Positions 1 to 64,000 of a stretch of DNA of 64,000 nt are shown one piece after another. The notes under the pieces are model-generated. The model saw only the letters and a list, made by a program, of their open reading frames with translations. It searched no databases and was not told the origin of the DNA. Numbering within the stretch: the stretch's first letter is position 1; each line of letters starts with the position of its first letter. The position numbers and the translations under genes are program-made. The DNA is from Thiotrichaceae bacterium (GTDB lineage: Bacteria; Pseudomonadota; Gammaproteobacteria; Thiotrichales; Thiotrichaceae), in the NCBI GenBank assembly GCA_026991755.1, contig JALXAX010000074.1, positions 1 to 64,000 on the forward strand, in the 5' to 3' direction.

Positions 1-900
1 GAATATAAAGAGTGCATCTCCATCTGCATCACTGTCATTGTTTAATACATCAATGCTAACAGGGGTACCATTTGAGGTCGCATTATCATCTTGTGCAATC
101 GGTGCTACATTTCCTGGTGTAACAATCACTGAAACTGTCGCCGTTACTACATGACCATGTTTATCAGAAAGGTTATAAGTAAACGTATCCGTGCCTGCAA
201 AACCTTGATCGGGTGTATAAACAACCTGACCATTTTGAACGCTCGCATTACCATTACTAGGTTGAGTAGCCAAGTAAATAAAGAGCGTATCCCCATCTGC
301 ATCGCTATCATTGTTTAATACATCGATGGTAACGGGTGTACCATTTGAAGTCGCATTATCATCTTGTGCAATCGGTGCTACATTTCCTGGTGTAACAATC
401 ACTGAAACTGTCGCCGTTACTACATGACCATGCTTATCAGAAAGGTTATAAGTAAACGTATCCGTACCTGCAAAACCTTGATCGGGTGTATACACAATCT
501 GACCATTTTGAACACTTGCTCTACCGTTACTAGGTTGACTCGCTACGAATATAAAGAGCGCATCTCCATCTGCATCACTGTCATTGTTTAATACATCAAT
601 GCTAACAGGCGTACCATTTGAGGTCGCATTATCATCTTGAGCAATCGGTGCTACATTTCCCGGTGTAACAATCACTGAAACTGTCGCCGTTACTACATGG
701 CCGTGTTTATCAGAAAGGTTATAAGTAAACGTATCCGTGCCTGCAAAACCTTGATCGGGTGTATAAACAACCTGACCATTTTGAACGCTCGCATTACCAT
801 TACTAGGTTGAGTAGCCAAGTAAATAAAGAGCGTATCTCCATCTGCATCACTGTCATTATTTAATACATCAATCGTAACAGGTGTACCATCAGAGGTCGC
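1..900. repeat. Tandem 273-bp coding repeats
   Basis: The phrase aaagagYgYatc recurs at 7, 280, 553 and 826, exactly 273 bp (91 codons) apart. Units alternate in type. Units starting near 1 and 547 share gaatataaagag, and units near 274 and 820 share aagtaaataaagag. The higher-order unit is therefore 546 bp, which points to recent duplication of a two-domain block. The array continues past the left edge. Confidence 0.95.
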
Positions 901-2754
901 CATATCGTCCCCTGCTACAGGGGGAACATTTACAGATGAAGCCGCAATAACTCTTATTGTGACGTTGGCTTGAGATTGAGCACCATTACTATCTGTAACG
1001 GTGTATGTGAAAGTATCTGTGCCTGTAAAGTTCTGATTAGGTGTATAAACCACTTCGCCATTAACAACTGTTGCCGTCCCATTAGCTGGCTGAGTCACGC
1101 TGGTCAATGTTAATCCATTACCTAAGTCATTATTAAGCACATCAACTGTAACAGGTGTGTTCTCTATCGTTGTCTCAGTGTCATCGGTAAGATTTGTCAC
1201 TGTAGTAGGGCTAATATTATTGCCCGCTGTTGTTTGATAGGTACTGATATGTCTATTATGTCGAATAGCATTATGCAGCCCCCGCTTTACCCACGAAGGT
1301 TCTGCCTGAACAACTTCAGTTTTCCAAGTGACACTAGGCTTGCTAATACCTGCTTGTTGCACAACCACATTCTTATATTCTGTTTTATAAGCTGTCTTGT
1401 ATGCTGTTTTATAAACGGTCTTAAAGCCTTCTTTACAACTTGCATCCTGTGTAATGTATTCAATATCTACACGACGGTTCTTATGACGATTGCCCTTTAC
1501 ATTGGCATACTTTGGTTGAGTTTCACCTAAGCCTCTAGCAACTAGTTCTGAACGATTAAATCCGTGATTAACGAAATAACGTTTAACAGCACTGGCACGA
1601 CGTTCTGAAAGTACCTGGTTATGCTGCAAGCTTCCGATATCACAAGTATTACCCGTGATTCTAATATTACCTTTGTAGCCTGTGCGCCGAACCTGCGCCA
1701 ACACTTGGTTTAAGCGTTTCTTAGCGGAAGGTAATAAGCGTGAGCTGTTAGCCTTAAAGAAAGTATCACTACCCAGTTCTACGGTTGATTTAACTAGCTT
1801 ACATCCACGAACTTTAACTGCTTTCTTATACGCTTGCTTGTAAGGAATTTTAACTGCTTTTCTTACTGTTTTCCCTGCATGTGCATGACCTGGCATCTCA
1901 ACACGGACACGTCTTGTTTCTTTATCGCTTTGATAAATATCTGCACCACCAAAGTCATATCGATAGCTCATATTCGCACGTGTATCTGTACTGTTTTTCC
2001 CAAAGCCACCTTCTTTTCTACTGGCAGCCACATCTAAAGAAACACTATGTGGTGTTCCCTGGAAAAACTTTTCTACACCAGCTGATACTGTTAATTGTTC
2101 AGGTCTGCTTTCTCCAACACCACGCTCATTATCCCAGGCATAGTCAAGACCACCACGAATACGAATATTAGAGTCAGGTAAGAAAGTACCTACTTGACCA
2201 CCTACATTATATTCATAACCTTTTTCAAAGAGAGTTTGACCCTTATTAGTTCTACCAATATTACGCTTGCCTGATAGACCTTTACCGACATAGCCTTCCC
2301 AGAATCCCTTATCAATCTCCTGTCCGTAACCCACTGTTGCTCGGTCATCATCGTTTGCATTACGATCATAGGCACCAAATATCTTATTAACCCTCAGAGG
2401 TCTTCCTTGTTCATCACGACTTACCCAATGGTGATTTAAGCGTACTCCACCGGCATTAATACCTTTATCTTTACCACCAAAGTCAAAGCCTACCCAAGCA
2501 TCACCTGAGGTTGCGGTATCATTACTTTCTGAGAATATGTGGCTGATATCAGCCGTACCATCAAATTCGGTATCTACACCAACACCAATGCGTGTTTGAC
2601 CACCTACGTAATCAAAATTTGCATTATTGACTTCACGGAATTCATCTTTAAATTGTGGTGCATTAGCCGATTGTCCAGCAGCCAACGCAGCAGTAGAACA
2701 GAACAACAAAGGAAGATAAATCCAGCTTGGTGCTTTAGAATTATTAGAAGTCAT
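1..2754 (-). CDS. Large surface protein, N-terminal part: probable beta-barrel, OmpA domain, Ig-like (tandem-95) repeats
   Basis: Partial: the frame is open from ATG 2754 to the window edge, giving 918 residues without a stop. Residues 1-27 form a Sec signal peptide (hydrophobic core, then ALAAGQSANA). Residues about 30-270 are rich in alternating aromatic/Gly/Asp strands such as WVGFDFGG and MSYRYDFGG, which suggests an outer-membrane barrel, possibly of the inverse-autotransporter type. An OmpA C-terminal-like peptidoglycan-binding domain spans about 310-432 (ITGNTCDIG, LSERRASAVKRYF, NRRVDIEY). A Tyr/Lys linker (KTAYKTAYKTEYK) follows. From about residue 515 there are Ig-like/cadherin-like repeats (VDVLNNDSDADGD, YTPDQGFAGTDTFTY), one divergent and then near-identical 91-residue copies. 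The role is probably adhesion or envelope anchoring. The OmpA domain being internal rather than C-terminal is odd. The C-terminus and any secretion signal lie outside the window. Confidence 0.85.
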   Translation of the reverse strand, partial: MTSNNSKAPSWIYLPLLFCSTAALAAGQSANAPQFKDEFREVNNANFDYVGGQTRIGVGVDTEFDGTADISHIFSESNDTATSGDAWVGFDFGGKDKGINAGGVRLNHHWVSRDEQGRPLRVNKIFGAYDRNANDDDRATVGYGQEIDKGFWEGYVGKGLSGKRNIGRTNKGQTLFEKGYEYNVGGQVGTFLPDSNIRIRGGLDYAWDNERGVGESRPEQLTVSAGVEKFFQGTPHSVSLDVAASRKEGGFGKNSTDTRANMSYRYDFGGADIYQSDKETRRVRVEMPGHAHAGKTVRKAVKIPYKQAYKKAVKVRGCKLVKSTVELGSDTFFKANSSRLLPSAKKRLNQVLAQVRRTGYKGNIRITGNTCDIGSLQHNQVLSERRASAVKRYFVNHGFNRSELVARGLGETQPKYANVKGNRHKNRRVDIEYITQDASCKEGFKTVYKTAYKTAYKTEYKNVVVQQAGISKPSVTWKTEVVQAEPSWVKRGLHNAIRHNRHISTYQTTAGNNISPTTVTNLTDDTETTIENTPVTVDVLNNDLGNGLTLTSVTQPANGTATVVNGEVVYTPNQNFTGTDTFTYTVTDSNGAQSQANVTIRVIAASSVNVPPVAGDDMATSDGTPVTIDVLNNDSDADGDTLFIYLATQPSNGNASVQNGQVVYTPDQGFAGTDTFTYNLSDKHGHVVTATVSVIVTPGNVAPIAQDDNATSNGTPVSIDVLNNDSDADGDALFIFVASQPSNGRASVQNGQIVYTPDQGFAGTDTFTYNLSDKHGHVVTATVSVIVTPGNVAPIAQDDNATSNGTPVTIDVLNNDSDADGDTLFIYLATQPSNGNASVQNGQVVYTPDQGFAGTDTFTYNLSDKHGHVVTATVSVIVTPGNVAPIAQDDNATSNGTPVSIDVLNNDSDADGDALFIF

Positions 2755-3253
2755 TTATTTAGCCTCGGATAATTGGGTTGTGGCGATATTGCTCACTCTA
2801 AATAAAGCGAACTACGCACATCTTGTTATCCGCCTATGATAAAATCTCTGTGATAACCGAATAAGCCCCAACTATCAGTAAATTACTACAACTGATACCT
2901 CTCCTCTTTAAATTTATACCGTAGAAAAAGCTACAAGTGTTTCTACATTGACTTAACACACTTTACGACTCTTAATCACTGATGCTGAAGACACCTAACT
3001 TATGCTTTTTTTATTTAAACTTCAGTATGGGTAAGTACATGATTACTGGTATTCGTTTCTAAATTCGATTACTCTAAAGTGAGCTATAACACTATTTCTG
3101 AATGATTATCTTTAGAGTGATGTGTTGATGGTGGTTGATATTGGAAGCGCTGGATCTAAAAAGGGAAGTCATTTGATTGGCATTAACTCTTGATTTTGCT
3201 AAAGCTTAGCGCTCTATAGTCGTCTTGATTCTATGTAAGGATGCATATAAACC
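2755..3253. other. Intergenic region, divergent promoters
   Basis: About 500 bp between the minus-strand surface protein and the plus-strand 4-TM gene, so it must hold promoters for both. I see no gene in it. It contains an inverted repeat with a long loop, actctaaag at about 3070 and ctttagagt at about 3110. It is AT-rich with short T and A tracts. No promoter could be assigned with confidence. Confidence 0.5.
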
Positions 3254-3655
3254 ATGAAGTTTCTCAATTATTTCCCCTTGTTTGCCTTTATGCTAGCTGC
3301 ATACTGGGGATTACACGTTATTAATTTTTTCCCCGAAAGAATTAATGAGATTCTATTTAATCTACGTCTTCCTTCTGGCTCTGTCTGGAAACCTACCTTT
3401 GGCGACTTATTCGTTATGCTAGGTATTCTTGTATTGTTTGTTGAGCTTTTTAAGTCCACCCGAACAAATACCACATCTATCGTTGATCACATTTTATCTA
3501 CCTTTGTATTGGTTGCCTTTCTTGTGGTTTGGTTGATCTACCCTTGGGCGGGCAATTCATACTTTATGATTATTTCTATGATGACATTCTTAGATGTTAT
3601 TGCAGGCTTCACCATTACCATTTCTGCAGCTAAAAGAGATATCGGTATCGGTTAG
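3254..3655 (+). CDS. Small four-helix membrane protein, unknown function
   Basis: 133 residues with about four predicted membrane segments (roughly 5-24, 50-67, 78-100 and 104-124), short loops, and a basic C-terminal tail (AAKRDIG). AAGGATG lies about 11 nt before the ATG and may serve as ribosome-binding site. I recognise no family. It stands alone between two OmpA-domain proteins, read in the same direction as the downstream TSP3/OmpA gene but separated from it by about 390 bp that contain an inverted-repeat element, so co-transcription is doubtful. It is probably an inner-membrane protein. Confidence 0.7.
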   Translation: MKFLNYFPLFAFMLAAYWGLHVINFFPERINEILFNLRLPSGSVWKPTFGDLFVMLGILVLFVELFKSTRTNTTSIVDHILSTFVLVAFLVVWLIYPWAGNSYFMIISMMTFLDVIAGFTITISAAKRDIGIG

Positions 3656-4047
3656 AGCAAGACCATTGTGGGCTGTTAGTCACCTCTGTGAGCCTTACAC
3701 AAGATAGATAAAGTTATTTCGTGCATAAGTCTCACAAATAACAGAGCCTTTCAACTTGCTCTTGAGTGAAATAGAAGGCAATCTGTGCGTCACAATATGT
3801 TTGATGCTAGTACTCCAACAAGTTAGGTTTGATGGATACAGCGAGTCAGGAAGCGGTTAGCCGCTAGGCGCGCCTTACTGTGAATGGTTGTTCCCTTCAC
3901 AAAAGGCACAACAACGTGGATGGCTGCTTCCTGGCTCGCCCGAAGGGAGCAAACCTAAGTTGCTGGAGTACTAGTTTGCTCTCGCATTATCAACTGAATA
4001 TTAAACCTTGCTGGTCTATTGAGTGGGGTTATTGAAGAGAAGGAATT
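3656..4047. other. Intergenic region with repeat remnants
   Basis: 392 bp without a gene. It holds a degenerate fragment at 3753-3788 that resembles the 3' half of the 140-bp family D elements (ttgctcttgagtgaaatag against ttgctcttgagcaaaatag) and a complete family A inverted-repeat element at 3808-3973. The remaining 74 bp before 4048 should carry the promoter and the AAGGA ribosome site of the TSP3/OmpA gene. Confidence 0.6.
3808..3973. repeat. Family A inverted-repeat element (MITE-like), 166 bp
   Basis: The ends are 25-bp inverted repeats matching at 23 positions (left ctagtactccaacaagtt..., right ...aagttgctggagtactag), both flanked by TA. A second nested inverted pair lies inside (gcgagtcaggaagc at 3841, gcttcctggctcgc at about 3926), so the whole element can fold on itself. 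There is no open reading frame. A fold-back relative sits at 34347-34381. Confidence 0.85.
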
Positions 4048-7000
4048 ATGAAAAAAACCGTTCAATTCTTATTTATTAGTAGCTTATCTATTTCCTTAGT
4101 AGCTTTAGCACAACAAGCAACAGCTGGTGACTGCCAACCTGATTTTAGACTAGCAAATAATCAAGAAAAGGGAGCCTCTTTTCCAGCTACCCCCAATTTC
4201 CCTGCCTTCCCTACCCCCCCATCATTTGAGATGCCGCTAGGATCTAGCCATCAAGGCTTTATGCCGATGCCAATCCCCATGCAACCTATGCCTTTCTTAC
4301 AAGCGCCTGAAGGACAATTTTCAGAATCTGTTTTCCCTGCTCCACAAATACCAGATAGCCCAACTAAGCCAACCTTTGCTCTTATGCAAATGTCAGAAAC
4401 CGAAGGAATGAATCCTCCTTCTTTTCCCTCTCCGGAAAGCATGGCGCCACCCATATTTATGCAGCCTGTTCCCCCAATGGAAGCAGGCTTCATACCACCA
4501 CCTCCTATGTTAGTAGGTCCAAATACGGGGTCTGCACCTATACCGATGGGGCCAATTGGATCCGTGGGGTCAGGTTTAATGCCATTTCCTCCTATGATGA
4601 TAGAGCCAGGCCACCCAATGCCACCAGGCATGCTACCGCCTCTACCCATGCCAATGAATCAAGGGATGGCCTTCCCTCCTATGCCCATCATGAATCCCAA
4701 TATGGGCATGATGCCACCACCTCCTATGCCAATGGGAATGCCTATGGGAATGGGAGTGCCCATGGGGCCAATAGGACCGATGCCTCCCATAAATGCAGGC
4801 ATGCCGATGACCTCAATATTGCTAATGCCGCCACCTCCTGCGCCTATGCAAGCTATGCCACAAACCATGCCGGCACCTTCACAACCACCTCAGGAATTTA
4901 AGGCTCCTGTTATTGAAGTTGCTCCACTCCCTGTTCCTCTTGTAGGCACTGCCAAAGAGGCTGCGGAAACCGCTGAAAAGGAAAAAGCGGCTCAAGAACT
5001 GGCTGCATTAAAAGAACAACAAGCTAAACTAGTAGCTGAAATGAAAGCAGCTACCGCTGACCAAGATAATGATGGCGTAGTCAACATGTCCGATCAATGT
5101 GCTAATACCCCAGAAGGTACTTTTGTTGATATTCGTGGATGTAAGGCTGATAAAGACAAAGATGGCATCGCTGATAACATAGATCAATGTGGGGGCTCAC
5201 CACAAGGTAGCCCAGTCAATGAGCAAGGATGTCCTATTGATTCTGATCACGATGGCATCGCTGACATTCAAGATAAGTGTCTAGATACAAAAGCGAATTC
5301 TCGCGTTGATGCTACGGGTTGTTCACTAGATTCTGATAATGATGGGGTTACTGACCAGCTTGATAAATGCCCTGCATCATCACCTGGTATTCCCGTTGAC
5401 GCTACCGGTTGTAGTGCTGATTCCGATAGAGACGGCGTAGTTGATATTAAGGACCAATGCCTCGAAACACCTGCGGGAGCAGATGTTGATCTTGGAGGAT
5501 GTCAGAAAAAGCCTGATACCTCATCTCTGGATAAGTTAAAAGCCGATCACCTTCAATTACTTAGTAATTTCCAATCAGCTACATCTGATACTGATAAAGA
5601 TGGGGTTGTTAATATTTCAGACCAATGCCCTCAAACTCCAGAAGGTAGCAAAGTTGATTTCAAAGGATGTCAGCTTGATAGCGATCAAGATGGCGTTGTA
5701 GACGGACAAGATCAATGCCCTGAGTCCGCAATAGGGACTGCTGTTAATGAGCTGGGCTGTGCTATCGACACAGATAAAGATGGGGTAGCAGATGCTGCGG
5801 ATAAGTGCCCTACTTCACCAGAAGGCTCTGCCGTGAATGCTGAAGGTTGCCCTGCTGATTCTGATAAAGATGGCGTAGCTGATGCGGATGATAAGTGTCC
5901 TACTTCACCCGAAGGCTCTGCAGTGAACGCTGAGGGTTGTCCCGCTGATACTGATAAAGATGGTGTAGTTGATGCAGATGATAAGTGTCCTACTTCGCCC
6001 GAAGGGTCTGCCGTAAATGCCGAGGGTTGCCCTGCTGATTCTGATAAAGATGGCGTAGCTGATGCGGATGATAAGTGTCCTACTTCGCCCGAAGGGTCTG
6101 CCGTCAATGCCGAAGGTTGCCCTGCTGATACCGATAAAGACGGGGTAGCTGACACTGACGATAAATGTCCAACCTCACCCGAAGGATCAATGGTCAATGC
6201 AGAAGGTTGCCCTATAGACAGCGATAAAGACGGTATTGTTGATACTGATGACAAGTGTCCATCATCTCCTGCTGGTGCTCCAGTAGATAATACGGGTTGT
6301 CCTGTAGACTCTGACAAGGACGGCGTAACAGACCTTGAAGACCAATGTTTAACAACAGCAGAAGGCGTCAAAGTAGATGCTAAAGGTTGTGCTCTGGATG
6401 CTGATAAAGATGGCGTAATGGATAATATTGACAAGTGTTTAACCTCACCTAGCGGCTCACCTGTTGATGCTACGGGTTGCCCTGTAGATTCTGACAAAGA
6501 TGGTGTAACTGACCTTGAAGACCAATGCTTAACAACAGCGGAAGGCGTTAAAGTAGATGCTAAAGGTTGTGCTCTGGATGCTGATAAAGATGGCGTAACC
6601 GATGACGTAGACAAGTGTTTGACCTCACCTAGCGGCTCACCTGTTGATGCTACGGGTTGCCCTGTAGACTCAGACAAGGACGGAGTGACTGACCTTGAAG
6701 ACCAATGTTTAACAACTCCAGCAGGAGCTAAAGTTGACAACAAGGGGTGTGAACTAGATTCAGATAACGATGGTGTAGTTGACTCAACCGATAAATGCCC
6801 TGATACGAAAGCAGGAGAGAAAATTGATACCGCAACAGGTTGTGCTCCAGATGCTGATGCCGACGGTGTATCTGACCTGAAAGACTTATGCCCTGGCACA
6901 GAGTCTGGCAAGGATGTGAATGAAGTAGGCTGTGCTAGTGATGAAAACATCAGCTTAAAAGGCGTTAACTTCAAAACTGCATCCGCTGAACTAACAGCAA

Positions 7001-7281
7001 CTTCTCTACCTATTTTAGATGAAGCTATTGAAAGTCTAAAACGCCACCCCGGTATTAAACTACGCGTAGCAGGTCATACCGATAGCTCGGGTGATGATGC
7101 TCTCAATATGAGCCTATCTAGTAAACGTGCAGTAACGGTTATGAAGTACCTCATCAGCAAAGGGATTGCTTCAGATACTTTAACCGCTAGTGGTTTTGGT
7201 GAAACCAAGCCTATCGCTGATAATGCTACCGCTGAAGGTCGTGCGACCAATCGTCGAGTTGAATTAGAGATACGCAAGTAA
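4048..7281 (+). CDS. OmpA-domain envelope protein with Met/Pro-rich region and about 20 TSP3 calcium repeats
   Basis: 1077 residues. The Sec signal peptide is at about 1-27 (ALAQQATAG). Residues about 45-285 are a low-complexity Pro/Met/Gly stretch, with about 39 Met in roughly 220 residues by my count. Residues 300-335 are Ala/Glu/Lys-rich and likely helical or coiled. From 338 to 964 run about 20 thrombospondin type-3-like repeats of 30 residues (DSDKDGVADADDKCP pattern), each with a DxDxDG calcium loop and two Cys; a 25-residue spacer separates the first five from the rest. The C-terminal OmpA/MotB-type peptidoglycan-binding domain is at about 965-1077 (VAGHTDSSGDD, NRRVELEIRK). Start supported by AAGGA 7 nt before ATG. 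The likely role is a calcium-rigidified link between the outer surface or periplasm and peptidoglycan. The Met-rich part is unusual for this family. Confidence 0.9.
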   Translation: MKKTVQFLFISSLSISLVALAQQATAGDCQPDFRLANNQEKGASFPATPNFPAFPTPPSFEMPLGSSHQGFMPMPIPMQPMPFLQAPEGQFSESVFPAPQIPDSPTKPTFALMQMSETEGMNPPSFPSPESMAPPIFMQPVPPMEAGFIPPPPMLVGPNTGSAPIPMGPIGSVGSGLMPFPPMMIEPGHPMPPGMLPPLPMPMNQGMAFPPMPIMNPNMGMMPPPPMPMGMPMGMGVPMGPIGPMPPINAGMPMTSILLMPPPPAPMQAMPQTMPAPSQPPQEFKAPVIEVAPLPVPLVGTAKEAAETAEKEKAAQELAALKEQQAKLVAEMKAATADQDNDGVVNMSDQCANTPEGTFVDIRGCKADKDKDGIADNIDQCGGSPQGSPVNEQGCPIDSDHDGIADIQDKCLDTKANSRVDATGCSLDSDNDGVTDQLDKCPASSPGIPVDATGCSADSDRDGVVDIKDQCLETPAGADVDLGGCQKKPDTSSLDKLKADHLQLLSNFQSATSDTDKDGVVNISDQCPQTPEGSKVDFKGCQLDSDQDGVVDGQDQCPESAIGTAVNELGCAIDTDKDGVADAADKCPTSPEGSAVNAEGCPADSDKDGVADADDKCPTSPEGSAVNAEGCPADTDKDGVVDADDKCPTSPEGSAVNAEGCPADSDKDGVADADDKCPTSPEGSAVNAEGCPADTDKDGVADTDDKCPTSPEGSMVNAEGCPIDSDKDGIVDTDDKCPSSPAGAPVDNTGCPVDSDKDGVTDLEDQCLTTAEGVKVDAKGCALDADKDGVMDNIDKCLTSPSGSPVDATGCPVDSDKDGVTDLEDQCLTTAEGVKVDAKGCALDADKDGVTDDVDKCLTSPSGSPVDATGCPVDSDKDGVTDLEDQCLTTPAGAKVDNKGCELDSDNDGVVDSTDKCPDTKAGEKIDTATGCAPDADADGVSDLKDLCPGTESGKDVNEVGCASDENISLKGVNFKTASAELTATSLPILDEAIESLKRHPGIKLRVAGHTDSSGDDALNMSLSSKRAVTVMKYLISKGIASDTLTASGFGETKPIADNATAEGRATNRRVELEIRK
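5059..6939 (+). repeat. Tandem 90-bp coding repeats (TSP3 modules)
   Basis: The DNA behind the TSP3 modules repeats every 90 bp, most alike between about 5764 and 6210 (gataaagatggcgtagctga, ccgaaggctctgccgtgaat). A 180-bp pattern is seen at 6300-6720, where modules of the DLEDQC and DKCLTSP types alternate. The array should be prone to length change by slippage or recombination. A long open frame on the opposite strand of this array is only a by-product of the repeat. Confidence 0.95.
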
Positions 7282-7290
7282 ACTACTTAT

Positions 7291-7334
7291 AAACCCACTT
7301 TAGTGAGCCTTTCGCGAAACTAAAGTGGGTTTTA
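7291..7334 (+). terminator. Rho-independent terminator after the TSP3/OmpA gene
   Basis: A 14-bp stem (aaacccactttagt at 7291-7304 with actaaagtgggttt at 7319-7332) has a 14-nt loop and only a short T run. It ends 5 nt before the rsmA start codon, so the stem also covers the place where the rsmA ribosome-binding site would be. Confidence 0.8.
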
Positions 7335-7338
7335 TATT

Positions 7339-8112
7339 ATGGCAAAATATCAAACCAAGAAACGCTTCGGGCAACATTTTTTAAATGATCATTCGGTCAT
7401 TAGGAATATTGTAACCAGCATCTATCCTAAAGCCGATGACACCCTTATTGAGATTGGTCCTGGCTTAGGCGCGTTGACTTTTCCTCTATTGGAAAAAATA
7501 GATCATTTACATGTCGTTGAAATAGACCGAGACATCATCCAACGATTAAGAGATCGTCAAGATGCTCGCATTACTATTCATGCTATTGATGCACTCAAGT
7601 TTAACACCCAGTCAATTCACCCTGATGAGGGTAGGTCACTGCGTATTGTAGGTAATCTTCCTTATAATATTTCTACTCCACTTATCTTTCACTTATTAGA
7701 ATCCTCCTCTTCTATTTTAGATATGCATTTTATGTTACAAAAAGAAGTGGTCGATAGAATGACGGCTGTACCCCATACTAAGTTGTATGGAAGGCTGTCG
7801 GTGATGGTGCAGTATCATTGCCAAACCCAAAGCCTGTTTAATGTACCTCCTAGTGCATTTAGCCCTCCACCCAAAGTGGACTCTGCGGTTATTAGGCTAA
7901 CCCCTTGGGCAACCAAACCCTATATTGCTAAAGATGAAAAAGCCTTATCACACTTGGTGAATCAAGCCTTTATGAAGCGCCGAAAAACAATTCGCAACGC
8001 GCTCAAAGACGTCCTTAATCAAGAGCAAATAGAGCAAGCAGGGGTTGACCCAACCTTGCGCCCTGAGAATCTAACAGTAGAAAACTACGTTAATTTAAGC
8101 GCCCAGCTTTGA
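7339..8112 (+). CDS. rsmA: 16S rRNA (adenine1518/1519-N6)-dimethyltransferase
   Basis: 257 residues, normal for RsmA/KsgA, the cytosolic enzyme that dimethylates two adjacent adenines in the 16S helix 45 loop late in 30S assembly. The N-terminus has the family opening KRFGQHFLND. The SAM-binding motif IGPGLGALT is at residues 38-46, and the catalytic motif NLPYNIST is at about 105-112. The C-terminal domain has AFSPPPKVDSAV and KRRKTIRNAL. There is no clear Shine-Dalgarno; the only purine-rich stretch upstream is inside the preceding terminator stem. hemW starts 13 nt after the stop, so the two are probably co-transcribed. This differs from the usual pdxA-rsmA-apaG arrangement of E. coli. Confidence 0.97.
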   Translation: MAKYQTKKRFGQHFLNDHSVIRNIVTSIYPKADDTLIEIGPGLGALTFPLLEKIDHLHVVEIDRDIIQRLRDRQDARITIHAIDALKFNTQSIHPDEGRSLRIVGNLPYNISTPLIFHLLESSSSILDMHFMLQKEVVDRMTAVPHTKLYGRLSVMVQYHCQTQSLFNVPPSAFSPPPKVDSAVIRLTPWATKPYIAKDEKALSHLVNQAFMKRRKTIRNALKDVLNQEQIEQAGVDPTLRPENLTVENYVNLSAQL

Positions 8113-8125
8113 GTGAACACTCATT

Positions 8126-9283
8126 ATGACACCCGTTCCACTCAGCTTATATATCCACTTTCCTTGGTGTTTACATAAATGTCCTTACTGTGATTTCAAT
8201 TCACATCAAGTTCCAAAAGACACTCCTGAAGATCGGTATATTCAAGCCTTGCTACGAGATTTAGAGCAGGAGCTACCTGCTATTTGGGGGCGTCCATTAC
8301 ATACTGTTTTTATTGGGGGTGGCACGCCAAGCCTGATATCTTCCAAAGGTATGCGCACGCTAATGCAGGGTATTAATGCACTGCTTCCCATGCGACCTAC
8401 TATGGAAATCACACTAGAAGCGAATCCTGGCACCTTTGAACAAGAGCGCTTTGATGCCTATCGACAAGCAGGGATAACCCGCTTATCTATCGGTATTCAG
8501 AGTTACAACCCGCAACAGTTACAAAAACTTGAGCGTGTTCATAACAGCCAAGAGGCACACCAAGCCGCGAAAATAGCAAAACAAGCGGGTTTTGATAACT
8601 TCAACCTTGATCTCATGTTTGGCCTTCCGCAGCAAACACTCGTACAAGCATTGGATGATTTACAACAAGCCATCGACCACCAACCTCCTCATCTGTCGTG
8701 GTATCAACTGACTTTGGAACCTAATACTTTATTCCACCATCACCCCCCCAACTTGCCTGATAACGATGATATCGCTGACTTTCAGGATGTAGGCATTGAG
8801 TTGCTGTCGCAAAACGGATATAGCCAATATGAAGTATCCGCTTATGCACAACCCCATAAACACTGCGCCCATAACAGAAACTACTGGGAGTTTGGCGATT
8901 ACATCGGAATAGGAGCGGGCGCGCATGGGAAGATCACCACAGGAAACCGCATCGTAAGAACCATGAAACCCAAGCATCCTGAAACCTATATAGACGCTTG
9001 TATTAATGGCATAAAAAACGGAGAAAAAACGACCATTCGATCAGTCGAAACGGAGCTATCTGATAAAGATAAATGCTTTGAATTTATGCTAAATGGTTTA
9101 CGTTTGAAGAATGGAATTAGTAAAAACTTGTTTTTACAACGTGCTTTTTTACCTCTTGATGCTTTAATAGAAGGCGTGGATAAAGCTAAAGCCAAGGGAT
9201 TATTATTAGAAACAGAAAGCCATTATCAATTAACACCGAAAGGCTGGAATTTTCTTAATGAGGCGGTTGAGTGCTTCCTTTAA
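8126..9283 (+). CDS. hemW: HemW-like radical SAM heme chaperone
   Basis: 385 residues, close to HemW of E. coli. The radical-SAM cluster motif CLHKCPYC (CxxxCxxC) lies near residue 15 after YIHFPW. GGGTPS (about 65-70) and the strand LEANPG follow. The short N-terminus, with CxxxCxxC directly followed by DFNSH, is the HemW type and not the oxygen-independent coproporphyrinogen oxidase HemN, which is longer. HemW binds heme and is thought to deliver it to target proteins. It follows rsmA by 13 nt. The call as HemW rather than HemN rests on length and cluster context. Confidence 0.9.
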   Translation: MTPVPLSLYIHFPWCLHKCPYCDFNSHQVPKDTPEDRYIQALLRDLEQELPAIWGRPLHTVFIGGGTPSLISSKGMRTLMQGINALLPMRPTMEITLEANPGTFEQERFDAYRQAGITRLSIGIQSYNPQQLQKLERVHNSQEAHQAAKIAKQAGFDNFNLDLMFGLPQQTLVQALDDLQQAIDHQPPHLSWYQLTLEPNTLFHHHPPNLPDNDDIADFQDVGIELLSQNGYSQYEVSAYAQPHKHCAHNRNYWEFGDYIGIGAGAHGKITTGNRIVRTMKPKHPETYIDACINGIKNGEKTTIRSVETELSDKDKCFEFMLNGLRLKNGISKNLFLQRAFLPLDALIEGVDKAKAKGLLLETESHYQLTPKGWNFLNEAVECFL

Positions 9284-9437
9284 ATGCTTATCAAGTAGAG
9301 CACACTAGTGACGTTACTTTCCCACTTATGAATATTTCCTTGAAGCATCAAACCTGTTACCTTAAGTCAACAGCATAGCTATTTTTATTCGCTATCTTCG
9401 TATAGAATCCCCATCACAGTTTGCTTTCCATTATATT

Positions 9438-9989
9438 ATGACCTCAATACTCGTACAAAAACACCCTATTAAAGGTACTCGTGAATTTCAACTTGTCGAT
9501 GATGAAATTCAGTACACTTTCAAGTCTCCCTTCAAAACCAATTCGCTATGTGTTCTTTTTTCTGTATTGGATCCAGAGCCCATTATCTCTGGTTCTACAC
9601 TTTCATTTATAAGTAAAGTGAATAATGAACCACTGGTAGAAATGTTCCTTGATAAGCCAGACAAGAAGACATTCGATCAGTTTGTTAAAAACGTACAGCT
9701 GAAAATTATTGAAAATGATTTTGGTCGTTTTCGCGTTGGAGAAAAAGGAATTGATGTAGATATCGCAAGGCTGGATGAATCTATTGAGATGCTGCAGAAA
9801 AACGTAGACCCAAACGAAATTGAATTATTACTATCCGCATTAGTTGAACTTCAAACAAAACCCGATAACATTCAATACCAGAAAAATGTCGCTGATGCGT
9901 TTAATGATCTTGGTTTTGCTCAAAGCCAAGTAATCATTTATGCACCCTATATCAACTTTATGTTTTCTGGGTACAAATATTCCTTGTGA
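9438..9989 (+). CDS. Hypothetical protein, unknown function
   Basis: 183 residues, no signal peptide or membrane segment. The first 80 residues look like mixed beta strands (REFQLVDDEIQYTFKSPF, CVLFSVLDPEPI). The centre (about 110-165) looks helical (IARLDESIEMLQKNV, EIELLLSALVEL). The end is aromatic and hydrophobic (YAPYINFMFSGYKYSL). I recognise no family. The gene ends 22 nt before the glutaredoxin start, so the pair may form a transcription unit. There is no convincing Shine-Dalgarno. Amino-acid composition is ordinary for a cytosolic protein. Confidence 0.65.
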   Translation: MTSILVQKHPIKGTREFQLVDDEIQYTFKSPFKTNSLCVLFSVLDPEPIISGSTLSFISKVNNEPLVEMFLDKPDKKTFDQFVKNVQLKIIENDFGRFRVGEKGIDVDIARLDESIEMLQKNVDPNEIELLLSALVELQTKPDNIQYQKNVADAFNDLGFAQSQVIIYAPYINFMFSGYKYSL

Positions 9990-10011
9990 TACACATATTC
10001 AAACGAGACAA

Positions 10012-10308
10012 ATGACTATGCCCACAAAAATAGAAGTATATGGCACGACCACTTGTAGTAAATGCGTTAGTGTCCGAGAGTTTTTGGATACGAAAAATAT
10101 CAAATATACTGCATATATGATTGACTTGATGCCACTTGAAAAAGACGAAATGATTCAGCGCACTGGACTCAAATATTATCCCCAAATATTCATTAATGGT
10201 AAGTATATAGGGGGAGAAGAAGAGCTTCTTATGCTGGATTACGAAGGGAAGTTGCAAGCGTTATTGGCTGTTTCATTTAACCTGACCCATGACTCCACTA
10301 CGGCATAG
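10012..10308 (+). CDS. Dithiol glutaredoxin-like protein
   Basis: 98 residues with a thioredoxin fold. IEVYGTTTCSKC carries a CSKC redox pair near residue 16. The cis-Pro stretch YYPQIFING and the GSH-binding-like GGEEELLMLD follow. The start at 10012 (GAGAC upstream) avoids the overlap with the preceding gene that an upstream ATG at 9940 would force. It is probably a small cytosolic thiol reductase. The last residues (about FNLTHDSTTA) are encoded by DNA that resembles one end of the family F inverted-repeat element, so the C-terminus appears to have been altered by insertion and later decay. The stop TAG lies in that same remnant. Confidence 0.85.
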   Translation: MTMPTKIEVYGTTTCSKCVSVREFLDTKNIKYTAYMIDLMPLEKDEMIQRTGLKYYPQIFINGKYIGGEEELLMLDYEGKLQALLAVSFNLTHDSTTA

Positions 10309-10316
10309 AGAATAAA
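10280..10316. repeat. Remnant end of family F element
   Basis: The sequence acctgacccatgactccact, followed by acggcatagagaataa, resembles the left end of the full element at 51217 (acctgaatccgtgacttcac, then tacggcatagggaataa). Only one end is present. It supplies the last codons and the stop of the glutaredoxin gene. Confidence 0.6.
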
Positions 10317-10367
10317 TTAAATAGTGTAACTACCCATTGTTAACTAACCTCCAACAGGAGAACAATA

Positions 10368-10892
10368 ATGGGAACAACAATGAACGAAAAGAAGCTAAAA
10401 GTACTAGCAAATGAGCTAGCCAAAGACCTTAAAACACCAGAAGATTTAACTGAACTGACAGCACAAACTCGCAAAAATAACAGTAGAAGCAGCGTTAAAT
10501 GCAGAGCTAGATCATCACCTTGGTTACACTCATTCAAAGCATAAAGGTCACCAATCATGTGATAGCCGCAATGGCTATAGCACTAATACGCTCAAAGGCA
10601 ATCATGGCTCTATTGAAATACAAACACCCCGTGATAGCAATGCCAGTTTTGAACCTCAAATCGTTTCCAAGTGTCAAACACGTATCACAGGAATGATGAT
10701 CAATTGCTAACGCTTTATACCAAAGGCATGAGTACACATGATATTAAGTAGTGCTTTTCTATGACATGTTTGCTGTAGAAATATCTGCAGGTCTTATCTC
10801 TAAAAAATGGACGATGCAAAGACAAAACTGGAAACTCGGCAATGAATCATTTTATGATCGAATTTGAAGAGCAATTAGCTCCTTATCTTTAA
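10368..10892 (+). pseudogene. IS256-family transposase remnant, frameshifted and internally deleted
   Basis: The start has a good ribosome site (AGGAG) and encodes MNEKKLKVLANELAKDL. A one-base shift near 10470 moves the frame to VEAALNAELDHHLGYT, HKGHQSCDSRNGYS and IEIQTPRDSNASFEPQIV, which are typical of IS256/Mutator transposases. A further shift near 10695 leads to LLTLYTKGMSTHDI and VEISAGLISK. The text then jumps to NHFMIEFEEQLAPYL and a stop at 10892, resembling the family C-terminus, so the catalytic centre (several hundred bp) is missing. Not functional. Confidence 0.85.
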
Positions 10893-10909
10893 TGGGTAGT
10901 TGCAGAGAA

Positions 10910-11308
10910 TTATTTACAGGCTCTGGCGCATTTGATGAGTCTATTTTCTATATGACGTTCTCTCAGCCAGTTGTCATGCGCTTCACTGAGATAAGCACTA
11001 TCGGCATAGACCGCAGACTCGTTGCCATCAAGTAAATCAGTGAAGCATTTGGAATCATGAACATTGCCCGCTGAGTAGTCGGTAGATTTGAAAAGACCGT
11101 CTTCTTCAACATTAATATGAGCTTTAAAACCGTAAGAGACCTTTGCGCTTCCGCAAGCTTTTATGCCTATGAGGCTCGCTGGATAATTTGCAAAAAATCT
11201 TAATAACTGTGCTCGTTTTAATTTTTTCTTGATAATTTTTCCATCGCGATCATGTGTATATAAGTGGAAAATACTCTTTGCTATATTTAAGCCAATTACA
11301 CTATCCTT
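10910..11308 (-). pseudogene. Chimeric open frame: IS110 N-terminus fused in frame to IS5 transposase segment
   Basis: Read on the minus strand from 11308 to the stop at 10910, 132 codons are open but lack an in-frame ATG. The first about 52 residues match IS110-type transposases (VIGLNIAKSIFHLYTHD, LKRAQLLRFFANYPASL, IGIKACGSA). From there the frame continues as an IS5-type core (KVSYGFKAHINVEEDG, AGNVHDSKCF, AVYADSAYLSEAH). The join lies at ACGSAK. It is most simply a deletion that fused two degraded elements. Expression is unlikely. Confidence 0.75.
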
Positions 11309-11380
11309 TCATGTTGGACTCCTCTTTTTTTCTGTTATCGATGTAATTTCGGAGTGGTGCATTATGACACCGTGTCCATA

Positions 11381-11459
11381 TCATCAGGGTACTGCTTGAG
11401 GTAGCCTGAGCGGAGTCGAAGGCGGTGCTTGTATGTGAAGACTTTTGCAACCATTAATA
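11381..11459. repeat. Partial family E element
   Basis: The right half of the palindromic element seen complete at 29191-29319: cctgagcggagtcgaaggcg and gtgcttgtatgtgaagact, ending gcaaccattaata. The left arm is missing. It sits between the two IS5-derived pieces. Confidence 0.75.
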
Positions 11460-11460
11460 T

Positions 11461-11859
11461 AAAGCGACTGTTCAGCCAGCTGAGCATTAATCTCAGACAG
11501 TAGCTTATCCATCAGTGAAAGAGATTCCAGTGTCTGGTGAAATCACCAGAAGCTACTATGGTCAGGAACGGATTCAGAAATATCCAGATCAATGAAACGA
11601 CAAAAAGAAGGTCCCGTGCCAGTTGTTATTCTAAGGCGGGGTCACTGAGCTTGTACCAACTTTGCAGCAACAGCGCTTTGAACATGAGTAAAGGAGGCCA
11701 AGCCTTTTCTCCTTTAGATTTATTGTGTATCTGAGAAAGCTAACCTTCAATGCGTGACCAGTCGATTAAATGGTTCACATCATCTAGCTCATGTAAGGCG
11801 GCATGATCGATCAAAAAGGCGTTTGCAAAACTTTGTTATTCTAGTGATTTCCATGCCAT
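11461..11859 (-). pseudogene. IS5-family transposase N-terminal remnant (DUF772 region)
   Basis: On the minus strand from ATG 11859: MAWKSLE, then a stop, then NAFLIDHAALHELDDVNHLI, DWSRIEG, another stop, KGEKAWPPLLMFKALLLQSW, YKLSDPALE, a further stop and a shift, and DLDISESVPDHSSF. These are the recognisable N-terminal blocks of IS5 transposases, broken by at least three stops or shifts. An IS5-type end lies upstream at 11921-11936. Not functional. Confidence 0.85.
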
Positions 11860-11942
11860 TGTGGGATGCTCCTTGTGTTGAAGCCTTTAGTTTCTCAAAT
11901 TTCTATCTTTGAGGGAGTCTTTCGTGCAAAGGTCTCAAAATA

Positions 11943-14231
11943 CTATTTAAGTTCTAACTTAGCAACATTACTGTTGTCTTGCCAAGAGTCACCATAGTCG
12001 TAGTCATATCCATAGCCAGATTTCTTACCTTCTCTTGCTTTGGTAAGCACAAAGCCAATGACATTACCGTAACCCATTTTCAAGCGCTCTATTGCACCTA
12101 AAATGTGTTTCTTTTCAGTTTCATGGCTCGCGACAACAAATAGTGTTGCGGTTGATCTATTAGATAATACTAAAGCGTCAGCAAGTCCCATTACAGGGGG
12201 AGAGTCAATGATGACAAGGTCATAAGCATCGGCAGCTTGTTTTAGTAAATCGAGCATTGCATTACTAGATAAAAAGTCAGCAGGGTTGGATGTAAATGGC
12301 CCTGATGTAATAGCGGTTAACCCTGGTATATGTGTATTTGTTTCGATTTCACTTACACTGGCTTCTTCACTAATGTAGTTACTAAGACCCACCTTATTTT
12401 TCAGTTTTAGATATTTATGTAATGAAGGTTTACGTAAGTCAGCATCAATAAGTAAGACAGATTTTCCTGATTGAGCAAATACGATAGCAAGGTTTATAGC
12501 CGTGTTACTTTTACCTTCGCCAGAGCTAGAGCTAGTTAAGTGTAGCAGCTTAGGTACGCCTTCAGGAGTGGCAAACAACATATTAGTACGCAAAGATCTA
12601 AATGCTTCTGCAATCGCCGAAGATGTTTGTTCTGTCACTAGAACGGCTTGCCGCTGATTCTTTTTTTGGCTTGATAGTCTAATGTTTGGAAAAATTCCAA
12701 GTACAGGAAGGTCTGTAAGTTTTTTGAGATCATCCACAGATTTAATTCGATCATCTGAATGTTCTAACAGCAGTGCAAGTAGGCTACCAAGCATTAAACC
12801 AAGTAATATACCGATGATTAAGTTTAATTTTGTATTGGGCTTGTACTTTTTGAAGGGGTCAAATGCAGTATCAACGATTGAAACGTTGTTAGTACCAACA
12901 CCCCCAGCTACTCCCACCTCTTTCAAGCGTTGTAGCAAGCCTTCGTACAGCTCTCTATTCGTTTGTACTTCACGCTGTAAGGTATTGTGGCCTAAACTGC
13001 GGTCACGAGAATCAAGTAAACGTGCCTTCTCACGACTGAGCTCAGCTTTAAGCTCTTTTTCACGCTGAGTAGCCGCAATAAATCTTGACTTTAAATCCTG
13101 ACTTGCCCCTGATTTAACCAGCTTTAGCTCTCTATTAAGACTTGATTGGGTGGAACGAATTTGGTTTTGCAGCTCACGCATAAGCGGGTAGCTGGGTTTA
13201 TAAATTTGTAAATTTTCTTGATATTTTGTACGTAACCGTTGTAAGTCAGCTTTTAGTGTTTGAATAACGACATTGTCAAGTGAGCGAATAGCACCTGATG
13301 CACCACCTCGTTGTCTATAAGCTGCTTCTGCATCAATGCGTGATTTCTTAGCTTCTGCATAGGCTCTATTAATAACTTCCAAACTATCTGCAATTAATGT
13401 TTTTTTACCACCTGTATTTATAATACCCTTTTCACGTTCATGCTTAACAAGCCGTGCTTCCGACTCTTGCAGTTTACTTTTTACAAGTACTAGTTGCTCT
13501 CTTAGCAGCTTTTTAGCATCATCTGCAGCATTAATTCTTCCATCAATATTCATTTTGATGAAGTTTGTAGTTAGGCTGTTCACAATCGCTGAAGCAAGTT
13601 TTGGGTCTTTTGCCTCATAATAGATATTCACAAGCTGAGACTTTCCGACAGGTTCTATAGTTAGTCCTTTAATAAAGGCAAGTTCTGCAGGGGGTAGAGT
13701 GGGTTTTCCCGATAAATTATCTTCTTTGTTAGATTTAATTTTCTCTTTTATATCGGCTATAAAACCAGCATAGAATGGCTTGGACTTTTTTTCATTCTCT
13801 TCATTTAACAAAGTAGCTTCCAAGTCCAAGCTATCGATGACACGTTTAGCTAAAGCACGACTTTTAAGAAGTTTATACTGTGTTTGCATAAATTCTTTAG
13901 TTTCTTGATAACCCTTGGTTGCAGAGACGCCAAAATCAACTATTTGTTTATCATTGGGGTCAATTTTTATGGTGGCTTGAGCACGGTAAATCGGCGTCAT
14001 AGAAAGTGAAATTAACAGAGAAATAAGAGCCATTAGCCCAGCTATTCCGGCAATAAACCATTTTCTACGCCCCAAAGATGCTAATAAGTCTCTTACATCA
14101 GAATCTTTACTTGTTCCAACAGGTGGTTGGGTTGGATAACGATTTAGTGGTTCGTTGCTGATGGGTGAAATCGCTGTAGAGCTTGCATTACTGTCTAGGG
14201 CAATAATCTGAGTGTCGTATTGTTGTTTCAT
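11943..14231 (-). CDS. Polysaccharide chain-length / BY-kinase (Wzc-like) protein 1
   Basis: 762 residues from ATG 14231 (a TTG 9 nt upstream is less likely). The N-terminal Wzz domain has a membrane helix near residues 55-75 and a coiled-coil periplasmic part with an RYQENLQIYKPSYPLM-type PCP motif, followed by a second helix near 465-485. The cytoplasmic tyrosine autokinase has Walker A SSSGEGKSNTA, Walker A' LLIDADLRKPS, Walker B VIIDSPPVMG and a C-terminal tyrosine cluster (GYGYDYDYGD). Such proteins control polymerisation and export of capsule or exopolysaccharide by cycles of autophosphorylation. The upstream gene on the same strand is a paralogue. No wza exporter or wzb phosphatase gene is in the window. 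Confidence 0.93.
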   Translation of the reverse strand: MKQQYDTQIIALDSNASSTAISPISNEPLNRYPTQPPVGTSKDSDVRDLLASLGRRKWFIAGIAGLMALISLLISLSMTPIYRAQATIKIDPNDKQIVDFGVSATKGYQETKEFMQTQYKLLKSRALAKRVIDSLDLEATLLNEENEKKSKPFYAGFIADIKEKIKSNKEDNLSGKPTLPPAELAFIKGLTIEPVGKSQLVNIYYEAKDPKLASAIVNSLTTNFIKMNIDGRINAADDAKKLLREQLVLVKSKLQESEARLVKHEREKGIINTGGKKTLIADSLEVINRAYAEAKKSRIDAEAAYRQRGGASGAIRSLDNVVIQTLKADLQRLRTKYQENLQIYKPSYPLMRELQNQIRSTQSSLNRELKLVKSGASQDLKSRFIAATQREKELKAELSREKARLLDSRDRSLGHNTLQREVQTNRELYEGLLQRLKEVGVAGGVGTNNVSIVDTAFDPFKKYKPNTKLNLIIGILLGLMLGSLLALLLEHSDDRIKSVDDLKKLTDLPVLGIFPNIRLSSQKKNQRQAVLVTEQTSSAIAEAFRSLRTNMLFATPEGVPKLLHLTSSSSGEGKSNTAINLAIVFAQSGKSVLLIDADLRKPSLHKYLKLKNKVGLSNYISEEASVSEIETNTHIPGLTAITSGPFTSNPADFLSSNAMLDLLKQAADAYDLVIIDSPPVMGLADALVLSNRSTATLFVVASHETEKKHILGAIERLKMGYGNVIGFVLTKAREGKKSGYGYDYDYGDSWQDNSNVAKLELK

Positions 14232-14559
14232 TATTTGCAAACCTTACTATTGCAATTTTTATTAAGAATGTATGCACAATCTTTGCTAAATAGCTGAAGT
14301 ACTTCACTGACTAGCAACTTAAGCTATACATTGATTCTCTGATGATTTTACTAGAATACTAATGTAATAAAGCTAGCTGAGGTTGATAAGAGTGAACACG
14401 TTAAATATTTACACACTATATAATAGTACAATTATAATTCCATGGAAACACGACGAGTAGCATCGAATTTATGAGGGCAAGGTAAATTATTAACTTTCAG
14501 CATGATATCTTATTATTAGACCTGATTTGTATAATTAATACGTATCATGACATCGGTGT
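14232..14559. other. Intergenic region between the two BY-kinase genes
   Basis: About 330 bp, strongly AT-rich, with no gene seen. It presumably carries the promoter of the downstream kinase gene (minus strand), because a fold-back element at 14561-14725 separates it from the upstream paralogue. I could not single out a promoter. Confidence 0.4.
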
Positions 14560-14560
14560 C

Positions 14561-14725
14561 TAGGAGCTTGTCCGAAAACTAAGAAGCTACTACAAATCTC
14601 TGAACATCATAATTTGACCTCATTGAAATCGTTAAATAGCTACGGCTATTCGCCCCTTCCAATAATCTCAGGTTATGATGCTCCTGTGATTTTCGTTACG
14701 CTTCCAGTTCTCGGACAAGCTCCTA
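14561..14725. repeat. Family B inverted-repeat element (MITE-like), 165 bp
   Basis: Ends taggagcttgtccgaaaact (14561) and agttctcggacaagctccta (14706-14725) are inverted repeats with one mismatch in 20, flanked by TA on both sides. The middle holds the palindromic core atagctacggctat shared with family C. No open frame. Its right edge forms the stop codon of the BY-kinase 2 gene. Confidence 0.9.
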
Positions 14726-17011
14726 GGGGGTAGAAATATGCTCACCACCATAATCATAAATATAGCTTGATGACCTCTGTTTACGAGCCTTGGTGAAAGC
14801 AAAACCAATAACGTTTCCATAACCCATGCGAATACGAGATAAAGCATTACTTAGCTGACTCTTTGTGGTTTGATGGCTTGCAACCACTAATAAGGTAGCT
14901 GTTGAACGGTTAGCTAAAACTAAAGAGTCTGCTAGACCGACGACGGGTGGGGAGTCTACAACAACGAGATCATATTTATCAGATGCTTGCTTGAGTAAAG
15001 TGACCATTTCATCACTGGATAACAGATCTGCAGGTGTTGATTGAACGGCTTCGCCAGCTATTACTGTTAGGTTGTTAATAGGTGTGGGTGTTTCCATGTC
15101 GTTGAGATGTCTACCTTCTATCAAGCCTGTCGCGAGGTTGGTTGTGTTTTCTAGTTGTAAATAACGTTGAATAGAAGGTTTTCTGAGATCAGCATCAATC
15201 AGCAAAACAGATTTCTTAGTTTGGGCAAAAACACTTGCTAGGTTAAGAGCGGTGCTACTTTTTCCTTCATTGGCTTCTGAGCTTGTAATATGCAAAATCT
15301 TTGGTGTTCCTTCGGCTGTTGCAAATTGCATGTTAGTTCGTAGTGACCTATAAGCTTCTGCCATAGATGAAGCGGCATTTTCAATAACGAGACTAAATCC
15401 ACGCTTTTTGGTAAGCTCCTTGGAAAAAGGAAAAATACCCAAGATAGGTAGGTCGGATATTTTTGCTATATCCTCTACAGACTTAATACGCTCATCTTTA
15501 TGTCCTAGTAGGAGCACTAATAAAGAGGAAGAAAAGAATCCTAACAAAGCGCCTAGTAATAAATTAACTTGAGTATTTGGGCTATGCTGGGAAAAAGGAG
15601 GAACGGCCGGATCAATAACAGAAATATTGTTTTTATCGACACCGCCAGCAACTTTCACTTCTTTTTGACGTTTTAACAAGTTCTCATACAAATTACGACT
15701 AGCCTCAACTTCATGTTGTAAAGATTGATATTCAATGGTGTTATCTCTAGAGGCTATAGCTTCTAATTTAACTTTATTGAGCTCCTGAGTAAGAGCAGCT
15801 TCATTGCGGCGTGCGATATCTAGACGAGTTTTTGATGGGTTAATGGTTGATTGAGCAGCGATAGCAGTATTATATGAATCTTTCAGGCGCTTTTTCTCAG
15901 TACTAATATCTTTTTTAACCTGATTTATTTTGCCTTGAATCTCTGTCATCAGAGGGTATGCAGGCTTATAAATTTTTAGGTTTTCTTGGTAGGATTTGTT
16001 AAGAGACTGAAGTTGTTTATTTAAAGCGGTAAGCGATGGGCTGGTAGTAACCCTCTTAATTTTATTTGTGGACTTTGGCGTGTAGGCAGCTTCTGCAGCA
16101 ATGCGTGCTTGAGTAGCTCCCGATAATGCTATATTTAATTGGCTGAGCTTTTGGTCTATAAGTGTTTGATTGCCCGTATTAACAATGCCTTTACGTTTTT
16201 CAAAAGCAATCATTGATTGTTCGGTTTGTTGAAGCTTAGCTTTCGCCTCGGCTATTTCGTCTTTTAGAAATGATTTTGCATGCGATGCAGAGTCAAGTCT
16301 CCCATCAAGGTTCATCGTGATGAAGTTTTGGATGAGGCTATTAACGATAGTCGATGAAAGTTCTGGATCTTCAGCATCGTATGCGACATTAACAAGGTAT
16401 GATTTACCCATGGGTTCAATATGTAGGCGATCCGTAAAAGACTGTTCTAGCGTAGAGGCTTGAGGACGACCAGGTTGTGACACAATGGTTTTGTTAGGAT
16501 CACTTTTAGTGCCTCTCAGAATGTCTTTTAATTGTTGTAATTGTTTGGCAAAGAAGGGGTTAGCAGTCTCAGTAGTTTGCGTTTGAGTAATAGATTGAGT
16601 TGAGTTTAAGTCAAGACTATCAATAACCTTTCGTGCCAAGGAGTTGCTTTTTAGGAGCTTGAGCTGTGTACGAAAATATTGCTCAGTCTTGGAAGCACCA
16701 CCACCTGAGACCTCAAAATCCAACAATTTATTTTCTTCTGGAGATATTTTAATGATTGCACTGGCGCGATAGAGAGGAATAGTTGATAGAGTGACTAATA
16801 AACTGATTAATACGCCCAATAATGTTAACGCAAGTATTAAGCCTTTACGTTCGTATAAGGTTTGCAATAAATCACGTAGCTCGGTGTCTTTTTTCTTATT
16901 GTCAGTGGAGCCATAAGTACCAGCTATCTGTGGTTGTGCATGCTGGGTGCTGATGCTCGTATTGTTGGAGCTATCAATTTCAATTATTTGAGTATCTTGA
17001 TGTGTATTCAT
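14723..17011 (-). CDS. Polysaccharide chain-length / BY-kinase (Wzc-like) protein 2
   Basis: 762 residues from ATG 17011. Same plan as its downstream paralogue: Wzz domain with membrane helix near 60-80, long coiled coils, NLKIYKPAYPLMTEIQ motif, second helix near 470-490, then Walker A SSEANEGKSSTA, A' LLIDADLRKPS and Walker B VVVDSPPVVG. The tyrosine tail is short (SSSYIYDYGGEHISTP). The stop TAG consists of a TA plus the first G of the family B element, so the C-terminus was probably cut or replaced by that insertion. Some phosphorylatable tyrosines remain. The two paralogues are clearly diverged, so the duplication is not recent. Confidence 0.93.
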   Translation of the reverse strand: MNTHQDTQIIEIDSSNNTSISTQHAQPQIAGTYGSTDNKKKDTELRDLLQTLYERKGLILALTLLGVLISLLVTLSTIPLYRASAIIKISPEENKLLDFEVSGGGASKTEQYFRTQLKLLKSNSLARKVIDSLDLNSTQSITQTQTTETANPFFAKQLQQLKDILRGTKSDPNKTIVSQPGRPQASTLEQSFTDRLHIEPMGKSYLVNVAYDAEDPELSSTIVNSLIQNFITMNLDGRLDSASHAKSFLKDEIAEAKAKLQQTEQSMIAFEKRKGIVNTGNQTLIDQKLSQLNIALSGATQARIAAEAAYTPKSTNKIKRVTTSPSLTALNKQLQSLNKSYQENLKIYKPAYPLMTEIQGKINQVKKDISTEKKRLKDSYNTAIAAQSTINPSKTRLDIARRNEAALTQELNKVKLEAIASRDNTIEYQSLQHEVEASRNLYENLLKRQKEVKVAGGVDKNNISVIDPAVPPFSQHSPNTQVNLLLGALLGFFSSSLLVLLLGHKDERIKSVEDIAKISDLPILGIFPFSKELTKKRGFSLVIENAASSMAEAYRSLRTNMQFATAEGTPKILHITSSEANEGKSSTALNLASVFAQTKKSVLLIDADLRKPSIQRYLQLENTTNLATGLIEGRHLNDMETPTPINNLTVIAGEAVQSTPADLLSSDEMVTLLKQASDKYDLVVVDSPPVVGLADSLVLANRSTATLLVVASHQTTKSQLSNALSRIRMGYGNVIGFAFTKARKQRSSSYIYDYGGEHISTP

Positions 17012-17129
17012 TAGATTTAATTTGTAATTCTTGGGGAAAGCCGCAGGGTGATTCTAGTCTATTTATGAGTATTAATACAGTCTAATATAGAGACAATTGA
17101 ATTTGTTGACCTTTTATCTAATTGCTCGG

Positions 17130-18194
17130 TTATTTTATTCGCCTTAATGCAAATAAACCCATTAACAAAAAGAGTATCACAGGGAAGAACGCACTTAATA
17201 AAGGAGGAAAACTATAAACGATTCCTACTTCATTAAGAATTCGATTAATCAAGAAAAAGACAATACCAACGGTAATCCCTATAAATAGCCTTAGACCCAC
17301 ACCTGTACTACGCTGTGAAGAAAATAAAAATGGCATGGCGAGTACAAGCATCACCAATGCTGAAAAAGGGATTGAGAGGTGTTTCCAAAAAGCAAGTTTG
17401 AATTTGTCTGCACTTAGGTTATTACTTTCTTGATGATCGATTAACTTTAAAAGTTGAATAGAAGATAGATATTCAGGGTTAGCAACGGTTACTTTAAGAA
17501 TATCAGGGGAAATTAATACTCCGGTAGAAGCCGTATCAACAGTATCTATTTGTATACTTTTAGCCTTAAAAGTACGGGTGGTTATTTGATGCAATGTCCA
17601 TTGGTTATTTTCGAACTCTGCTGATTCAATAGTGGTTAGGTCTTTGAGCTGCTTGTAGTCTTTAGATACACGATAGATGGTGATATCAGCTAACTGCTGA
17701 CTTGAGATTATTTTTCCAATCTGAATTATCTCTTGTTTTTCTTTGACCCATAGACCGCGATCAGATGTGATTGTAACCCTGTTATTCTTTTGAACTGCTT
17801 TAAAGTTAGTAGCATATCGGTCAGTCGCAGGAACAACCCATTCCCCCAGAGCAAATGACAGAAGTGCGAGGAATATGCCTAATTGTAATGTGGCGATAAC
17901 AATTTGCTGAATGGATACACCCGCAGCACGCATGGCAGTGAACTCTGAGTTGGCTGTTAATCTGCCTAAGCCAAGCAGCGTTCCAACTAAAACGGAGGTT
18001 GGGAAGTATTCATACAGTCTCTCGGGTAACGTATAAACAGTGTAAAGTACAGCTTGCATACTGCCATAAGCTGCATTAGTTTCTTCAAGCTCACTGATTA
18101 AACCAAAAAAGCTGTCTAGTAACACTAGCGCAAACCAAGCCATGACAATTCCACCTAAGGCATTTTTCCATAAGTATCGGTTAAGAATATTCAT
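17130..18194 (-). CDS. lptG: LPS export ABC transporter permease LptG
   Basis: 354 residues, YjgP/YjgQ family. It has N-terminal membrane helices (about 15-35, 65-90, 100-120), a large periplasmic beta-jellyroll domain (about 130-265), and three C-terminal helices. The opening MNILNRYLWKNALGG and LPERLYEYFPTSVLVGTLLG match LptG more than LptF. With LptF and the ATPase LptB it drives lipopolysaccharide from the inner membrane to the Lpt bridge. Its ATG overlaps the end of lptF by 4 nt, so the two are translationally coupled. Confidence 0.95.
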   Translation of the reverse strand: MNILNRYLWKNALGGIVMAWFALVLLDSFFGLISELEETNAAYGSMQAVLYTVYTLPERLYEYFPTSVLVGTLLGLGRLTANSEFTAMRAAGVSIQQIVIATLQLGIFLALLSFALGEWVVPATDRYATNFKAVQKNNRVTITSDRGLWVKEKQEIIQIGKIISSQQLADITIYRVSKDYKQLKDLTTIESAEFENNQWTLHQITTRTFKAKSIQIDTVDTASTGVLISPDILKVTVANPEYLSSIQLLKLIDHQESNNLSADKFKLAFWKHLSIPFSALVMLVLAMPFLFSSQRSTGVGLRLFIGITVGIVFFLINRILNEVGIVYSFPPLLSAFFPVILFLLMGLFALRRIK

Positions 18195-19288
18195 GAAGCT
18201 GTACTCGCATGGGGATCAACCAGCTTTCTTTTTGTATAACGGCGTTTAAGCATCCATAGGCCAAGTGCAATGAAAATCAAATGTACCCACCACAGCCCCA
18301 CCCAACTGGGCATGGTTGCTTTTTCTATCATGGATTCTGCAGTAATAAGTAAATTAAAATAAACCGCGAATAACAAAATACCTAATGCAAGCTTTCCAAA
18401 ACGACCTTGTCGTGGTGTTGAAAAACTCAATGGAAAAGCTAAAAATGCCATCACAGGTGCGGCTAGAATAACGGCAAAACGCCAATGTAATTCAGCCTTT
18501 GCTGCCAATGAGGTTTCTTTAAATAATTGTAAGGTAGGGAGAGCATCCAGTTTGGTTGAAGAAGATACATTGATAGGGGGTACACGCACACCGTGCTCAG
18601 CAAAACGGAATACCTCAAATGCGTCTGTTGTTAAGTCACGTCCATAACGGCTGCCATCATTAATTTGTAAAACGCGATCACCACTTCTCTTGTCGATAAA
18701 TAAAATAGCACCTTCGGCAAGAATAATATTTTCCTCATTGCCTTTCTTCGTATGCATGAAGAAGCGTTGCATAACCACCTGTTTTTCATCGAGGTCTTCG
18801 ACAAATAGAGTAAATTGATTACTCCCTCGGCCTGATTGCATAAATTCACCTACAGGAATACCCGCAGACTCAGGTCGTTGGCGCACCTCATCTCTTATAT
18901 CGCTATTGAGGGCTTCGACTTGTGGCACAACCCATAACACCAATACAGCAACGACAATCGTTAGGGGAACTACAAAACGAGCAATACCTTTATAGAACTC
19001 AGCAGGCCCAGTGCCTGCGGCATTGAGAGCTTCCATTTCATGATCTTGATAGAGTCGCCCGAAAGCTAGCATCATGCCAATCAACAAAGCAATAGGTACT
19101 AGCTGCAGCCCTCCACTAATAGAGCCAAGCAGTACCATTTTGCCTAGTACATCAATGGGTAAATCGCCAGTACTGACTTTTGCTAGTAATTTAACAAAGG
19201 TATTACCGACAATAATGAGCAAAAGAATCAACATGGTCGCAAAGAAGGACCATTTTATTTCTCTAGCAATGTAGCGTTGGATGATCAT
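18191..19288 (-). CDS. lptF: LPS export ABC transporter permease LptF
   Basis: 365 residues, paired with LptG in the LptB2FG complex of the inner membrane. The ATG at 19288 is preferred over a TTG two codons upstream because it overlaps the lpxL-like stop as TAATG, giving coupling. Three N-terminal helices, a periplasmic jellyroll (about 130-260) and C-terminal helices are visible. Diagnostic stretches are IIQRYIAREI and AFGRLYQDHEMEALNAAGTG. The operon order lpxL, lptF, lptG links lipid A acylation with LPS export. In E. coli lptFG stands apart from lpxL, so this linkage is informative. Confidence 0.95.
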   Translation of the reverse strand: MIIQRYIAREIKWSFFATMLILLLIIVGNTFVKLLAKVSTGDLPIDVLGKMVLLGSISGGLQLVPIALLIGMMLAFGRLYQDHEMEALNAAGTGPAEFYKGIARFVVPLTIVVAVLVLWVVPQVEALNSDIRDEVRQRPESAGIPVGEFMQSGRGSNQFTLFVEDLDEKQVVMQRFFMHTKKGNEENIILAEGAILFIDKRSGDRVLQINDGSRYGRDLTTDAFEVFRFAEHGVRVPPINVSSSTKLDALPTLQLFKETSLAAKAELHWRFAVILAAPVMAFLAFPLSFSTPRQGRFGKLALGILLFAVYFNLLITAESMIEKATMPSWVGLWWVHLIFIALGLWMLKRRYTKRKLVDPHASTAS

Positions 19289-20217
19289 TAGCAATGAGTC
19301 GTAGGGTGAGTGTGGGAATAATCGTTATAAAAGTCGATATCTTTGGTTTTAAACCGTTTATGTGTCCATAAATATTGAGCTGGAAATTCTTTTACTTGAG
19401 ATTCTATCAGTTGATTGATACGTAAAGTATCGGCTTCGATATGGTCACTGGGGAAGTTATCCAAGGGTGGCAGGAAACGTAATAGATAATGAGTGTTATC
19501 TTTTGAGCGTACCGTAAAAAAAGGGATAACTGTAGCTCCAGAAATAGTCGCGAAACGAGAAGTAGCTGAGTTAGTCGCGGTTGGTACACCAAAAAAAGGT
19601 ACGACAACACTATTTTTTCCAAGATAGCTTTGATCTTGGGCATACCACAAAGGAAAGCCTGCTTTTAAGCTTTTAATCATCTCTCGTACTTGTAGCTTTG
19701 GAATGGCTTTTCCATAGCGTTGCGTGCGAACTTTAGCCACTTGGCTTTCAATCAGTTTATTTTGGTGAGGGCGATAGACGACATGCAAAGGTATTTCGGG
19801 CTTTAACAGTGTTAGCAAACGTCCGCCTAATTCCAGGCTAGTAAAATGTGCACTCAATAAAATAATACTTTTGTTGTTTTCAAGTGCACGGGTTAAATAT
19901 TCCTCACCTTCGGTTTTCATTAAAGGTAGCAGCATTTTTTCAGATGCCCACCAACTCATCGCTGCTTCAAAAAAGCCTTGAGCTAAAGAGACAAAGTGCT
20001 GACGGTTTAATTGTTCGCGCTCAATGGGAGTCAGCTCAGGAAATGCTAGTTCTAGGTTGATACAACAGATACGACGACGTTTTTTCAATAGCCGATAAAG
20101 AAGGTTTCCTAGCCCCTTGCCAAGTGACATTTGCACTTGCCAAGGTAGAAAGGTAATAAGCCGCAGTAACCCTAAGCTCATCCAGACTAGCCAGTAACGC
20201 GGGTGAAAGTAGCTCAT
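19288..20217 (-). CDS. Lipid A late acyltransferase (LpxL/HtrB family)
   Basis: 309 residues with an N-terminal membrane anchor (about 8-28) followed by a cytoplasmic-face catalytic domain. The family HxxxxE active-site motif is visible as HFTSLE near residue 123. WYAQDQSYLGKNSVVVPFFG and the C-terminal QYLWTHKRFKT match LpxL/LpxP of E. coli. It transfers an acyl chain from acyl-ACP to Kdo2-lipid IVA. Which position and chain it uses cannot be read from sequence alone, so no symbol is given. Its stop overlaps the lptF start by one nucleotide. Confidence 0.93.
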   Translation of the reverse strand: MSYFHPRYWLVWMSLGLLRLITFLPWQVQMSLGKGLGNLLYRLLKKRRRICCINLELAFPELTPIEREQLNRQHFVSLAQGFFEAAMSWWASEKMLLPLMKTEGEEYLTRALENNKSIILLSAHFTSLELGGRLLTLLKPEIPLHVVYRPHQNKLIESQVAKVRTQRYGKAIPKLQVREMIKSLKAGFPLWYAQDQSYLGKNSVVVPFFGVPTATNSATSRFATISGATVIPFFTVRSKDNTHYLLRFLPPLDNFPSDHIEADTLRINQLIESQVKEFPAQYLWTHKRFKTKDIDFYNDYSHTHPTTHC

Positions 20218-20241
20218 TAAAAATTTAGTGGTGAAAAGAGA

Positions 20242-20457
20242 TTAGTCTTCCAGACGATACAAGGTTCCGCAATAAGGACAACGTATTTCCTTATGAGTAG
20301 CTTCTTCAATCGCCAGAAAAACACGGGGGTGAGAGCACCAAATTGCAGACTCGTCAACGGGGCAATGCAGTGGTAGATCTTTCTTATGGACAACCACCTC
20401 TTTAAGCGTATTTAGCTTTTTAAAATCATCGAGAGATTTTGATTCTGCGTGTGCCAT
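20242..20457 (-). CDS. Small zinc-finger (zf-CHCC) protein
   Basis: 71 residues from ATG 20457, chosen because GAGGTGG lies 9 nt upstream. A GTG 12 nt further up overlaps that site. The conserved Cys/His set is visible in LHCPVDESAIWCSHPRVFL and IRCPYCGTLYRL, matching the zf-CHCC domain seen in the mitochondrial complex I subunit NDUFS6 and in many short proteobacterial proteins that stand next to ilvE. Function in bacteria is not known to me. It lies between ilvE (39 nt) and the lipid A acyltransferase (24 nt), in the same transcription unit. Confidence 0.85.
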   Translation of the reverse strand: MAHAESKSLDDFKKLNTLKEVVVHKKDLPLHCPVDESAIWCSHPRVFLAIEEATHKEIRCPYCGTLYRLED

Positions 20458-20496
20458 CGTATGTACCACCTCGTTTGGATATGAGTTTGTAATTTA

Positions 20497-21432
20497 TTAC
20501 ACCAGAGTACCATTTACAGGTGTTAGCCAGTGTGAATAGCGCTCAGCGCGTCCGTGAACCACGTCGAAATAAAGCGTTTGAAGCTTTTCGGTTATCGGCC
20601 CACGACCACCTTCGCCAATCACACGGTTATCAACTTCACGAATAGGCGTAACTTCAGCTGCTGTTCCGCTAAAGAAAGCTTCATCAGCAATATACACTTC
20701 ATCGCGTGTAATTCGCTTCTCAACAATCTGATAACCCAGATCATTGGCTAATGACATCACCGTATTACGTGTAATGCCGTTTAATGCTGATGTTAAATCG
20801 GGCGTATAAATAATGCCATCTTTAATAATAAAGATATTCTCACCGCTACCTTCGGCCACATAACCTTCGTTATCCAGAAGCATCGCCTCATCATAACCAT
20901 CGGTTAGCGCTTCTTGCAGAGCAAGCATAGAATTAATGTAGTGACCGTTCGCCTTCGCTTTACACATGCTGATATTAACATGATGACGAGTAAACGAAGA
21001 GGTTTTGATGCGAATGCCGTTGGTCATATTATCTTCACCCAGATAAGACCCCCATTCCCATGCAGCTACAATACAATGTGTTTTTAAACCGTCTGCTCTT
21101 AGACCCATACCTTCCGAACCATAAAAACACATAGGGCGTAAATATGCTGAATCTAGATTATTTTCTATAATCGATGCAATTTGCGCCTGATTAATGTCAT
21201 CTTTACTAAAAGGCATATTCATTCGCATAATCTTTGCAGAATCGAATAAACGATTCGTATGGTCTTGCAGACGAAAAATAGCCGGTCCCTGATCTGTATG
21301 GTAAGCGCGCACACCTTCAAACACACCCATGCCGTAATGCAAAGTATGGGTTAATACATGAATGTTAGCTTCTCGCCATGGCACCATTTTTCCGTCAAAC
21401 CAGATAAGGCCGTCGCGATCATCCATTGTCAT
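20497..21432 (-). CDS. ilvE: Branched-chain amino acid aminotransferase
   Basis: 311 residues, PLP fold type IV. It catalyses the last step of valine, isoleucine and leucine synthesis with glutamate as amino donor. Signature pieces are GMGVFEGVRAY near the N-terminus, CKAKANGHYINSMLA with the likely PLP lysine (near 160), EGSGENIFIIKDG, and FFSGTAAEVTPIREVD. GGAGAAG lies 6 nt before the ATG. First gene of a minus-strand run with zf-CHCC, lpxL, lptF and lptG. The promoter lies in the 200-bp gap to dapF. Confidence 0.96.
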   Translation of the reverse strand: MTMDDRDGLIWFDGKMVPWREANIHVLTHTLHYGMGVFEGVRAYHTDQGPAIFRLQDHTNRLFDSAKIMRMNMPFSKDDINQAQIASIIENNLDSAYLRPMCFYGSEGMGLRADGLKTHCIVAAWEWGSYLGEDNMTNGIRIKTSSFTRHHVNISMCKAKANGHYINSMLALQEALTDGYDEAMLLDNEGYVAEGSGENIFIIKDGIIYTPDLTSALNGITRNTVMSLANDLGYQIVEKRITRDEVYIADEAFFSGTAAEVTPIREVDNRVIGEGGRGPITEKLQTLYFDVVHGRAERYSHWLTPVNGTLV

Positions 21433-21487
21433 TGTTACTTCTCCGCTTTATAATTTTTGGCGTTTAGAATACACGCAGTTAGGGGTT

Positions 21488-21592
21488 ATGGCTAGACTTC
21501 TGGGCGTTACTTTTATCGTAATGACTTGCGCTGTTATCGCTTTAAGCGTTGCCCTTATCCGATGCGCTAGCTCTCATGTATACTTCTACTGA
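21488..21592 (+). CDS. Possible small membrane peptide upstream of dapF
   Basis: 34 codons (MARLLGVTFIVMTCAVIAL...) with one hydrophobic helix, preceded by AGGGG at 2 nt spacing, ending 39 nt before dapF. It occupies the ilvE-dapF divergent gap. It could be a true small membrane protein or a decayed lipoprotein gene, or chance. No family recognised. Confidence 0.3.
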   Translation: MARLLGVTFIVMTCAVIALSVALIRCASSHVYFY

Positions 21593-21631
21593 CATAAGTC
21601 CTCTAAATAACAGGAAATAAAACGTAACAAT

Positions 21632-22492
21632 ATGCGGATTAACTTCACAAAAATGCATGGATTAGGTAATGATTTTGTCGTCATTGATGCCACACGACAG
21701 AGTATTAACTTAACACCACAACAAATCCAGTTTATTGCCAATCGTCGATTTGGCGTGGGGTGTGATCAGCTATTGCTTGTTGAAGCAGCAGATAGGGATG
21801 ATGTCGACTTTCGTTATCGTATTTTCAATGCAGATGGTGGTGAGGTTGAGCAGTGCGGCAATGGAGCACGCTGTTTTGCACGTTTTGTACAAGAGCAAGG
21901 GCTAACTGATAAGAACACCATACCCGTAAGCACGAATACAGGAAAAATCACTTTACAAGTTTTAGACAATGGTCAAGTGTGTGTCGATATGGGCGTGCCT
22001 CGTTTGCAGCCTGATGAAATTCCCTTTGTTTCTGATCATCAAGAAACCGTCTATACTCTATCTATTGGAATAGATGCTGGAAGCGTATCTGAGAACATAT
22101 CCTCAAGCGTTGAAATCAGTGCTGTATCGCTAGGGAACCCACATGCCGTATTGCTAGTGGAGGATATTGATACCGCCCCCGTTGAAAGCCTAGGGCCAGT
22201 CATTGAGCAACATCCCCGATTCCCCAACAGAGTTAACACGGGCTTTATGCAAGTAGTTGATAGAAATAACATCCGATTAAGAGTCTACGAACGTGGCGCG
22301 GGTGAAACTCAAGCTTGTGGAACAGGCGCTTGTGCAGCCGTAGTTTCGGGTATACTCCGAGGCTTATTAGACAATAAAGTACGTGTTAATTTGCCAGGTG
22401 GCGAGCTTAATATACAATGGCAAGGAATTGGAACATCTGTTCTAATGACAGGGCCCGCTGAAACAGTCTTTACAGGAAGCATGACATTATGA
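21632..22492 (+). CDS. dapF: Diaminopimelate epimerase
   Basis: 286 residues, PLP-independent epimerase converting LL- to meso-diaminopimelate for lysine and peptidoglycan. Both catalytic cysteines are visible: [10 protein letters not shown] (near 70-80) and [10 protein letters not shown] (near 225-235). The opening [15 protein letters not shown] is typical. Its stop overlaps the DUF484 start as ATGA. The order dapF, DUF484, xerC is the gammaproteobacterial one. lysA, the next step of the pathway, lies downstream on the other strand. Confidence 0.97.
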
Positions 22493-23178
22493 GTCAGACA
22501 AAAACAGAAGCAAACAGCGCAGCTGACATCAATGAAGAAGACATCGCGGGCTACCTAAAAACCCATCCAGACTTTTTCTTGCGTCATGAAAGTATTCTTG
22601 AAACCATAAAAGTGCCCCATCAAAGTGGTGCGGCGGTTTCCTTGATTGAAAGACAAGTCACTTTGCTCCGCTCACAAAAGCAACAAATGGAAGATCAATT
22701 AAATGGACTGATCCAGGCGGCTCGTAATAACGAACAAATCGTTAGCCATATTCAGCGTTTCACCTTAGAAATGATTCATACCCATAACCTTGAAGATGTC
22801 ATCACAGCCTGCCAAGAAAACATGAATAACCATTTCAAAGCAGATTATGTCGGCATGCGGGTTTTAGTAGGGGATGAAACAAACGTACATTATTTGTCGG
22901 GCAAAGATGGTGCTTTAAGAAGCTTTACGCAGCTTTTCAAAAACCGTAAACCGATCTGTGGGCGTATCACTGAAAAACAACGTAGGTACATGTTTGAAAA
23001 AAATGCTGAGAATATTAAATCAGCAGTTTTAATCCCCTTACAAAATACACAGAACTTAGGTGTTGTTGCATTAGGGAGTACGGACGAAAGCCGGTTTCAT
23101 CCAGGCATGGGGATCTTATTTTTAAGCTATATGGGTGAGCTAATTAGTGCATCCATTGCCCGACACATTGAGCAATAA
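22489..23178 (+). CDS. DUF484 family protein (YigA-like)
   Basis: 229 residues. An N-terminal helical part ([20 protein letters not shown]) and a coiled coil (about 50-85) lead to a GAF-like domain (about 90-225), as in other DUF484 proteins between dapF and xerC. Biochemical role unknown; a GAF-like fold suggests binding of a small ligand. It overlaps dapF by 4 nt and xerC by 32 nt, so translation of the three genes is likely coupled. Confidence 0.9.
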
Positions 23179-24082
23179 CGATCAGGGCAATTTAGGGTTA
23201 GCCCCTTTTTTGGCCTACCTTGAACACGAAAAGCAGTATTCCAAACACACGCTTGATGCCTATCGACGTGATATCACCCAGTATGAGCAATGGTTACAAA
23301 AGAATGAATCCTTGAAAATAGCGGACAGTGATTTTCTGCATATTCAACAGTTTGTTAACCAATTACACCGCCAAGAGATAGGACCTCGAACTCTTAAACG
23401 AAAACTATCCAGCCTGCGCTCCTTCTTTAATTACTTGTTAAAGCATCAGACAATAAAAGCCAACCCTGCGCTTGAGATACAAACACCTAAAGCTCCGCGA
23501 CATTTGCCTGAAACCTTAGATATTGAGCTACTCAATAGATTATTAGATATCCCTTCTGACAGCGCTATTGGCATTAGAGATAAGGCAATGTTTGAACTCA
23601 TTTATTCATCAGGTTTGCGTTTAGCAGAGCTAGTTGGGCTTGATTTAGAAAGTGTAAACCTAAGTGAAGCTATGCTAAGGGTTACGGGGAAAGGCAATAA
23701 AACTCGTATTGTTCCCGTGGGAACACAAGCTATAAACGCCTTGCAAGCATGGTTAGCCATTCGTAAGGATCAGGCTGATAGTAATGAAAGTGCTATTTTT
23801 GTGAGTAACAGAGGTACGAGGGTAACCACAAGATCAGTACAGTTACGGCTCAACTATTGGCAAAAAAAGCAAGGTATTGAGCAGCATCTACACCCACATA
23901 AGCTAAGACATTCTTTTGCTAGCCACGTATTGGAATCATCAGGTGATTTGCGGGCAGTGCAAGAGTTGCTAGGTCATGCGGATATCAGTACCACACAGAT
24001 CTACACGCACCTTGATTACCAACATCTAGCGAAGGTTTATGATAAAGCGCATCCGCGTGCTAAAAAGAAAAAAGCTGAATAG
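23147..24082 (+). CDS. xerC: Tyrosine recombinase XerC
   Basis: 311 residues. With XerD it resolves chromosome dimers at dif. The N-terminal SAM-like core-binding domain (FLAYLEHEKQYSKHTLDAYRRD) is followed by the catalytic domain with R in SSGLRLAELVGL, K in VTGKGNKTR, HxxR in HPHKLRHSFASH, H in LLGHADIST and Tyr in TQIYTHLDY. The start is GTG 23147 with GGTGAG upstream; it lies inside the DUF484 gene. The position after dapF-DUF484 supports XerC rather than XerD. A long basic C-terminal tail (RAKKKKAE) is present. Confidence 0.95.
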   Translation: MHPLPDTLSNNDQGNLGLAPFLAYLEHEKQYSKHTLDAYRRDITQYEQWLQKNESLKIADSDFLHIQQFVNQLHRQEIGPRTLKRKLSSLRSFFNYLLKHQTIKANPALEIQTPKAPRHLPETLDIELLNRLLDIPSDSAIGIRDKAMFELIYSSGLRLAELVGLDLESVNLSEAMLRVTGKGNKTRIVPVGTQAINALQAWLAIRKDQADSNESAIFVSNRGTRVTTRSVQLRLNYWQKKQGIEQHLHPHKLRHSFASHVLESSGDLRAVQELLGHADISTTQIYTHLDYQHLAKVYDKAHPRAKKKKAE

Positions 24083-24130
24083 GTGTCGTGCTTTATGTTT
24101 TTTTATGCAAGGTTTTGTCATTCCCCCTAT

Positions 24131-25378
24131 CTATGGGAGTAGATGCTCACCTTGCATAAGTTGTTCTATCGTTTCGCGCTCTTGAATAACATGTAGGTTA
24201 TCGTGGTCCACCATAATCTCAGCTACACGGGGTCGTGAGTTGTAGTTTGATGACATAGTTGCACCATAAGCACCTGATGAGCGTACTGCTAGTAAATCAC
24301 CTTGAGCAATGGCCAGTTTTCGTTCTTTACCCAAGAAGTCACCGGTTTCACAGATGGGTCCTACGATGTCATACTCTCGTGTGGTTTCATTGCTTTCATT
24401 ATTCACAGGGATAATTTCCTGCCAAGCTTGATAGAGCGAAGGGCGAATTAAATCATTCATCGCGGCATCAACTACCGCAAAGTTCTTATGATCTGATAGC
24501 TTGAGATATTCCACTTCCGTTACTAATATTCCTGCATTTGCAGTAATCGCCCGACCAGGTTCAATAATAATGCTGTAATCTTTGATCAAAGGATTACTAA
24601 ACAGTCGTTCTGTATATTCAGCAGGCAAAGGTGGCGTCTCATCTTGATACTTAACGCCAAGGCCGCCGCCTAAATCTAAATGCTCAAGCACAATACCGTG
24701 CGCTTTTAATTTATCGGCTAGTACTAAGACACGATCCAGTGCATCCATAAAAGGATCAACTTCCGTAAGTTGTGAGCCGATATGGCAATCGATTCCGATA
24801 ATTTTTATGTGCTGCATGGCCGCAGCTTTTTTATAGACATCTTCAGCAATGGCAATATCAATACCAAACTTGTTATCTTTTAAGCCTGTTGATATATAAG
24901 GGTGGGTTCCCGCATCGACATCAGGATTTACACGAATAGAGATAGAAGCCACTTTACCAAGAGAGCCTGCCACTTCGTTGAGTCTGTCCAATTCAGCTTC
25001 TGATTCAATATTGAAGCAGTGAATACCTACTTCGAGTGCTTTTTTCATTTCATCCGAGCGTTTACCGACACCTGAGAAAACGATTTTTTCAGGGTCTCCA
25101 CCTGCTTTTAATACACGCTCTAACTCACCGATAGAAACAATATCAAAACCAGAGCCTAAGCGCGCAAACAGATTTAAAATAGCGATATTAGAATTAGCTT
25201 TAACGGCATAGCAGATAAGATGAGGCTGATCACCGAAGGCATTGTTAAAGGCATTCCAATGTCGCTCTAATGTCGCTCGCGAATAGATATAGCAAGGTGT
25301 GGAAAATTGCTTTGCAATGTCGGCAACTGGTATCTCTTCGGCGTAAAGCTCTGTGCCTTTATAATTAAAATAATCCAT
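24131..25378 (-). CDS. lysA: Diaminopimelate decarboxylase
   Basis: 415 residues, PLP fold type III. It decarboxylates meso-diaminopimelate to lysine. The PLP lysine lies in YAVKANSN, and HIGSQLTE, LDLGGGLGV and EPGRAITANAG are family motifs. The substrate-binding ICETGDFLG with the catalytic Cys is near residue 340. It is transcribed toward xerC and preceded by lptM with a 2-nt gap, as in Pseudomonas-type lptM-lysA operons. The downstream dapF-xerC set is on the opposite strand, so the usual lysA-dapF run has been inverted here. Confidence 0.97.
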   Translation of the reverse strand: MDYFNYKGTELYAEEIPVADIAKQFSTPCYIYSRATLERHWNAFNNAFGDQPHLICYAVKANSNIAILNLFARLGSGFDIVSIGELERVLKAGGDPEKIVFSGVGKRSDEMKKALEVGIHCFNIESEAELDRLNEVAGSLGKVASISIRVNPDVDAGTHPYISTGLKDNKFGIDIAIAEDVYKKAAAMQHIKIIGIDCHIGSQLTEVDPFMDALDRVLVLADKLKAHGIVLEHLDLGGGLGVKYQDETPPLPAEYTERLFSNPLIKDYSIIIEPGRAITANAGILVTEVEYLKLSDHKNFAVVDAAMNDLIRPSLYQAWQEIIPVNNESNETTREYDIVGPICETGDFLGKERKLAIAQGDLLAVRSSGAYGATMSSNYNSRPRVAEIMVDHDNLHVIQERETIEQLMQGEHLLP

Positions 25379-25380
25379 TT

Positions 25381-25530
25381 TTATGATGCTTTTTTAGAGG
25401 TGTTAATTTCTGTTGTGTGTTTCTTTTGATCAGGCAGATGTAATTTGCCCTTATTTCCACAGCCTGTTAAAAAGCTGGTAATGGCTAATAAGAAGATCAT
25501 GACGAAGAATATTTTGTTTGCCCAGCACAT
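25381..25530 (-). CDS. lptM: LptM-like (YifL) small lipoprotein
   Basis: 49 residues from ATG 25530. Signal II peptide with a lysine then a hydrophobic run (FFVMIFLLAITSF) and lipobox LTGC, followed at once by GNKGKLHLP, which matches the CGxKGPLxLP signature of LptM/YifL. Known LptM assists LptD disulfide maturation in the LPS translocon. An inner ATG (25500) would lack a charged N-region, so the longer start is preferred, though neither has a clear ribosome site. It ends 2 nt before lysA. Confidence 0.85.
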   Translation of the reverse strand: MCWANKIFFVMIFLLAITSFLTGCGNKGKLHLPDQKKHTTEINTSKKAS

Positions 25531-25666
25531 AATAATGTTTATTTTTAGAGTGAAAAGAAAAGTAAGAAGAAAAAATGAACGAATAACTGAACTGTTTGTA
25601 AATTATGTAGTCAGAAAGGGGGTATGGAACTTGAGTGTCCTTGGCAAGTTTAAGTTATAAATAGAA

Positions 25667-25769
25667 CCGCCATGTGATGTTTCATACATTGGCATCTAAA
25701 CCTGCGTAGCTGATATAATAATAGCTACGCCATAACATAAGTCTCTACGCAGGTTTGATGCTTTTTTTT
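25667..25769 (+). ncRNA. Candidate small RNA ending in a strong terminator
   Basis: On the plus strand ttgagt (25631) and ttataa (25655), 18 bp apart, could be a promoter. About 30 nt later gcatctaaacctgcgtag (25692) pairs with ctacgcaggtttgatgc (25745-25761), followed by eight T at 25762-25769. No plus-strand gene precedes this terminator. Alternatively it is a stray terminator or repeat between minus-strand genes. Expression evidence is lacking. Confidence 0.3.
25692..25769 (+). terminator. Strong hairpin with T tract, no obvious plus-strand gene upstream
   Basis: A 17-bp stem with one bulged base and a 35-nt apex that can form a smaller inner hairpin (tagct...agcta), then TTTTTTTT. The T tract is on the plus strand only, so it would terminate plus-strand transcripts, while both neighbouring genes are minus strand. 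Confidence 0.75.
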
Positions 25770-25814
25770 ATTTCTAGATACTTCTTTGTGACTACCGCAC
25801 TCTCTAACAAGCTA

Positions 25815-26018
25815 TTAATCGAAAGCTTGTCCTGATTTGAATCCAAACTTTTTTAAGATCATTGCAAGTGGGCAAAAACCCGTAAATGCAGATTGTAGTA
25901 AATTCAAACCAACAAAGCCTGTAAGCCATAACCAGTTAGGGCTTACTTTTGCAGCTAAAACTGCACTCACTAAAATAACAACACCAGCAAATGCTAGTAC
26001 CACTCTATCGATGCTCAT
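25815..26018 (-). CDS. DUF2892 (YgaP-like transmembrane) protein
   Basis: 67 residues with two hydrophobic segments (about 5-24 and 31-50). [19 protein letters not shown] and [15 protein letters not shown] are the hallmark of DUF2892, the membrane domain found fused to rhodanese in YgaP and as free-standing small proteins. The conserved GFCP cysteine is present. Its role is unclear; relatives are linked to sulfur handling. It stands alone between lptM and gltA. Confidence 0.9.
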
Positions 26019-26116
26019 AATTACTCTCCTATCGTGTTTAAGAGCCTCTGAATAAAAACAGCCGCTAAATTCTACTGACTTATATCAGAGCTTCCCTAAG
26101 GTATCTAACTCTTTGA

Positions 26117-27427
26117 TTAGCGATTTTCTAGCTTAGCATAATTTCTCAACTCTTCGCCAGAATAGAGTTGTCTAGGTCTGCCGATACGCGACTCTGGATC
26201 TTGCATCATCTCATTCCAGTGTGAAATCCAACCAATGGTTCGAGATAGCGCAAAAATAACGGTAAACATATTTAACGGAATGCCCATTGCAAGCAAAATA
26301 ATACCCGAATAGTAATCTACGTTCGGATAGAGGTTACGAGACTTAAAGTAATCATCTTCCAAGGCAATTTTCTCAAGCTCCATGGCGGTATCAAACAACT
26401 CTTGATAGGGGTTGCCTGGTTCTAGTTGCTCTAAAATATCATGACAAGATTTACGGATGATCACTGCACGAGGGTCAAAATTTTTGTAAATACGGTGGCC
26501 AAAGCCCATTAAACGAAAGCGATCCGTCTTGTCTTTGGCGCGATCCACATAGTATTGAACATCATTATCAGAATGTACGATATCCAAAAGCATCTTAATA
26601 ACAGCCTCGTTGGCACCACCATGTGCAGGCCCCCATAATGAGGCAATACCTGCCGAGACGGCTGCAAATGGATTCGCTTCAGAGCTACCCGTAAGGCGTA
26701 CAGTAGATGTTGATGCATTTTGCTCGTGATCCGCATGTAAAATCATAATAAGATCAAGTGCTTTCACAAATAATGGTGGAGGGGTGTAATCTTCCGTGGG
26801 TAAGGCAAACATCATATGCAAAAAGTTTTCTGCATAGCCCAAGTCATTTTGCGGATACATAAAGGGTAAGCCATGCGCATAGCGATAACACCAAGCTGCA
26901 ATGGTTGGCATTTTTGCAATGAGGCGGTGGGCTGCTTGTTGACGCATACTCGCGTCATGTACGTTGTTCTCATGATCATGAAAGAAAGATGAAAGCGCAC
27001 CGACTACGCCTACCATAATCCCCATAGGGTGAGCATCGCGACGAAAGCCAGAAAAAAAGCGTTTTATAGCCTCATGCAACAAGGTATGAGTGCGAATATC
27101 TTCGTTAAAGGCTTCTTGTTGTTCTTTATTCGGTAACTCACCGTAATACAGCAAGTAGCATACCTCCAAGAAGGTGCTTTTTTCTGCTAGTTGCTCAATA
27201 GGATAGCCACGATAACGCAATATCCCGTTTTCACCATCAAGAAAGGTAATGGAGCTGCGGCAACTTGCAGTTGCTAAAAAGCCAGGATCATAGGTGAAGT
27301 AACCCAGTTCCCTATATAATGCACGTACATCAATAGTGGGAATACCCTCTGTCGGTCTAAGAATCGGAAGCTCCAGTTCTTTCCCTGTTGAGTTATCAAT
27401 GACGGTAATGGTGTCCTTCTTGTCCAT
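26117..27427 (-). CDS. gltA: Citrate synthase (type II)
   Basis: 436 residues. Condenses oxaloacetate and acetyl-CoA at the entry of the TCA cycle. Catalytic residues are visible in [10 protein letters not shown] (His), [14 protein letters not shown] (His/Arg) and the C-terminal [20 protein letters not shown]. Hexameric, NADH-sensitive type II forms have this length. The N-terminal extension before the catalytic core is typical. GAGA lies 7 nt before the ATG. Monocistronic from its position; the 140-bp divergent gap to the next gene holds both promoters. Confidence 0.97.
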
Positions 27428-27567
27428 TTGAATCTCTACGGCTATCTTGCAAAACGGGGCATTTTAGCAAAAACCAGCCAATAGAGTTCAATAATTTTAT
27501 CAAGGTGTATGAGTTACCGTGACGATTGGAGTAAGATCAACCAACTTAGAAATATTTAGAGTCACTC

Positions 27568-28272
27568 ATGAGTAAGAAAATAATCCTATCATTATTAGTA
27601 GTAATACTAGCCATCATTCTGATTTCAATAAAGTTATTAAAGGTATCAGATGGAATAGTGGTGAAAGATGTACCTTGGCTAATTAATAGTGAAAACCCAC
27701 AACAAACCAATGTGCTTTCTTTGCATATTGGTGTTGATGATTTAGCAACGACTACTGAAAATATAAAAAAAATCCCAGAAGTTGCAGCCTTTAAGAGCCC
27801 TGATGAGAGTTATTTGATAGAAGCCTACTTCTCAAGGGTAAAACAAGGGCCGCTACAAGGGAGCCTTGCGACTGAGGTTGATGTAGAGGGTATAGACCTT
27901 ACGGGTTATGCTCGCTTTGATCAAACAGGCAAGCCTATGCCGAGTGGTAAACGAAAATATGTACTATCCAAAACAGGCATTATGGGTGCTAATAAGCTAA
28001 GGGTCTGGAAGTTGGCTTATTTACCCAGTACGGATTATTCCATAGAGGAGCTTACGCGCTTATTTGGAGAGCCTAAGCGTAAACAGACTGTAACCAGTAA
28101 CGTTGAAAATTGGTACTATCCTGAAAAAGGCTTAATTATTACCTATGATAAAGAAAACCATGAGGTTTTTTATTATAGTGCGAGGGCAGAATACGAGAGG
28201 TTGATTAAAGCGATTACTGATCAGCAGTCGATAGCATCACCTACAGCCGAAGGCTCTAAAAACCATGAATAA
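27568..28272 (+). CDS. Membrane-anchored hypothetical protein
   Basis: 234 residues with an N-terminal signal anchor (about 5-26, KIILSLLVVILAIILISIKLL) and a periplasmic domain rich in beta strands (LSLHIGVDDLA, DLTGYARFDQ, NWYYPEKGLIITYDKENHEVFYY). The final part holds a short linker ending near SPTAEGSKNHE. I recognise no family. It overlaps the ycgN-like gene by 8 nt and starts a unit of three genes with hslR. Confidence 0.7.
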   Translation: MSKKIILSLLVVILAIILISIKLLKVSDGIVVKDVPWLINSENPQQTNVLSLHIGVDDLATTTENIKKIPEVAAFKSPDESYLIEAYFSRVKQGPLQGSLATEVDVEGIDLTGYARFDQTGKPMPSGKRKYVLSKTGIMGANKLRVWKLAYLPSTDYSIEELTRLFGEPKRKQTVTSNVENWYYPEKGLIITYDKENHEVFYYSARAEYERLIKAITDQQSIASPTAEGSKNHE

Positions 28273-28729
28273 ACTAAAAAAAGAGGCATGGTGGGATAGA
28301 AAAAAATTAAGTGAGCTCACCGACACACAATGGGAGCAACTCTGTGATCATTGTGGAAAATGTTGCCTACTTAAGTTGGAAGATGAAGATACGGGTGACG
28401 TGTACTACACGGATGTTAGCTGCAAGTTAATGAACGAGGATGATTGTACTTGTAGCAAATACCATGAACGGGAAGTGCTTGTACCTGACTGTCTTAAACT
28501 CACAAAAGACAACCTAGAAGAAATAGCATGGATGCCTTTAAGCTGTGCTTACCGACGTATAATGGAAGGCCGAGGGTTGCCAGACTGGCACCATCTAGTG
28601 TGTGGTGATAAAAGTGAAATACATCAACAAGGTCACTCCATCGTTGGTAAATTTATTTGTGAGTCTCAAGTCAATGAAGACGATATTGAAGAGCGAATAG
28701 TAGAATGGCCACTAACAAACGGAAACTAA
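28265..28729 (+). CDS. YcgN-like UPF0260 (CxxCxxCC) protein
   Basis: 154 residues. The cysteine-rich motif CDHCGKCC near residue 30, plus DVSCKLMNEDDCTCSKY and VPDCLKL, match UPF0260/YcgN, a relative of the YkgJ CxxCxxCC family thought to bind zinc or an Fe-S centre. No reaction is known to me. The 3' end overlaps hslR by 25 nt. The start overlaps the upstream gene by 8 nt. Confidence 0.9.
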   Translation: MNKLKKEAWWDRKKLSELTDTQWEQLCDHCGKCCLLKLEDEDTGDVYYTDVSCKLMNEDDCTCSKYHEREVLVPDCLKLTKDNLEEIAWMPLSCAYRRIMEGRGLPDWHHLVCGDKSEIHQQGHSIVGKFICESQVNEDDIEERIVEWPLTNGN

Positions 28730-29130
28730 GCAAAACGAAAGAAGAGCTGACCAGTGTTCGGTTGGATAAATGGCTATGGGCAGCGCGGTTTTTTAAAACT
28801 CGAAAAATAGCAGGAGAAGCTATAACGGGTGGGAAGATTCATCTTAATGGGATACGCGTCAAACCCGCTAAAAAAGTAGCTTGTGGTGATGCTTTAGAAA
28901 TTACCCGTGGTACCGATACTTATAGCATCGAAGTCTTAGGATTAAATGACAAACGTCGACCTGCTAGCGAAGCACGAGAACTTTATAGCGAATCAGAAGA
29001 AAGCATCACAAAACGTGAAGAGGCTCAGGCATTGAGAAAACTTGCGGGAGATAGTGTGATGTATTCTAAGCGCAAGCCTGATAAGCGCCAGAGGCGGAAA
29101 ATACGTCAATTTAGAGAAAGCCAGAGTTGA
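28705..29130 (+). CDS. hslR: Hsp15-like ribosome-associated S4-domain protein
   Basis: 141 residues. The S4 RNA-binding domain is at about 18-75 (VRLDKWLWAARFFKTR, GGKIHLNGIRVKPAKKV), followed by the basic Hsp15 tail (SKRKPDKRQRRKIRQF). Hsp15 binds 50S subunits carrying stalled nascent chains and helps recycle them after heat shock. Start ATG lies inside the ycgN-like gene. Length and tail fit Hsp15 rather than the shorter RqcH-partner S4 proteins. Confidence 0.92.
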   Translation: MATNKRKLSKTKEELTSVRLDKWLWAARFFKTRKIAGEAITGGKIHLNGIRVKPAKKVACGDALEITRGTDTYSIEVLGLNDKRRPASEARELYSESEESITKREEAQALRKLAGDSVMYSKRKPDKRQRRKIRQFRESQS

Positions 29131-29190
29131 TCAGTGACTCTAAGGTTTTATTACCCAGGCTTTATCAAGGCACACCATCACAATTATGAG

Positions 29191-29319
29191 TATTAATAGT
29201 TGCAAAAGTATGTTCAGTAAAAACCGCACCCTTCGACTCCGCTCATCAGGGTTCTACTCTGGAGCCTGAGCGGAGTCGAAGGCGGTGCTTGTATGTAAAG
29301 ACTTATGCAACGATTAATA
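29191..29319. repeat. Family E palindromic element, 129 bp
   Basis: Imperfect inverted repeat over nearly its whole length. The left half (tattaatagttgcaaaagt, cacccttcgactccgctca) pairs with the right half (tgagcggagtcgaaggcggt, acttatgcaacgattaata). Flanked by TA. The right half recurs at 11381-11459. It lies in the gap between the convergent hslR and purD and could act as a bidirectional stop for transcription. Confidence 0.85.
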
Positions 29320-29370
29320 TCAATATTCCAGCTCTATGAGTGATAGCTTCTCTTAGTCCTTAATTGTCCT

Positions 29371-30657
29371 CTAGCTTTGTTCACGCTCAACTGCCCGATA
29401 GCCAATATCATCGCGATAATAAACATTGTTCCAAGAAATAGAATGGGTGAGTTCATAGGCTTTTTTCTGAGCTTCTGTCACGCTATCGCCCAAAGCAACA
29501 GCACATAGTACCCGTCCACCACTGGTTACCACTTTATCTTCTTGCATTGCTGTACCTGCGTGGAATATTTTCATATCTTCTTTATCAGCACCTTCTAAGC
29601 CAGATATTACCTCACCTTTGTCATAAGCATCAGGGTAGCCACCCGCAGCTAGAACGACACCTAAAGAGGTGCGCTCATCCCAATCTGCGCTAACACTATC
29701 AAGCTTTTTATCCAATGCTGCATCAATTAACTCTACTAAGTCAGATTGTAAGCGCATCATCACGGGCTGAGTTTCAGGATCACCAAATCGTACGTTGTAT
29801 TCCAGCACTTTTGAATTGCCCTCTGCATCAATCATCAAACCTGCATAGAGGAAGCCCGTAAAAGAATTTCCTTCTTCAGCCATGCCTTTAATAGTAGGTT
29901 CGATAATATCTTTGATGGCGCGTTGTTGGATTTCAGCGGTAAGCACGGGTGCGGGGGAATATGCACCCATACCACCCGTATTCGGCCCTTTATCACCGTT
30001 GTCACGTGCTTTGTGATCTTGCGAAGTTGCCATAGGGAGGATATTTTTACCATCCGCCATAACAATCAAACTAGCTTCTTCACCTACTAAGAACTCTTCA
30101 ATAACCACACGATGACCTGCATCACCAAAGGCGTTGCCGGCTAACATATCGTTAACTGCATCAATGCCTTCTTCTTCCGTTTCTGCCAAAATAACCCCTT
30201 TACCCGCAGCTAAGCCATCGGCTTTTACAACAATAGGTGCGCCTTGTTGCTTGATATAGGCTATCGCTTCTTCGGCAACGGTGAAATTACCATAGGCAGC
30301 GGTTGCAATATGGTGTCGTGTAAAGAAGTCTTTACTAAAGGCTTTAGAGCCTTCTAATTGTGCAGCACCAGCTGTAGGGCCAAAGCAGCGTAGGCCTGCG
30401 GCTGTAAATTTATCGACAACGCCAGCTACTAGAGGTACTTCGGGGCCAACAACCGTTAAACCGATATTATTGGACTGGGCGAAGGCTAGTAAGGCATCAA
30501 TATCTTCAGCTGAAATATCAATATTCTCAAGAGCAGGTTCGCCTTGTGTACCAGCGTTACCAGGTGCGACGTAGACTATATCAGCCTTGGGAGATTGTGA
30601 TAACTTCCATGCAAGTGCATGTTCACGACCACCACTGCCAATTACCATTATGTTCAT
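29371..30657 (-). CDS. purD: Phosphoribosylamine-glycine ligase
   Basis: 428 residues, ATP-grasp enzyme that makes glycinamide ribonucleotide, the second step of purine synthesis. The N-terminal MVIGSGGREHALAWKLSQSP, the ATP-grasp pieces VVKADGLAAGKGV and FLVGEEASLIVM, GPNTGGMGAYSPAP, and EYNVRFGDPETQ are all present. AGGA lies 9 nt before the ATG. It is not next to purH here, unlike in many gammaproteobacteria. Confidence 0.97.
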   Translation of the reverse strand: MNIMVIGSGGREHALAWKLSQSPKADIVYVAPGNAGTQGEPALENIDISAEDIDALLAFAQSNNIGLTVVGPEVPLVAGVVDKFTAAGLRCFGPTAGAAQLEGSKAFSKDFFTRHHIATAAYGNFTVAEEAIAYIKQQGAPIVVKADGLAAGKGVILAETEEEGIDAVNDMLAGNAFGDAGHRVVIEEFLVGEEASLIVMADGKNILPMATSQDHKARDNGDKGPNTGGMGAYSPAPVLTAEIQQRAIKDIIEPTIKGMAEEGNSFTGFLYAGLMIDAEGNSKVLEYNVRFGDPETQPVMMRLQSDLVELIDAALDKKLDSVSADWDERTSLGVVLAAGGYPDAYDKGEVISGLEGADKEDMKIFHAGTAMQEDKVVTSGGRVLCAVALGDSVTEAQKKAYELTHSISWNNVYYRDDIGYRAVEREQS

Positions 30658-30979
30658 ATCTTTATTCCTTCGGTTTCAGCAAGACGAGTGTGCTGACTCT
30701 CGCTAATAGTTTGTTAAATGTAACTACTCAGCTTACCCTCTACTTTGCCCAATAGCTGCGTTGAAAGTGCTCATTTATACTTATAAACTTCGCGCTTTCG
30801 CCTTGCTCTTGTACAAAGTAGAGGGCAACCTGAGTAGCTACGAATTACGCTGAGTAGTTACTGTTAAATAAGCTTTAAGGCTACCAGCCAACCCGCATTT
30901 ATATACGTTGAACCAGAAAGCTATTGTTTCATTTACTATCCTTTATAACACTCCATTAGTTGACGGAGCGGACAGCAAA
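30658..30979. other. Divergent gap between purD and a lipoprotein gene
   Basis: About 320 bp, mostly taken up by the family D element at 30721-30860. The remaining sequence on each side should hold the purD and lipoprotein promoters. I did not find a purine-repressor-like palindrome. Confidence 0.4.
30721..30860. repeat. Family D inverted-repeat element, copy 1, 140 bp
   Basis: Ends taactactcagc and gctgagtagtta are perfect 12-bp inverted repeats including the TA. An inner pair (accctctactttg and caaagtagagggc) allows a long cruciform. The second copy at 53220-53359 has the same length and is nearly identical through the centre (gcgttgaaagtgctcattta). No coding frame. Confidence 0.92.
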
Positions 30980-31393
30980 ATGAAATTAATCCTTACAATA
31001 ATAATGGCAAGTATCTTACTACTGGGTTGTGCAGACAGCAAAGAGAACAATGCTACTTTAGATAATAAAGAGCATGAAAATGAGGGTACTCAAATAACCT
31101 CTCGCTCTGTGGCGCAACATTATCAAGTGGCAAATACAGGGAAAGGCGAAGTCAATTGCTTAGTAGATGCAGCAAAAAAGGATAGTAAGTCTATCATTTT
31201 GAAAAGTGGTAGTTCGGTGTCTTTGGCAACAGGGGAGAACACTACAACAACGGTAGAAGGTGTTATCTGGTTACGCGTTCAGCCAGAAATGATGGAAAAT
31301 GAAGTGGGTGAAAAGGAGAGCAAAACGAAAGCTTGTTATGTGCAAACCCTTTTCCTAGATCCCGTGGCGGATTATTCTCCTAGTGAGATGTAA
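30980..31393 (+). CDS. Small lipoprotein, unknown function
   Basis: 137 residues from ATG 30980 (GGAG 11 nt upstream). An upstream in-frame ATG at 30908 would bury the signal peptide and is rejected. Signal II peptide MKLILTIIMASILLLGC with the lipidated Cys at 17, then an acidic linker and a compact domain (about 60-137) of likely beta strands (YQVANTGKGEVNCLVD, TTTTVEGVIWLRVQP, KACYVQTLFLDPV). Two Cys in the domain could form a disulfide. The family is not recognised. Aspartate is absent after the lipid Cys (Ala-Asp), so outer-membrane sorting is likely. Confidence 0.8.
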   Translation: MKLILTIIMASILLLGCADSKENNATLDNKEHENEGTQITSRSVAQHYQVANTGKGEVNCLVDAAKKDSKSIILKSGSSVSLATGENTTTTVEGVIWLRVQPEMMENEVGEKESKTKACYVQTLFLDPVADYSPSEM

Positions 31394-31421
31394 ACTTCAT
31401 TTCCAAGAGTATATTTTTGAG

Positions 31422-31469
31422 GCTGTGCAAGTTTTCTGGTTTTAGACACTCCACGAATACTTGCACAGC
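31422..31469. repeat. Inverted repeat in intergenic gap
   Basis: gctgtgcaag (31422-31431) and cttgcacagc (31460-31469) are a perfect 10-bp inverted repeat with a 28-nt loop. A half-match (tttgcacagccc) appears near 35370. It might be a weak terminator for the lipoprotein gene or a worn repeat. Confidence 0.5.
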
Positions 31470-31510
31470 TTCTCTAGCGTTATTACTATTCCTTCAACTA
31501 GCGACTTTAT

Positions 31511-32077
31511 ATGTTCCGTCTTTTCTTTTTTGGCTTTATTTTGATCGTTGGCATTGTTGCTAGCGTTCTTTCTTTGTTTCTCATTTTTGCCATTATACGT
31601 TGGGTTAAACAGCTTTTTTCAGCGAGCAGTCAATTTGTTAATGATCAACACAAAGACTGGCAAGCAAAGCAATACGATAAAGAAGCAGAAAAAAATATGC
31701 CTGGCTTTTTAGTTGAAGGTAAAAAAAGACTGCAACATATTAACCAGCAATCAGACCTTCTTAATGAGAAATGGCAGTTATTGTTAAGGCCTGTTATTGA
31801 TGGCTCACAATTTTTACTAAAAACAGCTATAGATAAACCAGAACAGGCTCAAGCAGCTAGAAGCTTTTTTACCGTCACCTTAAAAACGTTAGATGGTTTT
31901 ACAGAAGCGCTAGTTGATATGAAAGGCGTGATGCAAAACGATGAAGAAGAAAAAGCTAAGAAAAATATTGAAGTCTTCATGACGGAGATCTATAAATATC
32001 GTGCCAAGATAGAATCCAAAAAGCGTTTTGATTTTCATGTGATGATGGAAGTGATTAAGCAGCGTCTAGGTAAATAA
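31511..32077 (+). CDS. Membrane-anchored coiled-coil protein, unknown
   Basis: 188 residues with an N-terminal membrane helix (about 4-30), then a mostly helical cytoplasmic or periplasmic part (QHKDWQAKQYDKEAEKNM, LQHINQQSDLLNEKWQLLL, FTEALVDMKGVMQNDEEEKAKKNIEVFMTEI is one long helix region, about 100-165). The layout, one anchor and then a helical domain, faintly recalls XpaC-type proteins, but I would not assign that family. Alone in its unit. Confidence 0.65.
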   Translation: MFRLFFFGFILIVGIVASVLSLFLIFAIIRWVKQLFSASSQFVNDQHKDWQAKQYDKEAEKNMPGFLVEGKKRLQHINQQSDLLNEKWQLLLRPVIDGSQFLLKTAIDKPEQAQAARSFFTVTLKTLDGFTEALVDMKGVMQNDEEEKAKKNIEVFMTEIYKYRAKIESKKRFDFHVMMEVIKQRLGK

Positions 32078-32105
32078 GTACTTTACGCGCTCCTTGATTC
32101 TAGGT

Positions 32106-33002
32106 TCAACGAGTTTGGTTTTGTATGAAGCTTAAACTATCTCTGAGAACGGATGAGCGTTTCTGGAAAGCGCGAGACCATGCTAATAAAATACTTACAT
32201 GATCATGCTGAGGATAAGTGATTATTCTATGAGGTACGCCCAGTCGCTGAGCCTTTCTAGCGAGGTTAACCGAGTTGTGTTTTCCGACTTTAAGATCCTT
32301 TTCACCGTGAAGTAGTAATAAAGGTGGACTTTGTCGTGATAAAAAGTTGATGGGTTGTGAGTTTGCATAGTTGTTGGCTGCGGAAGAGGCAAATAACGTG
32401 CGCTGATAATCTTCTATAAAAGGCAGAAAATCGTAAGGCCCAGCTAACCCAATAAACCCACGAATATTGTTTTTATCTCTAGGTGATAAATAACTAGGGC
32501 TGAGTGCTAACATTGAAGCGATATGTGCGCCTGATGAGTGCCCTGCAACGATGAGCCGACTGGAATCTCCACCGTAAGTACTAATATGCTGAATCGTCCA
32601 GCGAATGATATTGGAAGCACCTTGCATTAATGGGTCAAAGCGTACTTCAGGGTATTGACGGAAATCTGCAATAACTGTCACATAGCCCCGTGAGGCAAAA
32701 CTTTGTGCTACAAATAAATAATCCGACTTGTTTAGCGTTGAGCATTCGCCCCAGCACCCACCATAGAAAAAGACAAGCACTGGCTGTTTACGATTATTTG
32801 AAGTCGTAGTTAATGGTTGATAGACATCCAGCTTGTTCTTTCGATGAGAACCATAAGTAATATTTTTTGTGACGGTATAGTCATCTGTATTTGCTGCAAT
32901 GTTAAGTAAAGCCGTGCCTGTACTTGAGCATGCTGCCAGAGAGGTCACTATCAAACTAAATAGAGTGAGCGGAAGGAAATATTTTAGGTAATGTTTAAGC
33001 AT
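32106..33002 (-). CDS. Lipoprotein alpha/beta hydrolase (esterase-like)
   Basis: 298 residues. Signal II peptide with lipobox SLAAC (Cys near 25), so it is membrane-anchored in the envelope. The alpha/beta hydrolase fold has the nucleophile elbow GHSSGAH (Ser near 155), a likely acid in HGEKDLKVG and the catalytic His in PQHDHVSI. The oxyanion stretch reads FFYGGCWGE rather than the common HGGG. The substrate cannot be told; carboxylesterases of the BD-FAE/kynurenine formamidase type are nearest in layout. AGGAC upstream of the ATG. It follows the sigma/anti-sigma pair on the same strand after 50 nt and may be part of its regulon. Confidence 0.88.
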   Translation of the reverse strand: MLKHYLKYFLPLTLFSLIVTSLAACSSTGTALLNIAANTDDYTVTKNITYGSHRKNKLDVYQPLTTTSNNRKQPVLVFFYGGCWGECSTLNKSDYLFVAQSFASRGYVTVIADFRQYPEVRFDPLMQGASNIIRWTIQHISTYGGDSSRLIVAGHSSGAHIASMLALSPSYLSPRDKNNIRGFIGLAGPYDFLPFIEDYQRTLFASSAANNYANSQPINFLSRQSPPLLLLHGEKDLKVGKHNSVNLARKAQRLGVPHRIITYPQHDHVSILLAWSRAFQKRSSVLRDSLSFIQNQTR

Positions 33003-33052
33003 GGTTAGTCCTATTGCTCAGCTAATTAGATATTTAAGTTCTTATTACTACC

Positions 33053-33541
33053 TTAGATAGGCAATGCTCCACGAATAAAGGCGATACAACCATTCTGTGT
33101 ACTCACATCACCATGAGGTACACCCGCATTAGCAAAGTGAAAATCGCCTTTGTTGAGCGTATGCTCGCCCAGTGTGAGGTCACCTTCAAGCATCAGGCAT
33201 TCCTCATCAAAGGGATGATTGTGACCTTTCATGCTAACGCCAGGCTCAAGTTTAATGAGGTAGCTTAATAATCCATCCAGACCATTACCGTCATCATGTA
33301 AGACTTTAAATTGAGCACCAGGCATGGCTTCTATCCATGTGCCTTCATGTGCCAAGAGCGTTTCAAAGCCTTTAGTTTTAGCATTCACTTCTTTCTCTTG
33401 CTGAATGGCATCTAGCAAGCCATTTCTCATACGGTTTGTTGTTGCTTCAGAGAGCATTACGGGTTGCTGTGCTTCGGCTAGCATTTCGAGAATATCATCA
33501 TCCAAAACATCATGATGGCGTGATTGTGTGAACTTATCCAT
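33053..33541 (-). CDS. ChrR-like cupin anti-sigma factor
   Basis: 162 residues. The N-terminal helical part (DILEMLAEAQQPVML) would hold the sigma factor. The C-terminal cupin (about 70-160) has metal-ligand pattern MKGHNHPFDEECLMLEG and VPHGDVS. This is the layout of ChrR, the zinc-binding anti-sigma factor of RpoE in Rhodobacter, which releases sigma in response to singlet oxygen. A strong AGGAGG lies 5 nt before ATG. It overlaps the sigma gene by 8 nt. The usual N-terminal HxxxCxxC zinc motif is not obvious here, so the sensing mode may differ. Confidence 0.85.
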   Translation of the reverse strand: MDKFTQSRHHDVLDDDILEMLAEAQQPVMLSEATTNRMRNGLLDAIQQEKEVNAKTKGFETLLAHEGTWIEAMPGAQFKVLHDDGNGLDGLLSYLIKLEPGVSMKGHNHPFDEECLMLEGDLTLGEHTLNKGDFHFANAGVPHGDVSTQNGCIAFIRGALPI

Positions 33542-34151
33542 ACAGACCTCCTGCCCTCAACTCGCTATTTACTTTGTTTTTCTCTAGTGCGTTTCTCAAT
33601 ACCTGTTGTGCACGTCTAATATTTGATTTTACCGTGCCAAGTGGCTCTCCCGTGTAATCAGAGATTTGTTGATGGCTCATGCCTCGATAAAAAGCCAGAG
33701 CAATGGTCTGGCGTTGGCTTAAGTTTAATAGTTTCATAGCGCTTGATAGTTCTTCAGTGATTTCATCTTGCATCATTTCGTCCAATGGCATTTCGATGGT
33801 TTCATCTTTGCTATTGTCGCTCGTGTGTTGTTCATTCTCTTGATACTGGTTTCGAGTAGCTGATTTTTCTCTGCGTAGCTTGTCTAGTGAGCGGCTTCTG
33901 CACATCATCAATAACCAACCAATGGGAGTAGAGCGTTCGGAGTTAAAATGATCAGCTTGCTTCCAGGCTTGCAAATAAACATCTCCAACGACTTCTTCTG
34001 CTAGTTCAGGTCGCAACATGATTTTAAGTGCCATACCGTAAATACGATGAACCGTCAGATCATAAAGTTTTGTCATTGCCGATTCATCCCCTGTGCTGAT
34101 CTTTTGGATAAGAGGAATTAGCTTATCGGGATTGTTTTGCTGTGATGACAT
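33534..34151 (-). CDS. ECF RNA polymerase sigma factor (RpoE/ChrR-partner type)
   Basis: 205 residues from ATG 34151, chosen for AGGAAG about 8 nt upstream; a farther upstream start adds 33 residues without support. Region 2 (ELAEEVVGDVYLQAWKQADHF, GWLLMMCRSRSLDKLRR) and region 4 (NLSQRQTIALAFYRGMSHQQ, GEPLGTVKSNIRRAQQVLR) are clear. A spacer with Asp/Glu lies between. It is followed by a ChrR-like anti-sigma with an 8-nt overlap, so the two make a regulator pair. Its own promoter should lie in 34152-34346. Confidence 0.93.
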   Translation of the reverse strand: MSSQQNNPDKLIPLIQKISTGDESAMTKLYDLTVHRIYGMALKIMLRPELAEEVVGDVYLQAWKQADHFNSERSTPIGWLLMMCRSRSLDKLRREKSATRNQYQENEQHTSDNSKDETIEMPLDEMMQDEITEELSSAMKLLNLSQRQTIALAFYRGMSHQQISDYTGEPLGTVKSNIRRAQQVLRNALEKNKVNSELRAGGLYG

Positions 34152-34346
34152 CGGGTGCTTCCTGTGTCGTCGATAAAATGACAATGAGTATAGTACACCG
34201 CCATTGTTATCTAACTTTGGTAACCTCTCATGTTCTAGCTGGAAAACCATGCCGCATCTGCCTCATTTGTAAGTAGGTATAGAGGTTACGCAGGGTATTG
34301 AGAGATTGGATTCTATTAAAAGAGCGTTTTTTGTTTTTTTATAAGT

Positions 34347-34381
34347 TAGTACTCCATCAAACCTAACTTGATGGAGTACTA
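34347..34381. repeat. Fold-back hairpin related to family A
   Basis: tagtactccatcaa and ttgatggagtacta form a perfect 14-bp stem around the loop acctaac. In reverse complement it reads like the left end of the family A element at 3808 (tagtactccaNcaagttagg). TA stands at both ends. The right TA plus the first inner base gives the stop codon TAG of the DUF2797 gene. Confidence 0.85.
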
Positions 34382-35200
34382 GATTTGTAGGGTTACTTCA
34401 TAGCCTCCGAACTTACGCATGTTGATAACACCTGTATCAAAGAGTAGATACTGCCCTTTGATGCCTTGCAAAATGCCAGAGACTTCAGGTGTTTTATCAA
34501 AGTTGAGCGACTTAACTGCGCTAGGGTATTGTTGAACGGGGTATTCAATTTCTACCACATCTTCGTATTCAAGCAACTCCACCGCTTCTTCACCAAAGCG
34601 CTCTTGTAGCTGACCGAGTTCCATTTCAGCTTCTTCAAATATCTCGTCACGTTGTGCCGCTAAGTCTACGGGTTCGATACCGCCTTTTAACATGCGTTGC
34701 CATTGTGTTTTGTCGGATACATAATCCTTTATTTCAACTTCAGCTAAGCCGGAAATTAAGCGGGATTCCACTTGTAAAATCGGTAAAGCTTGAATGGCAC
34801 CTTGATCAATCCAGCGTGTAGGCAGTTGACTATGGCGAGTAATGCCGACCTTCACGCCAGAAGTATTCGCCAAATACACATAATGAGTTTGCATACAGTT
34901 TGAGTCGCCCCACTCAGGCTCCCGGCAAGTGCCTGCTTCATAATGGCAAAGCTCAGGTTTTACAATGCACATATCACACTGTGCTAGACGACGTACGCAA
35001 GGAAAGCAAAAGCCCTGGTTAAAGGTTTTTTTGATAGATCGGTTACAGTGTACGCAGTTTTTAGTCCCCGTATGAGTTAGGGTAACTTTTTCTCCGATAG
35101 CATCAGAAATGGGTACAAGCTCTTTACCTAGTACTAGTGAGTAATGGACGGGGCTTTGTAGCTCCACCTTCATTTTTCGTAAATGGCCAGTTATATTCAT
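34379..35200 (-). CDS. DUF2797 family protein
   Basis: 273 residues. The middle has two Cys clusters (CVHCNRSIKKTFNQGFCFPC and CDMCIVKPELCHYEAGTC, near 48-95), probably structural zinc sites. YVYLANTSGVKVGITRHSQL resembles the GIY-YIG/T5orf172 fold start. The last third is a beta-rich segment (GILQGIKGQYLLFDTGVINMRKF). DUF2797 proteins are of unknown function; a nucleic-acid role is suggested by the fold. The stop TAG is made from a TA plus the first base of the fold-back hairpin at 34347, so the C-terminus (GYEVTLQI) may be shortened, yet the usual end motif of the family appears present. Confidence 0.88.
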   Translation of the reverse strand: MNITGHLRKMKVELQSPVHYSLVLGKELVPISDAIGEKVTLTHTGTKNCVHCNRSIKKTFNQGFCFPCVRRLAQCDMCIVKPELCHYEAGTCREPEWGDSNCMQTHYVYLANTSGVKVGITRHSQLPTRWIDQGAIQALPILQVESRLISGLAEVEIKDYVSDKTQWQRMLKGGIEPVDLAAQRDEIFEEAEMELGQLQERFGEEAVELLEYEDVVEIEYPVQQYPSAVKSLNFDKTPEVSGILQGIKGQYLLFDTGVINMRKFGGYEVTLQI

Positions 35201-35247
35201 GCCAAGATCATACTCAATCTTTTATAGGTTTACATCTTAATTGAACC

Positions 35248-35359
35248 TAGAAAATGCAGTTGACCACTACAAAGTAAAACTAACATCTTGATGAGTAATT
35301 AGATATATATAATAGAATCATTAACTTATTGACTGAAGCGGTTACAACTGCATTTTCTA
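35248..35359. repeat. Family G inverted-repeat element, 112 bp
   Basis: tagaaaatgcagttg (35248) and caactgcattttcta (35345-35359) are a perfect 15-bp inverted pair including the flanking TA. The interior is AT-rich and non-coding (tagatatatataataga). Single copy in the window. It lies in the gap between DUF2797 and grxD. Confidence 0.75.
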
Positions 35360-35493
35360 AGTTGAAGGTTTGCACAGCCCATAGAGTGACCACTATTTAT
35401 TTATAGAGATTTGGGCTAGTCATTGAAACATGGCATCATTGACCCAATATTAAAATTCTTCGTTAGAAAAACACATTTAAAAAGGTAAATATT

Positions 35494-35823
35494 ATGGACG
35501 TAATGGAACGGATTGATAATGCAGTTAAAGAAAATGACGTTATTATCTTTATGAAAGGCACACCTCAATTACCTCAGTGTGGTTTTTCTAGTCGTACCTC
35601 TCAGGTCTTGATGTCATATGGAAAGCCTTTTGCCTACGTTAATGTAATAGAAGACCCAGAGATTTTCCAGAACCTGCCTCGTTATCAAAACTGGCCAACA
35701 TTCCCACAAGTTTATATCAAAGGTGAGTTGATTGGTGGGCATGATATAACTTTAGAAATGCATGAAAGCGGTGAGTTGAAAAAAGCATTAGACGCGGTTG
35801 ATACAGGTTCTGAAGAGGCTTAA
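35494..35823 (+). CDS. grxD: Monothiol glutaredoxin (CGFS type)
   Basis: 109 residues. The CGFS active site lies in PQLPQCGFSSRTSQVL near residue 30. The glutathione-binding TFPQVYIKGELIGGHDI is also present. Monothiol CGFS glutaredoxins bind a [2Fe-2S] cluster with glutathione and move it between Fe-S assembly and target proteins, often with BolA. AAGG ribosome site upstream. The short acidic tail (VDTGSEEA) is normal. Confidence 0.95.
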   Translation: MDVMERIDNAVKENDVIIFMKGTPQLPQCGFSSRTSQVLMSYGKPFAYVNVIEDPEIFQNLPRYQNWPTFPQVYIKGELIGGHDITLEMHESGELKKALDAVDTGSEEA

Positions 35824-36169
35824 TAACGGTATCATAGACCCTTTTCTTTGCTTGAAGAGTGAGAAAAGGGTTAAAAGCTTTATTAAGGAATCTCTGATTA
35901 ACTCATGATTCGTTTTTCTGAGGCTAGAACCCGCCAGCTTTTCGCTATAAAAGTGACCAATAGCTACGGCTATTGCTAACTTTTCTATCAAAAATCTGAC
36001 AAATTCTATCTCACAGAAATTCCGATCAGAGTTAATCAAGAGGTTCCTTAAGAGGCACCGATTAAACCCAATCAGTGTCTCTTTTATACCTGCAAACACT
36101 GTGGGTTTGAAATAATAAAGTAGCTACACTATGATCGTTAACAGTGTATTAAAGAGTAAGGATGTTGAG
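35824..36169. other. Intergenic region with a family C element
   Basis: About 345 bp. The family C copy 1 at 35884-36050 takes up half. After it lies a run of about 120 bp that should carry the promoter of the DUF937-like gene; its ribosome site AAGGA precedes ATG 36170. I see no small gene in it. Confidence 0.5.
35884..36050. repeat. Family C inverted-repeat element, copy 1, 167 bp
   Basis: Left end taaggaatctctgattaact and right end agttaatcaagaggttcctta are near-perfect inverted repeats, with TA at both tips. Contains the palindromic core aatagctacggctatt. Copy 2 at 37247-37449 is alike along the whole length except for an extra block of about 37 bp. Confidence 0.92.
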
Positions 36170-37249
36170 ATGAGCGCTAGCTTGGTTGATGAAACCAATG
36201 ATCAGATCAATGATAAGCTTATTAACTTAATAAGCCGCGCGATCAGTGCCTCGGATAGCCAAACAAAAGTAGCTGCTGAGACGCTTGTTCCTCACTTTCT
36301 AGATAGCTTTCTGGGTGTTGTTGCCAATAAATTAGGTGCAGAAGCTTTATTTCAAGCGGTCACTTCACAAGATGACTCTATTCTTGAGGATCTAAACGAC
36401 CAACTTGTCGAAGATAATTATAAGTCCTTTGCAAATTCAGGCACTTTCTCCCTTAACTCTCTCTATGGGATACGAAGAATTCAAAGCTTTGTGGATACTG
36501 CATCAACAGGTAGCGGTTTAAGTCACAGTGCCGCCTCCATGTTGCTAGGAATTGTATTGCCTATTATTTTGGCTGTTATCAAGCGAAAACTGGTAACAGA
36601 AAATACACTCAACACTCCAGAGCTAATCAATCTGTTCCATGAACAGAAAGAATCTATTGCTGAATCGTTATCTGCGAGTCTTTCTCATGTGCCTGAGCCA
36701 GAAGATGAGCTGATAACCCCTGTTGTGTCTGATGATGTAAGTAGTTACAACGTTGATACTAATACTGAAGTGGAAGCGAAGCCAACCGTCTCAAGAACCT
36801 TAATTATATTACTCCTTATTTCAATACTTTTATTGTTTGGGAATCAGTTGTTTTTGAGGTTATCTACAGAGCCAATGAACTTGCCAGGTGCAGAGCTAAA
36901 TCGAGCTACACTAGGCGTAGAAAAGAAGACTTTCACAACAGCAGAAAAAGAGTCGCTAGAAGCGCTTAAAGTTATTTTAGACTCTGTAACAAGCACCTTG
37001 AGTACAATCACTAACCCCAAAACAGCTAAAAGCAAGCTACCTGACCTCGCTCAATATGCGGATGATTTTGATCGGTTAAGCCAAAAAATGTCAGCTAATG
37101 TGAAACCTGAAGCGGCCGCTTTAGTTACGTCATCTATTCCACAAATGGAAGTGTATTATGAGCGTATTAAGAAAATTCCAGGTGGACAAATAATTGTTGG
37201 CCCCGTTCTGGATGACTTATTTAAAAAGTTAGTTAATACCTTTATTTAA
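36170..37249 (+). CDS. DUF937-like membrane protein
   Basis: 359 residues from ATG 36170 (AAGGA 7 nt upstream), shorter than the open frame, which begins at 36131. The first 170 residues resemble DUF937 (repeated helices; LLGIVLPIILAVIKRKL). A membrane helix lies near 215-233 (RTLIILLLISILLLFGNQLF), followed by a 125-residue helical domain with Thr/Ser-rich and Ala/Val stretches (EKESLEALKVILDSVTSTL). Function unknown; DUF937 proteins include YidB. The gene is bracketed by two copies of family C, and its stop TAA is TA plus the first A of copy 2. The C-terminus may be truncated by that insertion. Confidence 0.65.
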   Translation: MSASLVDETNDQINDKLINLISRAISASDSQTKVAAETLVPHFLDSFLGVVANKLGAEALFQAVTSQDDSILEDLNDQLVEDNYKSFANSGTFSLNSLYGIRRIQSFVDTASTGSGLSHSAASMLLGIVLPIILAVIKRKLVTENTLNTPELINLFHEQKESIAESLSASLSHVPEPEDELITPVVSDDVSSYNVDTNTEVEAKPTVSRTLIILLLISILLLFGNQLFLRLSTEPMNLPGAELNRATLGVEKKTFTTAEKESLEALKVILDSVTSTLSTITNPKTAKSKLPDLAQYADDFDRLSQKMSANVKPEAAALVTSSIPQMEVYYERIKKIPGGQIIVGPVLDDLFKKLVNTFI

Positions 37250-37449
37250 GGAATCTCTGATCAACTCATGACTCGTTTTTCTGAGGCTAGAATCCACCAG
37301 CTTTTCGCTATAAAAGTGACCAATAGCTACGGCTATTGCTAACTTTTCTATCAAAAACCTGACAAATTCTATCTGCTGAAGCTTCTAAGTTTCGCTAAAG
37401 CTCAGCTAAGTCTCAGAAATTCCGATCAGAGTTAATCAGAGATTCCTTA
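37247..37449. repeat. Family C inverted-repeat element, copy 2, 203 bp
   Basis: Left end taaggaatctctgatcaact, right end agttaatcagagattcctta: 19 of 20 match, TA at both tips. The extra block within (gctgaagcttctaagtttcg and on to about 37416) is itself partly palindromic. The element lies between convergent genes, and each of their stop codons (TAA at 37247-37249 plus, 37449-37447 minus) consists of the flanking TA plus the first base of the element. Confidence 0.95.
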
Positions 37450-38214
37450 ATTGATTGTTTTCTTATCATTTCGCTGATTCCTGGGTAAAAACTTACGCCC
37501 CTGTGCGGCTGACAAAATTCCTCGCAATAGATTTAGTTCCGTTGACTCTGGCTCTATGCGTCCAAAAATACTGCGGATCTTGCGCATAATTAAGCGTGGT
37601 TTCTCAGGGTCGAGGTAACGTAGCTCTATTAATGTGCTTTCGAAATGTTGATAGAAAAGCTCCATCTCTTGAGTGGTGACTAATTGTCGCTTTACATTAT
37701 CGTGGCTGGCATCACCCTGTTGATGATTTATGGCTACTGAACATTCATAACCAATGACTTGAACTGCTGAGGCTAAATTTAATGAGCTAAAGTCAGGGTT
37801 GACGGGGATAGAAACCAAACGCTGGCATAGCTCTAGCTCTTCATTGCTAAGACCTGAACTTTCACGACCAAAAATAATAGCCGTTTTGTTGTGGTAATCT
37901 TGTTCCGCAATAAACTCGCCACACTCTCGGGCATCCATCTGTGGCCACTGAATAGTGCGTTGGCTTCGAGCACTTGTGCCAATAACAACATGACAATCCG
38001 CAATTGCTTCTTGCAAATGGCTTACCACGGTTGCATTAGCAAGAATAGAATCAGCACCCGAGGCCATTGTTGTTGCTTGAGCGTTGGGGAACTTGGCAGG
38101 ATTTACCAAATATAAATCCGTTAAGCCCATTGTCAACATAGCTCTAGCCGCTGAGCCGATATTGCCTGGATGAGTCGTGCCGATCAGTACGATGCGTATA
38201 TTGTTAAGGCTCAT
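37447..38214 (-). CDS. trmJ: tRNA (cytidine/uridine-2'-O-)-methyltransferase
   Basis: 255 residues, SPOUT (TrmH) fold. It methylates the ribose at position 32 of tRNA anticodon loops. The start LNNIRIVLIGTTHPGNIGSA is diagnostic, and the knot motifs IIFGRESSGLSNEEL and NLASAVQVIGYE follow. The basic tail QGRKFLPRNQRNDKKTIN ends at a TAA made of TA plus the first base of family C copy 2, so the last residues may have changed. It is divergent from suhB, as in E. coli. Confidence 0.95.
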   Translation of the reverse strand: MSLNNIRIVLIGTTHPGNIGSAARAMLTMGLTDLYLVNPAKFPNAQATTMASGADSILANATVVSHLQEAIADCHVVIGTSARSQRTIQWPQMDARECGEFIAEQDYHNKTAIIFGRESSGLSNEELELCQRLVSIPVNPDFSSLNLASAVQVIGYECSVAINHQQGDASHDNVKRQLVTTQEMELFYQHFESTLIELRYLDPEKPRLIMRKIRSIFGRIEPESTELNLLRGILSAAQGRKFLPRNQRNDKKTIN

Positions 38215-38267
38215 TATCTGCTATCCTTCGCGGCTCTTAAAACTGTTTAATCTCTTGGAAACACACT

Positions 38268-39059
38268 ATGCACCCGATGCTAAACACAGCCGTTACCGCA
38301 GCACGAAAAGCTGGAGATATCATCTCCCGATATGCAGATCGTGTAGATCAGTTGGATATTCAGGAAAAAGAGCAAAGTGATTTTGTCAGTCAGGTGGATA
38401 AAATGGCTGAAGATGCGATCATTGATACGCTTCGTTATGCCTATCGGGATCATTCTATACTAGCCGAAGAATCTGGGCGACATAAAGGTGATTCATCCTA
38501 CGAGTGGATCATTGATCCGCTTGATGGCACGACTAACTATTTATACGGTATTCCGCAATATGCTGTGTCGATTGCATTAACACGTGATGGGAAGCTGTTT
38601 CAGTCTGTTATTTATAACCCTGCCAATGGCGACTTGTTTACTGCCTCAAGGGGGCAGGGTGCGATGATTAATAACAAGCGTATGCGTGTAACGCCACGAA
38701 AGTCTATTGAAAATGCATTGCTGGTAACGGGTATTCCCTACAAGGCTAACCAAGATATGAATCTATACCTTGAGACCTTAAAGGCCGTTGTGCCAGGAAC
38801 TGCGGGGATCAGAAGGCCAGGCTCAGCTGCGCTCGACTTAGCTTATGTAGCAGCAGGTCGTTATGATGGTTTTTGGGAGTTTGGTTTAAACGCTTGGGAT
38901 ATCGCAGCAGGCGTTTTATTAGTGCAAGAAGCAGGTGGGTTGGTTAGTGATATGCATGGTGGGGATGATCATATGACTTCGGGCAATATTATTGCAGCCA
39001 GTCCAAAAGTTTTCCGAGATATGCATAAACGCATTCACCCTATCGTTAAAGGGAAGTAA
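38268..39059 (+). CDS. suhB: Inositol-1-monophosphatase family protein
   Basis: 263 residues, metal-dependent phosphatase. Motifs EESGRHK and WIIDPLDGTTNYLYGIP (metal-binding Asp pair) and WEFGLNAWDIAAGVLLVQEAGG are all present. In E. coli SuhB is also part of the rRNA transcription antitermination complex. Divergent from trmJ with a 53-nt gap. The weak GGAAA stretch 8-9 nt upstream of ATG may serve as ribosome site. Confidence 0.95.
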   Translation: MHPMLNTAVTAARKAGDIISRYADRVDQLDIQEKEQSDFVSQVDKMAEDAIIDTLRYAYRDHSILAEESGRHKGDSSYEWIIDPLDGTTNYLYGIPQYAVSIALTRDGKLFQSVIYNPANGDLFTASRGQGAMINNKRMRVTPRKSIENALLVTGIPYKANQDMNLYLETLKAVVPGTAGIRRPGSAALDLAYVAAGRYDGFWEFGLNAWDIAAGVLLVQEAGGLVSDMHGGDDHMTSGNIIAASPKVFRDMHKRIHPIVKGK

Positions 39060-39085
39060 AAGTAAGGTAATAAAAGGGCTATATC

Positions 39086-40330
39086 ATGATAGAAAGTATG
39101 CAAAGCGTTGTACCTAATCGCTTTAACGGAGCTACGGCAATGACACCAAAGCAAGCAATGAACTTGTTGGTTATGCTTGCTATTTTATTCGTATATTATT
39201 TATTAGTTAGCTCTACGGGCTATGGCAATGATGATGATATCTTTCGGATATTACACAGTGGTCAAAACTTGTTTCTGAACCATGAATATCACCCCTCTCG
39301 TTTTCAAGGTTATCTAGTTCCTGAAATAATTATTGGAGTATCATCACTTTTTGGTGATCATTATCTAGCGAATGTGTTTAGTGTAGTACTAGGAATCGGT
39401 GTTTTATACCTCTTTCATTATTTTGTGAGCAAAGTATTTGAAGCCGATATCAGTCTTATTCTTACTTTAATCGTGGGTTTCAATCCACTTTTTATTATAG
39501 CCGCCACCTCATCTATGGATTATATCTATGGCTTGTTTTTTCTTTTATTGGGCGCATTGCTTCTTTATAAAGAACAGTATCTTCTAGCTATTTTTATTTT
39601 CGCCTTAGCATTATCTTCTCGGTTATCGAATGCTTTACTAGTGGGTTTTGTTTTTGCTTATTTTCTATTTATAAGTTATCCGCACCATAAGGGACGCTTT
39701 TGGAAGATTTTCACTACGGGTTTTGTTGCCTTATTACTAACTATTGCATCCTACATCCCTGTCTATATTGCATCAGGCTATAATTTTGATTTCCTTGGTT
39801 TTTATATACAAGGCTATGATTGGGTGGGTTATGTGACTCGGTTCGTCTATAAAAATATATCACTTATTAGCTTACCATCTGCTGTGTTTATTTTTGGGAT
39901 GATTACTTACAACTTTTTCAAAAAGCGCATTCAATTTAATCATTCGATATTACTGTATTTTGTAGTTGCTGCGATTTTGGTTGAACAAATAAAGTTTTTG
40001 AGAATTCCTATTCAAACCTCGTTTTTATTACCCGCTTTTATGCTCTTAGTGACGCTATACCCCTACTTGTTAAAGACAAAGCGGGCTTTGTACATAGTGC
40101 TAGCACTAACAGTGTTTTATAACGTTGTTAATATAGATTTTCTCAAGTTTACTTATGAGCTAGATCCTGATGCACCTGATGATCGCACATTGGTCGCAAC
40201 AGGCGCAAAGACGGGCTTATTCGTCAGCCCAGGAATTATTATTGAGGATGTGAAGCAGCGAGAAGCTTCCAAAGTTGAATTCTTTGAATATATGAAGCTA
40301 CCTGTGAAAAAGAAACAGCTGGATGAATAG
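39086..40330 (+). CDS. Polytopic membrane protein, possibly a glycosyltransferase
   Basis: 414 residues with about ten membrane helices (from 25-45 to 345-365) and a short soluble tail (about 365-414). The first loop DDDIFRILHSGQNLF and NHEYHPSRFQGYLVPE, between helices 1 and 2, has acidic residues as in GT-C fold mannosyltransferase-like proteins (DUF2029 group), but I see no decisive motif. Start could also be ATG 39140 (GGAG 8 nt upstream), which removes 18 polar residues. It starts 26 nt after suhB. Downstream is an acyltransferase on the other strand, so a role in surface sugar assembly is possible. Confidence 0.6.
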   Translation: MIESMQSVVPNRFNGATAMTPKQAMNLLVMLAILFVYYLLVSSTGYGNDDDIFRILHSGQNLFLNHEYHPSRFQGYLVPEIIIGVSSLFGDHYLANVFSVVLGIGVLYLFHYFVSKVFEADISLILTLIVGFNPLFIIAATSSMDYIYGLFFLLLGALLLYKEQYLLAIFIFALALSSRLSNALLVGFVFAYFLFISYPHHKGRFWKIFTTGFVALLLTIASYIPVYIASGYNFDFLGFYIQGYDWVGYVTRFVYKNISLISLPSAVFIFGMITYNFFKKRIQFNHSILLYFVVAAILVEQIKFLRIPIQTSFLLPAFMLLVTLYPYLLKTKRALYIVLALTVFYNVVNIDFLKFTYELDPDAPDDRTLVATGAKTGLFVSPGIIIEDVKQREASKVEFFEYMKLPVKKKQLDE

Positions 40331-40397
40331 TTTTTCTCAAGTTCTTAAGCTTCGTTCCGAAATAATTCCACGACCGTATTGTACGGTTGCATTAAAT

Positions 40398-41483
40398 CTA
40401 TCTATTGAACTCTTGCAAAAAAATGTTTAAAGAGCGCTTGTTACTGGGATCTTTTTTTTTAATCTGGCCTTTTTCAAAAAGGCGAGTATTTTTTATCCAT
40501 TGGCTCATCGGTTTCTCAAAAAACCTGAACGATAAATAAGCAAGAAAAATAGCCAAGCTCATAGCTAGCAGAAGGTTAGCTATTCCTCCGATCTGGGGGA
40601 TATTGACATGCTCCAGAAATGGGTAATGTAGAAGATAAAGTCCATAAGAAATCTCACCCAAGAAAACAAAAGGCCTCCATCCCAAGAAAGCTAAACCTTT
40701 TGAGCCATAAAGAGCAGAAATAAAGAGTCCATAAACAATAACCCAGTTAGTAGGATCAGCCCACGTACGGAGGTATACATTTTCACTGGCTATACCCAGT
40801 TCTAATTTAAGATTGGGTAAATTTAAAAACAGTAAAACAGCGAAAGGTAATCCTGCCCAGTCTGCAAGATGTTTTATGGATGGGTTGTCTTTCAAGTTTC
40901 TATAGAGTAATGCGGTAATGACTCCAATAAAAAAGGCATATGAATAAGCTGAGAATACTTCGGGTAATTTTTGATACAAAGTATAAAAAATGGCTGATGG
41001 AACCATCGTTAATACGATAAAGCCAGCTAATAAAAAAGGGCTAACTTTCTTCTTGTACAGCCACCAAAAAATAACAAATACAAAGTAGAACTGTATTTCG
41101 GTCGGTATTGTCCAGAATACATAAGGCGCATGAATAAAAAATAGTGCGCGTAAGAACTCTGCTTTATCTTGAAAATTGTAAGCAAAACCTGGATAGAAAT
41201 AATTAGATATGATAAAGGAGGTAAATAAAGCTAATATAAAGAGGGGAACTACTCTGACAACTCTTGCTAAGGCATAGCGTCGTACGTTTAAATAATTAAC
41301 CTCTTTTTGTATGTATAAGTGCGACATTAAGAAACCACTTAATACGAAAAAAAGCATCACACCAATTTGCCCAAAGCCCCAACCAAATATTTTGGGGATA
41401 TGGCCTTTGTCAGCAGCATGGGAAATAAGAACTATAAGTGCTGCCAATCCTCTTAAACCAGTTAGAAGGTGTAGATAATTCAA
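40398..41483 (-). CDS. Acyltransferase family 3 (OafA/OatA-like) membrane protein
   Basis: 361 residues. About ten membrane helices. The N-terminal GLRGLAALIVLISHAADKG with the conserved His, MLFFVLSGFLMSHLY, and RVVPLFILAL are typical of acyltransferase-3 proteins, which O-acetylate sugars of LPS, capsule or peptidoglycan. Start is a TTG at 41483, chosen since the family begins right before YLxLLTGLRG; no ATG fits upstream. There is no extracytoplasmic SGNH domain in this protein. The substrate is unknown. Confidence 0.88.
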   Translation of the reverse strand: MNYLHLLTGLRGLAALIVLISHAADKGHIPKIFGWGFGQIGVMLFFVLSGFLMSHLYIQKEVNYLNVRRYALARVVRVVPLFILALFTSFIISNYFYPGFAYNFQDKAEFLRALFFIHAPYVFWTIPTEIQFYFVFVIFWWLYKKKVSPFLLAGFIVLTMVPSAIFYTLYQKLPEVFSAYSYAFFIGVITALLYRNLKDNPSIKHLADWAGLPFAVLLFLNLPNLKLELGIASENVYLRTWADPTNWVIVYGLFISALYGSKGLAFLGWRPFVFLGEISYGLYLLHYPFLEHVNIPQIGGIANLLLAMSLAIFLAYLSFRFFEKPMSQWIKNTRLFEKGQIKKKDPSNKRSLNIFLQEFNR

Positions 41484-41693
41484 AGGTACTGTCCAATTAT
41501 AATAGTATTATGAGACTCTGCTGCGTATATATAGCCTAAAATGCTGAAATATCATTATGTTTATTTACCAGCACAAAGAGTTCAAGGAAGTATAGCTTGA
41601 AATATCTGTCAAAATGTTACCTTGCGATTAAGTGTTGTATTTATCATATATTAGGTCGTCAAAATGCATCTGCCCAACTTATATTTCACTCAT

Positions 41694-41726
41694 TAAAAAA
41701 GCCGCCATACTTCGTATGGCGGCTTA
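41694..41726 (-). terminator. Rho-independent terminator of the SGNH lipoprotein gene
   Basis: gccgccatac and gtatggcggc form a 10-bp GC-rich stem around ttc (41701-41723). On the minus strand it is followed by six T. It lies 30 bp past the stop of the SGNH gene on that strand. Confidence 0.93.
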
Positions 41727-41755
41727 ATAAAAACTACTTTGAGTAAGTTCTGGCT

Positions 41756-44248
41756 CTATTCCTTTACACCGTTAAAGAAGGGTTGAAGTGCATCAAACCA
41801 TCTTTGGGCTATTTTGGTTTCGCCTTTCGAGTTGGGGTGAATGCCATCAACGCTATCTACCTCGGTCTCTGTTACAGGTCTCCGAGTCCCATATCCAGTA
41901 AGCTGGTCTACTACAATTACTGGTGATATCTCAGTATTTAAAACATTAGCTAACTCTGCGATACGCTCGTTAAACTTAGGTAGCCTTCTCGTATTGATAT
42001 CATCAACAGTAGATACTCTATCGGCGAAGAATGATTCAGCTAACAAGTCTTTATTCATTCCAATAATTTGAGCTAGGAAAATAACCACATTTGGATTTTG
42101 TGCCCTTATCGTTTCAATAATAGTAGTCAATCCGCTCATCTGTGTTGGAAATTCATACGTAGGAGGGGTTTCTTCATCTCCAGCGGTTGTGTCTAACAAG
42201 TCATTAGTCCCTAGGTGAATGAGAACGATATCCGGTATACCTGCATTAGTTAGTGAGTTAGTAACTATACCTTCACTAATAATGTCTGTAATCTTTCTAC
42301 CGCCCCATCCTTCATTTTGATTGTCAAGGAAGTTCGGGCTAAGGTTGCTAGTACTGGTTAATGTGCCAATAAAGTCAAGCTTTAAATTGTCTTCTCCAGC
42401 ATCATCTGCGGCAAATAGCGCTTTGAGTTTTGCACGGTAACTGGCTTGTAAAGGGAATGCAGGTGGGTTTCCATCTATGCTAGCACTACCTTCACCAAAG
42501 GTTATTGAGTCACCAAGGGGTAAGACCTTTGGTGTAGTACCTTTAAAGTCTATATAAATATTATAACCTACGGCTGGCTTATTGCTTTCGCCAGAGGCCG
42601 TTGTATAAACAGCGTTTAAAGATTCTCCAGTAATAGTAGCTCCAAATTCTTTAATAATAATTACTTCATTGTTCAGATTAATATCTAAGAACTCGCTTTT
42701 GTCACCGTTAAAGTCTACTAATTTTCTACCGGTTATTTCAGCATCGCCAGTATTAGTGATTTCAATGCTTCCTACGACTTTTCCCACTGCTGCGTCGAGT
42801 CTGTTGATGTTGAAGAAGCCTCCAGTAATTGTTGGGGCTTCATCTCCTGCAACATCACCTACATCAATAGTTACATTAACTGTGTTACTCGCGCCTTCCG
42901 CATTACTGAGCGTTGCAACTAATGGATGAGATGTTAGCGTTTCAAAGTCTAAGGTTTGACCAGTAGCAATACTAATTTCCCCATTATTTGCTATTGAAAA
43001 TAGCTCAGCACCTGGTCCTGTTAGGTTTCCTGAGATGATGGCTCCAGACCCTGTGCTATCGATTGTTAGAGTAGCAACGATAGTTCCTGCAGCTGTATCT
43101 TCTGGTATAAGGGGATTAGGTGTAGTTGTGTATGAAATAACAGGTACTTCAGGAACATTGCCCACATTGATAGTGATTGTAGCGGCTACTGGGGCAGATT
43201 TTCCGTCAGTTACTTCTATGTCCATAGAGTAAGAAGTCGTACTCCCTTCTGCATCTAATTGACTAGAGTCAGTTACCGTGACTACTCCACCAGTTGATAT
43301 TGCAAAAGGCGTTGTATTGTTGCCTGATACAGAATAGGTAAGTGTGTCATCGTTAGGGTCAGTGGCTATAGCTGTAGTTGGGTTAATAGCTGTCCCATTT
43401 GGGGTATTTTCATTAACAACCAAAGAGCTAACAGTGATACTGGGAGGGATGTTTACCCCAAGATTTACTTGAAGTTCTGATAAAAAGCCAGGGCTTTGAG
43501 CTTCTGTATCAATGCTATTTGCAAGAGTTGAGCTGGTGGGAGCATTGGGGTCGTAATCGCTGTCACTCGAAGAGTCACCATCATTAAAAACGGCATCATT
43601 GCCGAAGTCGCTGGCAAGACTATCTATATTAGTTTGTGTTTGTGCAGGGCCTGTTTGTTTTAATAAGGCTCCTGAATATAGAAGTAGTGCTTCATTGTCA
43701 CTACCATTCTGCGTGACATTCAAGTCTGCTGGATTTGTACTTAGGTTAAACTCTGCTTTAATTTCACTTAGTGCTTGAGTATTTGCAGTATCAATTGGTA
43801 CTCCGCTTTTAACTAAAGCTTTGGTTCTTGCCGCTTGAAGATGCGTAGCTAAATTAATATTAGTTGAAAAGCTTGTTTGAGAAGTCACATTAACTAATGC
43901 ACTTAATTTTATTGCATTTCCAGAGGTTGGATTACCTGTTATTTCATCAATATAGTCACCTTCAACTTCAATTTCAGTCCAGCCAGTCCAGCCAAGTTCA
44001 GGAGTTATGAAGTTTCCACCGGATGTAGTGACGCCAGATTTTGTGCCACCTGAATGGTCTCCATTTTCATCTAGTTGATAGGCAGTGACGATAGAGTCTG
44101 CGATGAAAGGTCCTTTCTGTGCACTACCTGATACTGTAGCTACTGAAGATGAGCTTGGTGTAGTGCTACCGCCACCTCCGCAAGCCGTTAAAATAGAAAT
44201 AGAAAGTAGCTGGACAGCAAAAAAGCCCAGTCGTTTTTGAGTTGGCAT
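41756..44248 (-). CDS. Lipoprotein with cadherin-like repeats and C-terminal SGNH hydrolase
   Basis: 830 residues. Signal II peptide with lipobox SILTAC followed by GGGG (Cys near 22). An N-terminal domain (about 35-230) lacks a family match. Cadherin-like or Ig-like modules follow (about 265-370 with NENTPNGTAINP and TYSVSGNN, and 370-560). The SGNH domain (about 575-830) has all four blocks: LPLGDSITFGEG (Ser), NEGWGGRKITD (Gly), HLGTNDLLD (Asn), and DGIHPNSKGE (Asp/His). AGGAGC lies 8 nt before the ATG. Likely an envelope-anchored esterase or deacetylase acting on a polymer. It has its own terminator. Confidence 0.9.
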   Translation of the reverse strand: MPTQKRLGFFAVQLLSISILTACGGGGSTTPSSSSVATVSGSAQKGPFIADSIVTAYQLDENGDHSGGTKSGVTTSGGNFITPELGWTGWTEIEVEGDYIDEITGNPTSGNAIKLSALVNVTSQTSFSTNINLATHLQAARTKALVKSGVPIDTANTQALSEIKAEFNLSTNPADLNVTQNGSDNEALLLYSGALLKQTGPAQTQTNIDSLASDFGNDAVFNDGDSSSDSDYDPNAPTSSTLANSIDTEAQSPGFLSELQVNLGVNIPPSITVSSLVVNENTPNGTAINPTTAIATDPNDDTLTYSVSGNNTTPFAISTGGVVTVTDSSQLDAEGSTTSYSMDIEVTDGKSAPVAATITINVGNVPEVPVISYTTTPNPLIPEDTAAGTIVATLTIDSTGSGAIISGNLTGPGAELFSIANNGEISIATGQTLDFETLTSHPLVATLSNAEGASNTVNVTIDVGDVAGDEAPTITGGFFNINRLDAAVGKVVGSIEITNTGDAEITGRKLVDFNGDKSEFLDINLNNEVIIIKEFGATITGESLNAVYTTASGESNKPAVGYNIYIDFKGTTPKVLPLGDSITFGEGSASIDGNPPAFPLQASYRAKLKALFAADDAGEDNLKLDFIGTLTSTSNLSPNFLDNQNEGWGGRKITDIISEGIVTNSLTNAGIPDIVLIHLGTNDLLDTTAGDEETPPTYEFPTQMSGLTTIIETIRAQNPNVVIFLAQIIGMNKDLLAESFFADRVSTVDDINTRRLPKFNERIAELANVLNTEISPVIVVDQLTGYGTRRPVTETEVDSVDGIHPNSKGETKIAQRWFDALQPFFNGVKE

Positions 44249-44750
44249 GGTGACGCTCCTGTTTGTAACCCGGTTGTTTCTTTATAGTTTGTGATATATT
44301 AAGGTAAATAGTATCAATAAAAAGCCAATATGAATAGTAGAAATTCATGAAATGCTTGAAACAGCGGATAAAGTGTGGTCAGCATTTGTATGGAACTTAA
44401 ACACTCCGTTGGTCTTTAAAATTGAGTGCTGTTTAAAATACAGCTATACATAAAATATAATTGGTATATAATACCTACAGATTCGCAATTTTTTATCACA
44501 CCGATTATTAAGAGCAAATCGAATTTCGCTAGTTATATTTAGGAAGTACCCATCAAGACATAAGTCGTTTCCATAAGGCTGAAATCCCCTGTTTTACCAA
44601 TAGTCCACTTATTAGTTCATCTATCTTATTGGATTTAGGTACTTTCTGAAGTTTCATCCTCAGCATTCCTCTTACGTCCTTGTTGTATTTCCTTCATAGC
44701 AGCACATTAATAGTAACGCCGATATATATCAGCAATACCAAGAGAAAATT
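44249..44750. other. Divergent gap: SGNH lipoprotein promoter and cold-shock leader
   Basis: About 500 bp. The last part is the likely long leader of the cold-shock gene. A minus-strand open frame of 37 codons at 44553-44666 (MLRMKLQKVPKSNKIDELIS...) looks protein-like but has no recognisable family and no clear ribosome site. I see nothing else coding. Very AT-rich near 44450-44500. Confidence 0.4.
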
Positions 44751-44960
44751 ATGTCAGATTTAATAGAAGGAACCGTTAAGTGGTTCAACGATGAGAAAGG
44801 TTTTGGATTCATTGAGCAAGAAGGTGGAAACGATGTTTTCGTTCACCACACCGCTATCAATGGTACGGGCCGTAAGACCCTACAAGACGGTCAAAAAGTT
44901 ACAATGGAAGTAACTGACGGTCAAAAAGGTTTACAGGCTGAAAACGTAACAGGTCAGTAA
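44751..44960 (+). CDS. Cold-shock domain protein (CspA family)
   Basis: 69 residues, one OB-fold cold-shock domain. RNP1 is GFGFIE (near 18-23) and RNP2 is DVFVHHTAI. Such proteins bind single-stranded RNA or DNA and loosen RNA structure, often after a cold shift. The long upstream region could form a regulating 5' leader, but I see no proof. The HH in RNP2 and [19 protein letters not shown] are normal. Which Csp paralogue it is cannot be told. Terminator follows. Confidence 0.96.
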
Positions 44961-44970
44961 CTTTCCATGT

Positions 44971-45006
44971 AAACACTGGCACATATCATTGTAGCCAGTG
45001 TTTATT
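44971..45006 (+). terminator. Terminator of the cold-shock gene
   Basis: aaacactggc and gccagtgttt pair over 10 bp with a 13-nt loop, ending tttatt. It starts 11 nt after the stop codon. Confidence 0.85.
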
Positions 45007-45123
45007 GATAGACATCACTCCATAAGATGGCAGTGATGTCTATCAAAATGCATGATGCGTTAAGCGATAGCGTTGCGCATCAATAAATTTTGATATATTT
45101 GATGCGTACGTTCTTAACGCATC
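45007..45123. repeat. Two adjoining inverted repeats after the cold-shock gene
   Basis: First, gatagacatcact (45007) pairs with agtgatgtctatc (45032-45044), a perfect 13-bp stem. Then gatgcgttaag (45054) pairs with cttaacgcatc (45113-45123), with ttgcgcatcaa and ttgatgcgt nested inside. The motif ggatgYgttaag recurs at 59099. REP-like elements with this word are common in gammaproteobacteria. Confidence 0.75.
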
Positions 45124-45187
45124 CTACTTTTTAATTTATTTAGTTGCTGCATTAAACTAACCTACCTGATGTGATTATTCAAGTGGG

Positions 45188-45421
45188 TCAGTCTAGAAGG
45201 ATATCCTCATCAAATACATCTGAAAGCTGACGACGTAATTCACGTTCTTCCAAGATATCTTCGATGCTTCTTCTAACTTTAGAGTGCTTGCCTTTACTCG
45301 GCTTTATCTCAACTTCATCAACTTCTACCTCGCCCAGTTCCATATCCTCCATATCATCGAGGTCAAGAATAGGGAGGTCCTTATCTTCCTTCACTGTAAT
45401 GTTTTGATCTTCAAGTCGCAT
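45188..45421 (-). CDS. Short acidic protein, PA3496-like
   Basis: 77 residues. The first half is very acidic (ILDLDDMEDMELGEVEVDEVE). The second half, KVRRSIEDILEERELRRQLSD followed by VFDEDILLD, is a charged helix that resembles the short PA3496-type proteins of Pseudomonas, described as putative envelope-integrity proteins. GGAGAAAAC lies directly before ATG. It follows the 5-FCL gene on the same strand by 30 nt. The assignment is tentative. Confidence 0.6.
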   Translation of the reverse strand: MRLEDQNITVKEDKDLPILDLDDMEDMELGEVEVDEVEIKPSKGKHSKVRRSIEDILEERELRRQLSDVFDEDILLD

Positions 45422-45451
45422 GTTTTCTCCGTTTATTATTATTTTTATGTG

Positions 45452-46027
45452 TTAGCAGCGTACAAACCCTTTTTCTGTTACAACTGCATCAAGTTTTACA
45501 TCCCAGTGCTCGGGCACTAGAATTTTTGAATGTTGGAAATCATAGGCATAACCCACTAAAAGTGGTTTTATACTGCTATCTGGTTGTTTAAAGTAAAAGG
45601 TTCTATCATAAAAACCACCGCCCATCCCTACACGATTACCCGCATAATCAAAACTTACGAGAGGTGTAATAACCATATCTAGTTCTTCAGCACCGATCAT
45701 TTCACTATGATTTGATAACGGTTCGGGTATGCCGTATTTGTTAGTTTTAAAACGTGTCTGTTTCGTAACCTCCGTAAAATTTAGCCCCGTGTCATCACCT
45801 TGTTTTAGTATAGGCAAATAAAAACTTTTGTTTGTTACCTTATTTAATAAAAGTGTGGGGTCTGCTTCTCCCCGAGCAGGTAAGTAGTAAGCTATATGTT
45901 CGGCTTTTTTAAACTCAATGGTATTTAATAAGTGTTGAGAAATCTGCTTAGCACTTTGTAGTATCTGATCTTGGCTTAGCCTAGTCCTTTGGCTTTTGAT
46001 CATTTCGCGCAGCTGTTGAGTATCCAT
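45452..46027 (-). CDS. 5-formyltetrahydrofolate cyclo-ligase
   Basis: 191 residues. It converts 5-formyl-THF to 5,10-methenyl-THF using ATP. The family motifs are YYLPARGEADP and the C-terminal VGMGGGFYDRTF. In E. coli the homologue (ygfA/fau) follows the 6S RNA gene, but the 73 bp of non-coding DNA upstream here cannot hold a 6S RNA. AGAAGAG ribosome site. Confidence 0.95.
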   Translation of the reverse strand: MDTQQLREMIKSQRTRLSQDQILQSAKQISQHLLNTIEFKKAEHIAYYLPARGEADPTLLLNKVTNKSFYLPILKQGDDTGLNFTEVTKQTRFKTNKYGIPEPLSNHSEMIGAEELDMVITPLVSFDYAGNRVGMGGGFYDRTFYFKQPDSSIKPLLVGYAYDFQHSKILVPEHWDVKLDAVVTEKGFVRC

Positions 46028-46100
46028 TATTTCTCTTCTAGCAAATCAACCATTCCAAAGTAACCCTGATTATCTAATTACACCGCTATCAAATTTTAGC

Positions 46101-46181
46101 TTAGTAGTGGTCATCAGGAAAGAAATTAAAGCGATGATCCGTATACTTACGCTTAGCACCACCCTTAAGATATTTAGCCAT
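46101..46181 (-). CDS. Possible 26-residue protein overlapping the mltD-like stop
   Basis: The ATG lies within the last codons of the upstream transglycosylase gene (tATGGCTAA). The product MAKYLKGGAKRKYTDHRFNF, followed by six residues ending DDHY, is basic, then acidic. Coupled translation by overlap is possible. No family is known to me. It could instead be a chance frame. Confidence 0.35.
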   Translation of the reverse strand: MAKYLKGGAKRKYTDHRFNFFPDDHY

Positions 46182-47385
46182 AACGATATTTGCGGGTTGT
46201 CGCAATTTTCAGGCGCTTTCCTCGTTTAATTATAGTCGATTTCAATCCATTAATACGCATAATCTTACGTACACTAGTACGGTATCTTTTTGCAATGCGA
46301 AGTAATGTATCGCCAGAGCGTACACGATGAGTGATGATTCTTTTGTGGCTCTTTTTCTTTCGTGCTTTGTTATTTTTCTTCGAACCTTTTGCTAGTTTAT
46401 AACGTGAAGGTGGCGAATACTTGACATGTCCGTATTTTGGGTTTGAAGGAATATAAGCAATGGGTATACCGTAAGCTTGTGGATTTCCATAAACTTCTTT
46501 AAAGGCTAGCAAACGAGGGACATAATTACGTGTTTCCTTAGGCAGATTCAAATGCCAGAAGTCAGTAGGTCTGCCTAGTTTGCGGTTTTTAGCTATTTCA
46601 CGATGGACTCTAGCTTCACCACAGTTATAGGCTGCTAGTGATAATAACCAGTCGCCTTTAAACTCACGGTTTAAATCTTGAAGATAACTGAGGGCTGCAT
46701 GGGTTGATAGCTTGAAGTTATAACGAGCGTCATAGCGCTTTGAAACGGGTAGTCCGTAACGTCGTGCTGTGTCAGGAATAAACTGCCAAAGACCTGCTGC
46801 GTGAGCGGGTGAATAAGCATCGGTCTTAAAAGCACTTTCTACAAAAGGAAGCAGTCCGATTTCAGTGGGCATCTTACGACGTCTTATTTCAGCTATAATA
46901 GTGGGCAGAAAAGGTGACGAACGATGGCTTAATGTCATCATTCGTTTAGGCATACGTGAATATGAATTTACATAGCGACGTACTTTGGACTTATGATTAA
47001 AATTGCCTAGCTTGTAGCCATGATGCACTTCCCACCAGGTGCTTTTAAGATGATTAGTAGGTTGATGTGCGACTTTCTTAGGGCTGGCCAGTTGTTTAGC
47101 AGGATTAAAGCTAGCTAATTGAACGGTAGGTCTGCGCGGAGTATGTTTAGAAACGGTGCTTTTATTGCGCAGACTATTTTTTGTGCGAATATGTGCTTGT
47201 TGGAACTGACTTATATAGCGTAACTTGTTAGCGCGCTCTCGCTGTTTTTTGTCGTAAGATACGGCTTTAGCGGAAGGTGCTACAGCAGTTGACATGGTTT
47301 TTTGTATCGGATCGTGAGTACATGCGGTAATTGCAAGTACGATTGAACTGGTAGAGAGTACCCATTTAAAAGGTGTCGGTTTCAT
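46174..47385 (-). CDS. mltD: MltD-like lytic transglycosylase with LysM
   Basis: 403 residues. The N-terminal segment has a signal peptide with a lipobox-like ITAC (Cys near 22), then a basic low-complexity stretch (RERANKLRY, NSLRNKSTVSKH). The SLT catalytic domain (about 150-290) has LPFVESAFKTDAYSP with the catalytic Glu, AAGLWQFIPDTARRYGL and AAYNCGEARV. One C-terminal LysM is at about 350-395 (HRVRSGDTLLRIAKRYRTS). It cleaves peptidoglycan to anhydromuropeptides. Typical MltD carries two or more LysM. Divergent from the methyltransferase-rnhA-dnaQ set, as in E. coli. Confidence 0.9.
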   Translation of the reverse strand: MKPTPFKWVLSTSSIVLAITACTHDPIQKTMSTAVAPSAKAVSYDKKQRERANKLRYISQFQQAHIRTKNSLRNKSTVSKHTPRRPTVQLASFNPAKQLASPKKVAHQPTNHLKSTWWEVHHGYKLGNFNHKSKVRRYVNSYSRMPKRMMTLSHRSSPFLPTIIAEIRRRKMPTEIGLLPFVESAFKTDAYSPAHAAGLWQFIPDTARRYGLPVSKRYDARYNFKLSTHAALSYLQDLNREFKGDWLLSLAAYNCGEARVHREIAKNRKLGRPTDFWHLNLPKETRNYVPRLLAFKEVYGNPQAYGIPIAYIPSNPKYGHVKYSPPSRYKLAKGSKKNNKARKKKSHKRIITHRVRSGDTLLRIAKRYRTSVRKIMRINGLKSTIIKRGKRLKIATTRKYRYG

Positions 47386-47513
47386 TTTAAGCCCATTTTA
47401 TTATTAGTATTCTTAAGGAAGTTCTGTTCAAATCACCAGTTTTCCTTGAGGTTTTTAACAGCGCTGTTGTTGTTTTTTATATTGCTGCTTGCTGTCATAT
47501 AGCTTGCAGAAAT

Positions 47514-48329
47514 ATGCAACAGTTGAATATTTATTACAAGGATTTTTTACGAGTGGTCTCTGAAGAAGACGAAAGAAAACATCTATATGCCGCCTGTGCA
47601 GCTTGGTACGAAACGCCTGCGGGGCAATTTGCACTAGAAAAAATAGATAAAAAAATAACTGAAAACCTATCTGAGATATTTGGATATTTTGCGCTGGAGT
47701 CGGGTGCATTATTAGACTTAAATCATTTCTTGGATGAATCCAGAGTAGATACTCGTTTTTCGTTAGGTCGTTATGCTAAAACAGCCTCCGTTAAAGCAGA
47801 TATGGAAGCCTTGCCTTTAGACTTTGACAGTATCGACTTAGTTATAGCAAGCCATGTATTGGAATGCTCATCAGATCCACATCAAGTGTTGCGTGAGATT
47901 GATAGGGTGCTGGTTGCTGATGGACATTGTGTTTTTGTTGGATTTAATCCTCTCTCTTTTTGGCAAAATAGGCGCTCTTTTTGTGCATCAGCAGGTACTG
48001 ATTTTAGACATCAGTTGTACGGTGTAAGCCGAGTGAGGGATTGGCTTTCTTTATTAGACTGGAAGGTCAATAAAATATCCTATGCCAGCTTTAGGCCTTC
48101 TTTTATGAAAGGTAAACTGTTTGATCGATTAGATAAAATGGAAAAATGGGGCAGCCTTTACTGGCCTATTTTTGGTAACCTTTATATTATTTATGCGCAA
48201 AAGCAAGTATTAGCAGGCGTTGTGAGCAAGCCAAAATGGAAACGCGCACCTGTATTGCCCACCAAAGTAGCCATTAATCCAACCGCAACTTCACCAAGGA
48301 ATACACAAAATCGTGACCAACAAAAATAA
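47514..48329 (+). CDS. SAM-dependent methyltransferase (YafS-like)
   Basis: 271 residues. A short class I methyltransferase with the [20 protein letters not shown] stretch (near 115-134) and [21 protein letters not shown]; the canonical glycine-rich SAM loop is weak (ALLDLNHFL). Position before rnhA and dnaQ matches yafS of E. coli, whose substrate is unknown. gloB, usually next to it, is missing here. The 3' end overlaps rnhA by 17 nt. Confidence 0.85.
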
Positions 48330-48777
48330 TAACAGAGCAGTCGAAGTGTTTACCGATGGTGCTTGTCGAGGCAACCCAGGGCCCGGTGGCTGGGGAGCTT
48401 TGTTGCGTTATGGTGATACAGAGAAAGAACTGTATGGCTACGAAGCCGACACCACGAATAACCAGATGGAATTGATGGCTGCGATACGCGGGCTTGAAGC
48501 GTTAACTAGGCGGTGTGATGTCACACTGACGACAGACTCCCAGTATGTGCGACAAGGTATTACTAAATGGATTCATGGTTGGAAAAAGAAGGATTGGAAA
48601 ACCGCAGCACGTAAGCCTGTTAAAAATAAAGAACTATGGCAAAGGCTAGATGCAGCGGCTGAAAAGCATAATGTACAATGGAACTGGGTGAAAGGTCACA
48701 GTGGTCATGTTGAAAATGATCGGGTCGATGAGTTGGCTAATCGCGCGATTGATGAGAAAAAAGTAGATAAGAAGTAG
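48313..48777 (+). CDS. rnhA: Ribonuclease HI
   Basis: 154 residues from GTG 48313, which lies in the end of the methyltransferase gene. It cleaves RNA in RNA-DNA hybrids with a DEDD centre: [17 protein letters not shown] (Asp near 13), [16 protein letters not shown] (Glu), [11 protein letters not shown] (Asp) and the Asp of [25 protein letters not shown] is the basic protrusion. Overlaps are consistent with coupled translation with dnaQ downstream. Confidence 0.97.
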
Positions 48778-48807
48778 TGGTTAATGATGGTAACAGGACA
48801 AGCAATA

Positions 48808-49536
48808 ATGGATGATGATAAAACTACGATGCGACAAATTGTACTGGATACAGAAACCACGGGAATAGACCCCAAAGAAGGCCATCGCATGATCGAAATC
48901 GGTTGTGTCGAGATGCTTGATCGGCGTGTTACCAATAATGATTATCACCAATATTTACAACCTGATAGAGCTATAGATGAAGAGGCACAGGCTGTTCACG
49001 GAATTACTCCAGAGTTTTTAGCGGATAAGCCACGCTTTCGTGAAATAGTCGACCAGTTTATGGAGTATGTACAAGGTGCGGAATTAATCATCCATAATGC
49101 ACCCTTTGATGTCGGCTTTATTAACAATGAACTCAAACTGGTTAGCCCTAAATGGGGGTGCTTAGAAGACCATTGCACCATTCTTGATACCTTGGTGATG
49201 GCTAGGGATAAATACCCCGGTCAGCGGAATAGCTTAGACGCACTATGTAAACGCCTTGATGTGAACAATCAGCATCGTGAATTACACGGAGCCTTACTGG
49301 ATTCGCAAATTTTGGCAGATGTCTATCTGGCGATGACAGGAGGGCAGAAGACTTTAATGCTAGGCAGTGAAGATGACGCAGTGGGTCAAGGTGAGCATAG
49401 ATCAGACATCAGAAGGTTTGCAGAGAACCGTCCACCCTTAAAAGTGATCAGTGCTAATGATGATGAAATTAGTGCGCATCAAGAACGCCTAACGGCTATC
49501 AATGATGCAGCGGGACGTTGTTTGTGGCAGGACTAA
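48808..49536 (+). CDS. dnaQ: DNA polymerase III epsilon subunit (3'-5' proofreading exonuclease)
   Basis: 242 residues from ATG 48808, chosen because AGGA lies 9 nt upstream; two farther ATGs (48784, 48787) have weaker sites. ExoI is VLDTETTGIDP, ExoII HNAPFDVGFINNE, ExoIII HRELHGALLDSQILADVY. The C-terminal part that contacts the alpha subunit follows. It sits downstream of rnhA by 30 nt in the same direction, whereas E. coli has the two divergent. Confidence 0.96.
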   Translation: MDDDKTTMRQIVLDTETTGIDPKEGHRMIEIGCVEMLDRRVTNNDYHQYLQPDRAIDEEAQAVHGITPEFLADKPRFREIVDQFMEYVQGAELIIHNAPFDVGFINNELKLVSPKWGCLEDHCTILDTLVMARDKYPGQRNSLDALCKRLDVNNQHRELHGALLDSQILADVYLAMTGGQKTLMLGSEDDAVGQGEHRSDIRRFAENRPPLKVISANDDEISAHQERLTAINDAAGRCLWQD

Positions 49537-49633
49537 CATCCGAAAAGCTTTGCCCCATTAATATTTTAAAAACCTGAATCCAGTCTCTAACTTCACTGCG
49601 TAGTCATACTAATAACAACTTTGAGGCTACCCA

Positions 49634-51205
49634 ATGACAATATTTCCACCTTTAAAAAATATCTTACAAACCCATCTATGGTTTTTGTTATTAATCAGCT
49701 GTTTTGTATTGTCTCAGCCGCTATTGGCAGAATCCCCCAAGCAAACGAAACCCACAAAACCCATTAAGTGGCAACAATTTGATGCAAAAAGCTTTAACCA
49801 AGCTAGCAAGGAAAACAAATATATCCTTTTAGATTTGGTCGCGGTGTGGTGTCATTGGTGTCATGTAATGGAAGAAAAAACTTACGGCGATTCTAATGTG
49901 CAAAAGCTCATAAGTAAGCATTTTGTACCTGTACAAGCTGATCATGATTTACGCCCTGATCTTGCCGAGCGTTATCGGGAATGGGGCTGGCCTGCGACGA
50001 TTATCCTAACAGCGGATGGCACAGAAGTGGTTAAACGAGCAGGATTTATCAATCCTCAAAATATGCTAAAGCTGTTGCAAGCGGTGGTTGATGATCCTTC
50101 GCCAGAAACAACTACGCTCAGTTTACCAAAGAGTTTATCTACTACTCCGTTATTATCGAATGCAGGGATTAATGCACTAGAGCAAAATCATCTTGATGCT
50201 TATGATTATAAAAAGGGTGGATTAAAGCTAGGCCAAAAGTTTTTGGATGCCGAATCCGTTGAATGGGATTTAAGATTAGCTAAAAAGGGAGATCAAACAG
50301 CGACAAAACGCGTATTACAAACTCTCAAAGCAGCGACGAAATTGATTGACCCCGAGTTTGGTGGGGCGTATCAATACTCGACTTATGGGGACTGGAAGCA
50401 CCCGCATTATGAGAAAATCATGCTTACTCAACATAAGTATTTACGTACTTATTCTCAAGCCTGTATGCAACTAAAAAAGGATGAATATTGCCAAGCCGCA
50501 AAACAAGTAGCGGATTACCTGCTGACTTTTCTTTTCTCTAAAAAAACAGGTGCTTTTTATACCAGCCAAGATGCTGATTTAAAGCAAGGTAAAAAAGCTC
50601 ATGACTATTTCTTACTAAAAAGAAAACAACGTTTTACCCTGGGTGTCCCCCGTATTGATACTCATCATTATGCTTCACATAATGGTCGTGCTATTGAGGG
50701 TTTGGCTATGCTATATCAGGCGACTCATGAAAAACGTTATCTTGATGCAGCACAGAAAGCTACACAGTGGGCGATAAAGAATCGACGTTATTACGGTGGT
50801 GGTTTTAGGCATAGCGCGCTAGATGCGGCTGGCCCTTATCTGGCTGATAGTCTTTATATGGGGAAAGCCTTTCTCAAACTTTATGAAGTAACAAAGGATA
50901 AAAAATACTTACAGTTGTCGACGAAGACAGCCCAATTTATTGCAAACCAATTCAAGAATCCTCAGGGTGGTTTACTTAGTGCGGTTGATAACAACACGCC
51001 TGCAAAACCTTTGCCTCAATTGGATCAGAATATAGATGCCGCGAGGTTTTTATTAAACTTATATCGGCTAACCTCCAATAAAGCACACAAGGATCTAGCT
51101 GAGCATGCGATGAAGCTTTTAGCCACCGAGAAAATAGCTACATTACGATTAACAGAAGCAGGTATTTTACTGGCGATGGGTGAGTATCGTGGGTTAGTAA
51201 ACTAA
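49634..51205 (+). CDS. Exported thioredoxin-like (DUF255) protein
   Basis: 523 residues. Signal peptide (about 12-34, FLLLISCFVLSQPLLAES). A thioredoxin domain at about 40-160 has the motif WCHWCH in VAVWCHWCHVMEEKTYGD, typical of DUF255/YyaL proteins, and cis-Pro WGWPATIILTADG. The rest (about 175-523) is a helical alpha/alpha-barrel region with repeats such as FLLNLYRLT. In the family this is fused to a six-hairpin glycosidase-like domain. The redox substrate is unknown. GAGG ribosome site. Confidence 0.9.
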   Translation: MTIFPPLKNILQTHLWFLLLISCFVLSQPLLAESPKQTKPTKPIKWQQFDAKSFNQASKENKYILLDLVAVWCHWCHVMEEKTYGDSNVQKLISKHFVPVQADHDLRPDLAERYREWGWPATIILTADGTEVVKRAGFINPQNMLKLLQAVVDDPSPETTTLSLPKSLSTTPLLSNAGINALEQNHLDAYDYKKGGLKLGQKFLDAESVEWDLRLAKKGDQTATKRVLQTLKAATKLIDPEFGGAYQYSTYGDWKHPHYEKIMLTQHKYLRTYSQACMQLKKDEYCQAAKQVADYLLTFLFSKKTGAFYTSQDADLKQGKKAHDYFLLKRKQRFTLGVPRIDTHHYASHNGRAIEGLAMLYQATHEKRYLDAAQKATQWAIKNRRYYGGGFRHSALDAAGPYLADSLYMGKAFLKLYEVTKDKKYLQLSTKTAQFIANQFKNPQGGLLSAVDNNTPAKPLPQLDQNIDAARFLLNLYRLTSNKAHKDLAEHAMKLLATEKIATLRLTEAGILLAMGEYRGLVN

Positions 51206-51216
51206 TATGTAACTAA

Positions 51217-51417
51217 TACCTGAATCCGTGACTTCACTACGGCATAGGGAATAAGATATTGATTCATCACGGGTTTAAAAAATGCCCGCTTACACTAAAG
51301 TATAATTGAGTACAGTAGTGCTCACTAAACGAAGGGTGAAGCTAAGATTTTTTAAAATCCCGTGCTAAACCAATCTCTTATCCCCTATTATCCGCATTGA
51401 AGTCACGGATTCAGGTA
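51217..51417. repeat. Family F inverted-repeat element, 201 bp
   Basis: Left tacctgaatccgtgacttca and right tgaagtcacggattcaggta are a perfect 20-bp inverted pair including flanking TA. Inside, atagggaataaga pairs loosely with tcttatcccctat, and cacgggtttaaaaaat with attttttaaaatcccgtg. It begins 12 nt after the DUF255 stop. A worn remnant of the left end lies at 10280. Confidence 0.95.
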
Positions 51418-51481
51418 ATTCTATAGCCTGTCAGATGTGTTTCTTTACCCAACTCCGATACATTCTGGGTGTAGTAGCTAG

Positions 51482-52243
51482 TTATTGCTTAAGACGATAA
51501 CCCGTCCTAAACATCCAGCTAACGATGCCTAAACAGGTCACTAAAAACACCACAATCATGGTTAAGCTGATACCTACGCTAACATCGGAGACTTCAAAGA
51601 AACTCCAGCGAAAGCCACTGACGAGATAGAGCACAGGGTTAAATAGTGTCACTGTTTGCCAAAATGGGGGCAACATACTCACCGAATAAAAGCTTCCGCC
51701 CAGAAAAACTAATGGAGTGATAACGAGTAAAGGAATGACTTGAAGCTTCTCAAAATTGCCAGCCCATAAGCCAATAATAAAACCGAACAAGCTGAAAGAA
51801 AGACACGTTAACACCAAGAAAGCGATCATCCATACAGGGTGGGCAATGCGTAAATCAACAAAAAAGCTTGCGGTTAATAGAATAATAAGTCCAATAAGAA
51901 GTGACTTAGTGGCCGCCGCTCCGACATAACCGATTAATATTTCAAATGAAGATATAGGAGCTGATAGCACCTCATAAATACTCCCCGTAAATTTTGGAAA
52001 GAAAATACCGAATGAGGCGTTGGCTACACTTTGCGTAAGCACCGACAGCATGGTTAGCCCAGGCACAATAAAGAGTCCGTAAGACACACCTTCTATGTTT
52101 TCAATACGTGAGCCGATGGCTGAGCCAAACACCACAAAATATAAAGCGGTAGAAATGACGGGGGAGGCTAAGCTCTGAAATAGGGTTTTCCAGGCACGTA
52201 ACATTTCGAATTTATAAATGGCTTTGACGGCATGGATATTCAT
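51482..52243 (-). CDS. ABC-2 type transporter permease (YadH-like)
   Basis: 253 residues, six membrane helices. [40 protein letters not shown], and [20 protein letters not shown] with [14 protein letters not shown] mark the ABC-2 export fold, as in YadH of E. coli. The exported molecule is unknown; related pairs handle drugs or polysaccharide. It overlaps the ATPase gene by 4 nt. Confidence 0.92.
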
Positions 52244-53175
52244 ACGTCATCCTCACTGTGTACTAGGTTGACAAAAATCTCTTCCAGTGAGCTTTGCGTG
52301 GTTTGTAAATCTTTTAAGGCTAATGAGTCGGCATCATTAATGGCTTGTAGTAGCGCAGTAATACCAGTGCCTTCACCTTTTGTATCGTAGGTATAAGTCA
52401 ATAGATTGCCCTCTTTAGAGAGTTCCAAATCGTAGCTAGCTAATGACTCAGGTAATTCAGAAACAGGTTCTTTTAGCTCAATAATTAATTGTTTCTTGCC
52501 AAGTTTCTGCATTAAATCGTGCTTGTCTTCGACGAGCAAAAGCTTGCCGTCACTGATAACACCCACACGATCAGCAATTTCTTCAGCTTCTTCGATGTAG
52601 TGTGTCGTCAGGATGATAGTGACACCTGATTGACGTAATTTCTCAACAATAGCCCACATATCTTTGCGCAACTCAACATCTACACCTGCTGTAGGTTCAT
52701 CCAAAAATAATATTCGTGGCTCGTGAGAGAGGGCTTTTGCAATTAAGACACGTCTTTTCATACCGCCAGAAAGCGTACGTAACTCGTTACTCTTTTTATC
52801 CCACAGCGATAAATCTTTGAGTAATTGTTCGAGATAGGCATGATCTTTGGGTTTGCCGAATAAGCCACGACTAAAGTTGATGGTATTCCAAACCGTATCA
52901 AATGCACCCAGTGTTAGCTCTTGAGGTACAAGCCCGATGAGTTCGCGAGATTTGCGGTAATCCGAAATAATATCAAAACCATCCACTTTTACTGTGCCAT
53001 TAGTGGGTGAAACGATGCCACAAATGATGGAAATAAGCGTGGTTTTACCGGCACCATTGGGGCCAAGTAGGGCAAGTATTTCGCCTGATTGAATATCTAA
53101 ATTCACACTGTGCAGTGCTTGATGCCCAGACTCATAGGTCTTGGAAAGGTTTTTTATAGAGACAATAGATTGCAT
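52240..53175 (-). CDS. ABC transporter ATPase (YadG-like)
   Basis: 311 residues. Walker [13 protein letters not shown] near residue 40, Q-loop LVPQELTLG, signature LSGGMKRR, Walker [13 protein letters not shown] and H-loop TTHYIEEAE are all visible. It drives the adjoining ABC-2 permease by a 4-nt-overlapping gene. The C-terminal 80 residues (about 230-311) are typical of YadG-type export ATPases. Start codon ATG 53175. Confidence 0.95.
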
Positions 53176-53507
53176 GCAAATGATAGTACGGTATTTAGGA
53201 ATTGGGATAAAGGGGCGTGTAACTACTCAGCCTACCCTCTATTTTGCCCAATAACTGCGTTGAAAGTGCTCATTTATACTTATAAACTGCGCGCTTTCGC
53301 CTTGCTCTTGAGCAAAATAGAGGGCAATCTGAGCAGTTACGGATTACGCTGAGTAGTTGCAGGAGCGTTTATTGTTCTTTATGAGAAGAGTTGTAGTTCT
53401 TGAGTAAGTGCGCACCTATCCAATTGATATTGCGAAGTTATATTAAAAAATGGATGGGTGAAATCAACAATTATCTATGCAAGATTAGGTTCGAAAAAAT
53501 GAGGGTA
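53176..53507. other. Intergenic region with family D copy 2
   Basis: About 330 bp. Family D element (53220-53359) takes up 140 bp. The ABC ATPase promoter should lie in the first 45 bp or within the element. The rest, to the end of the oxidoreductase gene, holds no gene that I can see. Confidence 0.45.
53220..53359. repeat. Family D inverted-repeat element, copy 2, 140 bp
   Basis: Ends taactactcagc and gctgagtagttg are inverted repeats; the right TA has changed to TG. The inner arms accctctattttg and caaaatagagggc pair. Same length and order as copy 1 at 30721. Confidence 0.92.
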
Positions 53508-54728
53508 TTACAATTCGCCCGTGCGTAAAAAGCGTCTTTTTTCCCACGGCCAGATATACTGTTTTTTCTCGACCATTTCATGTAGCTCATCGTCCATTTT
53601 CCAATGTCCAGCAGCAATCACACCTAGTAAACGACCCTGATTTAGCACCAGTTTGCGATATACCATTTGCTTAATGTCTCGGTACATCACTTCTTTATTG
53701 CTCATCGCACCTTCACCATTATCACCAATACTCAAGATCGGGTAATCAACCACTTTTAACCGAGTAGTAGCGGTAGAGCCTTTATAGTTAGCGCTTTTTC
53801 CCGCAATATTTGTTGCTAGTACTTCAGCTTGCTCAAAGCCAGGTTTTGACAGGCCGTAGATACGCCCGCCATACTCTGCACATTCGCCAATAGCATGAAT
53901 ATTAAGAGCATTAGTTTGTAGCTTGTGGTCAACCACAATCCCCTGGTTAACGTGTATTTTATTGTCTATCGCTAGTTGAACATTAGGTCTAATACCAATG
54001 GTAGTAATTACCGTGTCACAAGGAATAATTTCACCATCATTCAAGGTGACGCTTTCAACTTTTGATTCACCATTAATACAAACTACATGCCTACGCTTAC
54101 GTACTTTAATGCCCAAGTCATCAAGGTATAGTCTCAGGTAAACTGAAGCATGATCATCAAGTTGACGATGCATTAAGCGAGTGCTGTGTTCAATGATAGT
54201 GACTTTAGTGTTATGTCGGCTCATCGCGTACGACACATCCAAACCAATCTGGCTGCCACCGATAACTACCGTGTTTCGGCTTGCCATTTGACGACTTTTT
54301 AGTGACTCAACATCAAAAATATTACGAAAAGAAAATACATTTTTCAGGCTAGTGCCTTCTACCTCTAGCTTGCGAGCTGTGGAGCCTATTGCCAATACTA
54401 ATTTTTTATAAGTATGTTGGATGCCAAGGCTATCGGTCACTTCGCCTGCATCTTTGTCGATACTAACAATGGCATTATTTAGAAAAATCTCTACGTTATC
54501 GACAAGAGGAAGTTGAGTGGATTGATGGATGACATCTTCAGATAACTCGCCAGCGAGCATTTTTGTGAGATCTTCACGCCGATAAGGCTGGCGTTCTTCT
54601 CCACCAAATATTTTGATGTGAATATCGGGGCTTCTTTTTAACAACTCATGTACAAAATGTACGCCCACTGACCCTGTTCCGATAATGATGATGGGTAAGT
54701 CTTTGCGGGGAGTCGTATTCAATGGCAT
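53508..54728 (-). CDS. FAD/NAD(P)-dependent oxidoreductase (rubredoxin reductase-like)
   Basis: 406 residues, two Rossmann dinucleotide folds. The FAD motif IIIIGTGSVGVHFV is near residue 15, and VVIGGSQIGLDVSYAMSRH is the NAD(P)-binding fold near 155. GEC in HAIGECAEYGG is the FAD-contact end of the family. Resembles rubredoxin-NAD(+) reductase or small nitrite-reductase-like flavoproteins. The electron acceptor is unknown, and no rubredoxin lies next to it. The sequence AGGAA ends 1 nt before ATG. Confidence 0.88.
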   Translation of the reverse strand: MPLNTTPRKDLPIIIIGTGSVGVHFVHELLKRSPDIHIKIFGGEERQPYRREDLTKMLAGELSEDVIHQSTQLPLVDNVEIFLNNAIVSIDKDAGEVTDSLGIQHTYKKLVLAIGSTARKLEVEGTSLKNVFSFRNIFDVESLKSRQMASRNTVVIGGSQIGLDVSYAMSRHNTKVTIIEHSTRLMHRQLDDHASVYLRLYLDDLGIKVRKRRHVVCINGESKVESVTLNDGEIIPCDTVITTIGIRPNVQLAIDNKIHVNQGIVVDHKLQTNALNIHAIGECAEYGGRIYGLSKPGFEQAEVLATNIAGKSANYKGSTATTRLKVVDYPILSIGDNGEGAMSNKEVMYRDIKQMVYRKLVLNQGRLLGVIAAGHWKMDDELHEMVEKKQYIWPWEKRRFLRTGEL

Positions 54729-54840
54729 TTCCTATTTGAGTGCAAAAGAGATTTGCGGAAGCTCTATATTGCTGAAGCTCTATAAAAAATATAGCACCTC
54801 TATAAAATAAAGCATGAAATAAATCAGGAAAAGGTCTCTA

Positions 54841-55707
54841 TTAGTCATTTGTCGTCGGGTAGCTTCTTATACGAAGAAAACTGGCAAACCGAGGGATGCT
54901 ATTTTTTGTTAGACCGTAATACTTGTAAGTAATTAGTGACTTAATAGGCGGTGGGTTCTGTCGTTGCTTATCACTAAAGCCACTGCCTATTTTAAAGCGT
55001 TGTCCTTGCTTATTTTCTAGTAATAAAGCACCTAACATTCCTTTGTATTTACCTTTGCCTTCAATGTGTGAGATGACGGTAGCTTCGGCATCCTGATAAC
55101 GTTTTACTTTTAATAACACATCACTACGACCTGTTTGGTACGGTGCATCAGCTAAATGCATCATTAATCCTTCTGCTCCTTGTTGGGTGAGGTGGTTGAG
55201 CTTTTTGATAAGTGCATCGTGGTCAGGCAGGTGAAACTGATCAATCAACTGGAGATAAGGACTTTTATGGATTGAGAGCAGAGACTTCATCTTATTGACC
55301 CGTTCGCTAAAAGAGCCTGTTGCATTAGGTAATTCAAAAACCATATAACGGATCTTTTTCCATTCTGCATCAATCGGCTGATCTTTACGAACCGTGCTAA
55401 TGATGGCTTCAAATTGACCCCGTGCAATCCACAGTTCACCATCTAATGACTGTGTTGGAAAGTCTGCTAAAAACCAAGCAGGAGCATGGTAAACATTGCC
55501 TTGCCGAGAAACTAATTGCTTGCCATCCCATAACGCACGAACACCGTCATACTTCTCACTAATTAAATAGTCGCTGACATCAATAGCCTGCTCATTTTTC
55601 TGATACGTTTTGGCGAGTAACAAGTCAGGAGAAGCGGCAAATACACTTGAAGCACAAAGAACGGCTACGAATAAGTAAGTCACTTGTATTAATTTGGAAA
55701 ACATCAT
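54841..55707 (-). CDS. ligE: Exported ATP-dependent DNA ligase (Lig E type)
   Basis: 288 residues from ATG 55707; the longer frame begins with TTG. Signal peptide (about 6-24, LFVAVLCASSVFA) shows export to the periplasm. The adenylation Lys lies in SEKYDGVRALWDGK (motif I, KxDG), with SLDGELW (motif III), ELPNATG (motif IIIa), EGLMMHLADA (motif IV) and LKVKRYQDAE (motif V). An OB-fold domain follows. These minimal ligases occur in naturally competent or biofilm-forming gammaproteobacteria and are thought to act on extracellular or incoming DNA. Confidence 0.93.
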   Translation of the reverse strand: MMFSKLIQVTYLFVAVLCASSVFAASPDLLLAKTYQKNEQAIDVSDYLISEKYDGVRALWDGKQLVSRQGNVYHAPAWFLADFPTQSLDGELWIARGQFEAIISTVRKDQPIDAEWKKIRYMVFELPNATGSFSERVNKMKSLLSIHKSPYLQLIDQFHLPDHDALIKKLNHLTQQGAEGLMMHLADAPYQTGRSDVLLKVKRYQDAEATVISHIEGKGKYKGMLGALLLENKQGQRFKIGSGFSDKQRQNPPPIKSLITYKYYGLTKNSIPRFASFLRIRSYPTTND

Positions 55708-55917
55708 TGGGTGAGAATATCTCAAATAGTAACAACACTATAGTGTGGAGGGGATGAGTGGATAGAGCGTTCAACCTCACAAAAAACAGGTCATTTTTAT
55801 GACAAATATCATCTAAAATATATTAATCCTATTAATTCCAAGTTATATTTACCTGATAGCTATAAAAAAACACCCCGTAAAACCTTTACATGTTCACCCA
55901 TTCTTGGAGGAAAACCT

Positions 55918-56169
55918 ATGAGTTCCAATGACTCTTATTGGCAAGCGAACTTAAAGCTCATGTTCTTTTGTCTGGCGATATGGTTTATCGTCTCGTTTCT
56001 ATTCGGCATTCTCTTAGTCGATCAACTTAATGCATTTCGCATCGGTGGTTACAAACTAGGTTTCTGGTTTGCCCAACAAGGTTCTATCTACACGTTTGTA
56101 GCCTTAATTTTCTTTTATTCATGGCGCATGAATAAACTCGATCGTAAATACGACGTTCACGAAGAATAA
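55918..56169 (+). CDS. DUF4212 small subunit of sodium/solute symporter
   Basis: 83 residues with two membrane helices (about 15-35 and 55-75). The length, YWQANLKLMFFCLAIWF, and GFWFAQQGSIYTFVALIFFY are the DUF4212 pattern. Proteins of this kind precede and probably assist the large symporter. Strong GGAGG ribosome site. 11 nt to the next gene. Confidence 0.93.
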   Translation: MSSNDSYWQANLKLMFFCLAIWFIVSFLFGILLVDQLNAFRIGGYKLGFWFAQQGSIYTFVALIFFYSWRMNKLDRKYDVHEE

Positions 56170-56180
56170 GGGGAATAGAA

Positions 56181-57920
56181 ATGGATTTAGATCTTAAAAC
56201 ATTAACGTATATTGTTGTATTCAGTACTTTTGCACTGTATTTCGCTATTGCCTGGTGGGCGCGCGCGTCGACCACTAGTGATTTCTATGTAGCTAACAAA
56301 GGTATTCACCCTGTCTTAAACGGTATGGCGACAGGCGCAGATTGGATGAGTGCAGCATCCTTTATCTCAATGGCAGGCTTAATTGCTTTCCTAGGTTATG
56401 GTGGCTCGGTCTTCTTGATGGGCTGGACAGGTGGTTATGTACTACTTGCCATGTTACTTGCACCTTACCTGCGTAAATATGGCAAGTTTACTGTGCCAGA
56501 ATTTATCGGTGATCGTTTTTACTCAAAAACGGCTCGTATGGTAGCGGTAGCTTGTTTAATCATTGCTTCGCTGACGTATATCATCGGACAAATGAAAGGC
56601 GTAGGTGTAGCCTTCTCCCGTTTCCTTGAGTTGCCGTTTGCGCAAGGCCTTGGAATTGGCATGTTCGTGGTTTGGGTTTACGCGGTACTAGGTGGCATGA
56701 AAGGTATTACCTATACACAGATTGCTCAATACTGTGTGTTGATCTTTGCTTACACTGTTCCTGCTGTATTTATCTCATTACAGTTGACGGGCAACCCTAT
56801 CCCACAAATTGGATTAGGTAGCAAAATGATCGATGGCTCAGATATGTATCTGCTTGATAAGCTAGACCTGATTGTCTCAGACCTTGGCTTTAAAGAATAC
56901 ACCACTGCCAAGCTCGGTAGCACACTCAACATGTTTGCTTATACCTTATCGCTAATGATCGGAACAGCTGGTTTACCGCACGTTATTATGCGTTTTTTCA
57001 CCGTATCTTCAGTTAAAGCGGCACGTTCTTCAGCAGGTTGGGCATTAGTCTTTATTGCATTACTTTACACCGTAGCTCCAGCAGTAGGTGCAATGGCTAG
57101 ATTGAATCTAATCCACACTATTCAACCAGCCGATGGCGGAAATCTGGTATACGAACAACGTCCAGACTGGTTTAAAAATTGGGAAACAACAGGCCTGTTA
57201 AAGTTTGAAGATAAAAATGGTGATGGCAAAGTCCAATATACAGCGGATAAAGAAGCTAACGAAGTGGTTAAGGTAGACCGTGACATCATGGTTCTAGCGA
57301 ACCCTGAAATTGCCAAACTACCTAACTGGGTTATCGCATTAGTAGCCGCAGGTGGCTTAGCAGCAGCGCTATCAACCGCAGCAGGATTACTGTTAGCGAT
57401 ATCCTCCTCCATCTCGCATGACTTGATGAAGGGCATCTTTGTACCCAATATATCGGAGAAGTCAGAGTTGCTGTCCAGTCGGATAGTGATGACCATAGCC
57501 GTGCTGGTGGCTGGCTATCTGGGGCTGAATCCGCCAGGGTTTGCCGCAGGAACGGTAGCCTTGGCCTTTGGTTTGGCAGCATCCTCCATCTTCCCCGCCT
57601 TAATGATGGGTATCTTCTCCAAACGTGTTACTGCAAAAGCAGCCATTGCAGGAATGATAGCGGGTATCGGAGTGACGTTACTGTATGTATTCCAGCATCA
57701 CGGCATCATGTTTATCAAAGGAACCGAATTCCTTGGTGGCATGGAAAAGAACTGGTTCATGGGAATTGATCCTAAAGCCTTTGGTTCGGTCGGTGCATTG
57801 GTTAACTTTGCAGTAGCTATGCTGATAACTAACCTAAGTAGCGAACGTCCACCTGAGCATATTCAACATATGGTTGAAGATATTCGTGTACCTCGTGGTA
57901 CGGGTGCGGCAAGTCATTAA
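56181..57920 (+). CDS. Sodium:solute symporter (VC_2705 subfamily, ActP-related)
   Basis: 579 residues, about 13 membrane helices, SSS family. GADWMSAASFISMAG and GWTGGYVLLAMLLAPYLR in the first part and LALLYTVAPAVGAMARL-type helices are standard. A soluble insert (about 320-365) contains FEDKNGDGKVQYTADKE, an EF-hand-like stretch. It probably imports an organic acid such as acetate or lactate with Na+. The gene follows DUF4212 with GGGG ribosome site. A strong terminator follows. The D-lactate-type dehydrogenase at 59266 lies near and might use an imported substrate. Confidence 0.92.
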   Translation: MDLDLKTLTYIVVFSTFALYFAIAWWARASTTSDFYVANKGIHPVLNGMATGADWMSAASFISMAGLIAFLGYGGSVFLMGWTGGYVLLAMLLAPYLRKYGKFTVPEFIGDRFYSKTARMVAVACLIIASLTYIIGQMKGVGVAFSRFLELPFAQGLGIGMFVVWVYAVLGGMKGITYTQIAQYCVLIFAYTVPAVFISLQLTGNPIPQIGLGSKMIDGSDMYLLDKLDLIVSDLGFKEYTTAKLGSTLNMFAYTLSLMIGTAGLPHVIMRFFTVSSVKAARSSAGWALVFIALLYTVAPAVGAMARLNLIHTIQPADGGNLVYEQRPDWFKNWETTGLLKFEDKNGDGKVQYTADKEANEVVKVDRDIMVLANPEIAKLPNWVIALVAAGGLAAALSTAAGLLLAISSSISHDLMKGIFVPNISEKSELLSSRIVMTIAVLVAGYLGLNPPGFAAGTVALAFGLAASSIFPALMMGIFSKRVTAKAAIAGMIAGIGVTLLYVFQHHGIMFIKGTEFLGGMEKNWFMGIDPKAFGSVGALVNFAVAMLITNLSSERPPEHIQHMVEDIRVPRGTGAASH

Positions 57921-57954
57921 TGGTTGTTAGTAACAACTAGTTAAAGACTTAAAA

Positions 57955-57986
57955 AGGCTTCTTATTCTTAATAAGGAGCCTTTTTT
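57955..57986 (+). terminator. Rho-independent terminator of the symporter operon
   Basis: aaggcttcttatt pairs with aataaggagcctt (one G-T wobble) around a short loop, followed by six T. It starts 34 nt after the stop. Confidence 0.95.
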
Positions 57987-58081
57987 ATGAGTGATATTAT
58001 TGCTCTAATAATAGCTTTATGTTACGTTTTAGATGCGTATTAACAATGCGCATACGCCGCAAAGAAACGAAGGTGAAAATA

Positions 58082-58327
58082 ATGCTAAGTGTGTATGATA
58101 AAAAAGCAGATAAAAAAGCAACAAACTTAAGTATAAACAATGACTTGCTTTTTAAGGCTAAACGGTTGAAGATTAACTTATCGGCAACATTGGAGCAAGC
58201 CCTAGAAAATGAGTTACGTGATAGGGAGCGTGAAAACTGGAGTAAGCATAATAAACAAGCTATCAAACAGCTCAATAAGTTAGCTGATGAAAATGGCTTG
58301 TTTTCTGACTCATACAGGAAAGTTTAA
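58082..58327 (+). CDS. ccdA: CcdA-type antitoxin
   Basis: 81 residues from ATG 58082. The N-terminal ribbon-helix-helix DNA-binding part (NLSINNDLLFKAKRLKINLS) autoregulates the operon; the C-terminal ENWSKHNKQAIKQLNKLADE with GLFSDSYRKV binds the toxin. Overlaps ccdB by 1 nt (TAATG). Upstream AAGGTG as ribosome site. Confidence 0.93.
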   Translation: MLSVYDKKADKKATNLSINNDLLFKAKRLKINLSATLEQALENELRDRERENWSKHNKQAIKQLNKLADENGLFSDSYRKV

Positions 58328-58644
58328 TGAGTCAATTCATGCTGTATAGGAATGAAGATCATACTACTAATAAAGCCTATCCCTATTTTGTAGATATCCA
58401 AAATACGCTGTTAAGTGATTTAAACACACGTTTGGTGATTCCTTTATCTCATCATGCGACATTAGAAAAAACAGATGCTAAAAAACTTTGCCCCTTGATA
58501 GAGATTGAAGCAGATAGCTACGTTTTATTAACCCATCAAATAACATCAGTCCCAAGATCGATTTTAAAGACGGAAGTCCATTCAATTGAATCATATCGTT
58601 ACCAGATATTGGATGCATTGGATATGCTCGTTTCAGGAATCTAA
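58327..58644 (+). CDS. ccdB: CcdB-type gyrase toxin
   Basis: 105 residues. MSQFMLYRNEDHTTNKAYPY and FVDIQNTLLSDLNTRLVIPL match the CcdB fold; LLTHQITSVPRSIL also fits. The C-terminal tail is LDMLVSGI where plasmid F CcdB ends in FWGI. From memory, CcdB of Vibrio fischeri also lacks the Trp and is active, so activity here is plausible. Known CcdB traps DNA gyrase. Chromosomal module; stands between a symporter and a hypothetical gene. Confidence 0.93.
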   Translation: MSQFMLYRNEDHTTNKAYPYFVDIQNTLLSDLNTRLVIPLSHHATLEKTDAKKLCPLIEIEADSYVLLTHQITSVPRSILKTEVHSIESYRYQILDALDMLVSGI

Positions 58645-58666
58645 CTGAGTCCTAAGCAAGGAACCC

Positions 58667-59086
58667 ATGAACAAACACAAAAAACTAGCTTTGATCGTAG
58701 CTCCTTTCTTGCTAATAGGTGGCTATGTAGCTGCTGATTACTACGCTGCAGCACAAGCTAGAGCCGAAATGGATAATAAAGCAGGTCGCTTAACAACGGT
58801 TGATGGTTGTAATCTGCAAGTAAACAAGTGCACCTTGCAAAAAGGCAACCTGGAAATGAAATTGATGCTAGACCCTGACGATCAACATCAATTATTACTG
58901 ATATCTAATGAGGCCTTGGAAGGTGTGAGCCTTGCTTTGGATAATACAGAACCCGCCAAAATGACACTAAACGGTGATAATCAACATTGGAAAATAGGCT
59001 TAACGGCTCCTGTTAAAGCAAACACTACTTTGAAACTGGTCACCTCAATCAATGAAGTTTTGTATTTTATTGAAATAGGCGAATAA
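58667..59086 (+). CDS. Exported hypothetical protein
   Basis: 139 residues. N-terminal membrane segment or signal (about 6-24, LALIVAPFLLIGGYVAADYY), then a periplasmic-type beta domain (VDGCNLQVNKCTLQKGNLEM, two Cys close by). A repeat of beta strands (LLLISNEALEGVSLALDN, WKIGLTAPVKANTTLKLVTS) follows. I recognise no family. It follows ccdB by 22 nt with AAGGA ribosome site, and may be co-transcribed. Confidence 0.7.
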   Translation: MNKHKKLALIVAPFLLIGGYVAADYYAAAQARAEMDNKAGRLTTVDGCNLQVNKCTLQKGNLEMKLMLDPDDQHQLLLISNEALEGVSLALDNTEPAKMTLNGDNQHWKIGLTAPVKANTTLKLVTSINEVLYFIEIGE

Positions 59087-59098
59087 GTATTATCAAGC

Positions 59099-59121
59099 GT
59101 AGGATGTGTTAAGCCGTAGCG
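59099..59121. repeat. Short copy of a REP-like word
   Basis: gtaggatgtgttaagccgta resembles the right end (in reverse) of the elements after the cold-shock gene (cttaacgcatcctac). A single arm only, in the 180-bp gap before the dehydrogenase gene. Confidence 0.4.
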
Positions 59122-59265
59122 TATGCATTCTGTCTCGTCTTAGTACACTGCGACCTCAGTTGCAGTGATCTAGCGTTTTGTTAAGAACAAAAGCGAATAG
59201 CCGCTATATTTGCATGTTTGGTTCAGATGCATACAATGCAAGCTTGAAACCAATCTTGAAATCTC

Positions 59266-62200
59266 ATGAGCATTAAACCGCCTATTAGGGAAATACCCTA
59301 TAACTACACCTCTTTTTCTGATCGAGAAATCGTTCTACGTCTGTTAGGCGCACGCGCTTGGGAAATCCTTGAGCAACTTCGAAACAAGCGCAGTACAGGG
59401 CTTTCTGCACACATGTTGTTGGAAATGCTAGGCGATATGTGGATTGTTAAACGTAACCCCTATATCCAAGATGATCTGCTCAATAACCAACGACGTTTAG
59501 TCTCCTTAGTGGGCACGATGCAAGAGCGGATTGAGCGCATACGAAGCCGTGCCGACGGCAACGATTTAGCGCTTGAATTGATTGATATTGTTGATCAATC
59601 CGTGGGGGATTTCGCGGCATGGTTTCCCCCCTATAAAGAGTTGCGTAAAAAAGCCCTAAAAGCCTTTACCGCAATTACCTCCAAAAACAATGTGAGTTTT
59701 GACGGCTTATCACGGGTTTCACATGTCACCGATGCAACAGACTGGCGGGTAGAGCTACCGTTTGTAGTGCTAACTCCCGATACCGAAGCGGAAATTGCAG
59801 CCTTGGTTGATGCCAGTATTAAACTAGGCCTAACGGTTATCCCGCGAGGCGGTGGTACGGGTTACACGGGTGGTGCTATTCCACTTCATGCCAAGTCGGT
59901 CGTCATTAATACAGAAAAGTTAGAATCTATTTCTGAAGTTATTTACCGTGATGATATCGTCGCAGGCAATCAAGTACCAGTGGTTGAATCGGGCGCTGGT
60001 GTGGTAACTAGGCGAATCTCTGATATTGCGGGTTTGCACGGCTTGGTCTTTGCAGTTGATCCCACTTCGCAAGATGCCTCAACCATTGGTGGCAATGTGT
60101 CGATGAATGCAGGCGGAAAAAAGGCAGTACTTTGGGGTACAACCTTAGATAACCTTGTTTCCTGGCGCATGGTAACGCCTGATGCTAAGTGGCTTGAAGT
60201 TAAACGACTTGATCATAATCTCGGTAAAATTCACGAACAAGAAAACGTCTCTTTTGAAGTTACTCGTTTCAAAGCGGATGGCACAACACCTATGGGTGAA
60301 GCTGAAGTGATGACCTTTAAGGGCAAATTCTTCCGTAAAGAAGGCTTGGGTAAAGATGTAACCGACAAGTTTTTAGGTGGACTGCCAGGTATTCAAAAAG
60401 AAGGCTGTGATGGTCTGATTACCTCAGCAAAATTCATCCTGCATCGTATGCCCGAAAAAGTGCGTACCGTGTGTATGGAATTTTATGGTACGGATTTGCA
60501 CGAAGCCGTGCCTGCCATTGTGGAAATTAAAGACTATTTAGATGGCAACCCAAATGTCATGCTATCAGGCTTGGAACACTTGGATGAGCGCTATGTAAAA
60601 GCGGTTAAATACACACCGAAAAGTGCTAGAAGAGCGCTACCCAAAATGGTGTTAATTGCTGATATCGTATCGGATGATGAGCAGCATGTAGTGGATGCCA
60701 CCTCCGAAGTCTTGCGTCTAGCTAAAGCTCGTCAAGCAGAAGGCTTTATTGCCATTAGCCCCGAAGCACGTCGTCAATTCTGGTTAGATAGAGCACGTAC
60801 CGCCGCCATTGCAGCGCATACCAATGCCTTCAAAATAAACGAAGATGTGGTCATCCCATTACATAACCTGGCTGCATATAGCGAAGGTATTGAGCGGATT
60901 AATATTCGTTTGTCGATCAGTAATAAACTCAAGCTCATCGAGCAAATACTGGAAATCTTACAAGGTGATATGCCAGAGCTACGCAGCTTACCTGACTATG
61001 AAGCCAGTGAAGAAAATGATGCCCTGTTGGAAGATAAAATCTCAACCGCTAGGGACTATCTACATAGCGTAAAAACTCGCTGGCAGACGATTATAGAAAA
61101 TGTCGATGCACCCGTTGAGCGGTTTAAAGATTTGCTTGACCAGCCTGCAAGTGAAGCAATAAAAGAAGGCGACAAGCTGATTAACTTGCTGTTGCGCCGT
61201 GACTTACGCATTTCTTACCATAAAGAAATAAGACAACCTTTGAATGATATGTTCACAGGCCGAGGTATGACACCTCTGTGCGATAAAATAACCAATGCGC
61301 ATCAAAAAGTGCTATCCAGCCGCTTGTTTATTGCACTACATATGCACGCGGGTGATGGCAACGTACATACCAATATCCCTGTGAATTCAAATGATTACAA
61401 AATGATGCATGAGGCGGAAGGCGTTGTGGATGAAGTCATGGTGTTGGCGCTAGGGCTGGACGGTGTGATCTCGGGTGAGCACGGAATTGGTCTTACCAAG
61501 ATGCAATATCAGGATGAAAATACCACTCAAGCATTTGCAGAATACAAGCAACAAGTTGACCCAAAAGGCCATTTTAACCGTGGCAAACTTATGCCAGGTT
61601 CTGGCTTACAAGATGCCTATACGCCTTCGCTTAGATTGGTTGAGCGAGAAGCTTTGTTGCTAGAGCATAATGCACTAGGTGAGCTAAATGACGATATCAA
61701 AGACTGTTTGCGCTGTGGCAAGTGTAAGCCTGTTTGTAACACGCATAACCCTCGTTCTAACTTGCTTTACTCACCCAGAAATAAGATTTTAGCCACAGGC
61801 TTAATGATCGAAGCCTTTATGTACGAAGAGCAAACTCAACGTGGTATTTCTTTACGTCATTTCGCTGAGATGAATGATGTGGCGGATCACTGCACCGTCT
61901 GCCATAAATGCTTTAACCCTTGCCCCGTCAATATAGATTTTGGTGATGTAACGGTGCGTATGAGAAATATCCTGCGCAATCGAGGCAAGAAAAAATTCAA
62001 CCCAATTACATGGGCCTCAATGACATTCCTAAATGTCAAAGATCCCCGTACTATCAAATTAATGCGCTTGGGGTTAATTCGGTTTGGTTATAAAGGCCAG
62101 AGGCTAGGCCATAGCCTTTTCAAAAAACTAGGCTGGCTCAAGGGCGAGCAACCCGCTATCACAACGGGTAAACCTACTATTCAAGAATATGTGGTGCAGT

Positions 62201-63111
62201 TTGTTAAGAACCCACTACCTAAAGATGTGCCCGCCAGAACAACTAGAGCCATGTTAGGGCTGGAAGATAATAAAATTGTACCCATTTTCCACCCATCTAA
62301 TAAAGAAACCGATAATAACGATGCGGTCTTCTATTTCCCTGGTTGTGGTTCGGAGCGATTATTTAGTGAAGTTGGCATAGCGACTTTGGCAATGCTCAGT
62401 GAGGCGGGTGCAACCACGGTGCTGCCGCCAGGTTATTTGTGTTGTGGCTATCCGCAAAATGCATCAGGTGATACGGATAAAGGGACGCAAATCTCAACTG
62501 AAAATAGAGTGTTATTCCATCGGATTGCTAATGCACTACAGTACTTAGAAATTAAGACAGTAATCGTGTCGTGCGGAACCTGTTTGGATCAGTTGCTTAA
62601 ATACGAGTTTGAGAAAATCTTCCCGGGATGTCGCTTGCTAGATATTCATGAATACTTATTAGAAAAAGACATCAAACTAGAAGGCGCAACGGGCGTTCAA
62701 TACTTGTACCACGATCCTTGCCACTCGCCCATAAAAACCATGTCGCCGATTAAAATGACTTCTGATTTAATGGGTAGCGAACTCTTATTATCAGACCGCT
62801 GTTGTGGCGAAGCAGGGACGTTTGCTGTCAGTCGTCCTGATATTTCAAGCCAACTACGTTTTCGTAAAGAAGAAGAAATTCGTAAAGGTATCAACGCACA
62901 TACAGGCGAAGATAATGTCATTAATGGCAATGTGAAAATGCTAACCAACTGCCCAGCCTGCCAACAAGGGTTGTCACGCTACGCCGATTCAACGGGTATT
63001 GATACCGATTACATCGTAGTCGAAATGGCGAACGAGCTACTAGGTGATGGTTGGCAAGACCGATTTGTAGAACAATCGACTCAGGATGGTATTGAGAAAG
63101 TCTTGCTATAA
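59266..63111 (+). CDS. DUF3683 FAD-linked oxidase / Fe-S oxidoreductase fusion (D-lactate dehydrogenase-like)
   Basis: 1281 residues. Domains: DUF3683 (about 1-110); FAD-binding PCMH (about 160-320, IPRGGGTGYTGGAIPL and DPTSQDASTIGGNVSMNAG); FAD-oxidase C-terminal (about 390-790, HMHAGDGNVHTNIP and GVISGEHGIGLTK); 4Fe-4S pair (CLRCGKCKPVCNTHNP, near 820; CTVCHKCFNPCPVNI, near 875); and two CCG cysteine domains (CCGYPQ, CCGEAG). This is the set of the large D-lactate dehydrogenase/glycolate oxidase-like flavoproteins. Probably feeds electrons from a 2-hydroxyacid into the respiratory chain at the inner membrane. The CCG pair resembles GlpC/HdrB. Confidence 0.93.
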   Translation: MSIKPPIREIPYNYTSFSDREIVLRLLGARAWEILEQLRNKRSTGLSAHMLLEMLGDMWIVKRNPYIQDDLLNNQRRLVSLVGTMQERIERIRSRADGNDLALELIDIVDQSVGDFAAWFPPYKELRKKALKAFTAITSKNNVSFDGLSRVSHVTDATDWRVELPFVVLTPDTEAEIAALVDASIKLGLTVIPRGGGTGYTGGAIPLHAKSVVINTEKLESISEVIYRDDIVAGNQVPVVESGAGVVTRRISDIAGLHGLVFAVDPTSQDASTIGGNVSMNAGGKKAVLWGTTLDNLVSWRMVTPDAKWLEVKRLDHNLGKIHEQENVSFEVTRFKADGTTPMGEAEVMTFKGKFFRKEGLGKDVTDKFLGGLPGIQKEGCDGLITSAKFILHRMPEKVRTVCMEFYGTDLHEAVPAIVEIKDYLDGNPNVMLSGLEHLDERYVKAVKYTPKSARRALPKMVLIADIVSDDEQHVVDATSEVLRLAKARQAEGFIAISPEARRQFWLDRARTAAIAAHTNAFKINEDVVIPLHNLAAYSEGIERINIRLSISNKLKLIEQILEILQGDMPELRSLPDYEASEENDALLEDKISTARDYLHSVKTRWQTIIENVDAPVERFKDLLDQPASEAIKEGDKLINLLLRRDLRISYHKEIRQPLNDMFTGRGMTPLCDKITNAHQKVLSSRLFIALHMHAGDGNVHTNIPVNSNDYKMMHEAEGVVDEVMVLALGLDGVISGEHGIGLTKMQYQDENTTQAFAEYKQQVDPKGHFNRGKLMPGSGLQDAYTPSLRLVEREALLLEHNALGELNDDIKDCLRCGKCKPVCNTHNPRSNLLYSPRNKILATGLMIEAFMYEEQTQRGISLRHFAEMNDVADHCTVCHKCFNPCPVNIDFGDVTVRMRNILRNRGKKKFNPITWASMTFLNVKDPRTIKLMRLGLIRFGYKGQRLGHSLFKKLGWLKGEQPAITTGKPTIQEYVVQFVKNPLPKDVPARTTRAMLGLEDNKIVPIFHPSNKETDNNDAVFYFPGCGSERLFSEVGIATLAMLSEAGATTVLPPGYLCCGYPQNASGDTDKGTQISTENRVLFHRIANALQYLEIKTVIVSCGTCLDQLLKYEFEKIFPGCRLLDIHEYLLEKDIKLEGATGVQYLYHDPCHSPIKTMSPIKMTSDLMGSELLLSDRCCGEAGTFAVSRPDISSQLRFRKEEEIRKGINAHTGEDNVINGNVKMLTNCPACQQGLSRYADSTGIDTDYIVVEMANELLGDGWQDRFVEQSTQDGIEKVLL

Positions 63112-63120
63112 ATAAACCTG

Positions 63121-63196
63121 TAGGTTGGGCTGACGTTAGGAAGCCCAACAAGCGATGTAGCACTCATGTTGGGGTTTGTTCCACACCCACAACCTA
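63121..63196. repeat. Family H REP-like palindrome
   Basis: taggttgggctgacgttagg and gaagcccaac, together with ttggggt and acaaccta at the end, form an imperfect hairpin, bounded by TA. The consensus gtaggttgggctgacg is widespread in bacterial REP elements. It starts 10 nt after the dehydrogenase stop. Confidence 0.7.
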
Positions 63197-63280
63197 CTTG
63201 CTTTATATCAATATTTATATTTCTTTATGGTGATGTCTATGATTGAGATGGCTGGGTAGTCAGGAAAACTTTTGAAACCA

Positions 63281-63886
63281 TTAATAATTAGTATTTGGCT
63301 CTACCAACAGCCCCGCAGTTTCAGCATAAGTGCCAAATATAGCTAATAATATAAATGCAGTACCTACCACCATCCATAGGATATTAGCACCAGAATAAGC
63401 GCTGTTTGTTGTACCTTTAGGATCATCACAGGCTATGTTGATAGCTACTTGAGCTTTGTATAAGGCATAAACAGAAAATGCAAAGAAACCTAGAGTCATG
63501 GTCATTTGCATGGCAACACTGCCTTCCATGTAGGAGGTAAACTGTCCGATGATTGAGGTAACAATGTAAAGAATAGCCATGCCTGTTGCAGACCATACAT
63601 AATCCGTTTCTTTTTGTTGCAGTTTTGAATCAATTCGCTGGAATAATGGAAAAGTAAAAAAGATAGAAAAGATGGCTCTCATGACCGGTAACATTTTTTC
63701 ACCCGTAGCCATCATTTGATTCTTCCAGTTTTGATAAAACCAGTAAATAAAATAAATGCCAAGGGTTAGTATGCTTAGTAGCAGAAACTTTTGCACTGCG
63801 ACTACATAAAACTCACTTTCACTTTTCTCTTCAGTTGATGGTGGCTCTAGCTCTGATTGTGGTGGTTTGTAAATATCGTTATCCAT
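63281..63886 (-). CDS. DUF4234-like membrane protein
   Basis: 201 residues. An acidic/Pro-rich head (YKPPQSELEPPSTEEKSE) precedes four membrane helices (about 32-52, 75-95, 105-125, 170-192). VQKFLLLSILTLGIYFIYWF and YQNWKNQMM resemble DUF4234. Function unknown. AGGAAAACACT precedes ATG. Convergent with the dehydrogenase gene. Confidence 0.75.
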   Translation of the reverse strand: MDNDIYKPPQSELEPPSTEEKSESEFYVVAVQKFLLLSILTLGIYFIYWFYQNWKNQMMATGEKMLPVMRAIFSIFFTFPLFQRIDSKLQQKETDYVWSATGMAILYIVTSIIGQFTSYMEGSVAMQMTMTLGFFAFSVYALYKAQVAINIACDDPKGTTNSAYSGANILWMVVGTAFILLAIFGTYAETAGLLVEPNTNY

Positions 63887-63931
63887 AGTGTTTTCCTAAA
63901 TAGTGTGGTGCTGACAGCTTTATGGCAGTCT

Positions 63932-64000
63932 TTAAACAACTCGTAAGACAAAGTAATTCTTTTTACCGCGTTGCAATAGTACAAACTTATCGTTAATCAA
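63932..64000 (-). CDS. tyrS: C-terminus of probable tyrosyl-tRNA synthetase (partial)
   Basis: 22 codons before the stop at 63932 read LINDKFVLLQRGKKNYFVLR, then VV. RGKKNY in this setting matches the final beta strands of the S4 domain of TyrS (E. coli ends LLRRGKKNYCLICWK). The rest lies outside the window. The match rests on a short stretch, so the call is moderate. Confidence 0.55.
   Translation of the reverse strand: MINDKFVLLQRGKKNYFVLRVV

Follow-up and report, generated by a model that had tools for sequence, protein, structure and literature searches.

How a protein that carries an OmpA-type domain directly behind an outer-membrane barrel could bring the Ig-like repeats that follow to the cell surface is the question raised by the first gene of the window, i.e., the whole stretch of 64,000 nucleotides of Thiotrichaceae DNA analysed here. 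If the chain leaves the barrel on the periplasmic side and the OmpA domain binds peptidoglycan, the repeats would begin in the periplasm, a problem of topology which the first-pass annotation rightly raised and for which it demanded either a different topology or a separate secretion route. The gene is a single minus-strand open reading frame of 918 aa (window:1-2754), open past the left edge, with the layout signal peptide, 12-strand barrel, OmpA domain, Tyr/Lys linker and Ig repeats (Table 1). We consider it likely that it encodes a self-exporting adhesin resembling the inverse autotransporters, with the OmpA domain on an out-and-back arm and an Ig stalk displayed through the barrel.

Layout of the gene and occurrence of the architecture

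The left edge of the window is base 1 of contig C74, and the reading frame is cut there. Its continuation, already of interest to the first-pass annotation, very probably lies on contig C192, because the last 99 nt of the window are found exactly near the end of C192 and are followed there by additional Big_9 repeats and a stop codon after ...TVFLQTDFLSGNGNSHAAN, behind which lies a thioredoxin-like gene similar to that found 3' of the adhesin gene in relatives. A contig break is expected at such a site, where nearly identical repeats defeat assembly.

Within the window, Pfam searches gave a match of the OmpA domain to PF00691 (E 5e-17) and five Big_9/cadherin-like stretches behind it, the first beginning near residue 518; the barrel region is covered by none of the curated families. 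Apart from the Tyr/Lys linker at about residues 441-463, a second, similar Tyr/Lys stretch, which is absent from the first-pass annotation, precedes the OmpA domain (about residues 300-315).

Table 1. Features of the adhesin gene and its conserved neighbours (positions in the window; residues of the 918-aa reading frame).
Feature	Position	Strand	Basis or remark
Signal peptide, residues 1-25	2680..2754	(-)	By eye; hydrophobic WIYLPLLFCSTAALA core; homologues with similar cores
12-stranded outer-membrane barrel, residues 54-268	1951..2595	(-)	AlphaFold2 (AF2) and Foldseek
Outgoing spacer, residues 287-321, with Y/K stretch	1792..1896	(-)	Long strand in model
OmpA domain and flanks, residues 322-433 (PF00691 at 332-427)	1456..1791	(-)	Pfam, fold
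Cys371 at presumed diaminopimelate-binding Asp position	1642..1644	(-)	Alignment, 65/65 Cys
Returning spacer, residues 434-476, Y/K ribbon	1327..1455	(-)	Model; length matching
Conserved linker W477-T508	1231..1326	(-)	Helix SWVKRGLH, extended stretch, strand with invariant Tyr506
Big_9/cadherin-like repeats, proposed surface passenger, running off contig	1..1203	(-)	Pfam
133-aa membrane protein, divergent, conserved neighbour	3254..3655	(+)	
TSP3-repeat protein with C-terminal OmpA domain, conserved neighbour	4048..7281	(+)	Pfam

For the homologue set, 76 loci were retrieved from named genomes; three at the bottom of this list (L112-L114) are unrelated OmpA proteins and were not counted as members. 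Members come from Thiothrix, Leucothrix, Cocleimonas, Thiolinea, Thiofilum and Thiotrichaceae MAGs, and further from nine Burkholderiales/Betaproteobacteria/Proteobacteria MAGs, which we take from their isolate names to be of termite-gut origin and whose proteins (583-868 aa) mostly have one Ig repeat. The order read by the first-pass annotation was found in all 65 aligned sequences, and so was its departure from the usual C-terminal position of OmpA, as linker and repeats come after the domain throughout. In a genome search, the barrel gene turned up in 58 of the 63 genomes searched from the family of the window, the Thiotrichaceae type, and in 16 of 79 genomes of a second gammaproteobacterial family, and was almost absent elsewhere in a 399-genome sample of the phylum. 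Since the order is common to all aligned sequences and 58 of 63 family genomes carry the barrel gene, it is not a product of chance. In the open-access papers that could be searched, we came upon no account of an OmpA domain placed between barrel and linker, and upon nothing specific on Thiothrix adhesins or holdfasts.

At most of the Thiotrichaceae loci examined, the adhesin gene is divergent from two neighbours, one coding for a membrane protein of about 136 aa and the other for a larger secreted protein, and the locus is often near rsmA and hemW. The larger protein of the window, divergent from the adhesin gene as well, has 1077 aa with about 19 thrombospondin-3 repeats. A gene for a membrane-anchored thioredoxin-like protein often lies 3' of the adhesin gene (L176:1158-1682, L040, L051, L066, L073). 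Second adhesin copies of Cocleimonas and Leucothrix adjoin, as judged by eye, LolC/LolD-like genes (L063, L068) or a MurJ-like gene (L089, L095).

Barrel fold and probable kinship with inverse autotransporters

The probable barrel of the first-pass annotation was borne out by structure prediction: an AF2 model of residues 26-612, computed with the 65 aligned sequences, has a 12-strand barrel with pLDDT mostly above 90, followed by an OmpA fold flanked by two long strands and then by a helix (487-494) that leads via a short strand (505-508) to an Ig fold (multidomain pTM 0.56). Modelled alone, the barrel reached a mean pLDDT of 89 and a pTM of 0.83. Its longest loop lies between strands 7 and 8, and its last strand, SYRYDF, is predicted to end on the periplasmic side; with 12 strands, both barrel ends would therefore be periplasmic if the N-terminus is.

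In a Foldseek search of the PDB with the barrel alone, intimin/invasin beta-domains took ranks 1-3 (E 2.0e-9, 4.8e-9 and 5.7e-9), and the next barrel, OmpG (E 6.9e-6), followed three orders of magnitude behind. With TM scores of 0.57-0.60 and an rmsd of about 5 A, the folds are similar, not identical; the larger AF2 model returned the same intimin/invasin matches. The barrel thus looks like that of an inverse autotransporter (type Ve) in its predicted fold.

On the sequence level, no PF11924 match was obtained for the window protein or for 28 aligned sequences (E up to 1), for the forms lacking OmpA (E up to 10) or in the source genome. In hhalign comparisons with diverged and canonical inverse autotransporters, the barrel alone scored no better than shuffles, while barrel plus linker of the broad family gave a collinear alignment with a marginal score of 25.6, where the null averaged 17.8 and 1 shuffle in 60 scored as high. 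A first impression of sequence motifs shared with YeeJ was dropped, as hhalign gave no significant barrel match. Kinship with the inverse autotransporters consequently rests on fold and layout, since the hhalign scores were not significant or marginal. On these two grounds, the window protein would belong with them, and it is not filed as a member of PF11924 because the sequence test for this family failed.

The layout holds several points in common with intimin, invasin and YeeJ, namely an N-terminal 12-strand barrel, a helix and linker after the last strand, a conserved Tyr strand at the linker end and a C-terminal Ig-like passenger (PMC13078405, PMC6714894). In intimin, an alpha-helical turn acts as the plug at the periplasmic barrel end, the linker crosses the lumen and the exit strand, which has a conserved Tyr, pairs with extracellular loops (PMC13078405). 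YeeJ and intimin moreover bind peptidoglycan via an N-terminal LysM domain in front of the barrel (PMC5595812). Unlike these PF11924 proteins, the window protein has no N-terminal LysM, and most members of its family have an OmpA domain on two spacers between barrel and linker.

Matched spacers and relatives without the OmpA domain

The two spacers were measured between invariant residues in the 65 sequences, where the one before the OmpA domain varies from 17 to 69 aa and the one after it from 25 to 77 aa, and their lengths correlate closely (Pearson 0.987, Spearman 0.993). When independent contrasts were taken on a tree from which the spacers had been left out, r was 0.973 and the slope 1.01; among the 38 contrasts with any change, both spacers changed the same way in 30 and in opposite ways in 5, and one side alone changed in 3. 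Contrasts of the two spacers against barrel length were, for comparison, -0.14 and -0.13. Composition is matched as well, some clades having Tyr/Lys ribbons both before and after the OmpA domain, others Pro/Ala/Gly-rich segments in both places. Such matching is expected if both legs span the distance from the barrel mouth to the OmpA domain, and it is not expected if the chain just runs on from OmpA into the periplasm. Because the flanking spacers match in length, the OmpA domain would be suspended in the periplasm by an arm that runs out and back. Cysteine pairing between the spacers lends weak support, since both Cys are present together in just 4 of 65 sequences, all of the window's clade, and two others have the second Cys alone.

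The linker behind the returning spacer is of fixed length: exactly 28 residues separate W477 and Y506 in all 65 sequences, and a helix and about 10 extended residues precede the strand with the invariant Tyr506.

Natural relatives bear on the same point. A paralogue of 452 aa in the same genome (L177:2709-4067) joins its last barrel strand directly to the linker (RYEFNKKKSALSLYSVDHPNAWVKRALYNPIKHSRY) and has one Ig repeat, without the OmpA domain and without either spacer. In the second family, four loci (L191, L193-L195) likewise join the barrel directly to the linker without OmpA, and the genomes of L193-L195 also carry an OmpA-containing copy. The domain order of all these forms, barrel, linker and Ig, is that of intimin, and they show, from their sequences, the OmpA domain and both spacers to be an optional unit at one position, the predicted periplasmic mouth of the barrel. 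They sit at two separate places in the barrel tree; the form in the source genome is nested in the window's clade, which suggests that the module was lost in that lineage. As a natural deletion of the OmpA module, this paralogue is useful for experiments, and forms with and without OmpA in one genome offer a ready-made test of wall anchoring in autotransport.

If the chain stays periplasmic after strand 12, the literal reading of barrel, OmpA domain and repeats would be an ordinary OmpA-type barrel anchor whose Ig repeats remain in the periplasm, e.g., as an intermembrane spacer or scaffold. We regard this as improbable, as the barrel fold is nearest to intimin and invasin, the matched spacers and the conserved linker of fixed length would have no obvious reason, and the OmpA-less relatives have the order of inverse autotransporters. 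The passengers, moreover, vary from a single repeat in a protein of 583 aa up to proteins of 1753 aa. Comparison with OmpA/OprF-type proteins (PF00691) extends to a barrel followed by a periplasmic OmpA domain of the same fold, whereas the window protein has a 12-strand barrel of another type, Cys in place of Asp and a chain that runs on into Ig repeats behind an OmpA domain that is not C-terminal.

Proposed wall anchoring, export and course of the chain

Membership of the domain in the OmpA family is indicated by profile match and fold alike. Cys371 stands at the position which we take to be that of the diaminopimelate-binding Asp, D271 in A. baumannii OmpA. This position is Cys in all 65 sequences, while the partner Arg386 is kept in all of them; among the OmpA-containing proteins of the second family, most retain GHTD or GHAD, and Cys is found in L190 and L192. 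The invariant change from Asp to Cys questions ordinary peptidoglycan binding, and that the window protein binds the wall, perhaps in a different manner, is likely but not assured.

The same substitution could be read as a sign that OmpA domain and repeats are both borne on the surface, the OmpA fold being reused outside with loss of peptidoglycan binding. This is very unlikely in our view, given that Arg386 is invariant, that homologues of the second family mostly keep GHTD and that equal spacers fit a domain hung from the barrel, not one within a linear stalk. With the OmpA domain placed in the periplasm, its role could instead be likened to that of the N-terminal LysM of intimin and YeeJ, i.e., an optional module for wall anchoring, placed at a point at which the chain would already be periplasmic. 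A further parallel is TpgA (NCBIfam NF047726), in which an OmpA-type domain is likewise tied to an autotransporter adhesin and whose profile weakly matches the OmpA domain of the window protein; TpgA, however, is a separate protein and the partner of a trimeric autotransporter adhesin, whereas the domain here is inside the adhesin chain itself.

Large repeat adhesins of other families are exported by such routes as type I, II or IX secretion. By this precedent, a separate system could also export the repeats here, with the barrel serving only as an anchor, and the first-pass annotation held a separate route to be one of the two ways out. Complete homologues (583 to 1753 aa), however, end directly after an Ig repeat, and Pfam searches found no C-terminal sorting domain and no other C-terminal domain in the part on C192, while an N-terminal barrel with a linker fits self-export. 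Of the explanations considered, we rate this one as the most remote. That a separate route must act found no support, and a passing remark of the same annotation, that the linker might cross back, is favoured by the intimin/invasin-type fold, the length-matched spacers and the OmpA-less relatives that join barrel and linker.

For the self-exporting adhesin, we propose the following course. The N-terminal barrel would lie in the outer membrane with both ends predicted to be periplasmic. After strand 12, the chain would run down the outgoing spacer to the OmpA domain near the peptidoglycan, and the returning spacer of matched length would lead it back up to the barrel mouth, as length matching and the OmpA-less relatives suggest. 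The linker of fixed length would then provide plug helix and exit strand through the lumen, and the Ig-repeat stalk would stand outside with the C-terminus at its tip, both by the precedent of intimin. This route from barrel to OmpA domain, back, through the lumen and into the Ig stalk is proposed because helix, extended residues and Tyr strand follow each other as in intimin, and a separate secretion route would not be needed.

An additional idea, which we offer tentatively and consider rather doubtful, is that the two-stranded arm, its legs held at equal length in the course of evolution, measures the distance from outer membrane to wall and links attachment to the wall with the plugging of the pore, in what would be a new way of wiring a type Ve adhesin to the wall, while the invariant Cys makes the grip unlike that of classical OmpA and possibly redox-dependent, with the thioredoxin-like gene as partner. 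The thioredoxin-like protein could, in this context, act on the invariant Cys.

The intimin-type reading would resolve an apparently impossible topology. Length matching of the spacers makes a strong structural prediction that is easy to test, and it points to a possible ruler of the periplasm. Moreover, the inverse-autotransporter design would, by our analysis, reach far past the sequences that Pfam recognises and into nearly all sequenced members of the family, to which filamentous sulfur bacteria such as Thiothrix and Leucothrix belong.
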